Positions 1-64,000 of a stretch of DNA of 64,000 nucleotides are shown in pieces. This DNA comes from Clostridium sp. CX1 (lineage in GTDB: Bacteria > Bacillota > Clostridia > Clostridiales > Clostridiaceae). Location of the stretch: positions 62,001-126,000 of the forward strand of contig NZ_JAODOO010000006.1 of assembly GCF_025398335.1 (NCBI RefSeq), given 5' to 3'. The position numbers were made by a program, and so were the translations under genes. The first letter of the stretch is position 1; every line of letters starts with the position of its first letter. The notes beneath the pieces were generated by a model, which worked only from the letters and a program-made list of their open reading frames with translations, was not told the DNA's origin and searched no databases.

Positions 1-195
1 ACAAATTTACAATACTGAAATACTAGTAGTTGTTCATAGTTAGGCCTAATTTGTTGTTTTTAACCATAAACATTATTTACATAGATGGAAAAAACATCTT
101 TTTTGTAATATAATATACTATATGTAAAATTTTGTTGTAATTGCTGTAATCATTTATTTGATTAATTGGACATTTTTTAGTTGGGGGAATATAAA

Positions 196-1386
196 ATGGA
201 TTCACTTGCTGACATTAATAAGAGATTTGACTCAAGAGAGCTTCAAATAGAGATAACTAAGGATGGTATTATAACAGATGTTTCTTGTAATTGTTATCAC
301 ATATTAGGTTATAATGATTATGAAATACTTAATACTAGCATATCAAATTACTTTAATTATAATTTTGATAAATTGCTTTCAATTAATAATTTTAATGCTG
401 AATTTTTAAGAAAAGATGGAATAAAAGTATATTTTGATATACAGGCTACTCCTATAGTAATTGGTAATAAAACCAAATGTATTTACCTCTCAATTTTTGA
501 TATTAGTAAATATAAAGAGTTGGAAAACTTGAACAAGATGAAATTAAAAATGTTTGAACAAACTAAAGATATTGTGTGTAGATTAGAGCTAATACCTAAA
601 CCAAAGTTTACATATCTAAGTACATCAGTGGAGAAAATCCTCGGTTATACCTTAGAAGAACATATGAAAAATCCTATGTTGCCTTTTGATATGACGCACT
701 CTGATGACAAAGAAATACAGTACTCAAAAATCAATAAAGACACAGACTTTTCAAAAGTATTCCAGGTAAGAATGAAGCATAAGGATGGCTATTATATTTG
801 GGTAGAAGACTATGTTATACCTCAATTTGATGAAAACAATCAACTTGTTGCAGTTGAGTCTATTACTAGGAACATTCAAGATAGAAAAGAGTTAGAGCAA
901 AGACTTGAAAAGTTGGGATATACCGATACTTTAACTGGATTATTCAATAAAAACTACTTTTTAAGAGAAATGAACTTGTTAAATACTGAGATTAATGTAC
1001 CAGTTGGTATTCTTGTGTGCGATTTAGATAGATTAAAATATACCAATGATTCTTTAGGCCATTCAAGTGGTGATGCCCTTATTAAAAGTACTGGGCAGGT
1101 TTTAAAGCTAGTATTCAATAGTGAACATGTTATTTCAAGGACAGGCGGAGATGAATTTGTTATTATTATAAAAAACAAATCATCTCATGAATTTCAAAAG
1201 CTTTATATAGAACTTCAAAAAGCTATAGATATATTTAATAAAGAAAGTAAAAATATCCCTATTCAAATTTCAGTTGGATTAGCATATTCAGAAACATCAA
1301 TTTCGAAGATGCAATCTACGTTAGATATTGCTGATAGTGATATGTATAAGAAAAAAAATTATAAGAAACGAACGACGGTAACATAA
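196..1386 (+). CDS. PAS-PAS-GGDEF diguanylate cyclase
   Basis: Predicted cytosolic sensor enzyme making cyclic di-GMP from two GTP. Two PAS-like domains (about residues 15-115 and 120-230, the second with a PAC-type tail ending near TRNIQDRKE) precede a GGDEF domain (about 240-395). The signature is intact: TLTGLFNKNYF, CDLDRLKYTND and GGDEF at residues 317-321. No transmembrane segment is visible, so the ligand is probably cytosolic. The RxxD inhibitory site expected just before GGDEF is absent (NSEH there), which suggests no product feedback. The start is ATG 196, because the GGGGGA at 183-188 suits it; the TTG at 181 lies upstream of that site. It is monocistronic with its own terminator. 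No EAL or HD-GYP partner is nearby. Confidence 0.93.
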   Translation: MDSLADINKRFDSRELQIEITKDGIITDVSCNCYHILGYNDYEILNTSISNYFNYNFDKLLSINNFNAEFLRKDGIKVYFDIQATPIVIGNKTKCIYLSIFDISKYKELENLNKMKLKMFEQTKDIVCRLELIPKPKFTYLSTSVEKILGYTLEEHMKNPMLPFDMTHSDDKEIQYSKINKDTDFSKVFQVRMKHKDGYYIWVEDYVIPQFDENNQLVAVESITRNIQDRKELEQRLEKLGYTDTLTGLFNKNYFLREMNLLNTEINVPVGILVCDLDRLKYTNDSLGHSSGDALIKSTGQVLKLVFNSEHVISRTGGDEFVIIIKNKSSHEFQKLYIELQKAIDIFNKESKNIPIQISVGLAYSETSISKMQSTLDIADSDMYKKKNYKKRTTVT

Positions 1387-1418
1387 GCTAAAAACTTACT
1401 ACAGTTTTTAGCTTTTTA
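1387..1418 (+). terminator. Rho-independent terminator of the GGDEF gene
   Basis: A perfect 9-bp stem, GCTAAAAAC (1387-1395) with GTTTTTAGC (1404-1412), an 8-base loop and a T-run at 1413-1417. It begins right after the stop codon. Confidence 0.85.
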
Positions 1419-1480
1419 TTATATATCTTATCCTGCTTATTTCCTTGCTTCTATTCACTCTTAACCCAAAATTGGTTGAT

Positions 1481-1524
1481 AAAAAATCCACACCTGAAAG
1501 CTGTGTTTAGCTTCAACTGTGGAT
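1481..1524 (-). terminator. Rho-independent terminator of trmB
   Basis: An imperfect hairpin whose outer arms are ATCCACA (1486-1492) and TGTGGAT (1518-1524), with inner AGCT pairing. On the minus strand it is followed by a run of six T (the A-run at 1481-1486). It lies about 70 bp downstream of the trmB stop. Confidence 0.75.
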
Positions 1525-1591
1525 ATCTTCCTTCAAAACTTTATTTGTAGTTTCAAGAGTTTATTTTGATTTTCAAATCATTATTTTGGGG

Positions 1592-2227
1592 TTACAACAA
1601 CTTAGCTAACAAAAACATAGTCTTCATTCCAAGTGAAGTAAACTTTTCCTCATACTCTGTAACAATATTTCCTTGGAAATCACTTTTGTGCAAATCATAA
1701 GTTAAATACTCTATGCTAAAACCACTTTCTCTGAAATAAACCTGTGAATCTTCAAAGAGCTCTGTGTCATCTGTCTTAAACCATATTTCGCTCCCTGGTT
1801 TTAAGAATTTCTTGTATTCTGTTAAAAATTTCGGGTGGGTTAGCCTTCTTTTGTTATGTCTTTCTTTAGGCCATGGGTTACAGAAGTTTATATATATTCT
1901 GCTTACTTCATCTTTATCAAATATTTCTGCAATACCAGCAATATTCATAGGAATAATTCTGCCATTTTCAAGTTCTGCCTCAACTAGTTTCTTTAATGCA
2001 TATATTATTACCTCATCCTTTAAGTCTACACCTATATAGTTTATATTAGGATTTTGCTGTGCATGGTTGGATATAAATCTTCCTCTTCCACAACCTAATT
2101 CTAAATATATATCATTATTATTTTTAAATTCTTCACTCCACTTACCTTTGTACTCCTGTGGTTTTGTTATTGTTAAATGACTTGCCTCCATTTCTGGTCT
2201 GGCCCACCACTTTTTTCTTAATCTCAT
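1592..2227 (-). CDS. trmB: tRNA (guanine-N7-)-methyltransferase TrmB
   Basis: SAM-dependent methyltransferase that makes m7G46 in the variable loop of tRNA. The 211 residues match the usual TrmB length. The SAM-binding loop ELGCGRGRF is near residue 43, the acidic end of strand 2 is in YIGVDLKDE, and the family hallmark [19 protein letters not shown] is near 118-136, containing the catalytic/tRNA-binding residues. The ATG at 2227 has AGGAGG at 2234-2239. It stands alone with its own terminator and nothing suggests regulation. Confidence 0.97.
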
Positions 2228-2350
2228 ATGTTTCCTCCTAGTTTATAATAATTACTACTCCAATATTACAACTTATAGTTCTCCAACCTGTAACTTGATC
2301 TGAAGATTTTCACTCAGAAGAACAATAGCTACCTCCATTGTGAATTAGTA

Positions 2351-2995
2351 TTATATAATAGTTCCTGCAATTCTAGTAAATACATTATATAAAAATGCTG
2401 TAGGAATTCCTACTATATAACTGGACAAAGGTGTTGCTATGAACACTAAAAGTATTATAAGCTGATATCTATAAATTTTATCCGAAATTCTATAATAAGC
2501 AGCTGGAAATAAATCTCTTAAAACATGAAATCCATCAAGTCCTGGGATTGGTATTAGATTAAATACAAAAAGCATACAATTTATGCTGATAATAGCTCTA
2601 AATATACTAATCAATATACCGTAAAGAGTTGGATTTGCACTTAAACTATTGTGTCCAAACTTCAGAGTTAATGCCATAAGCACAGCTCCAAGGAAAGCAA
2701 CTATTAAGTTAGCTATAGGCCCTGCTATGGACACCTTTAAATCATCCTTATATCTATTCTTGTAGGCACTTGGGTTTGTTTCTACCGGCTTTGCCCATCC
2801 AAAACCTACTATCAATATCATTAAAAATCCCATTATATCTATATGAACAAAGGGGTTTAATGTAAGCCTTCCTTGAAATTTTGGAGTCTTATCTCCAAGT
2901 TTGTCTGCTACAATTGCATGAGCATATTCATGAAATGTAAGTCCTATTAATATAGCTGGTATTATAAGAATTTTTCCTAATAACCAATCATTCAA
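2351..2995 (-). CDS. Site-2 protease family (M50) membrane metalloprotease
   Basis: Integral membrane zinc protease of the short YwhC/FtsH-unrelated M50 type, 214 residues. The metal site HEYAHAIVADKLGD (HExxH, about residues 23-27) lies in the first helix, and the second motif NLIPIPGLDGFHVLRDLFP (about 146-164) supplies the third ligand, as in other S2P enzymes. About five to six hydrophobic segments are visible and there is no PDZ domain, so this is the minimal subgroup, whose substrates are generally unknown. Translation probably begins at TTG 2995, with AAGGGA at 3005-3010 placed 9 nt upstream. An ATG further upstream is out of frame. Confidence 0.9.
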   Translation of the reverse strand: MNDWLLGKILIIPAILIGLTFHEYAHAIVADKLGDKTPKFQGRLTLNPFVHIDIMGFLMILIVGFGWAKPVETNPSAYKNRYKDDLKVSIAGPIANLIVAFLGAVLMALTLKFGHNSLSANPTLYGILISIFRAIISINCMLFVFNLIPIPGLDGFHVLRDLFPAAYYRISDKIYRYQLIILLVFIATPLSSYIVGIPTAFLYNVFTRIAGTII

Positions 2996-3102
2996 ATATA
3001 ATCATCCCTTCTCTAATAAAAGTAACTTAATTATAACAAAACAGTGTTTAATACTCAATAAATGCAACTTATAATTAAAGAAACTTTCACAGTTGTATAT
3101 TG

Positions 3103-3137
3103 AAAAAGGATTGATGCATGTTACCATCAATCCTTTT
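3103..3137 (-). terminator. Terminator of the NAGPA-domain operon
   Basis: A perfect 13-bp stem, AAAAGGATTGATG (3104-3116) with CATCAATCCTTTT (3125-3137), and an 8-base loop. The A-rich left arm gives U-rich RNA on the minus strand. The symmetry would let it act in both directions. Confidence 0.8.
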
Positions 3138-3140
3138 CTG

Positions 3141-4166
3141 CTAATTAAAGATCGTTTTTACAAGCTTACCATCGCTTATTGACACTACTCCACCTTCATA
3201 CATCTGAACAAAAATTCCAGGATATATGAATTCTTTTCCACTTCCAAATTCCCTTACGGTTCCTTTAAGATTATCATTGGTATAAATCTTTCCTTGTGAA
3301 GCCACAAATATATCATCTTTATTTACAGCCTCTCTTAGATCTACAGACTGATACTTACTTCCATCGTCACTTACATTACCATAATAAATCTTGGTAACCT
3401 TACCATCTTGGGTATCACCAATATAAACATTATCGTTATCATCAACAGCTATAAGCGATGGAGTCTTCACTCCGTCAATATTTATAGATCTATTTTTTCC
3501 AGTTACTGATATTCTATTATAAGTTAAATCTTCATATACTAGTTTATCTTCATGAGGTACTACTCTTATTTTTCCTATTACATAGGAGTTTGTATCAGCC
3601 TTCTTCATTTCCTTCATTATGTTAATCCAGTATATGCTGCTTCTTTTGCCGCTATTAGCCACCTTAACATATATTATATTTGTTAAAGGTGATGCCTGTA
3701 TATCTTCAACTTCTGCGTTTTTATCTGCCCAATCTAATTCTTTAATTTCTTCCTTTATGTCTTTATCCACATCATAGTATGCTAATTTAAAATTGGAACT
3801 GCGTTTTGATGTTTCCTTTTCTGCTATTAACATCCTGTTTCTGTCTGAAAGCCATTTATAAAAGGATACCTGAACTCCATCATCAAATTCTACATTTTTT
3901 TCTTCACCGGTCTTAGTATCTACTACCTTTAGTACATCTCCATCATAGTAAGCTAAATACCTTCCATCAAAGGATACTCCCACATGTTTTGCACCTTCAG
4001 GAATCTTAACTTCTGCATCTGGTTTCTTCGTATCGCTTTTTACTACCTTTTTAGTTTTTATAGATGTATCTGAAGACAGAATATAACTATTTGCATAATA
4101 AAGCCCAGCAAATTGTACAGTTAGGGATATCATTATCCATAAAAATATTCTTTTAAAAACCTTCAT
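3141..4166 (-). CDS. Membrane-anchored protein of unknown function
   Basis: I do not recognise the family. It has 341 residues, with a single N-terminal membrane segment or uncleaved signal (about residues 6-27, KRIFLWIMISLTVQFAGLYY) and a long extracytoplasmic domain rich in short beta-strand patterns (DGRYLAYYDGD, VVDTKTGEE, IYWINIMKEM, VDDNDNVYIGD). This spacing resembles a beta-propeller (inference). The ATG at 4166 has GGAGGG just upstream. It lies 38 bp after the NAGPA-domain gene and shares its terminator, so the two are one operon and probably work together at the cell surface. Confidence 0.75.
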   Translation of the reverse strand: MKVFKRIFLWIMISLTVQFAGLYYANSYILSSDTSIKTKKVVKSDTKKPDAEVKIPEGAKHVGVSFDGRYLAYYDGDVLKVVDTKTGEEKNVEFDDGVQVSFYKWLSDRNRMLIAEKETSKRSSNFKLAYYDVDKDIKEEIKELDWADKNAEVEDIQASPLTNIIYVKVANSGKRSSIYWINIMKEMKKADTNSYVIGKIRVVPHEDKLVYEDLTYNRISVTGKNRSINIDGVKTPSLIAVDDNDNVYIGDTQDGKVTKIYYGNVSDDGSKYQSVDLREAVNKDDIFVASQGKIYTNDNLKGTVREFGSGKEFIYPGIFVQMYEGGVVSISDGKLVKTIFN

Positions 4167-4204
4167 TTCACCCTCCCCTTCTAATGATCATCTTTAGTGT
4201 ATCT

Positions 4205-5212
4205 CTAAGGCTTTACATATATTGCTGAAGGTATAGATCTTTCCCCAAGAGGATCAGAAGGATTATTTATTACTTCTTCCTCATAATACATAGTAGAAGA
4301 AGATCCTCCATCTAGATTTGTGGCATTAACTGCACCATACTGAAGCATTATATTTTGCACATCCTTTAGTGTAGCACCAGCACTTTTGGTTTGTCTTCCG
4401 TCTATAACAAGCATAAGTATAGCTCCATCTTTTCTCTGACCTATAGCTGTTCTAGGAGCAATCCCCCAGCCTCCATCACCAGACTTAATTGTTCCTCTAC
4501 CATTTACTACCAAGCTTGGTCCAAAAGAAATAGCTTCTGTTACACCTAGCTTCTTCATTTCACTCAAACTATGAGGTCCTACCAAAAGTACCCCATCTTT
4601 AGTTATAGCCATTATTTCTACTTTTGTAGTTTCATCTTCCATATCGCTATAAACTGTTTTTCCATCACTCATTATTATACCTACTGGCTTTCCTCCAGTA
4701 CCTGTCCATTGACTTCCTTCAGAAGAACTATCTACAAAACCGCCTCCATTGATAGCTGCTACTGCACCATTACGTTTGGCTATCTGGCTTGTTAACTCAC
4801 CAGCCTGTCCTATCTTCTGACTGTATCCCACTTTTACCCTAGTAGGATCGTGTATAATTAGCATGTAACCTTTAAACTTTCTTCCGTCACTAATATCTTC
4901 TCTTTCTATGCTGCTATCATGTTTATTAGCAATCTTAATATCTGGAGAGTCATCCTGCTGAATAGTCTCTATAGAATTTTCACTTAAAATTTCATTTATT
5001 TCTTCATCAGACAAAAATGCTTTAGCTATATACTGATGACTAAGTGTGGTCATAGCTGCACCTACAATTGTCCTTTTTACATTTTCAAAAGGTCCATAAA
5101 ACACTACAAGAGGAGCCGTTACTCCGGTAAATATAAATTGAAATATTAAGAAACCTAAAAATAACTTCCAAAAGGAACTCTTTTTCTTACCTTCGGTTTT
5201 CTTTTCATTCAT
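4205..5212 (-). CDS. Phosphodiester glycosidase (NAGPA) domain membrane protein
   Basis: 335 residues: a short cytoplasmic Lys-rich start, one transmembrane segment (about 15-37) and an extracellular phosphodiester glycosidase domain (about 100-335). Family marks are AAINGGGFVDSS, GKPVGIIMSDG, SFGPSLVVNG, MLVIDGRQ and the C-terminal NATNLDGGSSSTMYY loop. Proteins with this domain hydrolyse sugar-1-phosphodiester links or are annotated with exopolysaccharide or teichoic-type polymers; the substrate here is unknown. The ATG at 5212 has AAGGAAAGG upstream. It is first in a two-gene operon with the membrane-anchored protein at 3141-4166. Confidence 0.88.
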   Translation of the reverse strand: MNEKKTEGKKKSSFWKLFLGFLIFQFIFTGVTAPLVVFYGPFENVKRTIVGAAMTTLSHQYIAKAFLSDEEINEILSENSIETIQQDDSPDIKIANKHDSSIEREDISDGRKFKGYMLIIHDPTRVKVGYSQKIGQAGELTSQIAKRNGAVAAINGGGFVDSSSEGSQWTGTGGKPVGIIMSDGKTVYSDMEDETTKVEIMAITKDGVLLVGPHSLSEMKKLGVTEAISFGPSLVVNGRGTIKSGDGGWGIAPRTAIGQRKDGAILMLVIDGRQTKSAGATLKDVQNIMLQYGAVNATNLDGGSSSTMYYEEEVINNPSDPLGERSIPSAIYVKP

Positions 5213-5386
5213 ACGTTAAAACCTTTCCTTTCTAAAACTTTATCTTTCAATATTGTACAATAAATGATATATTTTTTAAATAGAAATAATTATAAATAGA
5301 TTAAAAACTTTTCTGTAAAATATTAAAATGTAAAATAACCTCAACTTTTATAGAATACTGGAATGTTAAAAATTTACTAAATACCT

Positions 5387-5423
5387 AAAAAAAGCACTAA
5401 AGCTCAATAGATGTCTTTAGTGC
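5387..5423 (-). terminator. Terminator of the PIN-PhoH gene
   Basis: A perfect 9-bp stem, GCACTAAAG (5394-5402) with CTTTAGTGC (5415-5423). On the minus strand it is followed by a seven-T run (A-run 5387-5393). It is 20 bp past the stop codon. Confidence 0.88.
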
Positions 5424-5442
5424 CCTTATAACTTTAATTAAA

Positions 5443-6819
5443 TTATAACCTCTTAGAGGCTTCGTATGCAAGTGGTGATCTTTCACATTCATCGTATTTT
5501 AAGGTAACTTGATAGCATAAATGGCTGCCCTTCATTTTTTCGGAAGCGTAGCAAAGTCCGTTAGATCTTGAGTCAAGAAAAGGTTGATCTATTTGATCTG
5601 GATCACCGATTAGTATAAGCTTTGTTCCGGATCCTACTCTAGTTATGATTGCTTTAACCTGCTTAGGGGTTAAGTTTTGTGCTTCATCTATAATTACCCA
5701 GTTCTTTACTATAGACCTTCCTCTCAAGTAGGCCACCGCTTCTGTAGTTATGATCCTTCTATCAAAAAGCTCTCTGATTTTATCTGCTAGTTCTTTCTCA
5801 TTTTTGTACCTTTCTTTTTCATCAGAGTCTACTAATATTTCAAGGTTATCTAGAACTGGTCTCATAAATGGTGATATTTTCTCTTGTTCTGATCCTGGTA
5901 GAAACCCTATTTCTTCATCCATGGTTACGTTTGGTCTACAAACAAGAACTCTCCTATATTGTTCTGTTCCTTCTTCTATAATTTTATGAAGTCCTACAGC
6001 CAAAGAAAATAAAGTTTTAGCAGTGCCTGCTGGCCCCTTTACTATTACTAATGGTGCTTTATCTGCATCTATGAATAGTGCCTCCATCATAAATTTCTGT
6101 CCTACATTTCTGGCGCTTATACCTAATGGAATAGCATCCTTATAGAACAACTGAACAATTTTTTTTCCATCAAACCTTCCTAATGCCGTTTGCTTTGGAT
6201 TTTGAAGACAATGAATTATAATAAACTGATTTGTATAAAGCTCCGGCTTCAAATATCTATTTGTTTCATTGCAGTAGTATAATACATCCTCTACTTTTAT
6301 AGATTTGTTTTGATAAAACTCTGATATTTTTTCTGCAGCAGCATAAAGTTCTATTCTGCCAGTGTACTGACTTTCATTTTCAGGAACTACTTTTTCATAA
6401 AAATCCTCTACATCTATGTTAACTGTATCTGCTTTAATTCTCTCAAAGGTGTCCTTTGTAATAAGACACACATCTTCCCCCTGTTCCTTTAGACCTTTAC
6501 ATACCTGTATTATTCTGTTATCAGGTTTACCTTTATCCCAGGATGGAGGAATTTCAGTGTCATAATGATTCATTTCTACTCTAAGCTTTCCACCGCCTGG
6601 AAGTACCACTCCTTTATTGAGCTTTCCCTGCCTCCTTAATCTATCAATCAATCTTGCTGCGTGTCTCGCATTTGCACCGAGGTCTGACTTGTCTTTCTTA
6701 AAGCTATCTAGCTCCTCAAGTACTACCTCTGGTATAACTACATTATTATCACCAAAAGTAAAAATTGCTCCTGGCGAGTACAGAATAACATTGGTATCAA
6801 TAACATAGGTCCTCTTCAA
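5443..6819 (-). CDS. PIN-PhoH fusion ATPase (PhoH2/YlaK type)
   Basis: 458 residues with an N-terminal PIN nuclease domain (YVIDTNVILYSP with conserved Asp near residue 7; VVLEELDSFK; DNRIIQVC; LITKD) and a C-terminal PhoH P-loop ATPase domain from about 245. The Walker A motif is GPAGTAKT, Walker B is WVIIDEAQN, and LILIGDPDQID follows. PhoH2 proteins of this layout are described as RNA helicase/ribonucleases. Translation seems to start at TTG 6819, 7 nt after a G-rich site. There is no antitoxin-like gene upstream, so a toxin-antitoxin arrangement is unlikely here. It is monocistronic. Confidence 0.92.
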   Translation of the reverse strand: MKRTYVIDTNVILYSPGAIFTFGDNNVVIPEVVLEELDSFKKDKSDLGANARHAARLIDRLRRQGKLNKGVVLPGGGKLRVEMNHYDTEIPPSWDKGKPDNRIIQVCKGLKEQGEDVCLITKDTFERIKADTVNIDVEDFYEKVVPENESQYTGRIELYAAAEKISEFYQNKSIKVEDVLYYCNETNRYLKPELYTNQFIIIHCLQNPKQTALGRFDGKKIVQLFYKDAIPLGISARNVGQKFMMEALFIDADKAPLVIVKGPAGTAKTLFSLAVGLHKIIEEGTEQYRRVLVCRPNVTMDEEIGFLPGSEQEKISPFMRPVLDNLEILVDSDEKERYKNEKELADKIRELFDRRIITTEAVAYLRGRSIVKNWVIIDEAQNLTPKQVKAIITRVGSGTKLILIGDPDQIDQPFLDSRSNGLCYASEKMKGSHLCYQVTLKYDECERSPLAYEASKRL

Positions 6820-6905
6820 ATCTATTCCCCCCCTCTTCCATTACTACTATTATATTCATTTATTTCCACAAATGAATTAATTTTTATAAAATTATAAATC
6901 CAAAC

Positions 6906-6941
6906 AAAAAGAACAACAGTTTTTATTATCCTGTTGTTCTT
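6906..6941 (-). terminator. Terminator of mnmA
   Basis: An 11-bp perfect stem, AAGAACAACAG (6909-6919) with CTGTTGTTCTT (6931-6941). The flanking A-run yields U on the minus strand. It sits directly after the mnmA stop. Confidence 0.88.
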
Positions 6942-6945
6942 AATC

Positions 6946-9053
<2,108 letters not shown>

Positions 9054-9221
9054 ATATTCTTTCCTCCTAAAATATTGTTTATTTTGCATACTATCATAAC
9101 TTTTTCAATAGAATATAATAAAACTTCTATATTTCAACAAAATATTTTTGGCTATAATATTTTAAAATTATATAACCATATTATTTATCATTGTATGCTA
9201 ATCCTAAATTTTTACTATGTT

Positions 9222-9240
9222 GTTGCAAATTATTCGCAAC
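9222..9240. promoter_or_regulatory. Fur-family (probably Zur) operator dyad
   Basis: GTTGCAAATTATTCGCAAC is a 19-bp dyad with one mismatched pair, with Fur-like architecture (two arms around an A/T centre). It lies in the divergent intergenic region between znuA and znuCB, the expected position for a zinc repressor site. The repressor assignment is an inference from context. Confidence 0.6.
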
Positions 9241-9300
9241 TAGATATATAATATTATTATACTTTAACTTTTTTTTGTCAATGATATTTATATAGAACTA

Positions 9301-9329
9301 TTGTTTTAAATAAGCATTATGTATATAAT
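9301..9329 (+). promoter_or_regulatory. Candidate sigma-A promoter of znuCB
   Basis: TTGTTT (9301-9306) and TATAAT (9324-9329) are separated by exactly 17 bp, about 60 bp upstream of the znuC start and 60 bp downstream of the dyad at 9222. Confidence 0.5.
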
Positions 9330-9387
9330 TTATCTGTTATTATTGACAGTTTTACTAAAATTATATAAATTCGGAGGAAAACTTTTC

Positions 9388-10041
9388 ATGATTCAAATTA
9401 AGGATTTAACTTTTTCATATACGGGAAATCCACCTTATGTTCTAAATAATTTAAATTTAAACATCCTAAATGGCAGTTACGTTTCAATCTTAGGTGAAAA
9501 TGGTAGTGCAAAAACTACTCTTTTAAAGCTAATACTTAACTTACTGAACCCTTGCAGCGGGAGCATATCTTTAAATACAGATAGAATTGGTTACGTACCT
9601 CAAAGAGTTGAAAATTTCAATTCTGAGTTTCCAATTACTGTTTACGAGATGTTAAAATGCCATATGAAAGTTTTAAATTTAAAAAGTTCTAAAGCAATCT
9701 CTCACAGTCTAGATTCGGTAGGCATGAATAATTTTATAAACAACCTTATAGGGGATATGTCTGGCGGACAGCAGCAAAAGGTTTTTATAGCACGCGCTTT
9801 AATGGGAAACCCAAAACTTTTAGTCCTTGATGAACCTTCTACCGGTATTGATATTCAAAGTCAGAAGGAAATATACAGTATAATTAAACATTTAAACCTT
9901 CATCTAGGAATTACAGTAATTGCTGTAGAGCATAACCTAAAAGCTGCCTTAGAAAACTCTACCCATATATGTCTAATGGAAAGTGGAGTGGCAACCTTAT
10001 ATACAATAGATGAATATAGAAAGTTCATAAGAGTTTCTTAG
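9388..10041 (+). CDS. znuC: Zinc ABC transporter ATP-binding protein
   Basis: Cytoplasmic ATPase of the zinc importer, 217 residues from ATG 9388, chosen because GGAGG at 9373-9377 serves it; the longer upstream reading has no ribosome site. Walker A is GENGSAKTT, with Ala at the usual third Gly, a variant also seen in Adc/Znu-type ATPases. The signature is MSGGQQQK, Walker B LLVLDEPSTG, and the switch His is in AVEHN. It is followed after 50 bp by the permease. The match between operon and cluster A-I binding protein supports zinc; manganese cannot be excluded from sequence alone. Confidence 0.93.
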   Translation: MIQIKDLTFSYTGNPPYVLNNLNLNILNGSYVSILGENGSAKTTLLKLILNLLNPCSGSISLNTDRIGYVPQRVENFNSEFPITVYEMLKCHMKVLNLKSSKAISHSLDSVGMNNFINNLIGDMSGGQQQKVFIARALMGNPKLLVLDEPSTGIDIQSQKEIYSIIKHLNLHLGITVIAVEHNLKAALENSTHICLMESGVATLYTIDEYRKFIRVS

Positions 10042-10091
10042 TTTATATAAATGATATTTATCAAATCTAATACTTGTTCTGGAGGATAACA

Positions 10092-10883
10092 ATGTTACAA
10101 TATGGTTTTATGCAAAATGCAATTATTGCAGGAATATTTATTTCAATTCTATGTCCTGCAGTAGGTGTATTCCTTGTGCTCAGAAGATACTCAATGATGG
10201 GAGATGCTTTATCACATGCTTCTTTTGCTGGAGTTGCTGTAGGTCTTATTCTTGGTTATAACCCTATAATATGTGCCTTTATTTTCACCTCTGTTTGCGG
10301 ACTTTTAATTGAGTTTTTGAGAGGATACTATAAAAAATTTGCTGAGCTTATTCTGGTAATTGTAATGACTCTTTCTATAGGAATAGCCATTACATTGATA
10401 AGCACTGGTAAAACTGGTGCAAATGTAAATTCCTATTTATTCGGAAGCATTTTAACTGTATCTAAGAACGAACTTTATACTGTATTTATTTTAAGTATTT
10501 TATCAGTTATAATACTTTCCATCCTTTATAATCAACTCCTTTATATTACCTTTGATGAAAATGGTGCCAAGATAGCGGGAGTCAAGGTTAAGGTTATTAA
10601 TTATCTATTTGCCCTGTTAGTAGGTGCAACTATCTCTGTTTCTATAAGGATTATGGGTATCCTTGTTATATCCTCAATGATAGCAATGCCTGTAGCTGCA
10701 GCTCTTCAATTGAGGAAGGGTTTTAAAATAACCTTTATATTTTCCATAATATTTGGATTTATAGATATAATAGTTGGATTAATTTTATCTTACTATATCA
10801 ATAGTGCCCCTGGCGGAACAATAGCACTAACTTCTGTTGCTGTACTTCTCATAGTGCTCCTGTTAAATAAAACAAATAAATAA
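10092..10883 (+). CDS. znuB: Zinc ABC transporter permease
   Basis: Membrane permease of the ABC-3 family, 263 residues with about eight hydrophobic segments. Family features are LRRYSMMGDALSHASFAGVAVG near the N-terminus and the loop ISVSIRIMGILVISSMIAMPVAAA. The start is ATG 10092, because GGAGG at 10081-10085 lies 6 nt upstream. It is the second gene of the znuCB unit and is followed by a strong terminator. Confidence 0.93.
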   Translation: MLQYGFMQNAIIAGIFISILCPAVGVFLVLRRYSMMGDALSHASFAGVAVGLILGYNPIICAFIFTSVCGLLIEFLRGYYKKFAELILVIVMTLSIGIAITLISTGKTGANVNSYLFGSILTVSKNELYTVFILSILSVIILSILYNQLLYITFDENGAKIAGVKVKVINYLFALLVGATISVSIRIMGILVISSMIAMPVAAALQLRKGFKITFIFSIIFGFIDIIVGLILSYYINSAPGGTIALTSVAVLLIVLLLNKTNK

Positions 10884-10893
10884 CTACTTTAAT

Positions 10894-10933
10894 AAACTCA
10901 ATTTTCAACCTTCTTGAAAATTGAGTTTTACTT
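10894..10933 (+). terminator. Terminator of znuCB
   Basis: A perfect 15-bp stem (10894-10908 with 10914-10928) with a 5-base loop CCTTC, followed by TTACTTTT. Very stable. Confidence 0.88.
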
Positions 10934-11023
10934 TTAAAATTATATTTTATTTTTGAATATTTAATAACCATATGATTAAAAATAATATATAAGTTACAGG
11001 AATAAAAATAAAGGAGTGTATCT

Positions 11024-11164
11024 ATGCGAAATATTATAAAAGAAGATAAAACAAGAAATAAAGAAAAGATTGCTTCAGCTTCCGGTATTTTATTTCACGA
11101 AGAAAACTTAACATCTGCCGGTAGGATAATCCAAGATGCTATAAAACAAAGAATCAATAAATAA
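11024..11164 (+). CDS. Small protein, 46 residues, unknown
   Basis: A short open frame with AAGGAG at 11011-11016 and 7 nt to the ATG. The product is basic and amphipathic, with a Lys-rich first third (IIKEDKTRNKEK) and a helical second half (SAGRIIQDAIKQ); there is no signal peptide or membrane segment. I do not recognise the family. Support comes from the ribosome site, the own terminator immediately after the stop, and convergence with another small gene sharing that terminator. Confidence 0.6.
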   Translation: MRNIIKEDKTRNKEKIASASGILFHEENLTSAGRIIQDAIKQRINK

Positions 11165-11171
11165 AAATAAC

Positions 11172-11206
11172 TTTAGGGTAAAAGTCTGGAAGTTTTTACC
11201 CTAAAA
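11172..11206. terminator. Bidirectional terminator between two small genes
   Basis: TTTAGGGTAAAA (11172-11183) pairs with TTTTACCCTAAA (11194-11205). U-rich RNA follows in both directions, so it can end both the + gene at 11024 and the minus gene at 11212. Confidence 0.75.
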
Positions 11207-11211
11207 TTATT

Positions 11212-11355
11212 TTAGTCTAATGAATTATATATTAAAACCAACACTTTTTCTCCATACCTATGCTTCTTGTGGCTCTTTTCTTCATTGTTAGAAATAAAGT
11301 TACAACTACTTATTATAGAACTAGCTATCAAGAGAGAAACTATAATTTTTCTCAT
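11212..11355 (-). CDS. Tiny putative lipoprotein, 47 residues
   Basis: A short frame with an excellent AAGGAGGGA site upstream of the ATG at 11355. The product starts with a classical lipoprotein signal: MRKIIVSLLIASSIISSC, lipobox ISSC with Cys at 18. A mature tail of about 30 residues follows, with a Lys/His cluster (KSHKKHRYGEK). No family is recognised. It has its own terminator, shared with the facing gene. The size resembles lysis-protein-like or small exported lipoproteins, but nothing here assigns a role. Confidence 0.6.
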   Translation of the reverse strand: MRKIIVSLLIASSIISSCNFISNNEEKSHKKHRYGEKVLVLIYNSLD

Positions 11356-11614
11356 ATCTGTCCCTCCTTGCATATTTAAGATTTATAATAAAATGCTGTT
11401 GAACTATCCTTAGTTTATGCAATAGTACAGATAATACTTTATGATTATGATAGTACTAATTCCAATAAAACTAATATAAAGTTGTAACTTCAAATCCTTC
11501 AATATTTTAATCATACTAAATTAGTATATTTTTATCTATATAATATCGCCAAAGAAAACTTAACTTAATTTTTAAATCTCTAATATATTTTCATTTATAT
11601 CTTTAAGTTGAGAC

Positions 11615-13630
11615 TTATTGTAATTTCAAACACAAATTATCAATTTTAGAAATTAGATAATTTGTTACTATTTTATCCCCACCAAATATGCTTACGTCTA
11701 CTTTGTTGGCTCCAGTTACTCTATTAATGGATCTTGCCCCATTTACAAAGGCGTAATCTGATACGAGTATTAGTGGCTTACCTTCTATAGCTGCCGCTGC
11801 ACTTCCGCTTAGTGAATCTGGAAAGTTCTCACCATAAGCTACAAAGACCTTGTTCAAATTATTTGCATAAAAATAGTTGTTTATAGCTTCTCCAGTTTGG
11901 TACCTGTCACTTCCACCTAATCTTACTATTTTGCTGTTATCAAGCCCTGTAATTTGCTTGATTTTATTTTTAACATTATCAGTAATAACCCCAGTTCCAC
12001 CTACAATATAAACAGCAGAAGGTTGAATATCCTTAATATATTCTTCTACCTCTTCATGAAGTTTATTTGAAGATGTTAGAAGTATAGGCCATTGGCTAGA
12101 ACCTGCCTTTGGTGAAATACTTAAAGCGTCAGCAAAAGCTGAATCATTAGATATTACAATAGGAGTTCCTTTTTCTAAGGATAGACTCTCAGCAATTTTA
12201 ACACTAGTTTCATTTCTATCTAGCCCGCCAATTCTAATAATATTGCTATCAGAATATCCTTTTTCCTTAAGATATTCTACATATGAGTTATCTACAGAAC
12301 CCTCTCCACCTAAAATGTATATTTTTCCATCCTTGTTTAGAGTATTAGTAATATATTCTAGTATATTACTACTTCCTTTGCTTTCTAAACTTTTGTCTAC
12401 AAGAAGTAGAGGAGCATTAACCTTCTTGGCCAAGGTAACCCCTGCCAATCCATCTGGAAAATCATTACCACTAGCAATAACTACACTATCTAAACTGCTG
12501 CCAAAGTTCTTTTCAGCTATCAATCTAGAAGTTTCATATCTATCTTGCCCACCAAATCTTTCAATTTTATCAATTTTAGTTTGGACATTATTTATATCAC
12601 TTACTATTTTGAAAGGAGTAACAACTGGATTAGACCAATATCCTCTGCTATTTTTAGTCTCTAGTATATAGTAGTAATTGCCTTCATGCATTCCCTGTAG
12701 TTCTACAACTTTCTCTGTGGCGGAAGTATTTTCTGATATCTGGGTAATAAATTTTGAACTTCCTTCGATATCTCCCTCATATATTCTAATTCTATAAGCT
12801 GTCTGATAACCACCGTTAGCTGTGTCTGTAAAGTCCCACTTAAAATATATTTTGTTCTCATTATTATTAACAGCTTGTCTATATAGGGGAGCTTCAATAA
12901 TAGGTTTAGAGGCATTGTTCTCTATAAAATCATTGCCTATATATTTGTACCTTCCTAAGGTAAATCTAGAAGTTAACTCACTTTTAGATCTATAGTATTC
13001 TTTAACCTTTTGTCCACTACCATCCCTATTTCCATCTGTAGCCTCCAAGGTAGTAGCTCCTATTACCTGTCCATAATCATCATATACCCAGGACTGAAAA
13101 AAGGCTACATGGCTGCCTTTATCTAAAAGCACGTCCATGTTTCTTAAATCATCAATGGATATAGGATTTAAATATTGACCTAAAGTACTAGTTGACTGTT
13201 TCCATCCTGGAATCTTTAAAGAGCTTTGCACAAATCCAGAACAGTCTAATCCTGCAGTTCCAGCTTTATATCCACCTTCTGTTTGTACATTTCCTGCCGT
13301 AGCCCCTTTATTTATTCCATCTAAGAAGCTGCTCCATTGTTTCACGGAGGTTGTATCAATTCCGTCTAGTCCTCCCCAATTATAAGGCACACCAAATTCC
13401 TGTGATGTTTCCTTTCCCTTTAGCTGATCCGGTAATTCAGTACCACTATTAACATTTCCATTTAAGCCCCTGGCATAATTCCAAAGAACATAGGCCATAT
13501 CATATCCTCTGCTCTGCGCTTGCTGCCTAGTTATATTTGTTGGTGCAGCTGCATAGGTTTTATATGATAAACACATTGTACTTACTACTATTGTTGCTAT
13601 AAATGAAATAAACTTATTTCTTCTTTTCAA
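11615..13630 (-). CDS. Secreted NlpC/P60-like cell-wall protein with CWB2 repeats
   Basis: Probable surface peptidoglycan hydrolase, 671 residues. Translation starts at TTG 13630, 7 nt after GGAGG. A signal peptide (KRRNKFISFIATIVVSTMCLSYKTYA) is followed by an NlpC/P60-like region with GVPYNWGG, the presumed catalytic Cys in GLDCSGFVQ and His in GSHVAFF. A fibronectin-like region follows (about 240-350), then three cell-wall-binding repeat-2 units of about 95 residues, each opening with a GG-x-DRYxT motif (ERFGGQDRYETS, RIGGLDRNETS, RLGGSDRYQTG). CWB2 triplets bind secondary wall polymer non-covalently in Clostridium. The gene is monocistronic. Confidence 0.88.
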   Translation of the reverse strand: MKRRNKFISFIATIVVSTMCLSYKTYAAAPTNITRQQAQSRGYDMAYVLWNYARGLNGNVNSGTELPDQLKGKETSQEFGVPYNWGGLDGIDTTSVKQWSSFLDGINKGATAGNVQTEGGYKAGTAGLDCSGFVQSSLKIPGWKQSTSTLGQYLNPISIDDLRNMDVLLDKGSHVAFFQSWVYDDYGQVIGATTLEATDGNRDGSGQKVKEYYRSKSELTSRFTLGRYKYIGNDFIENNASKPIIEAPLYRQAVNNNENKIYFKWDFTDTANGGYQTAYRIRIYEGDIEGSSKFITQISENTSATEKVVELQGMHEGNYYYILETKNSRGYWSNPVVTPFKIVSDINNVQTKIDKIERFGGQDRYETSRLIAEKNFGSSLDSVVIASGNDFPDGLAGVTLAKKVNAPLLLVDKSLESKGSSNILEYITNTLNKDGKIYILGGEGSVDNSYVEYLKEKGYSDSNIIRIGGLDRNETSVKIAESLSLEKGTPIVISNDSAFADALSISPKAGSSQWPILLTSSNKLHEEVEEYIKDIQPSAVYIVGGTGVITDNVKNKIKQITGLDNSKIVRLGGSDRYQTGEAINNYFYANNLNKVFVAYGENFPDSLSGSAAAAIEGKPLILVSDYAFVNGARSINRVTGANKVDVSIFGGDKIVTNYLISKIDNLCLKLQ

Positions 13631-13940
13631 TAATACACCTCCAAAAGTTAAACTAGATCTCTTTCCTAAATAAAGTCTCATAAAATTCAAGTTTTCCTTA
13701 ATAGGTAACTCATAATTATTAGAGCTTGACCTTATATTATAAGTTTAAGGTATAGATGTGCATAATTTCAATGTGATACTTATTCCTGTGTTGGAAGCCT
13801 ATCTCGTTAAAACATCTTATTTCCAATAATAAATTAATAATTATTACTCATCAAAATAATATAGTATAATTATTTTATAAGGTGTATAGTTTAGACTTTA
13901 TATATGATATAAAAATCATATAATTTAAATCTGTCATCAG

Positions 13941-14035
13941 ACAGCCTTTAAAGGCAGGAAAAATAGCTTGAAAACACTAAATATAAAACACTTTTTTGTT
14001 TATACTATTACTAATAAGCCTATAGGAAAGGCTGT
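13941..14035 (+). promoter_or_regulatory. Structured leader candidate upstream of the selenoprotein gene
   Basis: ACAGCCTTT (13941-13949) is exactly complementary to AAAGGCTGT (14027-14035). Local alternatives compete: the perfect 12-bp palindrome at 13944-13955 (GCCTTTAAAGGC) and AGCCT/AGGCT at 14018-14033. It matches no riboswitch class that I recognise. Confidence 0.35.
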
Positions 14036-14071
14036 AATATCTATGTAATAAGAGAATAAGGAGAAATTTTT

Positions 14072-14680
14072 ATGAAGCATAAGTTCACAATATTTTCAGA
14101 TAACATTTGACCCTTTTGCTATATTGGCAAAGGTATTGTCGACAAATTAAAGGAAGAGTTTGATATCGAAGATGAATGGCTTCCCTTTGAAATTCACCCT
14201 GAAACTCCAGAAGAAGGGGTCCCTATGGCAGAAAAATTCCCATCAGCTTCAATAGATAGGATGTTTGACAACCTCAAAAGTATGGGTATGCCCTATGGTA
14301 TAGATTTTAATAAAAATGATATTTTGTCAAATTCCCGTAAATCTCTAGAAGCAGGAGAGTATTCAAAGGAAATAGGCAAATTTCATGAATTCCACCAAAA
14401 TATATTTCGTGCTTACTTTAGTGAAGGTAAAGATATAGGTGATATAGAAGTAATAAAAGGTGTTGCCCAAATCAGTGGGTTAAATATAGATGAACTCACA
14501 GGCAGGCTTCACTCAGGTATTTATGAAAAAAACGTAAGAGATGTTCAAAAGAGAGCTCAGATGTATGAAATAAATAGTGCTCCAACATTTATAATAGATG
14601 ATAAATTCGTCATTGTAGGTGCACAGCCATTAGAGGCTTTTAGAAAAACCTTGTTAGATATTGAAAAACAACAATACTAA
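14072..14680 (+). CDS. Selenocysteine-containing FrnE/DsbA-like oxidoreductase
   Basis: Probable thiol:disulfide oxidoreductase of the FrnE-type DsbA family, 202 residues when TGA 14108-14110 is read as selenocysteine. The ATG at 14072 has AAGGAGA 7 nt upstream. The frame runs MKHKFTIFSDNI-U-PFCYIGKGIVDKLKEE, so the active site is U13-P-F-C16, exactly where the family has CPxC. The frame stays open after the TGA and keeps the whole fold, including WLPFEIHPETP, the helical insert and the cis-Pro loop SAPTFIIDDKF with VGAQPLEAF. Two overlapping hairpins follow the TGA as SECIS candidates. Annotation from ATG 14225 would miss the active site. The alternative is a nonsense mutation, unlikely at precisely the catalytic codon. 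Confidence 0.87.
14111..14139 (+). promoter_or_regulatory. Candidate bacterial SECIS element
   Basis: Two folds are possible immediately after the TGA. Fold A is CCTTT/AAAGG plus GC/GC with a single bulged T at 14117 and a 7-base loop. Fold B is ATATT (14121-14125) with GGTAT (14132-14136) and the loop GGCAAA, which starts 16 nt after the TGA and has G at its first two positions, as in the bacterial SECIS model. Stability is modest. Confidence 0.5.
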
Positions 14681-14691
14681 TCTCAAGCTGT

Positions 14692-14808
14692 ATCAAACTA
14701 AATGGGGCTATGGCATTAAGAAATTTACATACAATATATTGGTTTGCAGCTCAATAACAAACGCAATATGTTGGGAACTTTATTCTTAGTGCCACAGCCC
14801 CTTTTGAT
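14692..14808. repeat. Long imperfect hairpin, MITE- or terminator-like
   Basis: Nested arms: ATCAAA with TTTTGAT; a 19-bp arm (14704-14722 with 14783-14801, two non-Watson-Crick positions); and CAATATATTGGTTTG (14732-14746) with 14758-14773. It fills the gap between the convergent selenoprotein and HAD genes and may terminate both. Its length and compensating differences resemble a small palindromic mobile repeat. Confidence 0.55.
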
Positions 14809-14829
14809 GTATAAACTTAAACTTATTAC

Positions 14830-15489
14830 CTAAAAATACTCTTTTAGTTCACTGATATTACGGATAACAACATCAACTTCTTCTAACTCACCGGGCTGTG
14901 CAAAACCATAATCACACCCAATAGTATATATATAATTTTTCTTTCCTGCTTCTATATCGTGTTTTCTATCTCCAACTATAACCATCTCTTCTGAATACTT
15001 ATCTTTTACTTTAGCTAAGATTTCATACTTGGGAATAAAATCATATTCCTCTGAGCATATCATATCTTGAAAATAGTTATGCAAGTTAAATAGCTTTGCA
15101 TGTGAATCTCTATAGTATATTCTACAATTACTGATGAAAACTAAATTATAGCCTTTATTCCTTAAGTAATCTAATGTTTCTACTGCACCTTTATACAAAA
15201 CTGCCTTTCCCTGTTCTATAAGTGACTTCATTTCATCTCCAACTATTTGCCTACCTTTATCCTGTATTGCCTTTGGTAAATTAGGCATAAAGTTTTCCCA
15301 CATCTCCTGGCTGTTATAGCCTAACCAATAGCTAATTTCTTCATCCTTCCACTGTCTTGGCTCTGCAAATTTATTTTCCACAAGATAAGCGTAGGCTTTC
15401 TTAAAGGCAGGGCCATAGATTTTCATACTGTCATGCAAAGTTCCATCATAATCAAAAAAGATAGTTTTTATATTCTCAAAATTAATCAT
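14830..15489 (-). CDS. HAD-superfamily hydrolase
   Basis: 219-residue haloacid-dehalogenase-type phosphatase. Motif I is FFDYDGTLHDS (nucleophile Asp near residue 13), motif II is in VFISNCR, and motifs III/IV are K-x-x-Y and VGDRKHDIEAG. An alpha-helical C1 cap lies between motifs I and II. This is the general phosphoglycolate-phosphatase/beta-phosphoglucomutase branch; the substrate cannot be told. It lies just downstream of ribH, beyond a probable terminator. Association with riboflavin synthesis (the pathway needs a HAD phosphatase) is possible but unproven. Confidence 0.88.
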   Translation of the reverse strand: MINFENIKTIFFDYDGTLHDSMKIYGPAFKKAYAYLVENKFAEPRQWKDEEISYWLGYNSQEMWENFMPNLPKAIQDKGRQIVGDEMKSLIEQGKAVLYKGAVETLDYLRNKGYNLVFISNCRIYYRDSHAKLFNLHNYFQDMICSEEYDFIPKYEILAKVKDKYSEEMVIVGDRKHDIEAGKKNYIYTIGCDYGFAQPGELEEVDVVIRNISELKEYF

Positions 15490-15542
15490 TTGCTCTTCAC
15501 TTCCTTATATTTATTTATAAAGTGAAACTTGGATTAGATTCG

Positions 15543-15579
15543 GATAAAGAAATTCAGATAGATTTTATCTACCTGAATT
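15543..15579 (-). terminator. Terminator of the rib operon
   Basis: AATTCAG-x-TAGA (15551-15562) pairs with TCTA-x-CTGAATT (15568-15579), with one mismatch and a 5-base loop. A T-rich tract follows on the minus strand. It lies 30 bp after ribH. Confidence 0.65.
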
Positions 15580-15607
15580 CCCATCCTGCTCTATAGAGTT
15601 CTACATA

Positions 15608-16069
15608 TTAAACTTGCTTTAGTAAATTAGCCATTTCTATTGCAGTAACTGCAGCATCATATCCTTTATTTCCAGCCTTTGTTCCTGCCCTCTCTATAGC
15701 CTGCTCGATAGTATCTGTAGTTAACACACCAAAAACAACTGGTACTCCTGTTTCTAGAGAAACGCTTGCAACCCCTTTTGATACTTCAGCAGATACATAC
15801 TCAAAGTGTGGTGTTGCCCCTCTTATTACAGCTCCTAAACATATTACAGCATCATATTTTTTTGTGTTTACCATCTTTTTTGCTACAAGGGGAATTTCAA
15901 AAGCTCCTGGAACCCATGCAATTTCAATATTTTCTTCTTCAACACCATGACGCTTAAATCCATCAATTGCACCAGATAATAGTTTTCCTCCTATAAATTC
16001 ATTAAATCTTCCTACTATAATCCCAAACTTTAACCCTTGCGCTATTAAACTTCCTTCATAAACTTTCAT
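15608..16069 (-). CDS. ribH: 6,7-dimethyl-8-ribityllumazine synthase
   Basis: Condenses 5-amino-6-ribitylaminouracil with 3,4-dihydroxy-2-butanone 4-phosphate, the penultimate step to riboflavin, usually in a 60-mer capsid. 153 residues is the normal length. Visible are [41 protein letters not shown] with its catalytic His, and [12 protein letters not shown]. It lies one base after ribBA, whose last codons supply the ribosome site (GAGGAACAATAAG-ATG), so the two are translationally coupled. Confidence 0.98.
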
Positions 16070-16070
16070 C

Positions 16071-17282
16071 TTATTGTTCCTCCTTAAAATTTAACATATG
16101 ACCTAATTTTTGTTTTTTAGTTTTTAAATAATATTCATTTCTCTCATTATGATTCATTTGAATTGGTACTCTATTTAGAATTTCTATTCCATATCCCGAA
16201 AGACCAGCTATCTTCCTTGGATTGTTTGTCATTAGATTTACTTTCTCAACCTTAAGATCAGCTAATATTTGTGCTCCTATACCATAATCTCTCATGTCAG
16301 CTTCAAACCCTAAAGCTAAGTTTGCTTCTACAGTATCCATACCTTGATCCTGAAGAGCATAGGCTCTTAACTTATTAATAAGTCCAATTCCTCTGCCTTC
16401 CTGACGCATATATAGAAGAACACCTCTTCCTTCTTCTTCAATTTCTTTCATTGCTGCTGCAAATTGTTCTCCACAATCGCATCTTAAAGAGCCAAAGGCA
16501 TCTCCTGTAAGACACTCAGAATGAACTCTTACTAAAACAGGTTCTTCACCAGCAACTTCTCCTTTAACTAAAGCAACATGATGTTCACCATTTAGCGTAT
16601 TTTCATAACCAATTATTTTAAATTCTCCATATTTTGTAGGCATTTTAGCTTCCGTTACTCTTTTTATATAAACTTCATTTTTTCTACGGTAAGCAATTAA
16701 ATCTGCAATGGTAACAATCTTCAAATTATGTTCTTTTACATACTCCATAAGTTCTGGAGTTCTTGCCATTGTTCCATCTTCACTCATAATTTCACAGATT
16801 ACTCCAGCTGGATATAATCCTGCAAGTTTTGCAAAATCCACAGCAGCCTCTGTGTGACCTGCTCTCTTTAACACTCCACCTTTTCTAGCCTCTAGTGGAA
16901 AAACATGACCTGGTCTTTTGAAGTCCTTTTCTTCCGCCTTTGGGTCTAATACTTTTCTAACTGTAGCTGCTCTTTCATAGGCTGATATTCCTGTAGTAGT
17001 TTCTGCTGCATCTATTGACACCGTAAAAGCAGTCTTATGTGGATCTGTATTCTCTGATACCATTGGATGGATATGTAGTTCATCTAATCTTTCGCCTGTA
17101 ATTGGCATACAGATTAATCCTCTTCCGTACTTTGCCATAAAATTAATGGCTTCAGGAGTTACCTTTTCTGCTGCCATTAGTAAATCTCCTTCATTTTCTC
17201 TATCTTCATCATCTACAACAACAATTATTTTACCTTCTCTAATATCTTCAATAGCTTCTTCAATAGTATTAAACTTATACAC
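16071..17282 (-). CDS. ribBA: Bifunctional DHBP synthase / GTP cyclohydrolase II
   Basis: Makes both riboflavin precursors: 3,4-dihydroxy-2-butanone 4-phosphate from ribulose 5-phosphate, and 2,5-diamino-6-ribosylamino-pyrimidinone 5-phosphate from GTP. 403 residues. The N-terminal RibB half carries [13 protein letters not shown] and [10 protein letters not shown]; the C-terminal RibA half has the zinc-binding [21 protein letters not shown] and [13 protein letters not shown]. The start is GTG 17282, 7 nt after GGGGG. It is third of four genes in the rib operon. Confidence 0.98.
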
Positions 17283-17355
17283 TTTTATTCCCCCTATCTT
17301 AATTCTTTAAATTTTTATTGTATTTTTCGTAATTTTACTATTTCGAAAATTAAGT

Positions 17356-18006
17356 CTATACAAATCCGTTTTTACTTAAAAAATCCAGGTCAATACCTTT
17401 TTTTATCTCCGGCTCTTCCTTAACAAAGATTAGCTTTTCAATATACTTACCAACCATATCACATTCTAGATTAACCATATCGCCTGTTTTCTTCCTTAGC
17501 AATGTTGTGGCATCCCTTGTATGTGGTATTATAGATACTTTGAATATTGAATCGTCTACATAGGCCACTGTTAAACTTACTCCGTCAATAGCAATAGATC
17601 CCTTCTCCACAATATATCTTAATATTTCTGGGGAGGTACTGATGGTAATCCAAACAGCGTTATCTTCATTTTCATATTTAGCTATTACCCCTATCCCATC
17701 AATATGACCACTAACCATATGACCTCCCAGTCTATCTCCTACTCTTAAAGCCCTTTCTAAGTTAACTTCATCTCCTGAAGACAAATTCTTTAGGTTGCTT
17801 CTTCTCATAGTTTCTGCCATTACATCAACGGTAAAATGATTTGTACTAAAGTCTGTTACTGTTAAACATACTCCATTAGTACTTATACTATCCCCCAGCT
17901 TTACTTCTTCTAATACTTTCTTTGCTTTAATAGTAATCCTGGCAGATTTTGTAGATTTAATTATAGCCTGTATGATTCCTACTTCCTCTACTAACCCAGT
18001 AAACAT
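17356..18006 (-). CDS. ribE: Riboflavin synthase alpha chain
   Basis: Dismutates two lumazine molecules to riboflavin. 216 residues from the ATG at 18006, chosen because AGGAGG lies 8 nt upstream and homologues start MFTGLVEEVG. Two tandem lumazine-binding barrels are seen: the first with LGDSISTNGVCLTV and the second with KGSIAIDGVSLTV, each followed by DVMAETMRRSNL- or SIIPHTRDATTL-like loops, and VSGHIDGIG joins them. It follows ribD by 53 bp in the same operon. Confidence 0.97.
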   Translation of the reverse strand: MFTGLVEEVGIIQAIIKSTKSARITIKAKKVLEEVKLGDSISTNGVCLTVTDFSTNHFTVDVMAETMRRSNLKNLSSGDEVNLERALRVGDRLGGHMVSGHIDGIGVIAKYENEDNAVWITISTSPEILRYIVEKGSIAIDGVSLTVAYVDDSIFKVSIIPHTRDATTLLRKKTGDMVNLECDMVGKYIEKLIFVKEEPEIKKGIDLDFLSKNGFV

Positions 18007-18059
18007 AAAGGAGTCCTCCTTTCCTTCTATATTGGTCAATCTCATATATTAAATCCAAT

Positions 18060-19157
18060 CTAGTGTTTTTTTACATAGCCCTCTAACATTACATCCTCCT
18101 TAAAGCTGTGTATTTCAATATTTTCAATTGAAATGGCTTCACTCATAAGGGCTTTTCCTAATCCTCCAACTGGTGTTTTTGCCTCTCTGCCACCTATAAT
18201 CTTTGGGGCTATAAAAGCATTAACTTTGTCAACAATACCTTCCTCAATAGCGGAATAGTTCAATTCGCTTCCACCTTCTAAAAGCACACTATCTATAGCT
18301 CTTTCTCCCAGGGCTTTCATAAGATAACTTAAATCTACTCTATTATTTTTTAATGGAGTAATAATAATCTCTACACCAGCACTTTCTAAAGCTTTTAACT
18401 TATTTCCATCTGCCAATTCCGTGGTGGCAATGATTGTTTTTGCTTTAGACTGTACGTGAAGTACCTTAGCTTCTAATGGAATTCTTGTATTACTATCAAC
18501 TATAATCCTTATTGGATCACTTCCATTGCCAGTATCAAGCCTTGTTGTTAGGAGAGGGTCATCTGCTAGTATTGTCCCTATGCCTACCATAATAGATGAA
18601 ACCCTATGCCTTAGTTGATGAACAAATTTTCTAGAAAATTCGTTTGTAACCCACTTTGAATCTCCAGTATAGGCTGCAATTTTACCATCTAAGGTCATGG
18701 CTGTTTTTAAAATACAAAAAGGAAGCTTTGTTGTTATGTATTTCAAAAAGATTTCATTTAGTTTTCTCCCCTCTTCTTCCATAACACCAGTAACAACTTC
18801 AATATTGTTATCCTTTAGTATCTGGATGCCTTTTCCGCTTACTAGAGGGTTTGGGTCTTTTAAACCTATAACAACCTTCTTGATTCCTTTTTCAACTATT
18901 GCCTTTGCACAGGGTGGAGTTTTACCATAATGTGAACAAGGCTCCAGTGTCACATACATGGTTGCACCTTTAACGTCTTCGGTGGCATTTTTAAAGGCAT
19001 TTACTTCTGCATGATTGCTTCCGTAAACTTCATGATATCCTTCTCCAATAATCTTTCCATCTTTGACTATTACAGCTCCAACTAAAGGGTTAGGGTTAGT
19101 ATATCCAATTCCCATAGCAGCTAATTCTAATGCCCTTTTCATATATTTAGTTTCCAT
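18060..19157 (-). CDS. ribD: Riboflavin deaminase/reductase
   Basis: Bifunctional enzyme for two successive steps, pyrimidine deamination and ribosyl-chain reduction. 365 residues. The deaminase domain has the zinc motif NHAEVNA and YVTLEPCSHYGKTPPC (about 48-85); the reductase domain has LKTAMTLDGKIAAYTGDSKW, VGIGTILADDPLLTTR and LLEGGSELNYSAI. It is first in the rib operon. Its ribosome site is weak (GGTGTG) and its own FMN riboswitch is no longer adjacent: IS607-type DNA lies between them, so transcription must arrive through tnpB or from a new promoter. Confidence 0.97.
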   Translation of the reverse strand: METKYMKRALELAAMGIGYTNPNPLVGAVIVKDGKIIGEGYHEVYGSNHAEVNAFKNATEDVKGATMYVTLEPCSHYGKTPPCAKAIVEKGIKKVVIGLKDPNPLVSGKGIQILKDNNIEVVTGVMEEEGRKLNEIFLKYITTKLPFCILKTAMTLDGKIAAYTGDSKWVTNEFSRKFVHQLRHRVSSIMVGIGTILADDPLLTTRLDTGNGSDPIRIIVDSNTRIPLEAKVLHVQSKAKTIIATTELADGNKLKALESAGVEIIITPLKNNRVDLSYLMKALGERAIDSVLLEGGSELNYSAIEEGIVDKVNAFIAPKIIGGREAKTPVGGLGKALMSEAISIENIEIHSFKEDVMLEGYVKKH

Positions 19158-19199
19158 TTCACACCGTTACCAAAATATTATAAAACTTTATAAAAAGAT

Positions 19200-19350
19200 T
19201 ATAAAAGTTTATTATTTTGTTTCTTTCCTACTTCATAGTGTTCCATTTTGCCGAAGCTACTTTGGTTTGTATAACACTTCATAGGCCTTGCTACTTTTCA
19301 GTAGTGGGTTGCAACGAATACCCAATTTAGAATATCTTTTAAACTGATAT
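19200..19350 (-). ncRNA. Probable TnpB-associated omega RNA / right end of IS607-like element
   Basis: The sequence from the 3' end of tnpB toward ribD folds into consecutive hairpins on the minus strand: TGGGT/ACCCA (19305-19309 with 19320-19324), CTACT-GAAA-AGTAG (19291-19304), AGTGTT/AACACT (19237-19242 with 19273-19278) and the tetraloop stem GC-TTCG-GC (19250-19257). TnpB systems of IS605/IS607 encode their guide scaffold exactly here, with the guide taken from DNA beyond the right end. The exact end is not resolved. Confidence 0.5.
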
Positions 19351-20481
19351 TTCTAAACCATATTTTGCAAGGTTATATGAAGCATTCTTATCCCTATCAG
19401 CTACAAATCCGCATTCACATTTGTAAGTTCTATCTGATAGTTTTAAGTCTTTTTTTATCCTACCACATGAGCTACAAGTCTTTGATGAAGGATAAAAAAT
19501 AGGTACTTGGATAAACTCAATTCCATATTTAGCACATTTATTTTTCATTTGAGTAATAAACATACTAAATCCTTGCTCTTGTATTGCCTTTGACAAGTGC
19601 TTATTTTTCATCATATTAGATACTTTTAAATCTTCCATGACTACTCTAAATGGCTTGGCTTTCGCTATTTTACAAGTAGCTTGATGTATATGATTTTCTC
19701 TAATATGTGTGATCTTACTATGAAGTCTTTTAATCTTCTTTTCAAGTTTTGCAATGTTCGCAGTCTTTTGGTAACATACTCCTTTCTTATTCATCTCATA
19801 TTTTTGTGAACATTGTCTTTGTAATCTTTTTAACTTTTTTGTTATTCTTTTAACCTTTGCTGTCTTATTAATATTCTTTGTATCCAATTCATCAATATTA
19901 GTTACTGCAAGCGTCTTAATACCTAAATCTACTCCTACAGTAAAATTATTTAATTGCTCTTTTCTATTTTCTTCTTCGATCTCAATAGCAGCAATCAGCA
20001 CCCACACTCTGCCATTAAACCTTACTCTTGGATTACTGAATTTATTTACTTTTGATAAATCAATGTCGTAGTTATACCTACATTGTATCTTACCTATTTT
20101 TTCAAGATTAACTATGTTTTCTTTAAAGTAGATTTTATCATATCTTGAATAAAACTTATCCTTAGACTTCTTCTTACTTTTGAATTTAGGAAAACCACTC
20201 CCACTAAAAAAATTCTTGTATGCCCTATCTAAATCTCTTAATGCTTCTTTTAAGGTAGCGTGGCTAATATCATAAAGCCATTCAAATCCTTCTTGATTTT
20301 TAAGTTTGGTAAGTTCTACACCTAATTCCACAACTGACAATTTCTTTTTAGTGGTTTCATAGTGTTTAATTTGCTTATCCAATCCCCAATTAAACACATA
20401 TCTCATTGACCCCACATGTTTCCACATAAGAATTTCCTGCTCTTTAGATGGAAAAAGCCTAATATTAATCGCCCTTTTCAT
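19339..20481 (-). CDS. tnpB: TnpB-family RNA-guided nuclease (IS607-type element)
   Basis: 380 residues, full length for TnpB. The N-terminal helix-turn-helix/REC-like part starts MKRAINIRLFPSKEQ. The RuvC-like nuclease triad is intact: D185 in VGVDLGIKT, E283 in VMEDLKVSN and D362 in ADRDKNASYN. The zinc finger is CSSC...CECG (C336, C339, C355, C357). TnpB proteins cut DNA specified by an omega RNA read from the element's right end and favour element retention. The ATG at 20481 has AAGGAG 10 nt upstream, inside the remnant tnpA tail. The gene lies in the sense direction between the FMN riboswitch and ribD, so riboswitch read-through would transcribe it. Confidence 0.95.
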   Translation of the reverse strand: MKRAINIRLFPSKEQEILMWKHVGSMRYVFNWGLDKQIKHYETTKKKLSVVELGVELTKLKNQEGFEWLYDISHATLKEALRDLDRAYKNFFSGSGFPKFKSKKKSKDKFYSRYDKIYFKENIVNLEKIGKIQCRYNYDIDLSKVNKFSNPRVRFNGRVWVLIAAIEIEEENRKEQLNNFTVGVDLGIKTLAVTNIDELDTKNINKTAKVKRITKKLKRLQRQCSQKYEMNKKGVCYQKTANIAKLEKKIKRLHSKITHIRENHIHQATCKIAKAKPFRVVMEDLKVSNMMKNKHLSKAIQEQGFSMFITQMKNKCAKYGIEFIQVPIFYPSSKTCSSCGRIKKDLKLSDRTYKCECGFVADRDKNASYNLAKYGLEISV

Positions 20482-20660
20482 CTTCTAACAACTCCTTAAT
20501 CATTTTCTTTGCTTTATTAGCTCTTTTACCTTGTAACTTACAACTATCCACTTTCTGTTACATGGCGTGGTTTTAGTGTACCATTTTTATCCCAATTTCT
20601 TAATGTTTGTTCTGTTTTACCTATTAGTTTTGCAAATTCACCTGTTGAATAATATTTCAA
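20465..20660 (-). pseudogene. tnpA: Internally deleted IS607 TnpA serine recombinase
   Basis: The TTG at 20660 (GGAG 8 nt upstream) opens a frame matching the MerR-like DNA-binding start of IS607 TnpA (KYYSTGEFAKLIGKTEQTL, RNWDKNGTLKP). It hits TAG at 20544-20546 after 38 residues. One frame over, the typical C-terminal tail resumes (SCKLQGKRANKAKKMIKEL) and overlaps the tnpB start, as in intact elements. The roughly 150-residue catalytic core, including the nucleophile Ser, is gone. The element therefore cannot move by itself. Confidence 0.8.
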
Positions 20661-20928
20661 GTTAATCACTCCTTGAAAATATTATTCAACAAACCTTATA
20701 AAACATCAGCATATATTTATATTTTTTTATAAACTTGCTTTAACTGTTGTCAGCCTCCAAACCTTTTAACTAAGTTTCTTTCATAATTAAATAAATCCCC
20801 AATTATTGAAAAAGAACACCATTTTACAAGTAATTTAAAATTACCAAAAAATACAGCGTACCAAATACTTCTTAATTATCAATACTAATCTTGATGAAAA
20901 CCTGCACTGATAGGAGGTATCTGGTACT

Positions 20929-21174
20929 ATGATTAGTATTGACGAAAAATCAATAATTAAAACAATAGAAAATTATTTAAGTGAATATCGCTACATCTTT
21001 AATAAGCGGAGCTTTCATATATTTATTTTACTTGTTACTGCTATTCTTTCAATTCAAGAAGTTCGTTCTATAAAATTTTTGTATGACAATTTAACAAGTA
21101 AGCGCACATGCTGGGCGCACATAAAAAACGCCCTGAAAAAATTCAGAGCGTTAACTTTCACAAATATAGAGTAA
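20929..21174 (+). pseudogene. N-terminal fragment of a transposase
   Basis: 81-residue open frame with AGGAGG upstream. The first 60 residues or so (ISIDEKSIIKTIENYLSEYR, HIFILLVTAILSIQEVRSIKF) resemble the N-terminus of IS4-like DDE transposases seen in clostridia (from memory, moderate certainty). After about NLTSK the reading frame merely runs into the rib leader terminator, so the last 20 residues are not genuine. No catalytic DDE core is present. It is antisense to the rib operon. Confidence 0.55.
21123..21152 (-). terminator. Expression-platform terminator of the FMN riboswitch
   Basis: AACGC-x-CTGAA (21127-21137) pairs with TTCAG-x-GCGTT (21142-21152) with one mismatch. On the minus strand it is followed by TTTTTTAT. 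It lies about 95 nt downstream of the aptamer, a usual distance for a rib leader. Confidence 0.85.
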
Positions 21175-21245
21175 CTTTTATAGTATTACATTTAATATAT
21201 CCACTTATGCATATATCTTCTAATGTAAATTAAGCTATCTCATAT

Positions 21246-21356
21246 CTATCTTCTTTCATCCAGACTTTACTGTCGGCCTCGGAGTTTCACCGAATCATAC
21301 CTTACGGCTCGCGGGCTATACCGCCGGTGGGGAATCTCACCCCGCCCTGAAGATTT
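21246..21356 (-). ncRNA. FMN riboswitch (RFN element)
   Basis: The minus strand holds the complete aptamer: P1 arms ATCTTC/GAAGAT (21248-21253 and 21349-21354), then AGGGCGGGGTGAGATTCCCC, ACCGGCGGTATAGCCCGCGA, GATTCGGTGAAACTCCGA and GCCGACAGTAAAGTCTGGAT, all RFN core blocks. High FMN should favour the terminator at 21123-21152. The natural target is ribD, but 2.1 kb of mobile DNA now separates the two. Confidence 0.97.
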
Positions 21357-21391
21357 ATTTTTTTATGATTTCATAATACCACTATTTTTTT

Positions 21392-21420
21392 ATAATATCA
21401 ACATATATTTTCATTGTCAA
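21392..21420 (-). promoter_or_regulatory. Sigma-A promoter of the rib leader
   Basis: Minus-strand TTGACA (21415-21420) and TATTAT (21392-21397) are separated by 17 bp. The -35 overlaps the stop codon of the upstream DUF3793 gene. Transcription would start near 21385, just before the aptamer. Confidence 0.8.
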
Positions 21421-22022
21421 CCTCTCATAACCAATGAAGGGAGAATTCCTTGTAAAACACAATTAATTACAGTGTTTTTGTCAGTATCATACTTTGAGAA
21501 ACTTTCCTTAGCATATTCAACATTGTTATAGACCTTCCAATAACCACAAAGCAGACATTCTTTATCTGGTGATTCTATAAAACAAATCACATCTTCTAAA
21601 GGTATTCCTAAAAATAGCCCTATCTCATGAGGGAAAGATTCCTCAAATCTTAACTTTAAAACCTCTAGATTTTCCTCTAAACTAAAATATGCCCTATATC
21701 CAAACTTGTATAAGAACTTCATGTTTTCCTCTTCATAAATCACCTTTGTCAATTGATTACTATCATAAAATAGTAAAGTTATTACATTTTCCGTTTTTTT
21801 AATCTCGCAGAATTCCACCATCCACTCTGACAAGAACTCTTTTTTATATTTTTCCCATAATGAATATAAGTTACCCTTATCCCTACTTAAGGTAATTATG
21901 GAAGCTGGCTTATGACCTGCTACTGTAGGTGCTGCACTATATAATATCACTCCAAACAAGTACTCTTTTTTATCCATAGACTTTATTCTATTCATATACT
22001 CTTCCAGTAATACTCTTATCAC
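21417..22022 (-). CDS. DUF3793 family protein
   Basis: 201 residues; no enzymatic role is known to me for this family. Its C-terminal signature is present: FPHEIGLFLGIPLEDVICFI, then CLLCGYWKVYNNVEYAKESFSKYD. Conserved Cys and the CGYWKVY segment suggest metal or redox binding (inference). The start is taken as GTG 22022, because AAAGG at 22032-22036 lies 9 nt upstream; the ATG at 22031 almost touches that site. It is separate from YitT, whose terminator precedes it. The final codons contain the -35 of the riboflavin promoter. Confidence 0.8.
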   Translation of the reverse strand: MIRVLLEEYMNRIKSMDKKEYLFGVILYSAAPTVAGHKPASIITLSRDKGNLYSLWEKYKKEFLSEWMVEFCEIKKTENVITLLFYDSNQLTKVIYEEENMKFLYKFGYRAYFSLEENLEVLKLRFEESFPHEIGLFLGIPLEDVICFIESPDKECLLCGYWKVYNNVEYAKESFSKYDTDKNTVINCVLQGILPSLVMRG

Positions 22023-22122
22023 AATCACCATCCTTTAATCCCTAAAGAAATTTAACTTTATTTTCTGCATAAGTTAGGTGAATTATTGATATATGTTTAC
22101 TGTTAAATGTTTTAAATAAATC

Positions 22123-22159
22123 AAAAACCTTCCTTAGTCCATATTACTAAGAAAGGTTT
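22123..22159 (-). terminator. Terminator of the yitT-like gene
   Basis: AAACCTTCCTTAGT (22125-22138) pairs with ACTAAGAAAGGTTT (22146-22159) with one mismatch and a 7-base loop. T-rich on the minus strand. Confidence 0.8.
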
Positions 22160-22224
22160 CTATCAAATTAATCTATTTAAGCTGCTATATAAACAACATT
22201 GTTTATAGGTCTGTATTAAGCTTT

Positions 22225-23076
22225 TTAAAAGGCCGCTGCCTTAAAGCCCTTTCCACGAACTTCTGCGGTATCCATTACCGATACTACTGCAGTGGAGTCT
22301 ATATCTTCAATTAAGCTTTTAGCTTGTTCAAGTTCTCTTGAGGTTAAAATACAATATATAACCTTTTTCTTATCTCCAGTGTAAGCACCTTCTCCATAGA
22401 GATAAGTTACTCCTCTACCTAATTTCTGTAAAATAACTTGCTTAATTTTATCACAGTCACCAGTAACTATGAATACTACTTTTTCCTTATCAAAACCTTG
22501 AATAGCCTTATCTACCACCGTTGAACTCATATACATAGCTATTAAAGTGTACACTGCTGTTTCCAAATTTCCTATAAACATTCCAATAGCAACAATTATA
22601 GCATTTATTATAAATCCAATATTTCCTATTGATATTCCATATCTTTTTTTAACTACTACAGCTACAATATCGGTACCGCCTTGTGAGGCTCTATTTCTAA
22701 ATATTATACCTGCTCCTACTCCCATTAAGATACCTCCACATAGTGAAGAAATCAAAGGGTCACTCATATAATATAAACTTTGAAGTTGTCTTGTTAGTAT
22801 TAACGAAAGAGACATAGCGATCATACCTATGAAACTAAAAACACCAAATTCCCTGTTAACAGCCTTAACTCCAATCAAGAATATTGGAATATTTATAAGT
22901 ATTACAAAATAACCAGAGGATATACCTGTTATATATTGAAGGATTATTGCTACACCTGCTACTCCTCCACTAAGAAACTTATGAGGTATAATAAAGGTAT
23001 TGACTCCAATGGAGTAAATTAAACTACCTATTATCACCATTAAAATTCTTAATAAACTTTCTTTCTTCATACTCAT
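22225..23076 (-). CDS. YitT family membrane protein (DUF161 + DUF2179)
   Basis: Membrane protein of about 283 residues with five to six hydrophobic segments (IGSLIYSIGVNTFIIPHKFLSGG..., LISSLCGGILMGVGAGIIFRNRASQGGTDIVAVVVKK) and a soluble C-terminal DUF2179 domain (about 215-283). It is typical of the YitT/YvjA group, whose transported substrate is unknown. Start uncertain: AGGAGG (on the minus strand at about 23089-23094) is 3 nt from ATG 23085 and 12 nt from ATG 23076; I prefer the latter. It is monocistronic. Confidence 0.88.
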   Translation of the reverse strand: MSMKKESLLRILMVIIGSLIYSIGVNTFIIPHKFLSGGVAGVAIILQYITGISSGYFVILINIPIFLIGVKAVNREFGVFSFIGMIAMSLSLILTRQLQSLYYMSDPLISSLCGGILMGVGAGIIFRNRASQGGTDIVAVVVKKRYGISIGNIGFIINAIIVAIGMFIGNLETAVYTLIAMYMSSTVVDKAIQGFDKEKVVFIVTGDCDKIKQVILQKLGRGVTYLYGEGAYTGDKKKVIYCILTSRELEQAKSLIEDIDSTAVVSVMDTAEVRGKGFKAAAF

Positions 23077-23211
23077 ATATCCCATATGCCTCCTATACAA
23101 AACTAAAGTTCTACTGTAGTTAGGAGGATATCCTCTTAGGTTAAACTAGCTAAACTTACTCTCCTTCTACCTACTATCTAAATTCTATTACAGCTTTGCA
23201 TCTATGTCAAA

Positions 23212-23285
23212 GGACCAATCTATGGATTAATCCATGGATTAGTCCAATTATAGGTCCATTTAATTATAATTGTAAAATAAATGGA
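23212..23285. repeat. Cluster of nested inverted repeats
   Basis: The perfect 14-bp palindrome ATGGATTAATCCAT (23222-23235) is flanked by GGACcAATC (23212-23220) and GATTaGTCC. A second stem follows: GTCCATTT (23254-23261) with AAATGGAC (23276-23285 region). All share GGAC/GTCC ends. No T-run follows, so it is not a standard terminator. Confidence 0.5.
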
Positions 23286-23370
23286 CTATTTCTCCTGCTA
23301 TCATATGAATTACTAGTGAATTCTCAATTTCCGTGATATAGAAAATTCAAACTTCTTTCCTATTTAATGT

Positions 23371-25038
23371 CTAAATAAATACTGCTTGAACCCAATAATA
23401 CAATAGATATAAGGTAAATACTACCGTTAACGGGATAACTATAATTGTCACCTTCAAATACTCCCTCCAGGATACATTAATAGCACTTCTCTTTAAGATA
23501 TACATCCATATTAAGGAGGCTAAAGTTCCAATTGGAAGGAGAAGAGATCCGATATCAGTGCCAATTATAGTAGCTACATAAATGGTTTTTAATATAAGTG
23601 GACTTAAACCCATATTAGTTAACGTAATGGTACCTATCATTAATGCGGGATGGTTATTAAAAATATTAGATAGAAGAGACATTAGTCCTCCCATTACGAA
23701 GCTTGCGTAAAATAAACCTTTACTTACAATAGGTTCACAAACTTTGACAAAGTATTCTGTTAGTCCAATATTGTTCAAGCCATAAATAATCACATACATT
23801 GAGAAGGCAAACAATAAAATATGCCAAGGTGTTTTCTTAAAAATATCCAGGGGGTTTGTCCTTAAATAATACCACCTAAGTGCTAAAAGTATAAGTGAAC
23901 CTGATACTGCTACAATTTCTATTGGAATTCTATAATAAGATGCAACAAACAGTAAACAACGTATACCAAATACAAATGCCAAAATTCCTAGCATAAAATA
24001 TACTCTCTTCTCTTTGTTATTAAGGGCAATATTTTCTTCAAATGGGTGAAACTCTCTTGCAAAGAATTTTTCATCTAATTCCACTATTGGCTCCGGAAGA
24101 GTCCGAGGAAGTCTCTTTTTTAGTAAAAGAAACATCAAAACCGACATAAATAGAAGTCCAAATAAGCCGGGAATAAATATCATCTCTGTATACTTATAAA
24201 GTGTCAAGTTGATAATATTTAAGGAAATTAAGTTTGTAATGTTACTTACTCCTATGGGTGTACTTGACCCTGTTGCAATCAATGCTCCACTTAATAGGTA
24301 AGGCAGTTGCTCACTTGTCTTTAATTGTAGGTTTCTTAATAATAATATAATAATAGGGGTAGTTATCAGAATACTGCCATCATTATTAAAGAGCATAGTC
24401 ATGAAAAAACATAACAATTGTATATACCAATATAACCGATATCCTGACCCCTTCGCTAAAATTGACAGCTTAGCAGCGGCCCAATGAAAAAATCCAAAGC
24501 TTTCTAGTATAACTGCCATAATAATAGTTGCAATAATAGTGATAGAAGCTCCACCAATTTTATGAGTAATCTCTACTAAATTGTCATAACCTACAACTCC
24601 TATAAATAGTATCATTATAGCTCCTGCTGCTGCAGGGTATGCTTCATTTATTCCCGCCGGTCTTAAAAAAATAATTATCATTGTCATAAGAAATATGAAA
24701 ATCGTTGCTATTACTATATTAAAAAAAAATATTATTAAAGTTCCAAGTATTAATATAGTAAAGAGAACAATCACCTTTCTATCTTTCCAAAACTTTTTTC
24801 CTTGAACTGTTTGTGAGGGTAGTGCAGGTGTTTCAATTTCTCTAATAACTTTAATCCTTTCATGGGGTGGTTCTGGATGTTGTAGATGGGGCAGTTTATC
24901 TCTCTTTTCCTGTGGCGGTCTCGGCCCTCTATAAAGATCTGCAAGATTTTTTTCAGGTTTTTCAAATAATTCATCTTCATGTTCATAGCACCAAATAGTA
25001 TATAATATTATCAAAATTATTATCAGTGTGTTGCTCAT
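23371..25038 (-). CDS. ArsB/NhaD-type (SLC13-like) permease
   Basis: Ion-transporter-superfamily permease, 555 residues. After one N-terminal hydrophobic stretch comes an unusual 75-residue polar segment rich in Pro, Glu and His (HLQHPEPPHERIKVIREIE), then about eleven transmembrane helices. Family features are MTMLFNNDGSILITTPI (the duplicated N-D membrane motif), LIATGSSTPIGVSNITNL and the second-half counterpart SNIFNNHPALMIGT. The transported ion (arsenite, Na+, dicarboxylate) cannot be told; no arsR, arsA or arsC is nearby. The ATG at 25038 has GAGGAG 11 nt upstream. Confidence 0.82.
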   Translation of the reverse strand: MSNTLIIILIILYTIWCYEHEDELFEKPEKNLADLYRGPRPPQEKRDKLPHLQHPEPPHERIKVIREIETPALPSQTVQGKKFWKDRKVIVLFTILILGTLIIFFFNIVIATIFIFLMTMIIIFLRPAGINEAYPAAAGAIMILFIGVVGYDNLVEITHKIGGASITIIATIIMAVILESFGFFHWAAAKLSILAKGSGYRLYWYIQLLCFFMTMLFNNDGSILITTPIIILLLRNLQLKTSEQLPYLLSGALIATGSSTPIGVSNITNLISLNIINLTLYKYTEMIFIPGLFGLLFMSVLMFLLLKKRLPRTLPEPIVELDEKFFAREFHPFEENIALNNKEKRVYFMLGILAFVFGIRCLLFVASYYRIPIEIVAVSGSLILLALRWYYLRTNPLDIFKKTPWHILLFAFSMYVIIYGLNNIGLTEYFVKVCEPIVSKGLFYASFVMGGLMSLLSNIFNNHPALMIGTITLTNMGLSPLILKTIYVATIIGTDIGSLLLPIGTLASLIWMYILKRSAINVSWREYLKVTIIVIPLTVVFTLYLLYYWVQAVFI

Positions 25039-25206
25039 AAAAGTTTACTCTCCTCTTTTTAAAAATTAATAGTATCTCTCATAATTACTTTTTCTTTAGA
25101 TTAATTTTCATATATAATATGCTGTAGGAAAGTAATTTGTACACCACTGAGGAAAACCTTATTATTAAAAAATTATTATATATAACAAAATTACACTATT
25201 TAAATA

Positions 25207-25247
25207 TAAAAAACTCCTTTGCCTTATATATTACAAAAGCAAAGGAG
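25207..25247 (-). terminator. Terminator of the Lys/Asp-tailed small gene
   Basis: CTCCTTTGC (25214-25222) pairs with GCAAAGGAG (25239-25247). The A-run at 25208-25213 gives U on the minus strand. Confidence 0.82.
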
Positions 25248-25293
25248 CTGTTATCCAGCTTATTAATTGTATTACTTCCTGGATGGTTTGTTG

Positions 25294-25611
25294 CTATCTT
25301 TTTTTACCATCTTTTCTGCCGTCTTTCTTGTCGTCCTTCTTATCGTCTTTTTTGCCATCTTTTTTATCGCCTTTTTTATCTTCTCCCTTTTCTTGTTGAC
25401 TTCTTAAAATTTCTTTTATAGCATCTACTGCTCCATCATCTGCTACAACATAGGCAATATGAGGTATTTCGATAAATAGTATCTTTCCGTGAGAAGAAGC
25501 TACCAGCACATTCCCAACTACAGCCTGAATAACTACGCTTTCAATATGATCCCCTGACTTGAAGAAAATAGCAACATGATTTTTAACTAGCTTGGATAAT
25601 AATTCTTTCAT
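25294..25611 (-). CDS. Small protein with Lys/Asp repeat tail
   Basis: 105 residues. The first 70 form an all-beta, Sm-like pattern (LVKNHVAIFFKSGDHIESVV, GNVLVASSHGKILFIEIPHI) resembling short spore-associated DUF2642-type proteins (a weak comparison, from memory). The last 30 are a low-complexity run of KKD/KKG units, encoded by imperfect 12-15-bp DNA repeats. AGGGGG lies 7 nt before the ATG at 25611. A structural or surface-binding role is plausible but not shown. Confidence 0.7.
   Translation of the reverse strand: MKELLSKLVKNHVAIFFKSGDHIESVVIQAVVGNVLVASSHGKILFIEIPHIAYVVADDGAVDAIKEILRSQQEKGEDKKGDKKDGKKDDKKDDKKDGRKDGKKR
25297..25386 (-). repeat. Short tandem repeats coding the Lys/Asp tail
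   Basis: Imperfect 12- to 15-bp repeats of the type GATAAGAAGGAC / GGCAAAAAAGAC code alternating KKD and KKG units. Such repeats are prone to copy-number change. Confidence 0.7.
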
Positions 25612-25705
25612 TTGTCTACCCCCTTTTTATCTATTGTTAGTAATATATTATGCTAGTCTACTTACATTGTTACTATAGACTTACATAGGGGGCTTTCTAA
25701 ACTTA

Positions 25706-26224
25706 TTAATCCTCTATACCTTTTCTTGCAGGAACTCCTTGTGTATAGTAGTGTTTTATTTGCTTCATTTCTGTTACTAAATCTGCTTTTTCTATAAGCT
25801 TGTCATTTGCGTATCTTCCAGTTAAGATTACTTCTACCTTTTCAGCTCTCTTATCTAAAAGCTCCATCACTTCTTCTACTTTAAAAAGTTCATAAAAAAT
25901 AGCTATGTTTATCTCATCTAAGACTACAACATCATATTCTCCAGAAGTTAGGACCTCTTCTGCTCTTTTTAATCCCTCTGCAGCAACCTTTATATCTGCT
26001 TTGGTAGGATTGCCAAAAATAAAAGAATTTCTTCCAAACTGCTCTAATGTAAAGTTAGGTAAATACTTTACTGCATTTAATTCACTGTACTCCATTCCCT
26101 TTACGAATTGTCCAAAGAAAACTTTTTTTCCAGCACAAACTGCTCTAAGAGATAATCCTAAAGCTGCAGTAGTCTTTCCTTTTCCATTTCCTGTATAAAT
26201 TTGAATATATCCTTTGTTATCCAT
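25706..26224 (-). CDS. cobO: Cob(I)yrinic acid a,c-diamide adenosyltransferase
   Basis: Attaches the 5'-deoxyadenosyl group to cobalt of the corrinoid (CobO/BtuR/CobA-type). 172 residues. The P-loop is YTGNGKGKTTAALG, with VVLDEINIA (Walker B-like) and the C-terminal YYTQGVPARKGIE typical of the family. It is last in the long cobalamin operon, 17 bp after pduX. The ATG at 26224 has AGAGGG upstream. Confidence 0.96.
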   Translation of the reverse strand: MDNKGYIQIYTGNGKGKTTAALGLSLRAVCAGKKVFFGQFVKGMEYSELNAVKYLPNFTLEQFGRNSFIFGNPTKADIKVAAEGLKRAEEVLTSGEYDVVVLDEINIAIFYELFKVEEVMELLDKRAEKVEVILTGRYANDKLIEKADLVTEMKQIKHYYTQGVPARKGIED

Positions 26225-26240
26225 ATTAATGCCCTCTTTT

Positions 26241-27077
26241 CTATATATCTATATTTTCTAAAGTCTTTACTGGGTATATCTTACATAGATCCAACCCTCT
26301 AGCCAATTTTTCAGCAAACTTAAGACTTTCTAAATCCTCATATATAATACCTAATACACTTCCACTATGAGCACCTATTATACCCATACCAGAAGTTTTA
26401 TCCTTTATACTCATTACCTCTTCCAGGAAATCATACTTTAACCTCTTCTGATTTCTTAATATACTTTCGGTAGCTGCAAATGCAAGCTTTTTCAGGTTAT
26501 TTTCCGCTGCTGCTTCTTTTAAGGTTGTAAATAAATCTTCTACATCACTTAAAGGTGGTAGATTTTTATTGTTAAATTCCACAGTGTCTACTATATTGTT
26601 TCCTTCAAAAGCAAGAATATTATAGGTCATATACTTACCAATAGCTTGCTTAAATAGTCCTTTTTTATAATCAAAAAGGGTCATTTCCTTAAATATGATG
26701 CTATCTGTTGGCTCAATTTTTATACACTGTTCTACTAGTTCCTGTTCATTAAACTCTCTTCTAAACATTTTAAGCAGAGCATAATATACTCCACACAAAT
26801 CAGCAGTGCTGCTTGCTAATCCCTTACCATAGGGTATATCAGAGTTAATTTCTATATCAATATTTTTGTAATATTCTTCATATCCCCAAAGCTTTAGGAT
26901 ATTATAAAGAAAATCCGCTGATTTTTTATTATTAAACTTTTTATCAGCTTCATTACATTCAAATAATCTAACCTTAGTATAAATGTTAACAGGGCAAGAT
27001 AGTAGCAAGTCTTTATCATTTATTCTTCCCTGCAGCACTTCTCCAAAGCTGCCTGGGTAGTTTACTGTAAACTCCAT
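26241..27077 (-). CDS. pduX: L-threonine kinase (PduX-type GHMP kinase)
   Basis: Phosphorylates L-threonine to supply CobD with O-phosphothreonine for the aminopropanol arm of cobalamin. 278 residues. GHMP motifs are YPGSFGEVLQG at the N-terminus, the ATP loop PYGKGLASSTADLCG (about 93-107) and GIIGAHSGSVLG near the C-terminus. Position among cbi/cob genes, with cobD and cbiB in the same operon, supports this role rather than another small-molecule kinase. Confidence 0.92.
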   Translation of the reverse strand: MEFTVNYPGSFGEVLQGRINDKDLLLSCPVNIYTKVRLFECNEADKKFNNKKSADFLYNILKLWGYEEYYKNIDIEINSDIPYGKGLASSTADLCGVYYALLKMFRREFNEQELVEQCIKIEPTDSIIFKEMTLFDYKKGLFKQAIGKYMTYNILAFEGNNIVDTVEFNNKNLPPLSDVEDLFTTLKEAAAENNLKKLAFAATESILRNQKRLKYDFLEEVMSIKDKTSGMGIIGAHSGSVLGIIYEDLESLKFAEKLARGLDLCKIYPVKTLENIDI

Positions 27078-27101
27078 AAGCTACACCCTTTGCAATTTAT
27101 T

Positions 27102-27869
27102 TTATTTATGTTTCAATACTAAATATCTAACTAGTTCTTCTATATCAGTAAAAACATTTTTGTATTCTACTGACTTTCTTTCTATGACAAACCCATATAC
27201 ACTATTATCAATACAAGCCTTAAGCTTCTCTTCTGTGCCGCCCTCAATACCGCTGTCCTTAAGAATCATAGCTTTAGCAGCATACTCTTTAATAAAGGCA
27301 CAGTTAAGTTCATAGCTTATAGGACCTTTTATAGCAATTAAATCCTCAAGTTTTATCCCTTTATCAAAACATTCCTGCATCACCTTCATAGAAGGCAATA
27401 CTCTATGTACTATTCTGTTTTCCAGATTCATCGAAAGTATCTTGTCCAAGTTCCTGCTTCCGGTGGTGTTAAGTATTGTTCCCTCTATAGTTTTTAATTT
27501 ATCATAGAGTTCATCATAATCATTTACTCTGACGATATATTTTTCATTCATAAACTTTTGAATAGAAGAAGGTCTATCATATCTTATGTATTCAATATCT
27601 AAGGCTTCACAGGCCTTTATGGCATTTTTAGTAACTTCTAATGCATAGGGATGAGTTGCATCTACTAATTGCCTTATCTCCTTTTCTCTAAGGGTATATA
27701 TTAATTCTTCTAAAGGCAATGGTTTTGTGTTCAAGTAGGAATACTTATAATCTTTTAAAATTTCACCACCATAATCTGTAGCTGTAGATACAAATATATC
27801 TTCGGTATAATTATTTAAAAGAGATAGTATTTTTCTTCCTTCTGAAGTTCCAAGAATTAAACCTATCAT
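27102..27869 (-). CDS. cbiJ: Cobalt-precorrin-6A reductase
   Basis: NAD(P)H-dependent reduction of cobalt-precorrin-6A. 255 residues. Marks are the N-terminal LILGTSEGRK loop, VDATHPYALEVTKNA and IEYIRYDRPS, then LNTTGSRNLDKI and the C-terminal AMILKDSGIEGGTEEKL. It lies 27 bp after cbiK. Spacing upstream of the ATG at 27869 is poor in Shine-Dalgarno bases, suggesting coupling to the previous gene. Confidence 0.95.
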   Translation of the reverse strand: MIGLILGTSEGRKILSLLNNYTEDIFVSTATDYGGEILKDYKYSYLNTKPLPLEELIYTLREKEIRQLVDATHPYALEVTKNAIKACEALDIEYIRYDRPSSIQKFMNEKYIVRVNDYDELYDKLKTIEGTILNTTGSRNLDKILSMNLENRIVHRVLPSMKVMQECFDKGIKLEDLIAIKGPISYELNCAFIKEYAAKAMILKDSGIEGGTEEKLKACIDNSVYGFVIERKSVEYKNVFTDIEELVRYLVLKHK

Positions 27870-27896
27870 TGAAAAACCCCAATCTACAAATAATTT

Positions 27897-28697
27897 TTAT
27901 CCTATCATTAAAGGATTTCCATCTATACAGTCCTTAATATGTTGAACATATATCTGCTGATATGCTCCATTTTCCCCTAAACCATGAAGATATACGTTAA
28001 CCTTAAAGCCTTCTTTTTCTAATATGCTTTTCCATGAATCTTCCTCATCACTTGCCATATCGTTTATAGCATGATCCCCTGCTACTAACATGAACGGCAT
28101 TAAAGTAACTTCCTCTATATTATCCTTTTTAAGCTTTGGAATAATATGTTCTAGCATAGGATAGCCTTCTACAGTTCCCACATAAATCTTATCTGACACA
28201 TTGTCATGTAGTATAGATTGAAGCAGTGTATAACTTGCATTGGCTGGATGGGTAGATCCATGGCCCATTAAAACTACTGCAGAATTTCCTTCTAACTGTG
28301 GAAGCTGAGTCTTTAGTGCTTCTGCTGCTATTAGATAGTCCTTCTCTCTATATAATATAGGTCTTCCTAAAACTAATTTATCAAACAACTCTTTATACTG
28401 ATTAACTCCATTGATTATTTTATCATACTCATCACCAGGCATAATATGAAGAGGCTGAACGTAAACTTCTGTAAATCCATCAGATTTCATTTTTTCTAAT
28501 GCTTCCTCTGTTGTGTCTATAAAAATCTTATTCTCTTCTTTTAACTTTTTAATTATCATATATGAAGTAAAGGCTCTTCTTACTTCATAGCCTTCAAAAG
28601 ATTCTTTAATTCTATTTTCTGTACTTTCAATACAATCTCTAAAGGTTTCTAAAACACTTGTTCCAAAACTTACTACTAATATTCCTTTTTTACTCAT
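27897..28697 (-). CDS. cbiK: Sirohydrochlorin cobaltochelatase
   Basis: Inserts Co2+ into sirohydrochlorin, committing it to the anaerobic (early-cobalt) pathway. 266 residues from ATG 28697, chosen because AGAGG lies 8 nt upstream; the GTG at 28706 overlaps that site. Visible are ILVVSFGTSVLETF, the metal-site MGHGSTHPANASY with conserved His, and the second His in LVAGDHAINDM. This type is the long class II chelatase related to HemH, not the short CbiX. Confidence 0.95.
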   Translation of the reverse strand: MSKKGILVVSFGTSVLETFRDCIESTENRIKESFEGYEVRRAFTSYMIIKKLKEENKIFIDTTEEALEKMKSDGFTEVYVQPLHIMPGDEYDKIINGVNQYKELFDKLVLGRPILYREKDYLIAAEALKTQLPQLEGNSAVVLMGHGSTHPANASYTLLQSILHDNVSDKIYVGTVEGYPMLEHIIPKLKKDNIEEVTLMPFMLVAGDHAINDMASDEEDSWKSILEKEGFKVNVYLHGLGENGAYQQIYVQHIKDCIDGNPLMIG

Positions 28698-28735
28698 TTC
28701 CGTCACCTCTTGTTTTTTATAATTTGCCTTTCTGC

Positions 28736-29452
28736 TTAGACAGTATATCCTCTTGGAGTTATAAATTGTCCACCTTTAATAAAACTATTACTATTTCCTA
28801 TAATTACTATAGAGAACATATCAACTATACTATCATCAAAAGTATCTAATGTAAATAATGTTACTTCTTCCCCTTCTCTTAAAGCGTTTTTAACTACTGC
28901 TACTGGAGTATCTCCTTCTCTATGCTTTTTTACAATATCAATACATTCCCTTAAATACAGAGGTCTGCCATTACTTTTAGGATTATATAGAGATATAATG
29001 AAATCCCCTTCCGCTGCAAGTTCAACTCTCTTCTTAATTAAATCGTAGGGAGTCATGAGATCACTTAGGCTTATGTTACAGTTATCATGCATAAGCGGTG
29101 CCCCAATCCTTGACGCTGCTGCTGAAGATGCTGTTACACCTGGAATTACCTCAACATCTTCTTCAGTTCTCATCTCCAAAATAAGTCCTGCCATGCCATA
29201 AATACCAGCATCACCGGTACTTACTATTGATACTATATTATCTTTAGATAGTTCTAGGGCTTGTTTACATCTTTCTACCTCTCCGCGCATACCAGTAGAA
29301 ACTACATTCTTATCTTTAACTAATGGTTTTATCATTTCTATATATTTTGTATATCCTACAATAACTTCACTTTCTTCTATTGCTTTTACTGCCTTTAAGG
29401 TCATATGGTCAAGTCCACCAGGCCCGATTCCTACAACGTATAGTTTTCCCAT
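28736..29452 (-). CDS. cbiH: Cobalt-factor III / precorrin-3B C17-methyltransferase
   Basis: SAM-dependent C17 methylation with ring contraction. 238 residues. Tetrapyrrole methylase fold marks are YVVGIGPGGLDHMTL, STGDAGIYGMAGL and EVIPGVTASSAAASRIGAPL, plus SDLMTPYDLIKKR and FIISLYNPKSNGRP, which are specific to CbiH/CobJ. AAGGAAG precedes the ATG at 29452. Confidence 0.96.
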   Translation of the reverse strand: MGKLYVVGIGPGGLDHMTLKAVKAIEESEVIVGYTKYIEMIKPLVKDKNVVSTGMRGEVERCKQALELSKDNIVSIVSTGDAGIYGMAGLILEMRTEEDVEVIPGVTASSAAASRIGAPLMHDNCNISLSDLMTPYDLIKKRVELAAEGDFIISLYNPKSNGRPLYLRECIDIVKKHREGDTPVAVVKNALREGEEVTLFTLDTFDDSIVDMFSIVIIGNSNSFIKGGQFITPRGYTV

Positions 29453-29492
29453 GTTAACACTTCCTTTTCTTTATGTAAGTTAAATGTACTTA

Positions 29493-30476
29493 TTAAATCT
29501 CTCCTATACATACTGTCATACCGTTAATTTTAATCTTATCCGTAATAAGTTTAGCTCCTAAAAGTTCTACACAGGGTTCTGAGACTGCCCTTACGCCTAT
29601 GGTCTTTTCTACAAAATCACTGCCTTCATACTTGTTGTGCACCTTTTTTATTTCATCCAGTGAAAAAATCTTAAGTTCACAATGAAAATACTCAGCAAGC
29701 TTTAATATGGCTTCCTCATCCTTTTTAACTTCAACGGTAGCTATAGTTTTTACTGCTCTTTCATCTAAATTCTTATCTTTTAGCAAATCTACTATATTTT
29801 CTTTCATTTTCTCTGTATCAAAATTTTTTCTACAGCCAATTCCTAGTACTATATCTTTTCTTATCAATTTTAGAACTGGTATTTTCATAGACTTATATTT
29901 ATCTTTTAAGCTATGGTCAATAAAAACAAGTCCATCTATGTCCTCTAGTTCACTAGTATATCCTTTTGGTACAGATATACGGCCCTTTGGATCAAGAAAA
30001 GCTACTCTTTTATTATCTACTAATAAAGCAGCTATCTCCTTGGCATTCTTGAGACTGTCTATTACTAAGCCATTATTTTTAGCAATCATATCTGGTGCAA
30101 CAACACCTAGGTTATCTGTTGCTGTGGTAATTACAGCAGTACTGCCCAGTATTTCAGCTATCCTCTCAGTAAGTTCATTAGCTCCTCCTAGATGACCACT
30201 TAAAAGACTTATAACAAAATTACCGCAGCTATCTATAACTATCACCGCTGGGTCTTTATCTTTTCCTCTTATATATTCTGCTATAGCTCGTACAGCTATG
30301 CCAGTGGAGCTTATAAATACTACTGCTTTATATTTCTCCATTGCCCTTTTGGCAATTTCTTTTATACCAAGTTCCTTTATAAGTTCCCTAGGATAGAAAT
30401 CTATATCTAAGTTATCTCTTAGTTTTTCAGTAATAATCTCTCCTGACTTAGTAACATTAATTACTGCTATTTTCAT
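29493..30476 (-). CDS. cbiG: Cobalt-precorrin-5A hydrolase
   Basis: Opens the delta-lactone and releases acetaldehyde in the anaerobic pathway. 327 residues. The start is ATG 30476, inside the last codons of cbiF (20-bp overlap), because homologues begin MKIAVINVT; the longer upstream reading lies within cbiF. N-terminal domain: VVFISSTGIAVRAIA, LLSGHLGGANELTERIA and ITTATDNLGVVAPDM. Central linker then a C-terminal domain: LGIGCRKNFDTEKM and TIGVRAVSEPCVELLGA. Stop-start overlap implies translational coupling. Confidence 0.95.
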   Translation of the reverse strand: MKIAVINVTKSGEIITEKLRDNLDIDFYPRELIKELGIKEIAKRAMEKYKAVVFISSTGIAVRAIAEYIRGKDKDPAVIVIDSCGNFVISLLSGHLGGANELTERIAEILGSTAVITTATDNLGVVAPDMIAKNNGLVIDSLKNAKEIAALLVDNKRVAFLDPKGRISVPKGYTSELEDIDGLVFIDHSLKDKYKSMKIPVLKLIRKDIVLGIGCRKNFDTEKMKENIVDLLKDKNLDERAVKTIATVEVKKDEEAILKLAEYFHCELKIFSLDEIKKVHNKYEGSDFVEKTIGVRAVSEPCVELLGAKLITDKIKINGMTVCIGEI

Positions 30477-31233
30477 CTTTAGCTGTTCTAAACATGTGAG
30501 TAAAGCTTTCATCATATAAAAGGCTCTTATCATACTCACAGTTTATAAAATCTCCTACAAGTATTTGAGCTGTTTTAGTGATATTTTCTGCCTTAACCTT
30601 TTCTGCAATGTCATCTAAAGTTCCTATAACAGCCTTTTGATCTTCCCAGGTAGCCCTTTGTATAACTGCCACTGGTACATTTCTTCCATAGCCTTTTCTA
30701 AGTCTCTCAACTACTTTATCTATCATATTCACTGAAAGGAAAAGAGCCATAGATGCTCCTATGCTAGCTAGTCTCTCTAAATCTTCTTTTTCAGGTACAG
30801 GAGTTCTTCCTTCAACTCTTGTAAGTATAACTGTCTGACTTACATTTGGTAAAGTAAATTCCTTTTTTATGGCTGCTGCTGCCGCTGTAAAGGAGCTTAC
30901 TCCTGGTACAACCTGATAAGGTATGTTTAATTTCTCAAGCTCATCCATCTGTTCTTTTATAGCTCCATATATAGCAGGATCACCAGTGTGTAATCTTACT
31001 ATTTTTTTATTTTCCTTGTAAGAGTTATTTATTACTTCAATAACTTCCTCTAGTGTCATTGAAGCTGAATTATGAATTTCTACATCACCTTTACAGTACT
31101 GAAAGTGTTCCTTACTTACTAAAGATCCTGCATAAATTATTACATCTGCCTCTGATAAAATCTTTCTTCCCTTTACTGTTATTAAATCTGGATCCCCTGG
31201 TCCTGCTCCTATAAAATAAACTACATTTTCCAT
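30457..31233 (-). CDS. cbiF: Cobalt-precorrin-4 C11-methyltransferase
   Basis: SAM-dependent methylation at C11. 258 residues. Typical marks are YFIGAGPGDPDLITVKG, IYAGSLVS, HTGDPAIYGAIKEQMD, VVPGVSSFTAAAAAI and TVILTRVEGRTPVPE. It overlaps cbiG by 20 bp and follows cbiL by 14 bp. GGAGAG precedes the ATG at 31233. Confidence 0.97.
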   Translation of the reverse strand: MENVVYFIGAGPGDPDLITVKGRKILSEADVIIYAGSLVSKEHFQYCKGDVEIHNSASMTLEEVIEVINNSYKENKKIVRLHTGDPAIYGAIKEQMDELEKLNIPYQVVPGVSSFTAAAAAIKKEFTLPNVSQTVILTRVEGRTPVPEKEDLERLASIGASMALFLSVNMIDKVVERLRKGYGRNVPVAVIQRATWEDQKAVIGTLDDIAEKVKAENITKTAQILVGDFINCEYDKSLLYDESFTHMFRTAKDENSSN

Positions 31234-31247
31234 GTGCTTCTCTCCTT

Positions 31248-31922
31248 TTAATCTCTCTGTGCTATTATAAGTGACATATAGTCTCTGCCAGACAATATTT
31301 CCTCTCTATCTCTTAGAACTTCCTGTCCCTCTCTGTAAGCCCTCTTTACAAAGGTATACCTGAAGCCCTTCTCTTCTAGAACATTTAAAACCTTTTCTTC
31401 AAGTTTATAAACCTTCATTATTACCACAAATTTTTCATCTGTTATTTTATCCACTTGGTTTGCAGGAAGAATCAAAACTCTTTCATCTCCAATTACTAAA
31501 GTTTCCCCTGCAAGGCTTGCAGCGGCACAGAAGGATGTAATTCCTGGTACTGTTTCCGTCTTATATCCCTGCTCTTTTATGTATCTTAAAAGATATATAT
31601 ATGTACTATATACAAAAGGGTCTCCTATGGTAAGAAAAGCTACATCCTTACCTTCCTTTAATTTCTCCTCTATAGCCTGGAAAGCTTCATATATCTTTCC
31701 TTCCTGCTCCTCTCCCCCCATTGGAAAATGTTTTATCATAACTTCCTTATCTTCACCTATGAAGTTCTTAGCAGTATCTAAAGCTATACTACTGCCACCT
31801 TCCCTAGCAGACGGTGCCACTATTACTGGACACTTTTTTAGGACGTTCACAGCTTTAAGAGTTAACAATTCTTCATCTCCTGGTCCTACACCTATACCGT
31901 ATAGTGTTCCTAACCTTTCCAT
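31248..31922 (-). CDS. cbiL: Cobalt-factor II C20-methyltransferase
   Basis: Methylates C20 of cobalt-sirohydrochlorin (factor II). 224 residues from ATG 31922, where GGAGG sits 8 nt upstream; the ATG at 31943 would place that site inside the gene. Marks are LYGIGVGPGDEELLTLKAV, IVAPSAREGGSSIA, LTIGDPFVYSTYIYLL and ETVPGITSFCAAASLAG. Confidence 0.96.
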   Translation of the reverse strand: MERLGTLYGIGVGPGDEELLTLKAVNVLKKCPVIVAPSAREGGSSIALDTAKNFIGEDKEVMIKHFPMGGEEQEGKIYEAFQAIEEKLKEGKDVAFLTIGDPFVYSTYIYLLRYIKEQGYKTETVPGITSFCAAASLAGETLVIGDERVLILPANQVDKITDEKFVVIMKVYKLEEKVLNVLEEKGFRYTFVKRAYREGQEVLRDREEILSGRDYMSLIIAQRD

Positions 31923-32000
31923 ACTTCTTTCCTCCAGTCTCATATATCTTCTTTTCTTAATATATTAATACTTCACTTTCTATGAAGGTGTACTTCTTTC

Positions 32001-32564
32001 TTATTGTTTCTTTCCTGTTACTATAAATATGCTATTATTAGAGGCCATCATATAGCTTTTCCCTCTAGCTTTACTTATTGAAACCTGCATGCACTCTACT
32101 TCATAATTTAAGCCTTTTAATGTGTTCATAGCTTTATAAAGGTTATCTATAGTAATAAAGTTTAAAACCATATTATGCCCAGTCTTCAGTTTTAAATCGT
32201 AGCATCTTATAATGTCTTCAATATTGCCACCGCTTCCTCCAATAAATATAGCATCAAATAAAAGGTCTATATCCTTTTCTACAGCTAGTGCCTCTCCTTC
32301 AATTATGGTCAGATTACTAGCACCAAATTTCTCTCTGTTTAATTTAATTACTCTTAATGCTTCCTCATCTTTTTCAACAGCTATTACCTGTCCACTTGTA
32401 CACATTGTAGATATCTGTATGCTTATAGAACCTGTACCAGCGCCTATATCTATAACTCTGTAATTTTCTTTTAATTCAAGCTTTGCGGTGCTTAAAATCC
32501 TAACTTCCTCTTTAGTCATAGGACAATCTCCCCGTATAAACTCTTCATCTTTTATATAAATCAT
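32001..32564 (-). CDS. cbiT: Cobalt-precorrin-6B C15-methyltransferase (decarboxylating)
   Basis: Methylates C15 and decarboxylates the C12 acetate. 187 residues, Rossmann methyltransferase fold unlike its neighbours. Marks are GDCPMTKEEVRILSTAKL, the SAM loop VIDIGAGTGSISIQ, AVEKDEEALRVIK and the glycine loop FDAIFIGGSGGNI. It stands as a separate gene next to cbiE, which together correspond to CobL in the aerobic pathway. Confidence 0.96.
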   Translation of the reverse strand: MIYIKDEEFIRGDCPMTKEEVRILSTAKLELKENYRVIDIGAGTGSISIQISTMCTSGQVIAVEKDEEALRVIKLNREKFGASNLTIIEGEALAVEKDIDLLFDAIFIGGSGGNIEDIIRCYDLKLKTGHNMVLNFITIDNLYKAMNTLKGLNYEVECMQVSISKARGKSYMMASNNSIFIVTGKKQ

Positions 32565-32597
32565 ATAATTAACTCACCTACTTAAATAAAATTAGAT

Positions 32598-33227
32598 TTA
32601 AAGCTTGTTACTCATATCTTCATTCTCTATTGTTACAACGCAGAGATTACTAAATTCCATATTTTTTATTTCCTCAGCAGTTCCTTTAGTTATTTTTTCA
32701 TCCTCATAAGAAAGGTTTTCTCCAACATAAACTTTAACATTAATATTTTTTTCTTCTAGAACCTCGCACAAATATGAAGGAGAGTGCTTGTTATCAGTAA
32801 GCCATATAGAAATTCTATTCTCTCTTACAACTTTATGGAAGTTATCTTCTCTTCCATGAAGGCTTCCTAAAAAACATCCTTGCCAACTCTTCCCTATTCT
32901 TGCCATCATATATTGAAAAGAACTTAGTCCCGGAATAACTTCTAAGTTTCCTGAATAATTCTTTTTTAAATAATCCGTTACTCCATAGAAAAGAGGATCT
33001 CCAGAAGCTGCAATAGATATTCTTTTATACTCACTTGAATTTATTATATTAATTATTTCTGAGAGCTTTTTTACAATAATTTTGTTCCCGTCAATAAAAG
33101 CTAAGCTTTCAATAGCTCTTTCAAATCCAAGTATTAAATCAGATTTTTTTAGAGTATCAACTGCTTTAGGTAATATATAATCTTTATGCCCAGGGCCTAT
33201 ACCTACAACATATACTTTACCATCCAT
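32598..33227 (-). CDS. cbiE: Cobalt-precorrin-7 C5-methyltransferase
   Basis: SAM-dependent C5 methylation. 209 residues. Marks are VYVVGIGPGHKDYILPKA, DLILGFERAIE, IAASGDPLFYGVTDYL, EVIPGLSSFQYMMARIGKSW and SLHGRED. GAGGT precedes the ATG at 33227. It lies between cbiD and cbiT, an order common in clostridia. Confidence 0.95.
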   Translation of the reverse strand: MDGKVYVVGIGPGHKDYILPKAVDTLKKSDLILGFERAIESLAFIDGNKIIVKKLSEIINIINSSEYKRISIAASGDPLFYGVTDYLKKNYSGNLEVIPGLSSFQYMMARIGKSWQGCFLGSLHGREDNFHKVVRENRISIWLTDNKHSPSYLCEVLEEKNINVKVYVGENLSYEDEKITKGTAEEIKNMEFSNLCVVTIENEDMSNKL

Positions 33228-33311
33228 ACTATAAACCTCTATTAATAAAATTTCTTTACTATAAATAATTTAATAAAATCCTTACTGACTTAGCTTTATC
33301 AGCTAATTAAT

Positions 33312-34391
33312 TTATTCTACACTACTGTATAATATTCCTTTATCCATGGAGTACATAATAACGTCAGCTTTTATACTATCATAAGCATACTGCTCTATTC
33401 TCTTTTTCACCTTCAGTCCTATATTCCTATACAGCTGCTCATATCCATCACCCAGAAGCCTTACTGCCCCTTCTGTAGTCTCTTCATTATAAACCTTTTC
33501 AACTAGCTCTCTATCTTCTCCCATAAGAGCTAACTCTAAGGCTAAGGTTTCTAATCTAACATCGCAAACTCTACTGTGAGTGTTAAAGCATCCTGAAGCT
33601 ATTTTACAAAGCTTTCCTATGTGGCCTACCACAAGTATTTTTTTAATATTCTTAGACATACAACAGTTTAGTGCAAAGCCGACATAGTTGGACATAACAA
33701 CCATCTTACTAGTGTCTAAGCCTATACTTTCTCCAAATTTTTCTCCCATATTTCCGAATATAAGTATGATGTCTTTATGCCCTTTAGCTATTTTTTGGTT
33801 CATTTCAAGTTCTACAGACTGCATAAGCGCCTCTTCTGACATAGGCATTACTATACCTGTAGTTCCAAGAATAGATATACCGCCTTGTATGTTAAGTCTT
33901 GGATTAAAAGTCTTTTTAGCTACTTCTTCTCCCTTTGGTACAAATATAGTAATTTCTACTCCCTTATCCCTTGGAAGAACTTCTTTAACTTCCTTCTCTA
34001 TCATCTTACGAGGAACGGGGTTAATAGCAGGCTCACCTTTTTTTACATAAAGCCCTTCCCCACAAACTGTTCCTACACCCTTTCCACCTTTTAGGGTATA
34101 CCCCTCGCTCCTTTTATCCGCTCTAGCCCATATCTCTAATCCATGGGTAGCATCAGGATCATCTCCTCCATCCTTTACTACACAACATTCAACGAAGTTA
34201 TCTCCCATATTTATCTTTTCTATAGGAAGATTAAGCTCTATTCCTTTTGGAGTATCTATCTTTATCTCCTTTAATTGCCCTCCGTTATAAAGCATCATAG
34301 TTGCTGCCTTAGCTGCTGCTGCTGCACAGGAACCAGTAGTATATCCACATCTAAGCCTTTTACCATCACAATTTACATACATATCTAACAT
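33312..34391 (-). CDS. cbiD: Cobalt-precorrin-5B C1-methyltransferase
   Basis: Methylates C1 in the anaerobic route. 359 residues, the normal length. The N-terminal signature [19 protein letters not shown] is complete, followed by [42 protein letters not shown] and [14 protein letters not shown]. The ATG at 34391 has AAGGTG 5 nt upstream. It is 4 bp after cbiC, so tightly coupled. Confidence 0.97.
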
Positions 34392-34395
34392 ATTA

Positions 34396-35016
34396 TCACC
34401 TTATTATCATATACATTAGTGCATTTACTATGGCTGCAGCAATATTGCTTCCACCTTTTCTTCCTCTTATAGTTATCATAGGTATATCCATTTTTTCAAT
34501 TTCTTCCTTAGATTCTGCAGCTCCTACAAATCCCACAGGAGCCCCCACTATAAACTTAGGAGTTGCCTTTCCCGCTAAGGTAAGTTCTTTAAGCTTAAAT
34601 AAGGCTGTAGGAGCATTACCAAAGACAAAGAACTCTACCCCTTCCTCAACTGCCTTTTCCACAGCTGCCATTGAACGAGTTATTCCCCTTTCCTTAGCTA
34701 TCTCAGCAATATCCTCTCTACCTACGTAACATTCCACCTTGCAGTTTAACTTTTTTAGAGTTGTCTTACTTATACCAGATGCAGCCATATTAGTATCTGT
34801 ATATATAGTTACACCTTTTTTTAATAGTTCTAAAGCAGCCTCTATTGCACCTTCTCTAATATATGTTAAATCCTTCAATTGAAAGTCTGCGGTGGTGTGT
34901 ATAACTCTTTTTATTATTTGAAGCTCCCTATCTGAAAAATTGTGGTCTCCCATCTCTTCTCCTATTATTTCAAAGCTCCTTTTTTCTATATCCATAGGAA
35001 TTTTTATATAATCCAT
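34396..35016 (-). CDS. cbiC: Cobalt-precorrin-8 methylmutase
   Basis: Moves the methyl group from C11 to C12, giving cobyrinate. 206 residues. The catalytic His lies in [13 protein letters not shown] (about residue 40); also seen are [39 protein letters not shown] and [16 protein letters not shown]. 4 bp separate it from cbiD. Confidence 0.97.
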
Positions 35017-35047
35017 CTGTGATTTTCCCTTCTATGATTTTTTATTA

Positions 35048-36121
35048 TTATTTTTCTCTTATGTCTACAAGACAACTTCCATCTATAGTTGCCTCTTCAA
35101 GAGTAGCCATGTTATCCATGGTATAAAGTGCAGATTCTATTATATTAAAAGCAAGTGGACATCCTGATCCCTCACCTAATCTCATTCTTAAATTAAGCAT
35201 TGGGTTTACCCCTAACTCTTTAGCTATATAAACTACACCTGGTTCTGCAGATAAATGGGAAGGGAACATAAAATCCTTAGCATAATTATTTAATCTATAA
35301 GCACATAGTGCTGCTGCTGAAGATATAATACCATCTATAACAATAGGAATTCTATTTTTAGCAGCGCCTAAGAAACATCCACAAAGTCCTGCTATATCAA
35401 AACCTCCCACCTTAGATAAAACATCTATCACATCTTCTTTATTAGGCTTATTTACATCTATAGCCCTTTGTACTACTGCTTTCTTATTTTGAAACTGTTC
35501 CTCTGTTAATCCTGAGCCTTTACCTACTACAGCATCCGCAGATAATCCTGATAAAGCACTTAATACTGCTGAACTTGTTGTAGTATTTCCTATTCCAACT
35601 TCACCTGTGCCTAACAGGTTATATCCTTCTTTAGCTAGCTTGTCTACAATCTCAATACCTGCTTCAATAGCTTGTATTGCCTCTTCTCTTGTCATAGCTG
35701 CTTCCTTAACAATGTTTTTAGTTCCATATGCAACTTTTTTGTCTATTATCTTAGGATTGTTAAACTCTCCCTTTACCCCAACATCTACTACAGTTATATC
35801 GGAATTTGCAAAACGTGCTAAGGTACATACTCCTGTTATGCCTCTTGTTAGGTTATTAGTTATTGTTACTGTAAAATCCTGAGGACAATTACTTACTCCC
35901 TCATCACATACTCCGTTATCAGCACACATAATCACTACACTTTTCTTATCTATCTTATTATGTATTTTACCTGTAATGCCAGCCATCTTTGCTGCAATTT
36001 CTTCAAGTTCTCCTAAACTTCCTAGGGGCTTTGTAAGACTATCTATTCTAAGCCATGCTTCCTTAATAACATCCTCATATGCTGGCTTTATACTTTCTAT
36101 TGTTTCTTCAATTAACCTCAT
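35048..36121 (-). CDS. cobT: Nicotinate-nucleotide--dimethylbenzimidazole phosphoribosyltransferase
   Basis: Activates the lower-ligand base as alpha-ribazole phosphate. 357 residues. Marks are LTKPLGSLGELEEIA, VVIMCADNGVCDEGVS, GEVGIGNTTTSSAVL and the C-terminal MRLGEGSGCPLAFNII with the catalytic Glu. It is the only gene here for the lower ligand; CobU/CobP, CobS and base-synthesis genes are not in the window, so the native lower base cannot be inferred. Confidence 0.97.
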   Translation of the reverse strand: MRLIEETIESIKPAYEDVIKEAWLRIDSLTKPLGSLGELEEIAAKMAGITGKIHNKIDKKSVVIMCADNGVCDEGVSNCPQDFTVTITNNLTRGITGVCTLARFANSDITVVDVGVKGEFNNPKIIDKKVAYGTKNIVKEAAMTREEAIQAIEAGIEIVDKLAKEGYNLLGTGEVGIGNTTTSSAVLSALSGLSADAVVGKGSGLTEEQFQNKKAVVQRAIDVNKPNKEDVIDVLSKVGGFDIAGLCGCFLGAAKNRIPIVIDGIISSAAALCAYRLNNYAKDFMFPSHLSAEPGVVYIAKELGVNPMLNLRMRLGEGSGCPLAFNIIESALYTMDNMATLEEATIDGSCLVDIREK

Positions 36122-36174
36122 TATTTTTCCCCCTTAATATTAAGTTTTATGTGATTTTCTAAAATCCATAGTTT

Positions 36175-37500
36175 TTATCTATATAATAGCTTTTTCAGCA
36201 TCTCTATATTTCCAAAAAAGTGAACATGTCCATAAGCTGCTAAAGTATTGTTCTTTACGAATCCACAACTCCAGTTTTTTAATGTACCATCGTAAATTTC
36301 CTTTGTAAGAAGATAAACCTTTTCTTCTTCCAAGTCTACATAGGACTTATGAAACTCATGACAGTTTATTTCTGTACCTTTAGGTAAAACTCCGTTATCC
36401 TTTTCTACCTTTAATTTAGCATACCCAAAATTTTGAAGTTTTTTTGTCATATAAGTCTTTCCCTTTAAAAAACCTACAGAGTTAAGTACTTCATAACTGT
36501 CTAATCCTTGAATACCTTCTGTAAGGTACATCAGCCCTCCACATTCGGCATAACATTTAAGACCTTTTTCTAACTCCTCTTTAATGCTGCTGAGCATGGA
36601 TTTATTTTTATTTAATTCCTCTATAAATACTTCTGGGTACCCACCTCCAATATAAAGAAAATCTATATTCTCTGGTAGCTTATCATCCTCTAGTGGACTA
36701 AAAAAAACTACTTCTCCAGCCTCTTGTAATAGTTCAATGTTCTCCCTGTAATAAAAGCTAAAGGCTTTATCATAAGGTACCGCTGTTCTTATTCCTCTAT
36801 TTTCTAAATGATATTTATCATCATAATTTTCAGTTTCTTTAAAATAACCTATAAGTTTTTCTAAGTTAACATGCTGCAAAATCAATTCGCTGCACAGATC
36901 AATTTTTTCCTTTAAATCGTCTATTTCACTACTTTGTACCAGCCCAAGGTGTCTACTCTTTAAAGAAAGTTTTTCATTTTTAGGTACATATCCAAATACA
37001 ATAGTATTGCAGTTCTTCTCCACTGCTGCTTTTAGTAATTTGTAATAACTTTCACTTATATTATTAAATACTACTCCCGCAATATTTACCTTTTCAAAAT
37101 TCATAATTCCATTAATTTCTGCACACAAAGTTGCACTTTGTGCTTTAGGTGTAATCACCAATAAAATAGGAAGATTTAAAACCCTAGATAAATGGGCAGT
37201 TGAGTACTGTGAATCTATTCCCTTGCCATCGTAAAGTCCCATAACACCTTCAACTATTCCCATATCACCTTTTCCTCTGGAAAAAGAAGCCTTAACCCCC
37301 TTTTCTCCCATAAGATACAAATCTAAATTTCTGGAAGGCTTTCCTGTTATATAGCTGTGAAAAGCAGGATCAATGTAGTCTGGTCCAACTTTATACCCCT
37401 GAACATCAAAACCCTTCTTCATCAAAGCCTTCATAATACCTAATGTTACAGTGGTCTTTCCCCCACCACTGCTATTTGAGGATATAACTATACTTTTCAA
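36175..37500 (-). CDS. cbiA: Cobyrinate a,c-diamide synthase
   Basis: ATP- and glutamine-dependent amidation of the a and c side chains. 441 residues. Start probably TTG 37500 (GGTGA 5 nt upstream; homologues begin MKSIVI). The DRT-like P-loop is SSNSSGGGKTTVTLG; YKVGPDYIDPAFH, GVMGLYDG and the class I glutaminase Cys in LKCYAECGGLMYL are present, with His/Glu in INCHEFHKS. It lies about 230 bp after hemL, the largest gap within the operon; that gap holds a hairpin without a T-run. Confidence 0.95.
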   Translation of the reverse strand: MKSIVISSNSSGGGKTTVTLGIMKALMKKGFDVQGYKVGPDYIDPAFHSYITGKPSRNLDLYLMGEKGVKASFSRGKGDMGIVEGVMGLYDGKGIDSQYSTAHLSRVLNLPILLVITPKAQSATLCAEINGIMNFEKVNIAGVVFNNISESYYKLLKAAVEKNCNTIVFGYVPKNEKLSLKSRHLGLVQSSEIDDLKEKIDLCSELILQHVNLEKLIGYFKETENYDDKYHLENRGIRTAVPYDKAFSFYYRENIELLQEAGEVVFFSPLEDDKLPENIDFLYIGGGYPEVFIEELNKNKSMLSSIKEELEKGLKCYAECGGLMYLTEGIQGLDSYEVLNSVGFLKGKTYMTKKLQNFGYAKLKVEKDNGVLPKGTEINCHEFHKSYVDLEEEKVYLLTKEIYDGTLKNWSCGFVKNNTLAAYGHVHFFGNIEMLKKLLYR

Positions 37501-37651
37501 GTGTATCACCACTTTTCTTAATGTATTTTATATAATTGCCAAGCTCCAAACTTATACTTATCCTCTAATATTTCTATGTCCAGAATAAGTTTAAGTTCTA
37601 AACTACTTGTCCATATTAGATAAACAAACTTAGAAACTTAATTTATACAGA

Positions 37652-37680
37652 GGGATATATTGCTATTAACAACATATCCC
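37652..37680 (-). other. Intra-operon hairpin between hemL and cbiA
   Basis: GGGATAT (37652-37658) pairs with ATATCCC (37674-37680), with extra TTG/CAA pairing inside. No T-run follows on the minus strand. It might be an RNA-processing or stability element separating the hem and cbi halves of the transcript. Confidence 0.4.
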
Positions 37681-37730
37681 AGAACATAAGTCTAGCTTTA
37701 GATTTCCTTATCTATAAGTCAAGCTTCAGT

Positions 37731-38999
37731 TTAAAATTTTCTCATTAAGTCTATAAACTTTTCTATATCTTCTTCTGTATGTCTTACACCTATAAACATA
37801 GCTTCAAACTGTGCTGGTGACATAAACATTCCACCCTTTAACATATGCTTAAAGAACTTTCCATACAATTTAGTGTCACAAGCTCTTGCCTGCTTATAGT
37901 TAGTAACTTCTCCACCTTCATTAAAGAACAGAGTCATCATATTTACACGTCTATTTATAACTAAAGGAAGACCTTTTTCCTTAGCTACCTCTTCCGCTCC
38001 CTTTTGAAGCTTTTCTGCTATTTTATCCATATACTCATAGTACTGTGGATTACTATGAAGCTTTGTAAGGGTTGTATATCCTGCTGCCATAACTAGGGGA
38101 TTTCCAGACATAGTTCCTGCCTGGTAAACCGGCCCCATAGGTGATAGTTGTTCCATTAAATCTCTTCTTCCGCCATAAGCCCCAGATGGAAGACCACCGC
38201 CCATAATCTTAGCAAAAGTTGACAAGTCCGGTTTAACTCCATAAAGGCTTTGTGCCCCTTTGTAAGCTACTCTGAAACCAGTCATAACCTCATCAAATAT
38301 TAAGATAGTTCCGTATTGTGTACAAAGTTCTCTTAAATCTTCCAAGAATTTCTTGTGAGCAGGTATAACTCCCATGTTTCCTGCAATAGGCTCTATGATA
38401 ACTGCTGCTATCTCTTCGCCGTGCTTTTCAAAAAGTACTTTTACACTTTCTATGTCATTATACTGAGCTATTAACGTATTCTCTATGATGCCCTTTGGTA
38501 CTCCTGGTGAACCAGGAATATTTGCTGTAAGAACTCCTGAACCTGCTTCTACTAAAAATCCATCAAAATGTCCATGATAGCAGCCAGCAAACTTTATAAT
38601 TCTATCTCTCTTAGTGCAGCCCCTTGCAAGCTTTATAGCACTCATAGTAGCCTCTGTACCAGAATTGACCATTCTAATCATATCTACATTATCTATTGTG
38701 GTACAGATATGTCTTGCTAATTTTAATTCAAGCTCTGTAGGTGCTCCAAAGGCTATTGCATTTTCTGCTGTATCTTTTATTGCCTTTACTACATCCTCGT
38801 CACAATGGCCAAGTATCATAGGCCCCCATGCTCCAATAAAATCTACATACTCTTTTCCATCTTCGTCAAAAATATGAGCTCCTAATCCCTTCTTAATTAC
38901 AGGTGGAGTTATATCTAATCCTGTATATGCTCTAACAGGGCTGTTTACTCCTCCTGGCATATATATGTTAGACTCATTAAATATATCTGAACTTCTCAC
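37731..38999 (-). CDS. hemL: Glutamate-1-semialdehyde 2,1-aminomutase
   Basis: PLP enzyme making 5-aminolevulinate from glutamate semialdehyde. About 422 residues. Marks are [61 protein letters not shown] and the PLP-Lys in [12 protein letters not shown]. The ATG at 39008 directly abuts AGGAG, while GTG 38999 lies 9 nt from it, so GTG is preferred. It works with hemA of the same operon in the C5 pathway. Confidence 0.97.
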
Positions 39000-39046
39000 A
39001 ACTTTCATCTCCTAAGGGTTTATTATATTTCTGCCTATGAGCTCTA

Positions 39047-40015
39047 TTACTTTTCTCTAAGCCATCTAGCTGCTTCCAAAGCATAGTAAGTTATAATCAT
39101 TTTTGCTCCAGCTCTCTTTATAGATGTAAGCATTTCTAAAGCAACTCTCTTTTCATCTATAAGTCCTGCTTTAGCTGCTGTTTTAACCATAGCATACTCA
39201 CCACTTACATTATAAGCAGCTACTGGCACATCAAATCTATCTCTAGCTACTCTTATTACATCTAAATAAGACATTGCTGGTTTAACCATTATAATGTCTG
39301 CACCCTCATTTATATCATCTTCAATTTCTAGCATAGCTTCTCTTACGTTAGCTGGATCCATTTGATAAGTTTTTCTATCTCCAAATTGAGGAGCTGAGTC
39401 TGCTGCCTCTCTAAAAGGACCATAAAAAGCTGAACAGTATTTAGCACTGTAAGCCATGATAGGAATATTTTTATAGCCATTTTCATCTAATATTTCTCTT
39501 ATAGCATCTATTCTGCCATCCATCATATCTGATGGAGCTATCATATCTGCTCCTGCTTTAGCATGAGATAAAGATATTTTAGCTATGTATTCTAAAGTTT
39601 CATCATTCTCTACATCCTCACCATGAATTATTCCACAGTGTCCATGACTTGTATATTCACACATACAAACGTCTGTAATAACATAAATATTCTTATTTAC
39701 TTCCTTTATCTTTCTTATAGCCTTTTGTATTATTCCGTTTTCATCGTAAGCTCCACTACCACATTCGTCTTTATGATCTGGAATTCCAAATAATATTACA
39801 CTTTTAACTCCTGCTTCTGTAATTTCTTCTACTACTTCTTGTAATCTATCTACAGAAATATGATAATTTCCTGGTAATGATGAGATTTCCTTCTTAATAT
39901 TTGTTCCTTCTACTGCAAATAGAGGATATATAAAATCTGATGGATCAAGTATAGTCTCTCTTACCATGGATCTTACAACTTCATTTTGTCTAAGTCTTCT
40001 GTGTCTTCTAAACAT
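39047..40015 (-). CDS. hemB: Porphobilinogen synthase
   Basis: Condenses two 5-aminolevulinates. 322 residues. Zinc-type active site: [13 protein letters not shown], with three Cys as ligands. Catalytic lysines are in [16 protein letters not shown] and [12 protein letters not shown]. The ATG at 40015 has AAGGGG 9 nt upstream. It is placed between cobA-hemD and hemL. Confidence 0.98.
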
Positions 40016-40125
40016 TTGTCATTACCCCTTTATAATTTATTTTTAGTTGACAGTTAAATAATTTATTATCAACTTTTATATAATTAATTTTAATTATAAG
40101 CTTAAAGTATTGATTTATCGGGTTA

Positions 40126-41583
40126 CTAGCATTCTAATAACTTTTTAATAACTCCCTCAGTGGTATATTCCTCACATATTTCATAGGTTATATTATTAAT
40201 TTCCAAGGCTTTCCCAGTTATAGGTCCTATGGAAATAGCTTTCTTCTTTTTTACAGCTTCCAGACCTACAAGTTCTATCATATTATTTACTGTAGTTGGA
40301 CTTGTAAAAATAACTGTATCTACTTCCTCAAAAGAACTAGGATCTATCAATTCTCCTGTTATAGTTTCATATGTGAAGCATTCATCTACATAACATCCAA
40401 CCTCTTTCAGAACTTCAGCTAAGTAAGGCCTAGACTGTTTTGATCTTGGTAATAATATTTTATCTCCTGCCTTTACAAAGTTCTTCATTTTATCAAAAAG
40501 ACTTTCAGCAACAAACTTTTCTGCGATTATTTCTGGAATAATCCCTCTGTCCTTTATTGCTTTTTCTGTAGCAGGTCCTATAGCTGCAAAGGTTCCCTTT
40601 ATATTTCTTATATCATAGTCCTTCTGTCTCAGGTAATCAAAAAAGCTATTTACTCCATTTACACTAGTAAAAACAATGTAATTGTAATCAGCTAAATTAT
40701 TTATAAAATTATCTAGGTTTTCAGAAGTATATTTTATATCAATAGAGTTTATCTCTGTAACCTGTGCTCCTAAGTCTATAAGTTTTTCTCTTATCTCCTT
40801 TGATTGTTCCTTTGAACGTGTAATACAGATATTCTGTCCAAAAAGAGGCTTCCTCTCAAACCAATTTAACTTATCATTAAATTCAACAACTTTTCCAACA
40901 ACTATAATACAAGGTGAGTGGAGCCCAGCTTCTATAGCTTTGTCTTTTATATCTTTTAAAGTTCCTACAACCTTTTTCTGCTTAGAAGTAGTTCCTCTCA
41001 TCACTACTGCACTAGGAGTATTCTCATCCATACCATTTTCCAGTAGATTCTTTGATATCCCTCCCAAGTTCTCAAATCCCATTAGGAATATAAGTGTGCC
41101 TCCAACACCAGCAACTGCTTTCCAATCTACCTCTAGCTTATCAGCACTCATTCCAGTGAAAACATGAAAGCTTCTAGCTATCTTTCTATGAGTTACAGGT
41201 ATTCCTCCGTAATTTAATACAGAAATAGGCGAGGTGATTCCTGGAATAACTTCAAATTCAATCTCTTCCTCAATAAGTCTTAAGGCTTCTTCTCCACCTC
41301 TTCCAAATATATATGGGTCTCCCCCTTTAATTCTCCCAACAATATGGCCATCTTTCGCCAGTTTAACTAGCATATCATTTATTTCATCTTGAGTTTTATA
41401 ATGGCAACCTGGTTCTTTTCCACAATAGTATATCTTGCAATCTTTATTTAAATACTTTAGAACTCCTGTACCGGACAGTCTGTCGTACATTACCGCTGTA
41501 CACTCACTAAGCTTTCTTACCGCCTTTAATGTTATAAGTTCTTCATCCCCAGGTCCTGCACCAATAAGATAAACCTTACCCAT
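40126..41583 (-). CDS. cobA-hemD: Uroporphyrinogen-III methyltransferase / synthase fusion
   Basis: 485-residue fusion. Residues 1-240 are SUMT (CobA), giving precorrin-2: VYLIGAGPGDEELITLKA, VMYDRLSG, GRIKGGDPYIFGRGGEEA, VIPGITSPISVLNYGGIPVTHR. Residues 250-485 are HemD, uroporphyrinogen-III synthase: ICITRSKEQSKEI, VFTSVNGVNSFFDYL, IGPATEKAIKDRG and VIFTSPTTVNNM. Such fusions are common in Clostridium and channel uroporphyrinogen III straight to the corrin branch. Confidence 0.97.
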   Translation of the reverse strand: MGKVYLIGAGPGDEELITLKAVRKLSECTAVMYDRLSGTGVLKYLNKDCKIYYCGKEPGCHYKTQDEINDMLVKLAKDGHIVGRIKGGDPYIFGRGGEEALRLIEEEIEFEVIPGITSPISVLNYGGIPVTHRKIARSFHVFTGMSADKLEVDWKAVAGVGGTLIFLMGFENLGGISKNLLENGMDENTPSAVVMRGTTSKQKKVVGTLKDIKDKAIEAGLHSPCIIVVGKVVEFNDKLNWFERKPLFGQNICITRSKEQSKEIREKLIDLGAQVTEINSIDIKYTSENLDNFINNLADYNYIVFTSVNGVNSFFDYLRQKDYDIRNIKGTFAAIGPATEKAIKDRGIIPEIIAEKFVAESLFDKMKNFVKAGDKILLPRSKQSRPYLAEVLKEVGCYVDECFTYETITGELIDPSSFEEVDTVIFTSPTTVNNMIELVGLEAVKKKKAISIGPITGKALEINNITYEICEEYTTEGVIKKLLEC

Positions 41584-41627
41584 CTTTATCCTCCTTATTA
41601 TGTCCTTTATATTACTACAATTATCTT

Positions 41628-42500
41628 CTATCCATTTAAAATTTTTCTAGCTAGTTCTTTGCCTAATTCTATATGATCTTCTCTTTTTCCCGTTACTTCT
41701 TTTTTTATTAATCTTCCATTTACATTATATATGCCTAAGATATTCATTAAACTTCCTTCTGTTTCAGCGTAAGCTCCTATAGTGGAATGACAATCACCAT
41801 TTAGTTCTCTCATGAAACTTCTTTCTGCCTCAACGCATATTCTAGCTTCTTCATGATTCAGCTTTTTAAACAATTCACCATTCTTACTTCCCTTTTTGAT
41901 CTCTATACCTAAAGCTCCCTGACCAACCGCTGGAATAATTCCATCTACTGAAAAATAGTCAGTAATTATATTCTCCATTCCTAATCTCTTAAGTCCTGCT
42001 GCTGCAAGTATTATGCCGTCTAAATTTTCTCTTTCAATTTTATCTATTCTAGTCTGAACATTCCCTCTTATTGGTACTACTTGTAAATCTGGTCTTAATA
42101 TCTTTAGTTGTTCAGCTCTTCTATTACTACTTGTACCGATTTTCGCTCCTTCTTTCAATTCAGTAAAATGAACGCCATTAATAGATACAAATACATCTCT
42201 TACATCTTCTCTTATAGGAATTGCTGCTATTTCAAAGAATTCAGGAATTTCAAAAGGTACATCTTTCATACTATGCACAGCTGCATCAGCCTCATCTTCA
42301 AACAGTGCCATTTCAATTTCTTTAACAAAAAGCCCTTTTCCGCCTATTTTATCTAGGGTAACATCTAATCTTAAATCTCCTGTGGTTTCTATAAGGAGCT
42401 TTTCAGCTTCTACGCTTTGCTGTTCCTTTAACATAGTTATTATAGTATCTGCTTGAACCTGAGCTAGCTTACTTCTACGTGTTGCAATTTTTAAAGTCAC
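41628..42500 (-). CDS. hemC: Hydroxymethylbilane synthase
   Basis: Polymerises four porphobilinogens. 290 residues. Marks are [67 protein letters not shown] and the dipyrromethane-cofactor Cys in [13 protein letters not shown]. The start is GTG 42500, preceded by GGTGA. Confidence 0.98.
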
Positions 42501-42539
42501 AATATATCACCATCCCATTTATATTACTTAGAGTAAGAA

Positions 42540-43187
42540 TTAGTCTAAATCATAAAACATGCTGAAAATCTCTCTTTCCTTTCCTCTTTCACAGAAAAAG
42601 TAGAAATCATCACTGCATATAAAATTCATTATTTCTTTTTTGTTACTGCTATTTTTCATCCTATTTCTTATACAAGCTGTAAATTCTATAAAATTATCAA
42701 AGTCCTCTAAATACTTTTCAACCTTATTTGCTACATAAACTGATGTTTTAGGACTTCCTGCTTTAGTGTGAATTCCAAAGGAGATATTCTTAGAACTCCT
42801 TTGACAAGGGGTTATGCATAATCCATCTTTGGGACTACTGCAGTCTATGTATAATTTATAAACCTTATCGCAATCCTTTCTTATTTCATCATTTAAACTT
42901 GCACAGTTCGTTGCAATTATTATTAAATGATTTTTATCTATGTGATTGCTGTTATATTCTCCTTCTATAAGAGTTATATTTTCTTTATTTTTCAACTCTA
43001 TAAATTCTTCTATAAAATCCTTTGCCACTACAGAAACATTACATCCTTTTTTTAAAAAGGTTTTAGCTTTTATTAAAGCTGCTCTTCCTCCACCTACTAT
43101 GAGAACCTTCACTTTATCAGATATTAGAGAAAGAAAGGTATATTCTATTCCACTACATAAAATATCCTCTGTATTATTTTCATACAA
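42540..43187 (-). CDS. Precorrin-2 dehydrogenase / sirohydrochlorin ferrochelatase-like
   Basis: 215 residues, N-terminal NAD-binding domain of siroheme synthase (VLIVGGGRAALIKAKTFLKKG, SVVAKDF, LIIIATNCASLNDEI). The usual ND/DDPxLCdF region is divergent (LYIDCSSPKDGLCITP), followed by the expected FGIHTKAGSPKTSVYVANKVEK. Its job is to oxidise precorrin-2 to sirohydrochlorin for CbiK, or for siroheme. It overlaps the hemA end by 43 bp, and no good ribosome site precedes the ATG at 43187, so it may depend on hemA translation. Confidence 0.85.
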   Translation of the reverse strand: MYENNTEDILCSGIEYTFLSLISDKVKVLIVGGGRAALIKAKTFLKKGCNVSVVAKDFIEEFIELKNKENITLIEGEYNSNHIDKNHLIIIATNCASLNDEIRKDCDKVYKLYIDCSSPKDGLCITPCQRSSKNISFGIHTKAGSPKTSVYVANKVEKYLEDFDNFIEFTACIRNRMKNSSNKKEIMNFICSDDFYFFCERGKEREIFSMFYDLD

Positions 43188-44344
43188 TCACTGACACGTC
43201 CCTTCAATTGTTCTTCTTTTAATACCTCTATAGCCTTATTTATAAAGGCGTCAGATGTACTCTTTAGTAGTACTTCCGCTAATTTATCAGTGTCTTTTGT
43301 ATCCTTTTTGTTTCTAAAGGTTTTGTATCTTTCTTTATATACCCGTTCTCCTGCTTGTTTTAATTTCACTATTTCCAGAGAAATACTCTGCAAACTTTGC
43401 CACTGTTCAAATTCCTTTATATATTTCTCTAGTATAAGTCTATTTTCTTTCATTATGTCTTTTCTCAATTTTCTGTTGTTATCGTCCATAAGGCTTACTG
43501 TGTCAATATCATAAACCTGAACATTTTTTAAGTCACACACATCTCTATCTAAATCTCTCGGTACTGCTAAATCAAATAAAAGCATATTCCTATTGTTAGG
43601 CAAATCATCTTTCTTTATTACAGTATGAGGTGCTGAAGTACAGGATATTATACAATTTACATCTTCATAATACTTTAATCGTTTTTCAAAAGGTATCACC
43701 TTAACTCTGCTATCCTCTATATTTACCATACTAATATCCCTAACTGCTATGTATAAAACCTCAAAGTCACCGGACATTATATACTTTGCAGTTAGCTTCC
43801 CTACCTCACCGAAACCTAATATCATAAATCTATTCATGGCTTTTTTTCTACTTTCACTAACTGCTATTGAAGAAGATGATACTGGTATCTTATATAGATT
43901 GGATTTCGTTCTAAACTCTTTTCCACAGGTTATTGCAGTAAGAAAAAGTTTCTGAAGTTCCTTATGTACTGTTTTTGCTGTTCTAGCAGTTTCATAAGCT
44001 TCTTTTACCTGGGCCAATATTTGATCTTCTCCTAATATTAGAGAATCAAACCCACAAACTACGTCCATAAGATGTCTAACAGCCTTTTCTTCCTTATGGT
44101 GGCAAATATATTTCATTAAACTTTTATCCCAATTTAAAGTTTCAAATATCTTTTCTACTATACTCAAATCGTCATAGGAAGAATTGAAGTATATTTCTGT
44201 TCTATTACAGGTACTTATCATAACTACTTCTTCACATATTTGAGACAATTTTTTCAATGAACTTTCGCATCGCTTTTGTATTACAGAAAATTTCTCTCTT
44301 ATTTCAATTCCTATGTCATTCTTTAGTGCTATAAGCTGTATCAT
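43145..44344 (-). CDS. hemA: Glutamyl-tRNA reductase
   Basis: First enzyme of the C5 route, NADPH reduction of glutamyl-tRNA. 399 residues. The catalytic Cys is in ISTCNRTEIYF; also FDSLILGEDQILAQVKEAY, ISVSESRKKAM with FMILGFGEVGKLTAKYI (NADPH loop), and FDLAVPRDLDRDV. The C-terminal dimerisation helix is present. It begins the hem block of the operon, 68 bp after cbiQ. Confidence 0.96.
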   Translation of the reverse strand: MIQLIALKNDIGIEIREKFSVIQKRCESSLKKLSQICEEVVMISTCNRTEIYFNSSYDDLSIVEKIFETLNWDKSLMKYICHHKEEKAVRHLMDVVCGFDSLILGEDQILAQVKEAYETARTAKTVHKELQKLFLTAITCGKEFRTKSNLYKIPVSSSSIAVSESRKKAMNRFMILGFGEVGKLTAKYIMSGDFEVLYIAVRDISMVNIEDSRVKVIPFEKRLKYYEDVNCIISCTSAPHTVIKKDDLPNNRNMLLFDLAVPRDLDRDVCDLKNVQVYDIDTVSLMDDNNRKLRKDIMKENRLILEKYIKEFEQWQSLQSISLEIVKLKQAGERVYKERYKTFRNKKDTKDTDKLAEVLLKSTSDAFINKAIEVLKEEQLKGRVSDCMKIIQRIFYVVE

Positions 44345-44412
44345 ACTACCAACCCCTAATTATACTTGAAATTAAAACTTTAACTTTAGGATAAAAAAAC
44401 TATTATGCAGAA

Positions 44413-45114
44413 TTAAATATTAATATATATAAGTGTAGATAACCCTAACAGATAAATACATATACCTCCAAATCTTAGATAAGAAAAATTGAAATCTTTG
44501 TTTAAATAGGGCATGTATCCTTTATACCCCCTACTGTCTATACCATCCTTTATATTCTTCCATCTGTGCATTGTATTTATAAATAACAAACCTGTCATCT
44601 TTCCAGTATTCTCAATCTTTAACTTTACTCCGTCAAATCCACCTCTAGACTTGATAGAATTATATAGAATTCTCCACTCTTCATCGATTAGTAATATAAA
44701 TCTTTCCATACTCTTTGCTATGTCACATATATCTCTAAGGTAATTATTTTTAGAAAGAATAAGCAGCACATCATCTATAGCTGTAGTTAAAGAAAAAAAT
44801 GATAAACACAGTCCCGCTGATAAACTTTTTAACAAAATAATTACAGAGTAGTTCAATCCATAATCAAAAACAAAAGTAATGGATGAAATTGCAGCAAAAA
44901 TTGTTATCCCTAAAGTAAATTTCACAACTATCTTTTTATTGTTTTCACATATTAAGTGAAGTATTATAAAAACCATTATATTTCCAATAATAGGAATAGC
45001 CCTTTGACAAAATCCTATAACTATTATTGGAAATATACTTAAAAGTATTTTTTCCACTGGATGTATCTTTGAAATTTTATTAATTCTTGATAGTGCCATT
45101 ATTAGTTTTAGCAT
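44413..45114 (-). CDS. cbiQ: Cobalt ECF transporter T component CbiQ
   Basis: Transmembrane coupling protein of the CbiMNQO cobalt importer. 233 residues with about five hydrophobic segments. The two coupling motifs of T components appear as ILYNSIKSRGGFDG and IKDGIDSRGYKGYMP. Its ATG lies inside the end of cbiN (35-bp overlap) with GGAAG upstream. The ATPase CbiO, normally next, is missing here and is found only upstream of the riboswitch at 50323. Confidence 0.9.
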   Translation of the reverse strand: MLKLIMALSRINKISKIHPVEKILLSIFPIIVIGFCQRAIPIIGNIMVFIILHLICENNKKIVVKFTLGITIFAAISSITFVFDYGLNYSVIILLKSLSAGLCLSFFSLTTAIDDVLLILSKNNYLRDICDIAKSMERFILLIDEEWRILYNSIKSRGGFDGVKLKIENTGKMTGLLFINTMHRWKNIKDGIDSRGYKGYMPYLNKDFNFSYLRFGGICIYLLGLSTLIYINI

Positions 45115-45379
45115 GTTTTTTTCTTCCTAAATAATATATTATAAAAGTTATACCTATCCCTGCTTGAAGTGCAAATATAGCCTCTTCAACTTTATCTGAT
45201 GATGGTTCCCATACACTGTTAAACCAAGGTTTGTAATTCTCATCTAAATGTGCTACTGCAGCTTGCGCCTGGTCATCTGTGCCCTCAAGAGCTTTACTTC
45301 CAATTGAACCTGCTATAAATAACATCACTAGTAAAGCTACAAAGACAATTCCTATACTTATACTTTTCCTTTTCAACAC
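45080..45379 (-). CDS. cbiN: Cobalt transport protein CbiN
   Basis: 99-residue auxiliary subunit with two transmembrane helices flanking an extracellular loop. The typical loop is DDQAQAAVAHLDENYKPWFNSVWEP, and LQAGIGITFIIYYLGRKK forms the second helix. The start is GTG 45379, one base after cbiM, with GAGG 6 nt upstream. Overlap with cbiQ indicates coupling. Confidence 0.94.
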   Translation of the reverse strand: MLKRKSISIGIVFVALLVMLFIAGSIGSKALEGTDDQAQAAVAHLDENYKPWFNSVWEPSSDKVEEAIFALQAGIGITFIIYYLGRKKHAKTNNGTIKN

Positions 45380-45380
45380 C

Positions 45381-46100
45381 TTACACCTCTCTTAAATCAC
45401 TTATTTCTTTAGCTGCATAATTTTCAATGAATTTAAATATTACAACTGTTAAAATACCCTCTATTATAGCAAGAGGTATTTGAGTTATTCCAAATATGGA
45501 AATAAATTTGGTAAAGGAAGTTAGGAATCCCCCATTACTAGCTGGAAAAGCTAGCCCTAGTTGAATTGCTGTAGTTATATAAGTTGCCAAATCACCAAGC
45601 ATCGCTGCTAAGAACACCGCTGCCTTCTTATTTTTCTTCTTAGTTACTGTAAAGACTAAGTAAGAAACTATAGGTCCAACTATTCCCATAGAAAATACAT
45701 TTGCTCCTAATGTTGTTATTCCTCCATGTGCTAAAAATATGGCCTGAAACAAAAGCACAACTACGGATATAACAGCCATAACAAAAGGTCCAAATAATAT
45801 GGCTCCAAAGCCTGTACCTGTTGGATGGGAAGAGCTTCCTGTAACAGAAGGTAATTTTGTGGCAGATAAAACAAATACATAAGCAGCAACAAGACCTAAA
45901 AGCATTTTTAAATCCTTACTTTTTTCTGTTTTTACTCTAATATGCTTTAGTCCAATTACTACGAAAGGTAGCGATAACAGAAAATATACACCACACCATA
46001 TAGGAGGCAGGAATCCTTCCGATATATGCATCGCGTAAACCCTTGGCGAAAGGCTTAATACTAAGGCCATTACCATGAGCAAACTATATCTTTTTTTCAT
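45381..46100 (-). CDS. cbiM: Cobalt ECF transporter S component CbiM
   Basis: Substrate-specific cobalt-binding membrane component. 239 residues. An N-terminal signal-like segment precedes AMHISEGFLPPIWCG; in the family the mature N-terminus Met-His takes part in metal coordination, which fits cleavage before MHISEGF. Also SVTGSSSHPTGTGFGAILFGP and FLAHGGITTLGANVFSMGIVGP. GGAGG precedes the ATG at 46100. Confidence 0.96.
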   Translation of the reverse strand: MKKRYSLLMVMALVLSLSPRVYAMHISEGFLPPIWCGVYFLLSLPFVVIGLKHIRVKTEKSKDLKMLLGLVAAYVFVLSATKLPSVTGSSSHPTGTGFGAILFGPFVMAVISVVVLLFQAIFLAHGGITTLGANVFSMGIVGPIVSYLVFTVTKKKNKKAAVFLAAMLGDLATYITTAIQLGLAFPASNGGFLTSFTKFISIFGITQIPLAIIEGILTVVIFKFIENYAAKEISDLREV

Positions 46101-46158
46101 AATATATTCCTCCGTAAACTTTCTTATTTGTAGTTTTCTAGGATTTTCATTTTAGCCC

Positions 46159-47274
46159 TTAAAGATTCAAGGAGTTTAAAACCTCTAAAACTCTTTCATT
46201 ACTTTTTCTATCTTTAACTGCTAGTCTTATGTAGTTTTCGTTTAAACCTTTAAAGTTATTGCATTTTCTTATTGCAATTTCCTTTTCTAAACAAAGCTCA
46301 TATAGCTCATGGCAGTTTGTGTTTTTTAATTTACAAAGTATAAAATTGCTGTAGCTGTTATACACCTTTTCTATAAAACTTACTTTTTCAAGGTTACAGA
46401 GCATAAACTGCCTTTCCTTATCAATCCATTCTATAGACTTTTCTATATATCCCTTATCTTTTAAAACATATTTTACTGCTAATTCTGCAAAACAGTTTAT
46501 ATTCCATGGATTTTGTTTATCTTGTATTTTATTTATTAAAGTCATATTTTTAGTTATACCATATCCAAATCTTACTCCTGGCATAGCATAAAATTTCGTT
46601 AAAGCCCTTATTATAAATAAACAGCTATATTTTTCTACTTCCTTTAAAAAGCTAAAACCTCTTTTTCCAGTAAACTCAATGAAGGCCTCATCTATGACAA
46701 CTACCTTACAATTCTTCTCGCAGTAATCCAATATAGATTTAAACACTTCCTTATCCAATACCATTCCATTAGGATTATTGGGGTTTGCTATAATTAAAGC
46801 CTCTGATTCCTTTAATTTTTCTAATATATCTTCATAATTATAAGTCATATCCTCCTTCATAAGAGAATATGCAATACTACAGCCCCATTTTGCTGCACTT
46901 TTTTCATACTCTATAAAGGAAGGTATAGGTATGCATACTTTACTGAAGCAGCTTATAACTAGATCTATAATTTCTGCAGCACCATTTCCAAGAACTATAT
47001 TATCCTCACTTATCTGCAGTCCGCTACCAAGACCATATGTACTTTCCTTATGTTGAGATATAAAATAACTTTCACTAAATTTTATATACTCCTTTAAGGA
47101 TTTTCTTAACTCTCTATACTTTATATCAGGATATCTCTCCATACTTTCCAAGGCTTCATTTACATGTTCCTTAAAGCTTTTAGGTATTCCTAAAGGGTTA
47201 ATATTTGAGCTAAAATCTAAAAGCTCTATTCCCTTTAATATTCCCTCTGTGTATACATCTCCTCCATGCTCCAC
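46159..47274 (-). CDS. cobD: L-threonine-O-3-phosphate decarboxylase CobD
   Basis: PLP enzyme making (R)-1-amino-2-propanol phosphate, the nucleotide-loop linker. About 371 residues. Marks are EHGGDVY, LLDFSSNINPLGIP, NIVLGNGAAEIIDL, LIIANPNNPNGMVL, KVVVIDEAFIEF and the PLP-Lys in RALTKFYAMPGVRFGYG. Start GTG 47274 is chosen, 8 nt from AGGAGG; GTG 47283 touches that site. With pduX and cbiB it completes the aminopropanol arm. Confidence 0.93.
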   Translation of the reverse strand: MEHGGDVYTEGILKGIELLDFSSNINPLGIPKSFKEHVNEALESMERYPDIKYRELRKSLKEYIKFSESYFISQHKESTYGLGSGLQISEDNIVLGNGAAEIIDLVISCFSKVCIPIPSFIEYEKSAAKWGCSIAYSLMKEDMTYNYEDILEKLKESEALIIANPNNPNGMVLDKEVFKSILDYCEKNCKVVVIDEAFIEFTGKRGFSFLKEVEKYSCLFIIRALTKFYAMPGVRFGYGITKNMTLINKIQDKQNPWNINCFAELAVKYVLKDKGYIEKSIEWIDKERQFMLCNLEKVSFIEKVYNSYSNFILCKLKNTNCHELYELCLEKEIAIRKCNNFKGLNENYIRLAVKDRKSNERVLEVLNSLNL

Positions 47275-47342
47275 TGTTATCACCTCCTATACTCTTATTT
47301 TGAACTAATATCAGCTTCTTTTATTTTCTAACAACAGATAGT

Positions 47343-48317
47343 TTATGAGCTGATAGTAGTTAAAACTACAGCTGCATATAAAATCATCATCAGAGTTTCT
47401 GCTGCATACATAAGTTTTACAGAGTCATTTATATGTTCAAAGCTTAACTCCTTTATCTTATCTCCAATGGTAGGCTTATAGACCACTTCCCCAAAATACA
47501 CGTTGGTGCCACCGAGCTGTACTTTCATAGCTCCTGCAGCTGCCCCTTCCGGATAAGCACAATTAGGACTTTTATGATTTTTTCTGTCTCTAATCATTAT
47601 CTTAAAGCTTTCCACCATATTTCCTTTTACCACAAAAGCAACTACGCATATAAGAAAACCAGTAATTCTAGCAGGTATAAAATTAAAAACATCATCTACC
47701 TTAGCTGGAAAAAAGCCTATATGTCTATATTTTTCATTCATATAACCAAGCATTGAATCCATAGTGTTAATGCCCTTATACATCATAGCCAGTGGTGCTC
47801 CACCTATAATGGCATAAAATAATGGTGCTATTACTCCATCTGCAGCATTTTCTGCTACCGTTTCTACATCTGCTCTTATTATCTCTTTATCACTAAGTTC
47901 TGTTGTATCCCTTCCCACTATATATGATAGCTTTACTCTGGCATCTCCTAAATTGTTATCCTTTAATGCATAGTAAACCTTTTTAGCTTCCTGTGCTAGG
48001 CACTTAGCAGCTAAAGTTGTCCATATTATAACTGTATTTATAATAATATATAGCCAAGTAATATCCCCTATTAACTTTAATAATATAAATGGAATCATAA
48101 AGCTTATGGATGCTACAATGACTACTATCAATCCTCCAAAAAACTTAATTCCTTTATTTGTTTTACAAAACTTTCTTCCCCTCTTTTCTAAGAAGGATAT
48201 AAGCTTTCCTATATATATAACAGGATGAGGGAACCAATAGGGATCTCCTATTATCCAGTCAAGTATAACTGCTAAAAATATAGCTATTGTATTAGTGATA
48301 AAAAAAGATGTAATCAA
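47343..48317 (-). CDS. cbiB: Adenosylcobinamide-phosphate synthase CbiB
   Basis: Membrane enzyme joining aminopropanol phosphate to adenosylcobyric acid. 324 residues. Marks are LDWIIGDPYWFPHPVIYIGKL, LSYIVGRDTTELSDKEIIRA, TVAENAADGVIAPLFYAIIG and KNHKSPNCAYPEGAAAGAM. The start is TTG 48317, 7 nt after GGAGG. 24 bp separate it from cbiP. Confidence 0.96.
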   Translation of the reverse strand: MITSFFITNTIAIFLAVILDWIIGDPYWFPHPVIYIGKLISFLEKRGRKFCKTNKGIKFFGGLIVVIVASISFMIPFILLKLIGDITWLYIIINTVIIWTTLAAKCLAQEAKKVYYALKDNNLGDARVKLSYIVGRDTTELSDKEIIRADVETVAENAADGVIAPLFYAIIGGAPLAMMYKGINTMDSMLGYMNEKYRHIGFFPAKVDDVFNFIPARITGFLICVVAFVVKGNMVESFKIMIRDRKNHKSPNCAYPEGAAAGAMKVQLGGTNVYFGEVVYKPTIGDKIKELSFEHINDSVKLMYAAETLMMILYAAVVLTTISS

Positions 48318-48341
48318 ACCGTTCCCTCCAACCTTTTTAAA

Positions 48342-49859
48342 TTATTTTTTTATGTTCATAATTTCATAAATTTTGTTCATATCTATATTAGCCCTTACGA
48401 TATCTGCCAGTTTATCTAGTTCTAATTCCCTAAGACTCTCATAGGTACCGGATTTTTTTGTTTTCATTCCCTTTTTCACTCTAATTCTATTTAACATATA
48501 TTCTCTAAAATCTACTCCGTCGAAAATTCCATGTATATAAGTTCCCATTATATTTCTGTCTGTATTAATTGCTCCGTCAAGAATTTCAACCTTTTCTCCA
48601 TTTTTATCTAGTATTCTAAATAGAGGCTTTGCATTCTTTCCATAGGTGCATATTCCCATATGAATTTCATATCCATAGGTTTTTAATTTTATATTTTCCA
48701 TGGAATTATCCTCATTATACACATTGAAGTCTTCTATACTTTCAGCATTTACTCTAGTAGTTACCTTTTCTTCTTCAAAAATTGTTTCTATATCTAAAAG
48801 TCCCATAGCTTCTACTTCCTTAACCTCAGTTTCAACGCCATAAGGGTCCTTTATGAGCTTTCCAAGTATCTGATACCCACCGCAAATTCCCATTACTAAA
48901 CCTGTTTTGCTATATTCCTTAATAGCTCTCTCAAGACCGCACTCCCTTAACTTAAGTAGATCTTCAATAGTATTCTTACTTCCTGGAATTATTAGTAAAT
49001 CAGGGTGACCAAATTCTTCTAAGGAATTTATAAATCTCACTGAGACATCTGCTTCACTTTTTAGGGCATCTAAATCTGTGAAATTAGATATATGAGGAAG
49101 TTTAATTACAGCTATATCTATAGGTGCTGTAACCTTAGTATTAAATTGTACTGCACCATCTTCATCTTCAAGAGCTAGATTAAAATAAGGGACTACACCT
49201 AAACAAGGCACTTTTATTATGTCCTCAAGCATAGTAAGCCCTGGTTTTAATATCTCCACATCTCCCCTAAACTTATTTATTATAGTACCTTTAACCCTCT
49301 TTCCTTCATCTTCAGTGAAAAGCACCATAGTTCCTGCAAGAGATGCAAATACTCCTCCTTTATCAATATCTCCTGCCAAAAGCACAGGAGCATCTACAAG
49401 TTCAGCCATTCCCATATTTACAATGTCTCTATCTCTTAGATTAATTTCTGCAGGACTCCCTGCCCCTTCCATAACAATTATGTCAAATTCCTTTTCCATC
49501 TTTTCGAACTGTTCTTTAAGCATATCCCTAAACTCTAACTTCATGTTGTGATATTCCATAGCTGTACTGTTACCATAAACCTTCCCATTAACTATGATTT
49601 GACACTTTTTATCTGAAGTAGGTTTTAAAAGTATAGGATTCATATAAGCCTCTGGTTGAAGTCCCGAAGCATAAGCTTGAAGTACCTGAGCACGTCCCAT
49701 CTCTTTTCCATCTAAAGTTATGTAAGAATTTAAAGACATATTTTGTGATTTAAAAGGACAAACTGAATATCCATCCTGCTTAAATATTCTACAAAGTGCT
49801 GTTACTAATATACTCTTTCCTACTGATGATCCCGTTCCTTGTATCATTATCTTAGCCAT
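48342..49859 (-). CDS. cbiP: Cobyric acid synthase CbiP
   Basis: Amidates the b, d, e and g side chains of adenosylcobyrinate a,c-diamide. 505 residues. The P-loop is [40 protein letters not shown], the glutaminase Cys in [12 protein letters not shown], and [10 protein letters not shown] are present. It is the first gene downstream of the cobalamin riboswitch and its two terminators, and GGGGGAGA precedes the ATG. Confidence 0.97.
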
Positions 49860-49944
49860 GACTATCTCCCCCTTATAAAACTTCCATGTAGCATTTATAC
49901 CACTCTATGTTCTATTTATTTATAGTTAAACTTTAGTATTACTA

Positions 49945-49982
49945 AAAATAAAAGCAGTAAACCCTGAAAGTTTACTGCTTTT
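49945..49982 (-). terminator. Second terminator in the cobalamin leader
   Basis: A perfect 13-bp stem, AAAAGCAGTAAAC (49950-49962) with GTTTACTGCTTTT (49970-49982), and a 7-base loop. U-rich RNA follows on the minus strand. It sits only 10 bp after the first terminator and before cbiP. Confidence 0.82.
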
Positions 49983-49992
49983 AACATCACTG

Positions 49993-50011
49993 AAAAACCG
50001 GCTAAAGCCAG
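49993..50011 (-). terminator. First terminator after the cobalamin riboswitch
   Basis: CCGGC (49998-50002) and GCCAG (50007-50011) form a short GC-rich stem with a four-base loop, followed on the minus strand by TTTTT. It is in the right position to be the riboswitch expression platform. Confidence 0.7.
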
Positions 50012-50049
50012 ACATCATATTAAAAGTACTCTCCCTCCGAAAGTCCATA

Positions 50050-50215
50050 AAACATATTAGGCAGGTCTCCTGACTTATGATTCTTCCTCCCCTTTACCTT
50101 CCTCTAAATAGAGTGGTTTAACAAAGGTTCGTCCTCAAATACAGTAGCGGGGGCTGTAGCGGATTCTAACCGCATTCCCTTTTCACCTTTTTTTAAAAGG
50201 CACCTATATAAATTA
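50050..50215 (-). ncRNA. Cobalamin riboswitch
   Basis: The minus strand carries the B12 box AGTCAGGAGACCTGCC (50060-50075) and the core GGGAATGCGGTTAGAATCCG followed by ACAGCCCCCGCTACTGT, preceded by AGGTGCC. Adenosylcobalamin binding should reduce expression of the long operon starting at cbiP. A TTGACA (50256-50261, minus) lies just upstream as a possible -35, but the -10 is not convincing. Confidence 0.96.
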
Positions 50216-50322
50216 TTTTATTTTACACTTTTAGTTTATTATAAGCTTCATTATATGTCAATGGCTTCTAAGGTATCCATTAACTCCATATCAGTTACAA
50301 ATGCAGAAACTACAAGCTCTAT

Positions 50323-51048
50323 TTATTTTATATTATATTGAACTAAAAAATCAGTATCATTAATTACTACCTCATAGTTATCGTCTCTTATTATTTTATG
50401 ATCTTCTGAAAACACCAATGCTCTTTTAAATACTCCCTCTACATACTGAAAATCATGAGTAGAACATATTATGGTCTTGCCGCTTTCATTTAACCTAGTC
50501 AAAAGGGTTCTTAAAAAATTTTTTCCCTTTGGATCTATGCCATTCATAGGCTCGTCCAAAACTAAAACCTCTGGATTTAAAGCAAGTACACTAGCTATAG
50601 CTACTCTTTTCTTTTCTCCACCACTTAAGTTATAAGGCTCTCTATCCTTTAAATCCTCAATATCTAAAAGTCTTAAACAATCACCAACTCTTCTCTCCAC
50701 TTCTTTCTCATCCATACCCATTTGTCTTAATCCAAAGGCTACTTCTTCATAAACATTAGAACAGAAAAGCTGAGCATCAGAGTTTTGGAATACAAAACCA
50801 ACCTTTTTGTGAAAACCCTTTGAAAAATTGTTATTTCCCAGTACCTTACTGTTTATTTCTTCTCCATTAAAATAATATTTTCCTTCAGTTGGAAATATTA
50901 TGCCATTTATCAACTTTAAAAAAGTTGACTTTCCACTACCATTTGGACCTATTAACGCTACTGATTCTCCTTCTTTAATGGTTACATTTATATCTCGCAA
51001 AACTTCAATATCCTTGTATTTAAACCAACTGTTCTTAACTTCAATCAT
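50323..51048 (-). CDS. cbiO: ECF transporter ATPase (CbiO-like)
   Basis: 241-residue A component of a cobalt/nickel-type ECF importer. Walker A is IGPNGSGKSTF, the Q-loop GFVFQNSDAQLF is typical of ECF A subunits, the signature is LSGGEKKRVAIAS, Walker B VLVLDEPMNGIDP and the switch His in CSTHD. It follows a T component by 11 bp. It lies outside and upstream of the cobalamin riboswitch unit; as the only CbiO-type gene here it may also power CbiMNQ (inference). Confidence 0.93.
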   Translation of the reverse strand: MIEVKNSWFKYKDIEVLRDINVTIKEGESVALIGPNGSGKSTFLKLINGIIFPTEGKYYFNGEEINSKVLGNNNFSKGFHKKVGFVFQNSDAQLFCSNVYEEVAFGLRQMGMDEKEVERRVGDCLRLLDIEDLKDREPYNLSGGEKKRVAIASVLALNPEVLVLDEPMNGIDPKGKNFLRTLLTRLNESGKTIICSTHDFQYVEGVFKRALVFSEDHKIIRDDNYEVVINDTDFLVQYNIK

Positions 51049-51059
51049 TTTCTCACATC

Positions 51060-51851
51060 CTACTTAAAGTAAAAATACATCATTATTATTAATACATTTA
51101 CAAAAGAGTATAAAATATCTTTAAAAGTAAAACTAAATTTTGAATAAGCCTTGTATTCTCCAGTAAAACCTCTACATTCCATTGCAGAATACATTTCATC
51201 TCCAAGCTCCTTTGACTTTAAAAATAAGTTACCCATTATTTTAGTTAAGGAAGAATATTTACTGCTATTTCTCCCCACAGACCTCAGCTTTAAAGCATAA
51301 AACATTTCAAGGGAAAACTCACCTAATATATAAATGTATTTTATTGTAATGTCAAATACTAATATAAATATATCTGGTATAAAAAAAATCTTTAGACACT
51401 TAGTGATATCATGCCATCTTGTGGTATAAGATAACAGATTTATAGATATTATAGTTCCTGTAACCTTAAAGAGTAGTAAAATACTGTTTCTAACGTTTCC
51501 CATTATTATAGAAGGTGTCAACATTACTATAGTAAATAATGGCACCATTAAACTTAAAGCTAATATTTTCTTTATTTCTCTTACATCTAATAAGGCAACT
51601 AGTAATAATAGATATGCATCAATAATTAAAACATATGTAAACTCTTGAGATAACGCTATTAACAATATATTTAATACTGTAAAGATAAGCTTAATAAGAG
51701 GATTTAGCTTGTATACAAAACCATTGCCAGTTATACCATTTCTCTTTATTAGAGACAGTATATGAATAATAGACATTATGCTTTTATCTATAAAGCTATC
51801 TTTATCCTTCTTAGGTATGTAATCATCTTTTTTATAAAGCCAATCTTCCAT
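51060..51851 (-). CDS. ECF transporter T component (second CbiQ-like)
   Basis: About 263 residues with four to six hydrophobic segments. T-component features are FVYKLNPLIKLIFTVLNILLIALS, YALKLRSVGRNSSKY and SAMECRGFTGEYKAYSK, with the two R-G coupling motifs. Start ATG 51851 is preferred, with AAGGTG 6 nt upstream. It pairs with cbiO downstream. No S component is adjacent. This second CbiQ is clearly different from the one at 44413. Confidence 0.87.
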   Translation of the reverse strand: MEDWLYKKDDYIPKKDKDSFIDKSIMSIIHILSLIKRNGITGNGFVYKLNPLIKLIFTVLNILLIALSQEFTYVLIIDAYLLLLVALLDVREIKKILALSLMVPLFTIVMLTPSIIMGNVRNSILLLFKVTGTIISINLLSYTTRWHDITKCLKIFFIPDIFILVFDITIKYIYILGEFSLEMFYALKLRSVGRNSSKYSSLTKIMGNLFLKSKELGDEMYSAMECRGFTGEYKAYSKFSFTFKDILYSFVNVLIIMMYFYFK

Positions 51852-52043
51852 AGTATACACCTTCACATTTCATCATAGTCTTATAACGTTCTTATGGATA
51901 AATACAATGTCGATTTATGTAAAAATTTATAAATTTCTGAATTTAATATTTTGTAAAAAAATTACTCTTATGTGCTTATGTTAAAAATATATCATAAATC
52001 TCCAATTAATGCAATTAATTTGTCCTGCGATTCCTTAATAGAC

Positions 52044-52086
52044 AATAAAAAAACTATGGACAGAACCTTTTATTCCCGCCATAGTT
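52044..52086 (-). terminator. Terminator of the 32-residue membrane peptide gene
   Basis: AACTATGG (52052-52059) pairs with CCATAGTT (52079-52086), and the A-run 52047-52053 gives U on the minus strand. The stem begins at the stop codon of the peptide gene. Confidence 0.75.
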
Positions 52087-52183
52087 ATTTTTTTCGAAAA
52101 AATATTATAAAAAACACCAATAACACAACTATAGTTAATATCACAGCCACTATGCTGCACATTAATATCATAGCTTCTATCAT
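52085..52183 (-). CDS. Tiny single-span membrane peptide, 32 residues
   Basis: A short frame with AGGTGA 4-5 nt upstream of the ATG at 52183. The product is MIEAM followed by about 23 hydrophobic residues (ILMCSIVAVILTIVVLLVFF) and a basic end FFRKK, a clear single membrane span with N-out/C-in charge pattern. It has its own terminator, immediately after the stop. No homologue is recognised. It lies between the amino-acid permease and the second CbiQ; it could be a small transporter accessory, but that is only a guess. Confidence 0.6.
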   Translation of the reverse strand: MIEAMILMCSIVAVILTIVVLLVFFIIFFRKK

Positions 52184-52300
52184 TTAATCACCTCGAAATA
52201 TTATTTAATGTTGCAAAGTTCAAGAGTCAGAAAAATTATACAATCTAATCCTTCTGACTCCTCCAATAATGTCAGGTTAAAAAGTTGTTAACTAGCATAA

Positions 52301-53650
52301 TTATACACTAGCAGAACTGTTTGAACTAGTATCTTTATTTTTTATATACATATAAACAGGTAAGCCTATTAAAGTAACCCCAAGACCAAATAAAGCATTT
52401 TCAGTTCCTGTGATAAGTGTACTAATCACAACATAGAGAGCCCCAGCTACTCCAATTATCGGTACTATAGGATAAAAAGGAACCTTATAAGAATCTTCAC
52501 TGATAAGCTCTTTATGATTTTTTCTTAGTACAAACACCCCAAATATTCCTAAGATAAAGAACAACCACATAACAAATACAGCTAGATCCGTTAATGTATC
52601 GTAAGAACCTGATAAAGCATATAAGCAAGCCAATATTGACTCAAATATTATGGCATTAGCAGGAATTGCTTCCTTTTCTGTTAACTTACCAAAGAACTTT
52701 TTAAATACAAATAGGTTGTCTGCAGCCATAGCATAAGGAATTCTTGCCCCAGTCATTATGAATGCACTTATGCACCCAGTTATGGATATTAGTATACCTG
52801 CTGCAATAAGCTTTTCTCCTATTGGTCCGAAAAGTATAACTGCTGCATCTGAAGCTGCTTTTTGGGAAACTGCAACATCCGCTGCCGGCATAGTATTTAT
52901 TATTGCTAAGTTGACCCCTAAATATGCAATTGTTATGATTGTAAGACCAAAGACTATAGCTTTTGGTAAATCCTTTGCAGGATTTTTCATTTCTTCAGAC
53001 ATATTAGCAACGGCAATCCAACCTTCATAAGCAAATAATACTCCTAGCAGCGCAGCTCCAAATCCAGCGCCGGTACTCACTTCAGTGGACATAGGCGTAA
53101 AGTTGTGAACCTTTCCCATAAGTAAACCAAATACTATTATAACACCAATAGGTACTAGCTTGCCTATTGTAAATAGAACGGCAAACTTAGTACCAAACTT
53201 GGTTGATACTAGATTTACTATAGTCAAAAATATAATTAGGCCAACAGCCATTCCCTTTTGCTGTGCTGGTGTTAAATCTATAAAGCTAGTACATTGTGTT
53301 GCAAATACAACAGCAAGTGCTGCATCAATTCCTGGATAGTATATCAAGGTCTGTACCCAACCAAGTAAAAAAGCCCACTTTTCACCATATAAGTCTTTAA
53401 GGTATGCGAAAAGTCCTCCTGTTTTAGGTATAGCAGAGCCAATCTCTGCAATTGTTAATGCCCCAGCCATAGTTATTAGGCACCCAACTATCCAAGCTAA
53501 TATTCCAAGTCCAGGTGCTCCTGTATTTTTAAAAACCTGTGCTGGTTTAAAAAACACACCACTTCCTATAACTATACCAACTACAAGCATTGTTGCCTGC
53601 CCCAATTTAATTTCTCTCTTTAAAACTGGCATATTACCCTTTTTCTCCAT
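52301..53650 (-). CDS. APC-family amino acid permease
   Basis: 449 residues, about twelve transmembrane helices. APC superfamily marks are MLVVGIVIGSGVFFKPAQVF (first helix, substrate-binding GSG), AEIGSAIPKTGGLFAYLKDLYG, FAYEGWIAVANMSEEMKNPAKDLPKA and GARIPYAMAADN. It is closest in style to SteT/LAT-type exchangers. It lies 20 bp after ortB in the same direction, so it probably carries a substrate or product of that pathway (ornithine, alanine or a related amino acid; inference). Confidence 0.92.
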   Translation of the reverse strand: MEKKGNMPVLKREIKLGQATMLVVGIVIGSGVFFKPAQVFKNTGAPGLGILAWIVGCLITMAGALTIAEIGSAIPKTGGLFAYLKDLYGEKWAFLLGWVQTLIYYPGIDAALAVVFATQCTSFIDLTPAQQKGMAVGLIIFLTIVNLVSTKFGTKFAVLFTIGKLVPIGVIIVFGLLMGKVHNFTPMSTEVSTGAGFGAALLGVLFAYEGWIAVANMSEEMKNPAKDLPKAIVFGLTIITIAYLGVNLAIINTMPAADVAVSQKAASDAAVILFGPIGEKLIAAGILISITGCISAFIMTGARIPYAMAADNLFVFKKFFGKLTEKEAIPANAIIFESILACLYALSGSYDTLTDLAVFVMWLFFILGIFGVFVLRKNHKELISEDSYKVPFYPIVPIIGVAGALYVVISTLITGTENALFGLGVTLIGLPVYMYIKNKDTSSNSSASV

Positions 53651-53670
53651 ATAAGCCCCCCCTAATACAC

Positions 53671-55092
53671 TTACACTATTTCCACAGCTAATTCCCTAAG
53701 GGTTTCTATTACAAATTTTCTATCGGACCTAGTATCCTCTATTAAAAAACTAATATCCTTTTCATTTGCACTTGAAGCATTAACATGCTTAACAGCATTC
53801 TTAATATATGACTTTCTTAATTTACTCATATCCTCAAATCTAGTATTTATGAAAGATGGATGCTGTGGAAGTATAATATTTACTCCTGGCTTTTCCTCTT
53901 CTGGATCTCCGAATTTTATCTCTATACCCCTTGACCTAGCAAAGGAAAGCTGAGCTAATGGATGTTTTCCTGCTCCTGTATACTCTGTTTCCTGTACCAC
54001 TATTACTGCATTCTCATCCAACTCCCTTGCTAATGCAAAGGCAGCAGTTAGTGATGTGTTTCCTGCAGGTCCTCTTTCCATTCCCTCAAGAACTGATAAA
54101 GCCTCTGTGATGTAGAACACTTCTCCCTGTTTAACTGTTAAAAATTCATCCATATATCTTAAGGTTCTTGCCGCACTTCTAGGCACATCTGAGTGATCTG
54201 GATTAGTGGCATAAGGTACACCAAAACCAGTATGACCGGTAGTAAAGGACTTTCTATTAAAATCTTTATCTGATGCCATATGAAGACCAGAAAGATCAAC
54301 GCTTGCTCCATAAATCTTTGTATTTACAGCTCCAGCTTTCATAAGTCCTCTTGCAGTGCCGGTTAGATTGCCGCCTCCTGCTTGAGTAGCTATAACATAG
54401 TCTGGATCTCGTCCAAGAAGTTCTCTACACTGCATTGCTATTTCATATCCTAAAGACTCTACTCCAGCTATACCGTAGGTAGAATAAAGTGAAGCATTAA
54501 AGTATCCTGTTTCCTCTAAAACTCTAAGGTAAGAATAGAAAAGCTCCGGTCCTACAGAAAGCTGAACAACTTCTGCACCTAAGGATTCACATTTTCTCTG
54601 TTTTTCAAGTATCTCTGGTTGTCCAGTTTTCTTCGAGTCAAAGCACTCTTGGACAATTATACAGTTTAGATTTCTCATAGCTGCCTGTGATGCTACTGCT
54701 GCTCCATAATTCCCGCTAGTGGCTGCTGCTATCCCTTTAAATCCTAATTGTTTAGCTTGGTAGGCAGATATAGATGCCCTTCTGTCTTTAAAACTACCAG
54801 ATGGATTGCATTGTTCATCTTTTACAAAAATCCTTGCCCCTTTACCCTTTGGTGCAGTTTTCCTTGCTAAGGAAGTTAAATTTTTCAATTCTAAAAGAGG
54901 GGTATTTCCTACTCCCACTTCCCTTTGAATCTTTATTATATCCTCAAGGCTGTATCCAGTATCCTGCATCATTCCCTCATAGTCAAAAGCTATACCGCCA
55001 GATTCATATTTAGAATAATCAATACCTGTAGCCTTTTTCATTATTTCACTATTTCTTGACATAACTGCTTCATAACTATTATCCATTGTCAT
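53671..55092 (-). CDS. ortB: 2-amino-4-ketopentanoate thiolase, beta subunit
   Basis: PLP-dependent subunit of the enzyme that splits 2-amino-4-ketopentanoate with CoA to D-alanine and acetyl-CoA, the last step of oxidative ornithine fermentation. 473 residues. Threonine-synthase-like fold: NPSGSFKDRRAS (PLP-Lys in SFKDRR), ATSGNYGAAVASQ, IATQAGGGNLTGTARG and GVPYATNPDHSDVPRSA. The stop of ortA and the ATG overlap by one base (TAATG), with AGGTG supplied by ortA. Other genes of the pathway (oraS, oraE, ord) are absent from the window. Confidence 0.93.
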   Translation of the reverse strand: MTMDNSYEAVMSRNSEIMKKATGIDYSKYESGGIAFDYEGMMQDTGYSLEDIIKIQREVGVGNTPLLELKNLTSLARKTAPKGKGARIFVKDEQCNPSGSFKDRRASISAYQAKQLGFKGIAAATSGNYGAAVASQAAMRNLNCIIVQECFDSKKTGQPEILEKQRKCESLGAEVVQLSVGPELFYSYLRVLEETGYFNASLYSTYGIAGVESLGYEIAMQCRELLGRDPDYVIATQAGGGNLTGTARGLMKAGAVNTKIYGASVDLSGLHMASDKDFNRKSFTTGHTGFGVPYATNPDHSDVPRSAARTLRYMDEFLTVKQGEVFYITEALSVLEGMERGPAGNTSLTAAFALARELDENAVIVVQETEYTGAGKHPLAQLSFARSRGIEIKFGDPEEEKPGVNIILPQHPSFINTRFEDMSKLRKSYIKNAVKHVNASSANEKDISFLIEDTRSDRKFVIETLRELAVEIV

Positions 55093-55403
55093 TAAATTTC
55101 ACCTGCCTTAACAATGTTTCTTATCTGCATGTCAATTTCTAAAAGTTCTGGAACATATTCTTCTCCAAAATTGTGTATATATCTCGGATTGACTTCTACC
55201 AATTCACCTTCTACTCTTCTCCCTGTCAAAGTTATTACAGAAACCTTATCTCCTACTTCTGAGTCACTATTTAAGAATCCCTTTACCCACATCTCTAGCG
55301 GAACCTTTTTAGTATCCTCTGGGATCTTTCCTGTTCGTTCTTCTGGTTTTAATACAATGCTGTGAATTTGCACCCAATCTCCCTTAATTGCTTTTAAATT
55401 CAT
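55092..55403 (-). CDS. ortA: 2-amino-4-ketopentanoate thiolase, alpha subunit
   Basis: 103-residue small subunit that partners OrtB. Marks are WVQIHSIVLKPEERTGKIPEDT, PLEMWVKGFL, VITLTGRRVEGELVEVNP and HNFGEEYVPELLEID, characteristic of OrtA. The ATG at 55403 has AGGGGG about 10 nt upstream. It is first in the ortA-ortB-permease operon. Confidence 0.94.
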   Translation of the reverse strand: MNLKAIKGDWVQIHSIVLKPEERTGKIPEDTKKVPLEMWVKGFLNSDSEVGDKVSVITLTGRRVEGELVEVNPRYIHNFGEEYVPELLEIDMQIRNIVKAGEI

Positions 55404-55600
55404 TTTCCATATGCCCCCTTTTAATCAATGTTTTCTCTCATGCTGGAAATAATATAATTATAGCACATTTTTCGAATATTTTTAATATTTAAAAATCAAT
55501 GATGATATTATAAAAAAATATGAGGATTACCATATATATTTATTCCGGTATTTGTATTTTAATAACACTCTATTAGATTAAACTGTTGATATATACACAC

Positions 55601-55629
55601 TAAAAGAGGTAGTCCAAACCGGACTACCT
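55601..55629 (-). terminator. Terminator of the CDP-alcohol transferase gene
   Basis: AGGTAGTCC (55607-55615) pairs perfectly with GGACTACCT (55621-55629), loop AAACC. On the minus strand CTTTTAG follows. Confidence 0.7.
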
Positions 55630-55668
55630 ATTAATGCATAAATTGAAAAAGGCCAATTGTAGTGTTAA

Positions 55669-56211
55669 CTAAATACTCCTTTTATGAATAAATATCCCTA
55701 TAACATTTCTTGATAATTCTTTTGATGTTATATGTATAATCAATTCTTCAATTGCAGATAAAGTTGCTACTGTACAAATCAAGCACCATAAAATACTTAT
55801 ATCAACTGTATTATATAAATACGGATAGCAAAATAAAAGAAAGCCTGTTGCTTTATTTGCATATGTATGAAGAATAGCCAATGTATGGTATTTGCAATAT
55901 GCTACCAACAATGAAACAATTCTCACAAAAGCAATTAGTATTATCCATATGAATATTCTCATTGGAACAAATATTGTAGGCAAAATAGCAACAATCACAG
56001 CACCCATAAAAACAATATCAGCAATACTATCAAGTATAGCCCCTAGGCCGCTTGCTGAATTAGTCTTTCTTGCAATATATCCATCAATAATATCGCTAAA
56101 TCCACATATGGAATATACAATGAAAAACAAAAGGTTGAAGGGTTTTAAAAATAGAAGAATTAGAGATAATAAAATTCTTAATATGGATATAATATTCGGT
56201 ATACTTTTCAT
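55669..56211 (-). CDS. CDP-alcohol phosphatidyltransferase family protein
   Basis: Membrane enzyme of phospholipid head-group transfer, 180 residues, about five transmembrane segments. The full catalytic motif D-x2-DG-x2-AR-x8-G-x3-D-x3-D is present in SDIIDGYIARKTN and GLGAILDSIAD (about residues 39-65). The product cannot be determined; it resembles short PgsA-like proteins, but the genome's true pgsA may be elsewhere. It is a single gene with GAGG before the ATG at 56211. Confidence 0.9.
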   Translation of the reverse strand: MKSIPNIISILRILLSLILLFLKPFNLLFFIVYSICGFSDIIDGYIARKTNSASGLGAILDSIADIVFMGAVIVAILPTIFVPMRIFIWIILIAFVRIVSLLVAYCKYHTLAILHTYANKATGFLLFCYPYLYNTVDISILWCLICTVATLSAIEELIIHITSKELSRNVIGIFIHKRSI

Positions 56212-56539
56212 TCTACTGCCTCACTATACATAAATATTACTATTAAGTATCACTGTATATAAATATTATACTGTAATTATACTTATTCACAAAACTTACA
56301 TATCTGTTTTTCTCTTCCACTGAACTTTCCATTTTCAATAACAAAAATAGAATTGCACTGAGATCATACTTCTCTCTTAGTAAAGGGAGCTTCCTTAAAT
56401 CCGTTATTAAGATCCCTTGAAATAGAGTTTAAAAGCATTATTTCATCAATATAATTAAATAGTAAAACATTCTATATTAAGACTGATTCTATCAGCATAT
56501 TTATATAATAGTAACTTTAAATTATGGAGGTAATTTCTA
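56212..56539. other. Intergenic region, little visible
   Basis: 328 bp between divergent genes. I see no coding frame. TATAAT at 56504-56509 with a poor -35 could serve the gene at 56540, and CTGAT-TCT-ATCAG (56483-56495) is a short dyad just upstream of it. Confidence 0.35.
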
Positions 56540-57619
56540 ATGAATTTTTTTAAACATCAAAAGTATAATTATCTTGTACTTTTAATGATAGTTCTTGCTC
56601 TTTTTTCTACTTACACTCCTCTGTCAAGTAGATATATCTTTGAAAATGTACATACTGTAAAAGAAGACTTATCTGTTCAATTTAATTCTGGACTGCTAAT
56701 AGGATTTAGAAACGACCTAGATAAAACTACTACCTATAGAACCCTCTGGATTGCACCGGACAAAGATAATAACTTGAAAGTTTTAAAAGAATTAAATTAT
56801 ATACTTGTACCTCATAGAGATAACTTCTGGCAGATAGAACCTCTTCGCTACAGCTTTACAAATACAGGAGATTGGATTGAGTATCCAGTAGCTCATGCTG
56901 TAGGAGACAGCTACACCCCTGAGACCTTCGAGTATAAATATAATACATATAATTGCAAACTAAACTTCGTAGATAGAAATCATGTTTCTATAAGCACTTA
57001 TACTAAATACCATCCTACTAAAGAAAAATCCTATGCTAGAGAAGATTGTGCAGTGGTTGAACTTGAAAAGTTGACACACTATAGAAATACAGAAGACAAG
57101 TTAACCATGGTAGACGTGTTTAAAGAGAATGCTCTCTCTACTATTAATAAGATTAGTAAAACAAAGATAACCTTAGGAGAATCTGCCGATACTCACAACA
57201 TTAATACCACTACTGGAGATAGCTGGACTATAAGTAGAGTTGATGGAAAATGGATTCCCCAAATAGCAAAGACCTTTAAGTACGCATCTAAAAATAGTAA
57301 CTATACACTATATAATACCACTCTCCAGCTTCCTCAGAGTATAGTTTCCTACAACGATCTATGTACTGATTTTAACTTGATAAAGGAAATAATTCCTGAC
57401 GCTAAAGATGCTATCTCTTCACCAGATAAAGATATATTAGGTGTTTTTACCGACAATAAGCTTACCTTATATGCTTACTCTAAAGGTACTATAGGAAAAG
57501 CTGCCTTAGAAATTCAGCTGAATGAAAATGAAACCATGATTATGAATCAATGGACAAGCGGCAATTCTGTAGAACAGTGGACTGATGCCTTTAACAAGTC
57601 CTTGCCTGTAATCGACTAA
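56540..57619 (+). CDS. Exported protein of unknown function
   Basis: 359 residues beginning with a signal peptide or membrane anchor (KYNYLVLLMIVLALFSTYT). The rest is polar and apparently extracytoplasmic, with many aromatic and Tyr/Asn-rich strands (FWQIEPLRYSFTNTGDWIEY, DSWTISRVDGKWIPQIAKTF). No catalytic motif or family is recognised. The ATG at 56540 has GGAGG 9 nt upstream. It is monocistronic and is followed by the structured region at 57640. Confidence 0.8.
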   Translation: MNFFKHQKYNYLVLLMIVLALFSTYTPLSSRYIFENVHTVKEDLSVQFNSGLLIGFRNDLDKTTTYRTLWIAPDKDNNLKVLKELNYILVPHRDNFWQIEPLRYSFTNTGDWIEYPVAHAVGDSYTPETFEYKYNTYNCKLNFVDRNHVSISTYTKYHPTKEKSYAREDCAVVELEKLTHYRNTEDKLTMVDVFKENALSTINKISKTKITLGESADTHNINTTTGDSWTISRVDGKWIPQIAKTFKYASKNSNYTLYNTTLQLPQSIVSYNDLCTDFNLIKEIIPDAKDAISSPDKDILGVFTDNKLTLYAYSKGTIGKAALEIQLNENETMIMNQWTSGNSVEQWTDAFNKSLPVID

Positions 57620-57639
57620 ATATAAGTGTGATGTGACAA

Positions 57640-57765
57640 AAAGAAGAGCTTAGAAATTAGACTTAGTGGCCTGTGTCTGTAGGCAGATATGTAGCACTCT
57701 GTTAGTCCACACATAGGCTACAAAGTTTTAATTTTTATTCTAAGTTGCTTTTTATTGTAGCATAA
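57640..57765 (+). ncRNA. Structured RNA or large terminator candidate
   Basis: A long-range fold: outer arm GCTTAGAA-TTA (near 57648-57660) with TAA-TTCTAAGTTGC (57735-57755), and inner arm GTGGCCT-GTGT with ACAC-AT-AGGCTAC. The end is CTTTTTATT, as in a terminator. At about 110 nt it is larger than usual terminators; no known RNA family is recognised. Confidence 0.4.
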
Positions 57766-58095
57766 ATATTAGATATATGTGATTATATAAAGGACTGGTA
57801 AGTCCTTATGCCGTAAGGCTTTTAGTAGATCCTTTTGAAAATTCTCCACTGTATAAACGATTTTATTATATTAACTTATTATCATTCCTAGAGATATTAT
57901 ATTCTTATAATATAAGGCTATAACCCTTATACTGTAATACTTTCAATAGCTTTTATTTGGTTTTAATAAATAAGCTATATTTATTCATGCTACGCATTTT
58001 TATTTCTCAAGCTTGCTCATTAATGTATTTCATTATAGTACCTATACTTTATCTTACTAGTTATGCCCCCACATAAACTCTTATTTGTGATAAAA

Positions 58096-58340
58096 ACTTT
58101 TGAAGCACTAAAAACAGGTGTGTAGGTAGAGGTATACTGCGTAGAAAGCTTCGAATGAGGGTTAGAAGGTCTTATGCTTGCGATTTTGAAAATGTTAACG
58201 AAAACTCAGCTTTCGTAGAAAGCATTGAGTTTGAGTTCATTTTCAAAGTTGAGCCAGCATTAGACCTTCTTCTCGAAATGAGGGCTTTCAAGCAGTATAT
58301 CTCAACTTAACACACCGGTGTTCAGTGCTCCAAACTTTTG
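58096..58340. repeat. 245-bp near-palindromic element
   Basis: Almost symmetric about 58216. Paired blocks from outside in: ACTTTTGAAGCACT with AGTGCTCCAAACTTTTG; GGTGTGT with ACACACC; GAGGTATACTGC with GCAGTATATCTC; GAAAGC with GCTTTC; GAAGGTCTTATGCT with AGCATTAGACCTTC; TTTGAAAATG with CATTTTCAAA; and an apical AACTCA-GCTTTC-GTA-GAAAGC-TGAGTT. No open frame. It is either a MITE-like insertion or a long hairpin RNA. Confidence 0.65.
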
Positions 58341-58365
58341 TTACGCAATAAGATGCTTAAGTTCA

Positions 58366-59223
58366 CTACCAATCCCCGGAAGAGCCTCCTCCTCCTGAAG
58401 TTCCGCCACCGAAGCCGCCACCTCCAGAACCGCCTCCGAAACCACCAGAGCCTCCACCAAAACCACCACCTCCTCCTCTAGGGCCACCGCCCCAAAAGGA
58501 GTTCCAAAACATTCCGTAGAGTAAGAATCTTATTATCCTAGCCCTATTGAAAACAACGTCTAGAAAAACAAGCCCTAAAATGATATAAATGAAACTAGGA
58601 TTTCCACTTCTAACCTGATTTACATTTTGTGATTCTGGTAGTTGTATTTTATTTTCTAAGGTTATGTTGTTTTCTTTAGCTATATCTGCTGCAAAAGTAG
58701 AATATACATTTTTTAAACCTTCTCCGTACTTTCCTTCTCTGAATAATGGCTTGGCAACATTATCCATAACCCTTGCAGAATATATATCTGTAATAAAGCC
58801 TTCTAATCCTCTTCCCAACTCTATTCTCCATTTTCTGTCCTGCATTGATAGGAGTATTAGAAGTCCGTTGTCTTTATCCTTCTGACCAATTCCCCAAGAC
58901 CTAAATAGTTTATTAGCATAGGATTCTATGTCGCTTCCCTCTAGAGAGTTTATTACTACTACTGTCATTTGTGCACCGGTTTTTTCCTCCAATTCTCTAC
59001 CAATAGATACAATATAATTCTTTGTATTCTCATCTATAACTGCTGCATAATCATTTACATATTTTAAACTAGTCCATTCAGGTATGTTTGAAGCACCTTT
59101 AACTACGCAGGTTAAGGGAAAGATTAATAATAAGGTTAAAATTATAATATTTATAAATAGCTTATTTAAACATAAGCTATTTATAAGTCTATTATGTTTT
59201 TTAAATCTATTCATAATCCCCAT
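58366..59223 (-). CDS. TPM-domain membrane protein with Gly-rich tail
   Basis: 285 residues: an N-terminal signal or anchor segment (about 20-42), an extracytoplasmic TPM domain (about 50-180, with NDYAAVIDENTKNYI, TGAQMTVVVINSL, YANKLFRSWGIGQKDKDNGLLIL and GRGLEGFITDIYSARVM), a transmembrane helix (about 210-235) and a 45-residue Gly/Ser tail ending SGGGGSSGDW. TPM proteins have been tied to membrane-protein quality control and phosphatase activity; the role here is unknown. It follows lemA, a common pairing. Confidence 0.88.
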   Translation of the reverse strand: MGIMNRFKKHNRLINSLCLNKLFINIIILTLLLIFPLTCVVKGASNIPEWTSLKYVNDYAAVIDENTKNYIVSIGRELEEKTGAQMTVVVINSLEGSDIESYANKLFRSWGIGQKDKDNGLLILLSMQDRKWRIELGRGLEGFITDIYSARVMDNVAKPLFREGKYGEGLKNVYSTFAADIAKENNITLENKIQLPESQNVNQVRSGNPSFIYIILGLVFLDVVFNRARIIRFLLYGMFWNSFWGGGPRGGGGGFGGGSGGFGGGSGGGGFGGGTSGGGGSSGDW

Positions 59224-59260
59224 TTAACCTATTTACCAGACTTATAAATGTTAATTAATA

Positions 59261-59830
59261 TCATTTAGTGAAATCTACCTTCGGAACTTCTTGAGCTCCT
59301 TCACTTGCTTTATAGTAAGGTTTTCCTTCAAATCCAAACGCACCTGAAATTAAAGAGTTAGGAAATCTTCTTATTTTAGTATTATATTCTGTAACAGCTT
59401 TGTTATAATCCTGTCTTCCAATGGCAATCCTGTTCTCTGTGCCTTCCAAAGCAACCTGCAAATCTCTAAAGTTTTGATTAGATTTTAGATCTGGATACCT
59501 TTCAACCACTACTAAAAGTCTGCTAAGAGCTGATGAAAGTTCTGCATCGGCATTTGCCCTATCCGGTACTGTTTGTGCTCCTGCAAGTTTTGCTCTGGCA
59601 TTTGCAATATCAGTGAATATTTTTTCTTCCTGAGCAGCATACCCTTTAACCGTTTGAACTAAGTTAGGAATTAAGTCTGATCTTCTCTGAAGTTGAGTAT
59701 CTACATTAGAAGATGCTGCTTCTACTCTTTGTTCTAGCGTTACCATAGAGTTATAACTTCCTACCATTGGAAAAACTAATACTATAATTACTCCTAGTAT
59801 AATCAATGCTGTTTTTAATCCCTTTTTCAC
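59261..59830 (-). CDS. lemA: LemA family protein
   Basis: 189 residues with one N-terminal membrane helix (ALIILGVIIVLVFPMVGSY) and a coiled, helical domain outside. Family marks are NSMVTLEQRVEAASSNVDTQLQRRSDLIPNLV, YPDLKSNQNFRDLQVALEGTENRIAIGRQDYN and FPNSLISGAFGFEGKPYY. The function is poorly known. The start is GTG 59830, after GGTGA. The lemA-TPM operon layout is widespread in bacteria. Confidence 0.95.
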   Translation of the reverse strand: MKKGLKTALIILGVIIVLVFPMVGSYNSMVTLEQRVEAASSNVDTQLQRRSDLIPNLVQTVKGYAAQEEKIFTDIANARAKLAGAQTVPDRANADAELSSALSRLLVVVERYPDLKSNQNFRDLQVALEGTENRIAIGRQDYNKAVTEYNTKIRRFPNSLISGAFGFEGKPYYKASEGAQEVPKVDFTK

Positions 59831-59940
59831 ATTGTCACCATCCTTTTAAATATTGCTAGTATACTTATTTTTAGGATTTTGAAAATAAATATACTTAATT
59901 AGTTATTTGCTTAGCCTTACATGGTTATACTTGTAAACTT

Positions 59941-59981
59941 AATAATAAAGGCCGTTCTTCTTAATTCAGAAAAACAGCCTT
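59941..59981 (-). terminator. Terminator of the M20 amidohydrolase gene
   Basis: AAGGC-x-GTT (59948-59956) and AAC-x-GCCTT (59973-59981) form an imperfect stem, with inner TTCTT/AAGAA-type pairing. T-rich on the minus strand. Confidence 0.55.
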
Positions 59982-60067
59982 ACTCTAGTGCAAATTTTAA
60001 CTTATAATCTATATATTTATATTAGCAATCAAGGAAATTATGTAAGCAATTTTATGGTAAATTATGA

Positions 60068-61231
60068 TTACTTAAAGTTTAAAAAATCCACTGCAAATTG
60101 AGCATATAAAGCAGCTCCCATATGTAATGCATTCTCGTCTATCATGAATTTATCACTATGATTTGGGTATATTCCTAGTTTTTCATTTCCTCCACCTAAA
60201 AATACAAAGGTTCCAGGAACCTCATTCATATAAAAAGTAAAATCTTCTCCTACCATTATTTTTTCCATTGGAATTAAAGAGTCCTCTCCATAGAGCTTTT
60301 TAGCAGAAGAAACTGCTAAATCTGTTAACTGATCTTCATTTATAACCGGCGCTGGGCAATAGTTGTATTCTAAGATACCCTCCGCTCCATAAGTTTTGGC
60401 GGTACTTTCTATAACATCTCTCATTTTCTTTTCAAGAGAGTTTCTTACCTCTTTAGAAAAAGCTCTTGTTGTACCTTCCATAACTACTTCGTTAGCTATT
60501 ATGTTAAATCTGTCTCCACCATTTATTGTTCCAACAGTTATAACTACAGGCTCTAAAGGGTTTATATTTCTACTTACTATACTCTGTAAATTCATTACTA
60601 CCGCTGATGCAACTAGAACTGCATCTATTCCTAAGTTAGGCGTTGATCCGTGACTAGCCTTTCCTTTTATAATTATTTTAAAAGTATCTGCTGAAGCCAT
60701 CCTTGGACCCTTTTCTATATTAAATTTTGAACTTTGTAGATTCCCCCATATATGCATGCCAAATATACCATCTACTCCATCTAAAACCTTATCTTCTTCT
60801 ATTATTACCTTAGCTCCTATACAGCTTTCTTCCGCAGGTTGAAATATAAATTTTACATCCCCTCTTAACTCTTCTCTTATATTAGATAAAATTTTAGCAG
60901 CTCCAAGCAGCATAGCAGCATGACAATCATGTCCGCAGGCATGCATGTATTGATTTTTTGATTTAAATGATAAGTTTGTATTTTCCTTTATGGATAGTGC
61001 ATCTATATCCGCTCTTAAGGCTATCGCTTGACCCTTCTTTTTACCTTTAAGTATCCCCACCACTCCTGTTCTTCTAAGCCTTTTAGTTTCTATTCCTAGA
61101 GAATTTAGTTCCCTTTCAATTACCTCTGTAGTTCTGTATTCTTCCCAAGATGGTTCAGGGTTTTGATGAAAATCTCTCCTCATATTTATTATGTATTCTT
61201 CATATTCTTTTGCTAGTTTTTTTATATCCAT
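60068..61231 (-). CDS. M20 family amidohydrolase
   Basis: 387-residue zinc peptidase/amidohydrolase (M20D, hippurate- or N-acyl-amino-acid-hydrolase type). Metal and catalytic residues lie in ALRADIDAL, YMHACGHDCHAAM, FIFQPAEESCIGA (catalytic Glu) and GMHIWG; the dimerisation domain has KGKASHGSTP; the last ligand His is in YPNHSDKF. The substrate is not resolvable from sequence; related enzymes remove acyl groups from amino acids. GAGGCGG precedes the ATG at 61231. Monocistronic. Confidence 0.92.
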   Translation of the reverse strand: MDIKKLAKEYEEYIINMRRDFHQNPEPSWEEYRTTEVIERELNSLGIETKRLRRTGVVGILKGKKKGQAIALRADIDALSIKENTNLSFKSKNQYMHACGHDCHAAMLLGAAKILSNIREELRGDVKFIFQPAEESCIGAKVIIEEDKVLDGVDGIFGMHIWGNLQSSKFNIEKGPRMASADTFKIIIKGKASHGSTPNLGIDAVLVASAVVMNLQSIVSRNINPLEPVVITVGTINGGDRFNIIANEVVMEGTTRAFSKEVRNSLEKKMRDVIESTAKTYGAEGILEYNYCPAPVINEDQLTDLAVSSAKKLYGEDSLIPMEKIMVGEDFTFYMNEVPGTFVFLGGGNEKLGIYPNHSDKFMIDENALHMGAALYAQFAVDFLNFK

Positions 61232-61410
61232 CCTTACCGCCTCTTTCCCTATGTAAAATTCTTATTATAGATAATATCATAACTGTAAAGTATATTCACT
61301 TAGTTATTCAAACTACTACTATAAATTTTTCTTCTGTATCTCACATCTCTTTTCATAAATGATTTAGCAAAAATAATAGACTTAATTAATCCAGATTTTT
61401 ACATAACTAT

Positions 61411-61463
61411 AGTTGAACTTTCAACCTATTTATGATATTATAAATATAGTTGAAAATTCAACT
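61411..61463. promoter_or_regulatory. Tandem operators and promoter of the marR gene
   Basis: Two copies of a 16-bp dyad: AGTTGAACTTTCAACC (61411-61426, one mismatch pair and a central CT) and the perfect AGTTGAAAATTCAACT (61448-61463). Between and over them is a promoter: TTGAAC (61413-61418), 17 bp, TATTAT (61436-61441). One dyad covers the -35 and the other the start region, ideal for autorepression by the MarR product. Confidence 0.75.
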
Positions 61464-61483
61464 TGTTTTGGGAGGTGATTATA

Positions 61484-61933
61484 ATTAAAAGTCTTGATAG
61501 TAATATTTTAAGGGAAGTAGGCATGCTTTCCCGTTGTATACACTCCATAAGCGATATAAAATTTAAAGAAATAAACTTACAAAAAGGCCAATTTATTTTT
61601 TTAACTAGAATATGTGAAAACCCTGGAATTAACCAAATTGATTTATCTACACTTCTAAAGGTGGATAAGACTACTACAACTAAAGCCATACAAAAACTTA
61701 TTGAGGCGGACTATATAGATAAAAAAAGAGATGATATTGATAAAAGAATGTGGCGACTATATCCAAAAGAAAAAGGACTAGATATATATTCATTTATCAT
61801 TGACGAAGAAAATAGAAACATTAAGGTCTGCTTCCAAAACTTCAGTAAGGAAGAAAAAGAATTAGCCTGTCAACTGGTAAAAAAAATGAGAGAGAATATA
61901 GAAAATGATTGGAAAGAAATAAAAAATTTTTAG
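61484..61933 (+). CDS. MarR-family transcriptional regulator
   Basis: About 149 residues, winged helix-turn-helix dimer. Visible are NLQKGQFIFLTRICENPGINQIDLST (helices 2-3), the recognition helix region LLKVDKTTTTKAIQKLIEADYI and the wing KKRDDIDKRMWRLYPKEKG. The start is unusual: GGAGG (61471-61475) is followed by ATA (61481) and ATT (61484) but no ATG, GTG or TTG at normal spacing; the first in-frame ATG is well inside the N-terminal helix. ATT 61484, 8 nt away, is my choice. It is followed 12 bp later by the GNAT gene, its probable co-transcribed partner. Confidence 0.82.
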   Translation: MKSLDSNILREVGMLSRCIHSISDIKFKEINLQKGQFIFLTRICENPGINQIDLSTLLKVDKTTTTKAIQKLIEADYIDKKRDDIDKRMWRLYPKEKGLDIYSFIIDEENRNIKVCFQNFSKEEKELACQLVKKMRENIENDWKEIKNF

Positions 61934-61945
61934 GGAGGCTGTAAG

Positions 61946-62443
61946 ATGATAAGAAAAGCAGTTATTGAAGATTTAAAAGACATAATGGAAATTATAAGAG
62001 AAACCATTATAGAAATGCATTCTTATAACAATTATCAATGGGATGAAAACTACCCTCAGGAAAAGGATTTTATAAATGATATAAAAAATGATCACTTATT
62101 TGCAGCGGAAAGTAATGGCAAGCTTGTAGGTTTTGTATGCATCAATGAAGTGGAACCATCAGAATATACTGGGTTGGACTGGTGTTTAAAGGAACCTGCT
62201 ATGGTTATTCATAGAATGGCTGTTAACCCTGTCTACAGAAAAAATGGAGTTGGTACCTCGCTAATGGTTTTTGCTGAAAGTTTAGCTTTACAAAATAAAG
62301 TAAGATATTTAAAAACAGATACTAATTCCTTAAATACAAAAATGAATTCCCTTTTCAAGAAATGTGGATATAGCTTTGTTGGAGAAATGAGCTTCCTTGG
62401 AAAAGAATCTCCTTTTTATTGCTACGAGAAAATTTTAAAATAA
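61946..62443 (+). CDS. GNAT-family N-acetyltransferase
   Basis: 165-residue acetyl-CoA-dependent transferase. The fold is seen as IRKAVIEDLKDIMEII, LFAAESNGKLVGFVCINE, then the CoA-binding motif AVNPVYRKNGVGTSLM (R/Q-x-x-G-x-G/A type) and a C-terminal LFKKCGYSFVGEMSF. The acceptor substrate is unknown. GGAGG lies 7 nt before ATG 61946, and the operon with the MarR gene suggests induction by a small molecule that the acetyltransferase may modify (inference). Confidence 0.92.
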   Translation: MIRKAVIEDLKDIMEIIRETIIEMHSYNNYQWDENYPQEKDFINDIKNDHLFAAESNGKLVGFVCINEVEPSEYTGLDWCLKEPAMVIHRMAVNPVYRKNGVGTSLMVFAESLALQNKVRYLKTDTNSLNTKMNSLFKKCGYSFVGEMSFLGKESPFYCYEKILK

Positions 62444-62447
62444 TTAA

Positions 62448-62494
62448 ACTGTACATCTCCAATTTTTAAAAATATGGAAGATGTACAGTAATCC
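62448..62494 (+). terminator. Terminator of the marR-GNAT operon
   Basis: ACTGTACATCT (62448-62458) pairs exactly with AGATGTACAGT (62479-62489), with a further CC/GG inside. It starts 4 bp after the stop. The tail is only weakly T-rich. Confidence 0.7.
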
Positions 62495-62538
62495 TTCTCA
62501 GAAAATAACTAAGCAAAATACTTTCTTGTACTCTTTAT

Positions 62539-62822
62539 TTAGACCTCTATTAATTTTTTTCTATCTATTGCATTAGGGACTTCTTCCAACCATTCATTAT
62601 CAATCATTATATCAATACCATCCTTTGCGTACTTAGCAATTTCCGCTGCCAACCGAGTAAATGTGGCAGAAACATCAGCCCTCATAGACTAGGATCTTTA
62701 ACTTTATTATTAAAATATGATAACAAACATTTTGATGCACTATTATTCATATATGTACTCCAAAGTTCACCTATTTCAGCAGCTGTTAAACTAATGTTTT
62801 CTATATCATGTGATGTATTCAT
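62539..62822 (-). pseudogene. Internally deleted DUF3231 remnant
   Basis: A good GGGAGGTG site precedes ATG 62822. The first frame codes 46 residues (ISLTAAEIGELWSTYMNNSA, LLSYFNNKVKDP) matching the start of DUF3231 proteins and stops at TGA 62682-62684. A second frame (ATG 62685, overlapping as ATGA) codes 48 residues matching the C-terminus (TRLAAEIAKYAKDGIDIMID, NEWLEEVPNAIDRKKL). The central part normally between them is missing. Most likely a deletion pseudogene; two coupled mini-proteins are a remote alternative. Confidence 0.75.
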
Positions 62823-62952
62823 ATGTGCACCTCCCTTTTAATTCTTTATTATAATTCCACATTGCTTAACTAAGTATTCCATTGAAATTTTCAGTATTTT
62901 TTCAAATATATGGTATAATTTAATTAGTATACTTTTACAGGGGGATGAAAAC

Positions 62953-64000
62953 ATGGAAACAAATGTATATAAAGATTTATTAGAAAAAATTAATTCCGGG
63001 AAGAGGGCAGTTATGGTTACAATTCTAGATAGCAGTAATTATAATGTAGGCTCTTCCCAAAACAAAATGCTTTTTACACAGGAAAGCTTACTTGAATATA
63101 AAAAAGCATATAATTTTGATGAAACTATTTATGAAAAAGCCAGCTACGCCCTAGAAACTGGCACCCTCCAATTAGAAACTTCTGAAGAAAAAACATATTT
63201 AATTGAACCTTATTTTCCTGAACCTAATTTAATAGTTTTAGGTGGTGGACATATAGCTAAACCTTTAGCTGAATTTGGTGCTAGAGCAGGATTTTCAGTT
63301 ACAGTTATTGATGACAGACCATCCTTTGCTAACAAACACAGATTTCCTCATGCTGAAAAGGTAATCTGTGAAAGCTTTGAAAAGTGCTTCGACTTAATTA
63401 ATTTGAATGAATCTTCCTTTGTGGTTATTGTAACTAGAGGTCATAGGCACGACATGGATTGTCTTAGACAAGTACTAAAATACGATACTTCTTATGTAGG
63501 AATGATTGGTTCAAAGCGTCGTGTTAAAGGTGTTATGGAGCAATTGCAAAGGGAAGATTACTCTAAGGAAAAATTAAGTAAAGTTAATGCCCCTATAGGT
63601 CTTGAAATAGGTGCAGTTACTCCTGAAGAAATAGCCTTTTCCATCATATCCCAGGTTATTCAATACAGAAGGCTTGTTGACAGACGTACAGGTGTTATGA
63701 AAAGTTCAAAAACCAATTGGCCTGAGTTTGACAGAGATGTGCTAACAAGACTTAGCAAAGAAGAAAATGCACCAAAGACAGTGATTACAATTGTTTCTAC
63801 TAAGGGCTCTGTACCAAGGAAAGAAGGCGCAAAAATGCTTATAACCTCTCAAGGGGAAATTTTAGGAAGCATTGGCGGTGGCTGCAGTGAAGGGTCAGTA
63901 ATAAATACTGCTCGTTATATGCTAAGAGATACCATATCCTATCAAACTGAAGAAATAGATATGACAGGCTATATTGCAGAAGAAGAAGGTATGGTATGCG
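62953..64000 (+). CDS. XdhC/CoxI-family molybdenum hydroxylase maturation protein (partial)
   Basis: Open to the window edge (349 codons, no stop). GGGGGA precedes the ATG at 62953. Order: an N-terminal XdhC-like segment (1-90, degenerate: MVTILDSSNYNVGSSQNKML), the XdhC Rossmann domain (about 93-230; NLIVLGGGHIAKPLAEFGARAG, VTRGHRHDMDCLRQ, YVGMIGSKRR, GLEIGAVTPEEIA) and then a second, canonical CoxI/XdhC N-terminal domain (TIVSTKGSVPRKEGAKML, GSIGGGCSEGSVINTARY). XdhC proteins protect and sulfurate molybdopterin cofactor for xanthine dehydrogenase-type enzymes; in clostridia related genes travel with selenium-dependent hydroxylases. Confidence 0.88.
   Translation, partial: METNVYKDLLEKINSGKRAVMVTILDSSNYNVGSSQNKMLFTQESLLEYKKAYNFDETIYEKASYALETGTLQLETSEEKTYLIEPYFPEPNLIVLGGGHIAKPLAEFGARAGFSVTVIDDRPSFANKHRFPHAEKVICESFEKCFDLINLNESSFVVIVTRGHRHDMDCLRQVLKYDTSYVGMIGSKRRVKGVMEQLQREDYSKEKLSKVNAPIGLEIGAVTPEEIAFSIISQVIQYRRLVDRRTGVMKSSKTNWPEFDRDVLTRLSKEENAPKTVITIVSTKGSVPRKEGAKMLITSQGEILGSIGGGCSEGSVINTARYMLRDTISYQTEEIDMTGYIAEEEGMVC

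Follow-up and report, generated by a model that had tools for sequence, protein, structure and literature searches.

Within the window, the whole stretch of 64,000 nucleotides analysed here (GC content 32.7%), the gene at positions 14072–14680 of the forward strand almost certainly encodes, judging from sequence comparison, a FrnE/DsbA-like thiol:disulfide oxidoreductase of the cytosol that would attack with selenocysteine (Sec), its UGA being decoded via SECIS and SelB. The TGA in its active site is very probably read as Sec. By comparison of sequences, a TGA occupies the catalytic codon, the genome possesses Sec machinery, and a predicted hairpin accompanies the Sec genes but not the Cys genes; these observations support the proposal of an earlier sequence-only reading that Sec takes the place of the attacking Cys. 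The gene is a further example of the DsbA-like kind of selenoprotein listed since 2005.

The frame opens with the ATG at 14072, closes with TAA at 14678–14680 and comprises 203 codons, the thirteenth of which, TGA at 14108–14110, is its single internal stop. A Shine-Dalgarno-like AAGGAG (14058–14063, forward strand, read directly from the sequence) lies 8 nt before the ATG. Translated through the TGA, the gene yields a protein of 202 residues with a putative Sec13 as the first residue of U-P-F-C, the position held by the first Cys of CPFC in FrnE/DsbA relatives; the U-x-x-C motif of DsbA-like selenoproteins is present in the form UPFC. Cys16 (TGC, 14117–14119, forward strand), the presumed resolving residue, is the sole Cys of the protein. 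The read-through product matches PF01323 (DSBA) over residues 7–194 (E = 3.4e-31; 108.9 bits, cut-off 25.6), and none of the NCBIfam models reaches its cut-off against it. The ribosome site and start, the TGA as thirteenth codon and the otherwise unbroken FrnE-type frame with its cis-Pro loop SAPTF (codons at 14576–14590, forward strand) are as the sequence-only reading had described them. An AlphaFold2 model built from nine aligned sequences has a mean pLDDT of 93.6 and a pTM of 0.89. The best solved relatives by sequence are the FrnE protein 5cnw (E = 3.3e-27), which we take to be that of Deinococcus radiodurans, and SCO1869 (3gl5; E = 3.3e-18).

The codon at the Sec position was read in 52 homologues, excluding a weak 61-residue match with one TGA and one TAG (G096). 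It is TGA in 26 of them and TGC or TGT in the other 26, which places the TGA at the first Cys of CPxC, as had been claimed. No other stop occurs within the matched stretch of any of the 52; the random disruptions that would speak for a decaying gene are absent. Among homologues scoring above 225 bits, the window gene included, 19 of 22 carry TGA. Seven relatives with 41–62% identity share the TGA at the equivalent of codon 13 and, together with its occurrence in 26 of the 52 homologues, they indicate that its conservation as a codon exceeds chance. In the sample of relatives, 14 of 97 genomes give a match (own genome counted), including a match of 61% identity with one TGA (G050) and one of 41% with TGT at the codon (G045). 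Six contigs from metagenome-assembled genomes (MAGs), titled delta proteobacterium, Deltaproteobacteria, Desulfobulbaceae or Desulfocapsaceae, are 41–52% identical and carry TGA in all six cases.

Two wider samples were searched at 1e-30 as cut-off; since six of the nine rows of the search profile are MAGs of this kind, both searches favour the MAG side. In the sample of the gene's own class, 8 of 391 genomes (own counted) match at 9 places, two of which, in the own genome and in G204, contain one TGA. In the sample of the phylum around G459, the Desulfocapsaceae MAG of locus L029, 79 of 395 genomes give matches, including four known from the earlier samples; of its 80 places, 66 contain one TGA and 14 none, a split that counts stops per row, the codon itself having been read in the 52 homologues. 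Plasmid records with relatives number 734, all below 60% identity, and the 15 of the 734 listed are 29–35% identical. Viral contigs gave 29 pattern matches, none confirmed as a relative.

Judged by its genes, the genome (4.24 Mb in 71 contigs) is able to insert Sec. The genes selA, selB, selC and selD, whose presence the sequence-only reading had named as a check, are all found: selD, selA, selB and the tRNA-Sec gene follow one another in a single cluster (L010) on a contig other than that of the window. The three protein genes exceed their NCBIfam cut-offs, and the tRNA-Sec scores 62.7 bits against a cut-off of 47, with anticodon tca. The selD gene carries an in-frame TGA, and two grdA genes have one TGA each, at a CxxU position. 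Glycine reductase, together with the low GC of the window, makes a clostridial origin of the genome probable. When 25 genomes were searched, with only four drawn from the G459 phylum sample, a tRNA-Sec above the cut-off was present in all 9 that carry the TGA form, compared with 8 of the 16 that carry a Cys form; in a control, 5 of 14 named genomes were positive. A phage-type integrase-like gene, recognized by eye, lies about 110 bases past the tRNA-Sec gene (L002:1706–2830, reverse strand), which suggests that selC serves as an integration site.

A predicted bacterial SECIS apical hairpin of 7 pairs with an AGGUA loop is located at 14124–14142 on the forward strand, the loop beginning 20 nt past the TGA. 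Its AGGU resembles the loop of E. coli fdhF. Bacterial SECIS elements have been defined by a hairpin right after the UGA with a small apical loop containing G (PMC1088965), and the predicted window hairpin, with its AGGUA loop, conforms to this description. Among the 27 Sec genes, the window gene counted, all 7 pairs are present in 18, six pairs in 8 and three in one (L065), which forms a different stable hairpin outside the shared register; none of the 26 Cys genes exceeds 5 pairs, and three Cys genes of the near clade (L012, L049, L052) have 4, 5 and 5. We note that the register was derived from the Sec genes and that the pair counts therefore favour them. The UPWC subclade retains the hairpin with other letters.

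Covariation was evaluated for all Sec rows except L065, which gives 26 rows, 25 of them distinct. In these rows 95.4% of 175 cells pair, and both sides have changed in 17 cells, compared with 3.9 in shuffles. The covariation score is 0.338 against 0.146 in shuffles (0 of 500 as high), and versions slid along the alignment reach at most 0.119. Two of the five measures, the both-side-changed pairs (44 of 500 shuffles as high) and the pair types (430 of 500), are not above shuffles, and related sequences may exceed shuffles without any structure. The changes fall mostly between two subclades and hence represent few events. If only the 19 nearest Sec rows are considered, none of the measures stands above shuffles (for covariation, 173 of 500 reach the observed value), and 66.7% of the cells of the lower stem pair. 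Folded alone, the 58-nt RNA of the window prefers another hairpin (z = −1.5). The stem sits within conserved coding sequence. Of 20,000 recodings that preserved the amino acids and drew codons according to their use in 22 window ORFs, 0.095% give an equally stable apical hairpin, 2.0% give all 7 pairs, and 6.4% reach the energy of the wider stretch. The stem makes use of codons that are rare in the window ORFs, GGC (8% of Gly) and GTC (3% of Val). Rfam yields no family at its gathering score near the gene, with five matches far below.

The same evidence bears on other explanations of the TGA. The gene might be a pseudogene in which a Cys codon has mutated to a TGA that nothing reads. It has a single match to its protein across its own genome, and of the six further genomes sampled from the genus five lack a match and one has only a Cys form of 32% identity, so that the gene is dispensable in the genus. 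However, the TGA is shared by distant genomes in a matched frame otherwise free of stops, the genome holds Sec machinery, and the stem is built of codons rare in this window; we regard a pseudogene as very improbable. Equally improbable is a start at the ATG at 14225, giving a protein of 151 residues without the active site as the product or as a second product. Mechanical ORF finding does return this frame (14225–14680), which agrees with the earlier prediction that annotation from this ATG would lose the active site, and a purine-rich AAGGGG, seen by eye at 14214–14219, lies 5 nt ahead of it. Yet conservation and the DSBA match reach upstream to residue 7. It is conservation that leads us to set aside both the pseudogene and the shortened frame.

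Decoding of the TGA by means other than Sec, for example by a near-cognate tRNA or by a general recoding of TGA, seems the most remote of these explanations. Low-level read-through of UGA is a general phenomenon, but nothing here points that way, and the Sec-specific machinery and the SECIS-like hairpin argue against it. A tandem TGA TGA that by eye appears to close a gene at L010:579 is a hint against general recoding.

Under the preferred reading, in which the TGA encodes Sec, the hairpin just 3' of the UGA would recruit SelB with Sec-tRNA, and the ribosome would insert Sec at codon 13. In enzymes of the DsbA fold the first residue of CxxC attacks and the second resolves. The Sec13 selenolate would accordingly make its attack on a partner protein's disulfide or other oxidised sulphur; resolution of the mixed bond would fall to Cys16, leaving an internal selenylsulfide. 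The protein is most likely a cytosolic reductase, since no signal peptide is seen by eye in its N-terminus MKHKFTIFSD. We infer from the comparisons the actual insertion of Sec, the direction of reduction, the cytosolic place and a partner.

Two characterized Cys proteins offer a comparison. FrnE of D. radiodurans (DR_0659), assigned to COG2761 (PMC1978522) and proposed to act in the cytoplasm as a disulfide reductase (PMC8945050), resembles the window protein in its DsbA-type domain, its CP(F/W)C site and its predicted cytosolic location. It differs in having Cys instead of Sec and in a C-terminal CXXXXC, which is absent from the window protein, as this has no Cys besides Cys16; the motif is also missing from some other FrnE proteins (PMC8945050). 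Lmo1059 of Listeria monocytogenes, which belongs to the DsbA family, carries CPFC and reduces GSSG strongly (PMC10715225), is alike by its description, in the Cys form.

In a tree of 53 rows, whose bootstrap had not settled and which includes one very long row (L033), the window gene clusters with those of G050 and G204 (99/95), with the Cys form of G045 as neighbour (88/85). Six switches between Sec and Cys are required by the tree, and well-supported branches force three of them; its root serves for drawing only, and it therefore carries no direction of change. As a tentative proposal, one we consider possible rather than probable, a whole FrnE branch, with its centre on the Desulfobacterota side, may have Sec as its standing and perhaps ancestral state, the clostridial genomes holding a small offshoot of it. 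Repeated replacement of Sec by Cys would then let the SECIS decay, and the one-Cys, selenol-only cytosolic reductase would be regenerated otherwise than FrnE of D. radiodurans.

A partner was sought among neighbouring genes, for which ORFs were listed at 12 loci and 10 ORFs of four loci were scanned; no recurring family was found among these four. The neighbours at L028 are TetR-like and radical SAM genes upstream and an aldehyde dehydrogenase gene downstream, and the upstream ORFs at L029 have the same lengths as the two upstream ORFs of L028 (lengths only compared). At L025 the neighbours encode aconitase and malonate decarboxylase, at L026 a DUF485 protein and at L032 a peptidoglycan-binding protein. 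Promoter-like sites near the window gene are not above shuffles, and the sole terminator-like site lies upstream on the opposite strand. Just downstream of the gene is a palindromic repeat of about 105 bases (14698–14807, forward strand; fold z-score −7.1) with the ends GGGGCTRT...ACAGCCCC. The terminator scan does not flag it; it may end the gene's transcript. Since the genome contains five further copies at 87–89% and two at 72–74%, the repeat looks like a small mobile, MITE-like element.

Elsewhere in the window, a TnpB/OrfB-type gene (19339–20481, reverse strand; region 19225–20481) stands among riboflavin genes, with a RAGATH-18 RNA about 54 bases beyond its end; guide RNAs derived from RAGATH-18 have been described with IS607 TnpB (PMC11061315). 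An FMN riboswitch (21244–21358, reverse strand) lies upstream of the riboflavin genes. The window also contains a cobalamin riboswitch (50043–50222, reverse strand) and a gene for an ArsB-like arsenical pump (23371–25038, reverse strand).

That Sec-containing Dsb-like proteins are known as a class, as the sequence-only reading had stated, is borne out by published lists. The 2005 Sargasso Sea paper lists a 'DsbA-like protein' with 9 sequences, COG2761, UXXC and SECIS elements (PMC1088965). A table of 2006 has a DsbA-like entry of 4, with Anaeromyxobacter dehalogenans, Desulfovibrio desulfuricans and Desulfotomaculum reducens among its organisms (PMC1794560). A review of 2022 (PMC9312934) and the table of a 2026 review (PMC13188914) retain the DsbA-like family with PF01323 and UxxC, and two Asgard sequences were reported in 2024 (PMC11227280). 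The window protein shares with this family (form 1; PF01323, COG2761, UxxC) the Pfam domain, the UxxC motif and Sec as the attacking residue, and, as the UxxC family already appears in papers from 2005 to 2026, we do not consider the gene a new family. Compared with the published DsbA-like selenoproteins, to which it is likened by family description, its clade (own genome, G050 and G204) comes from its own class. Titles and opening lines of abstracts that join FrnE and selenocysteine include none on a Sec-containing FrnE.

The window gene leaves the picture of selenoprotein biology unchanged. It illustrates how the active site of such an enzyme escapes gene finders for which TGA is always a stop, and the phylum sample points to many genes of this sort within a single phylum. 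Sister genes of the Sec form, with the hairpin intact, and of the Cys form, with the hairpin weakened, make up a good set for asking why FrnE proteins gain or lose selenium.
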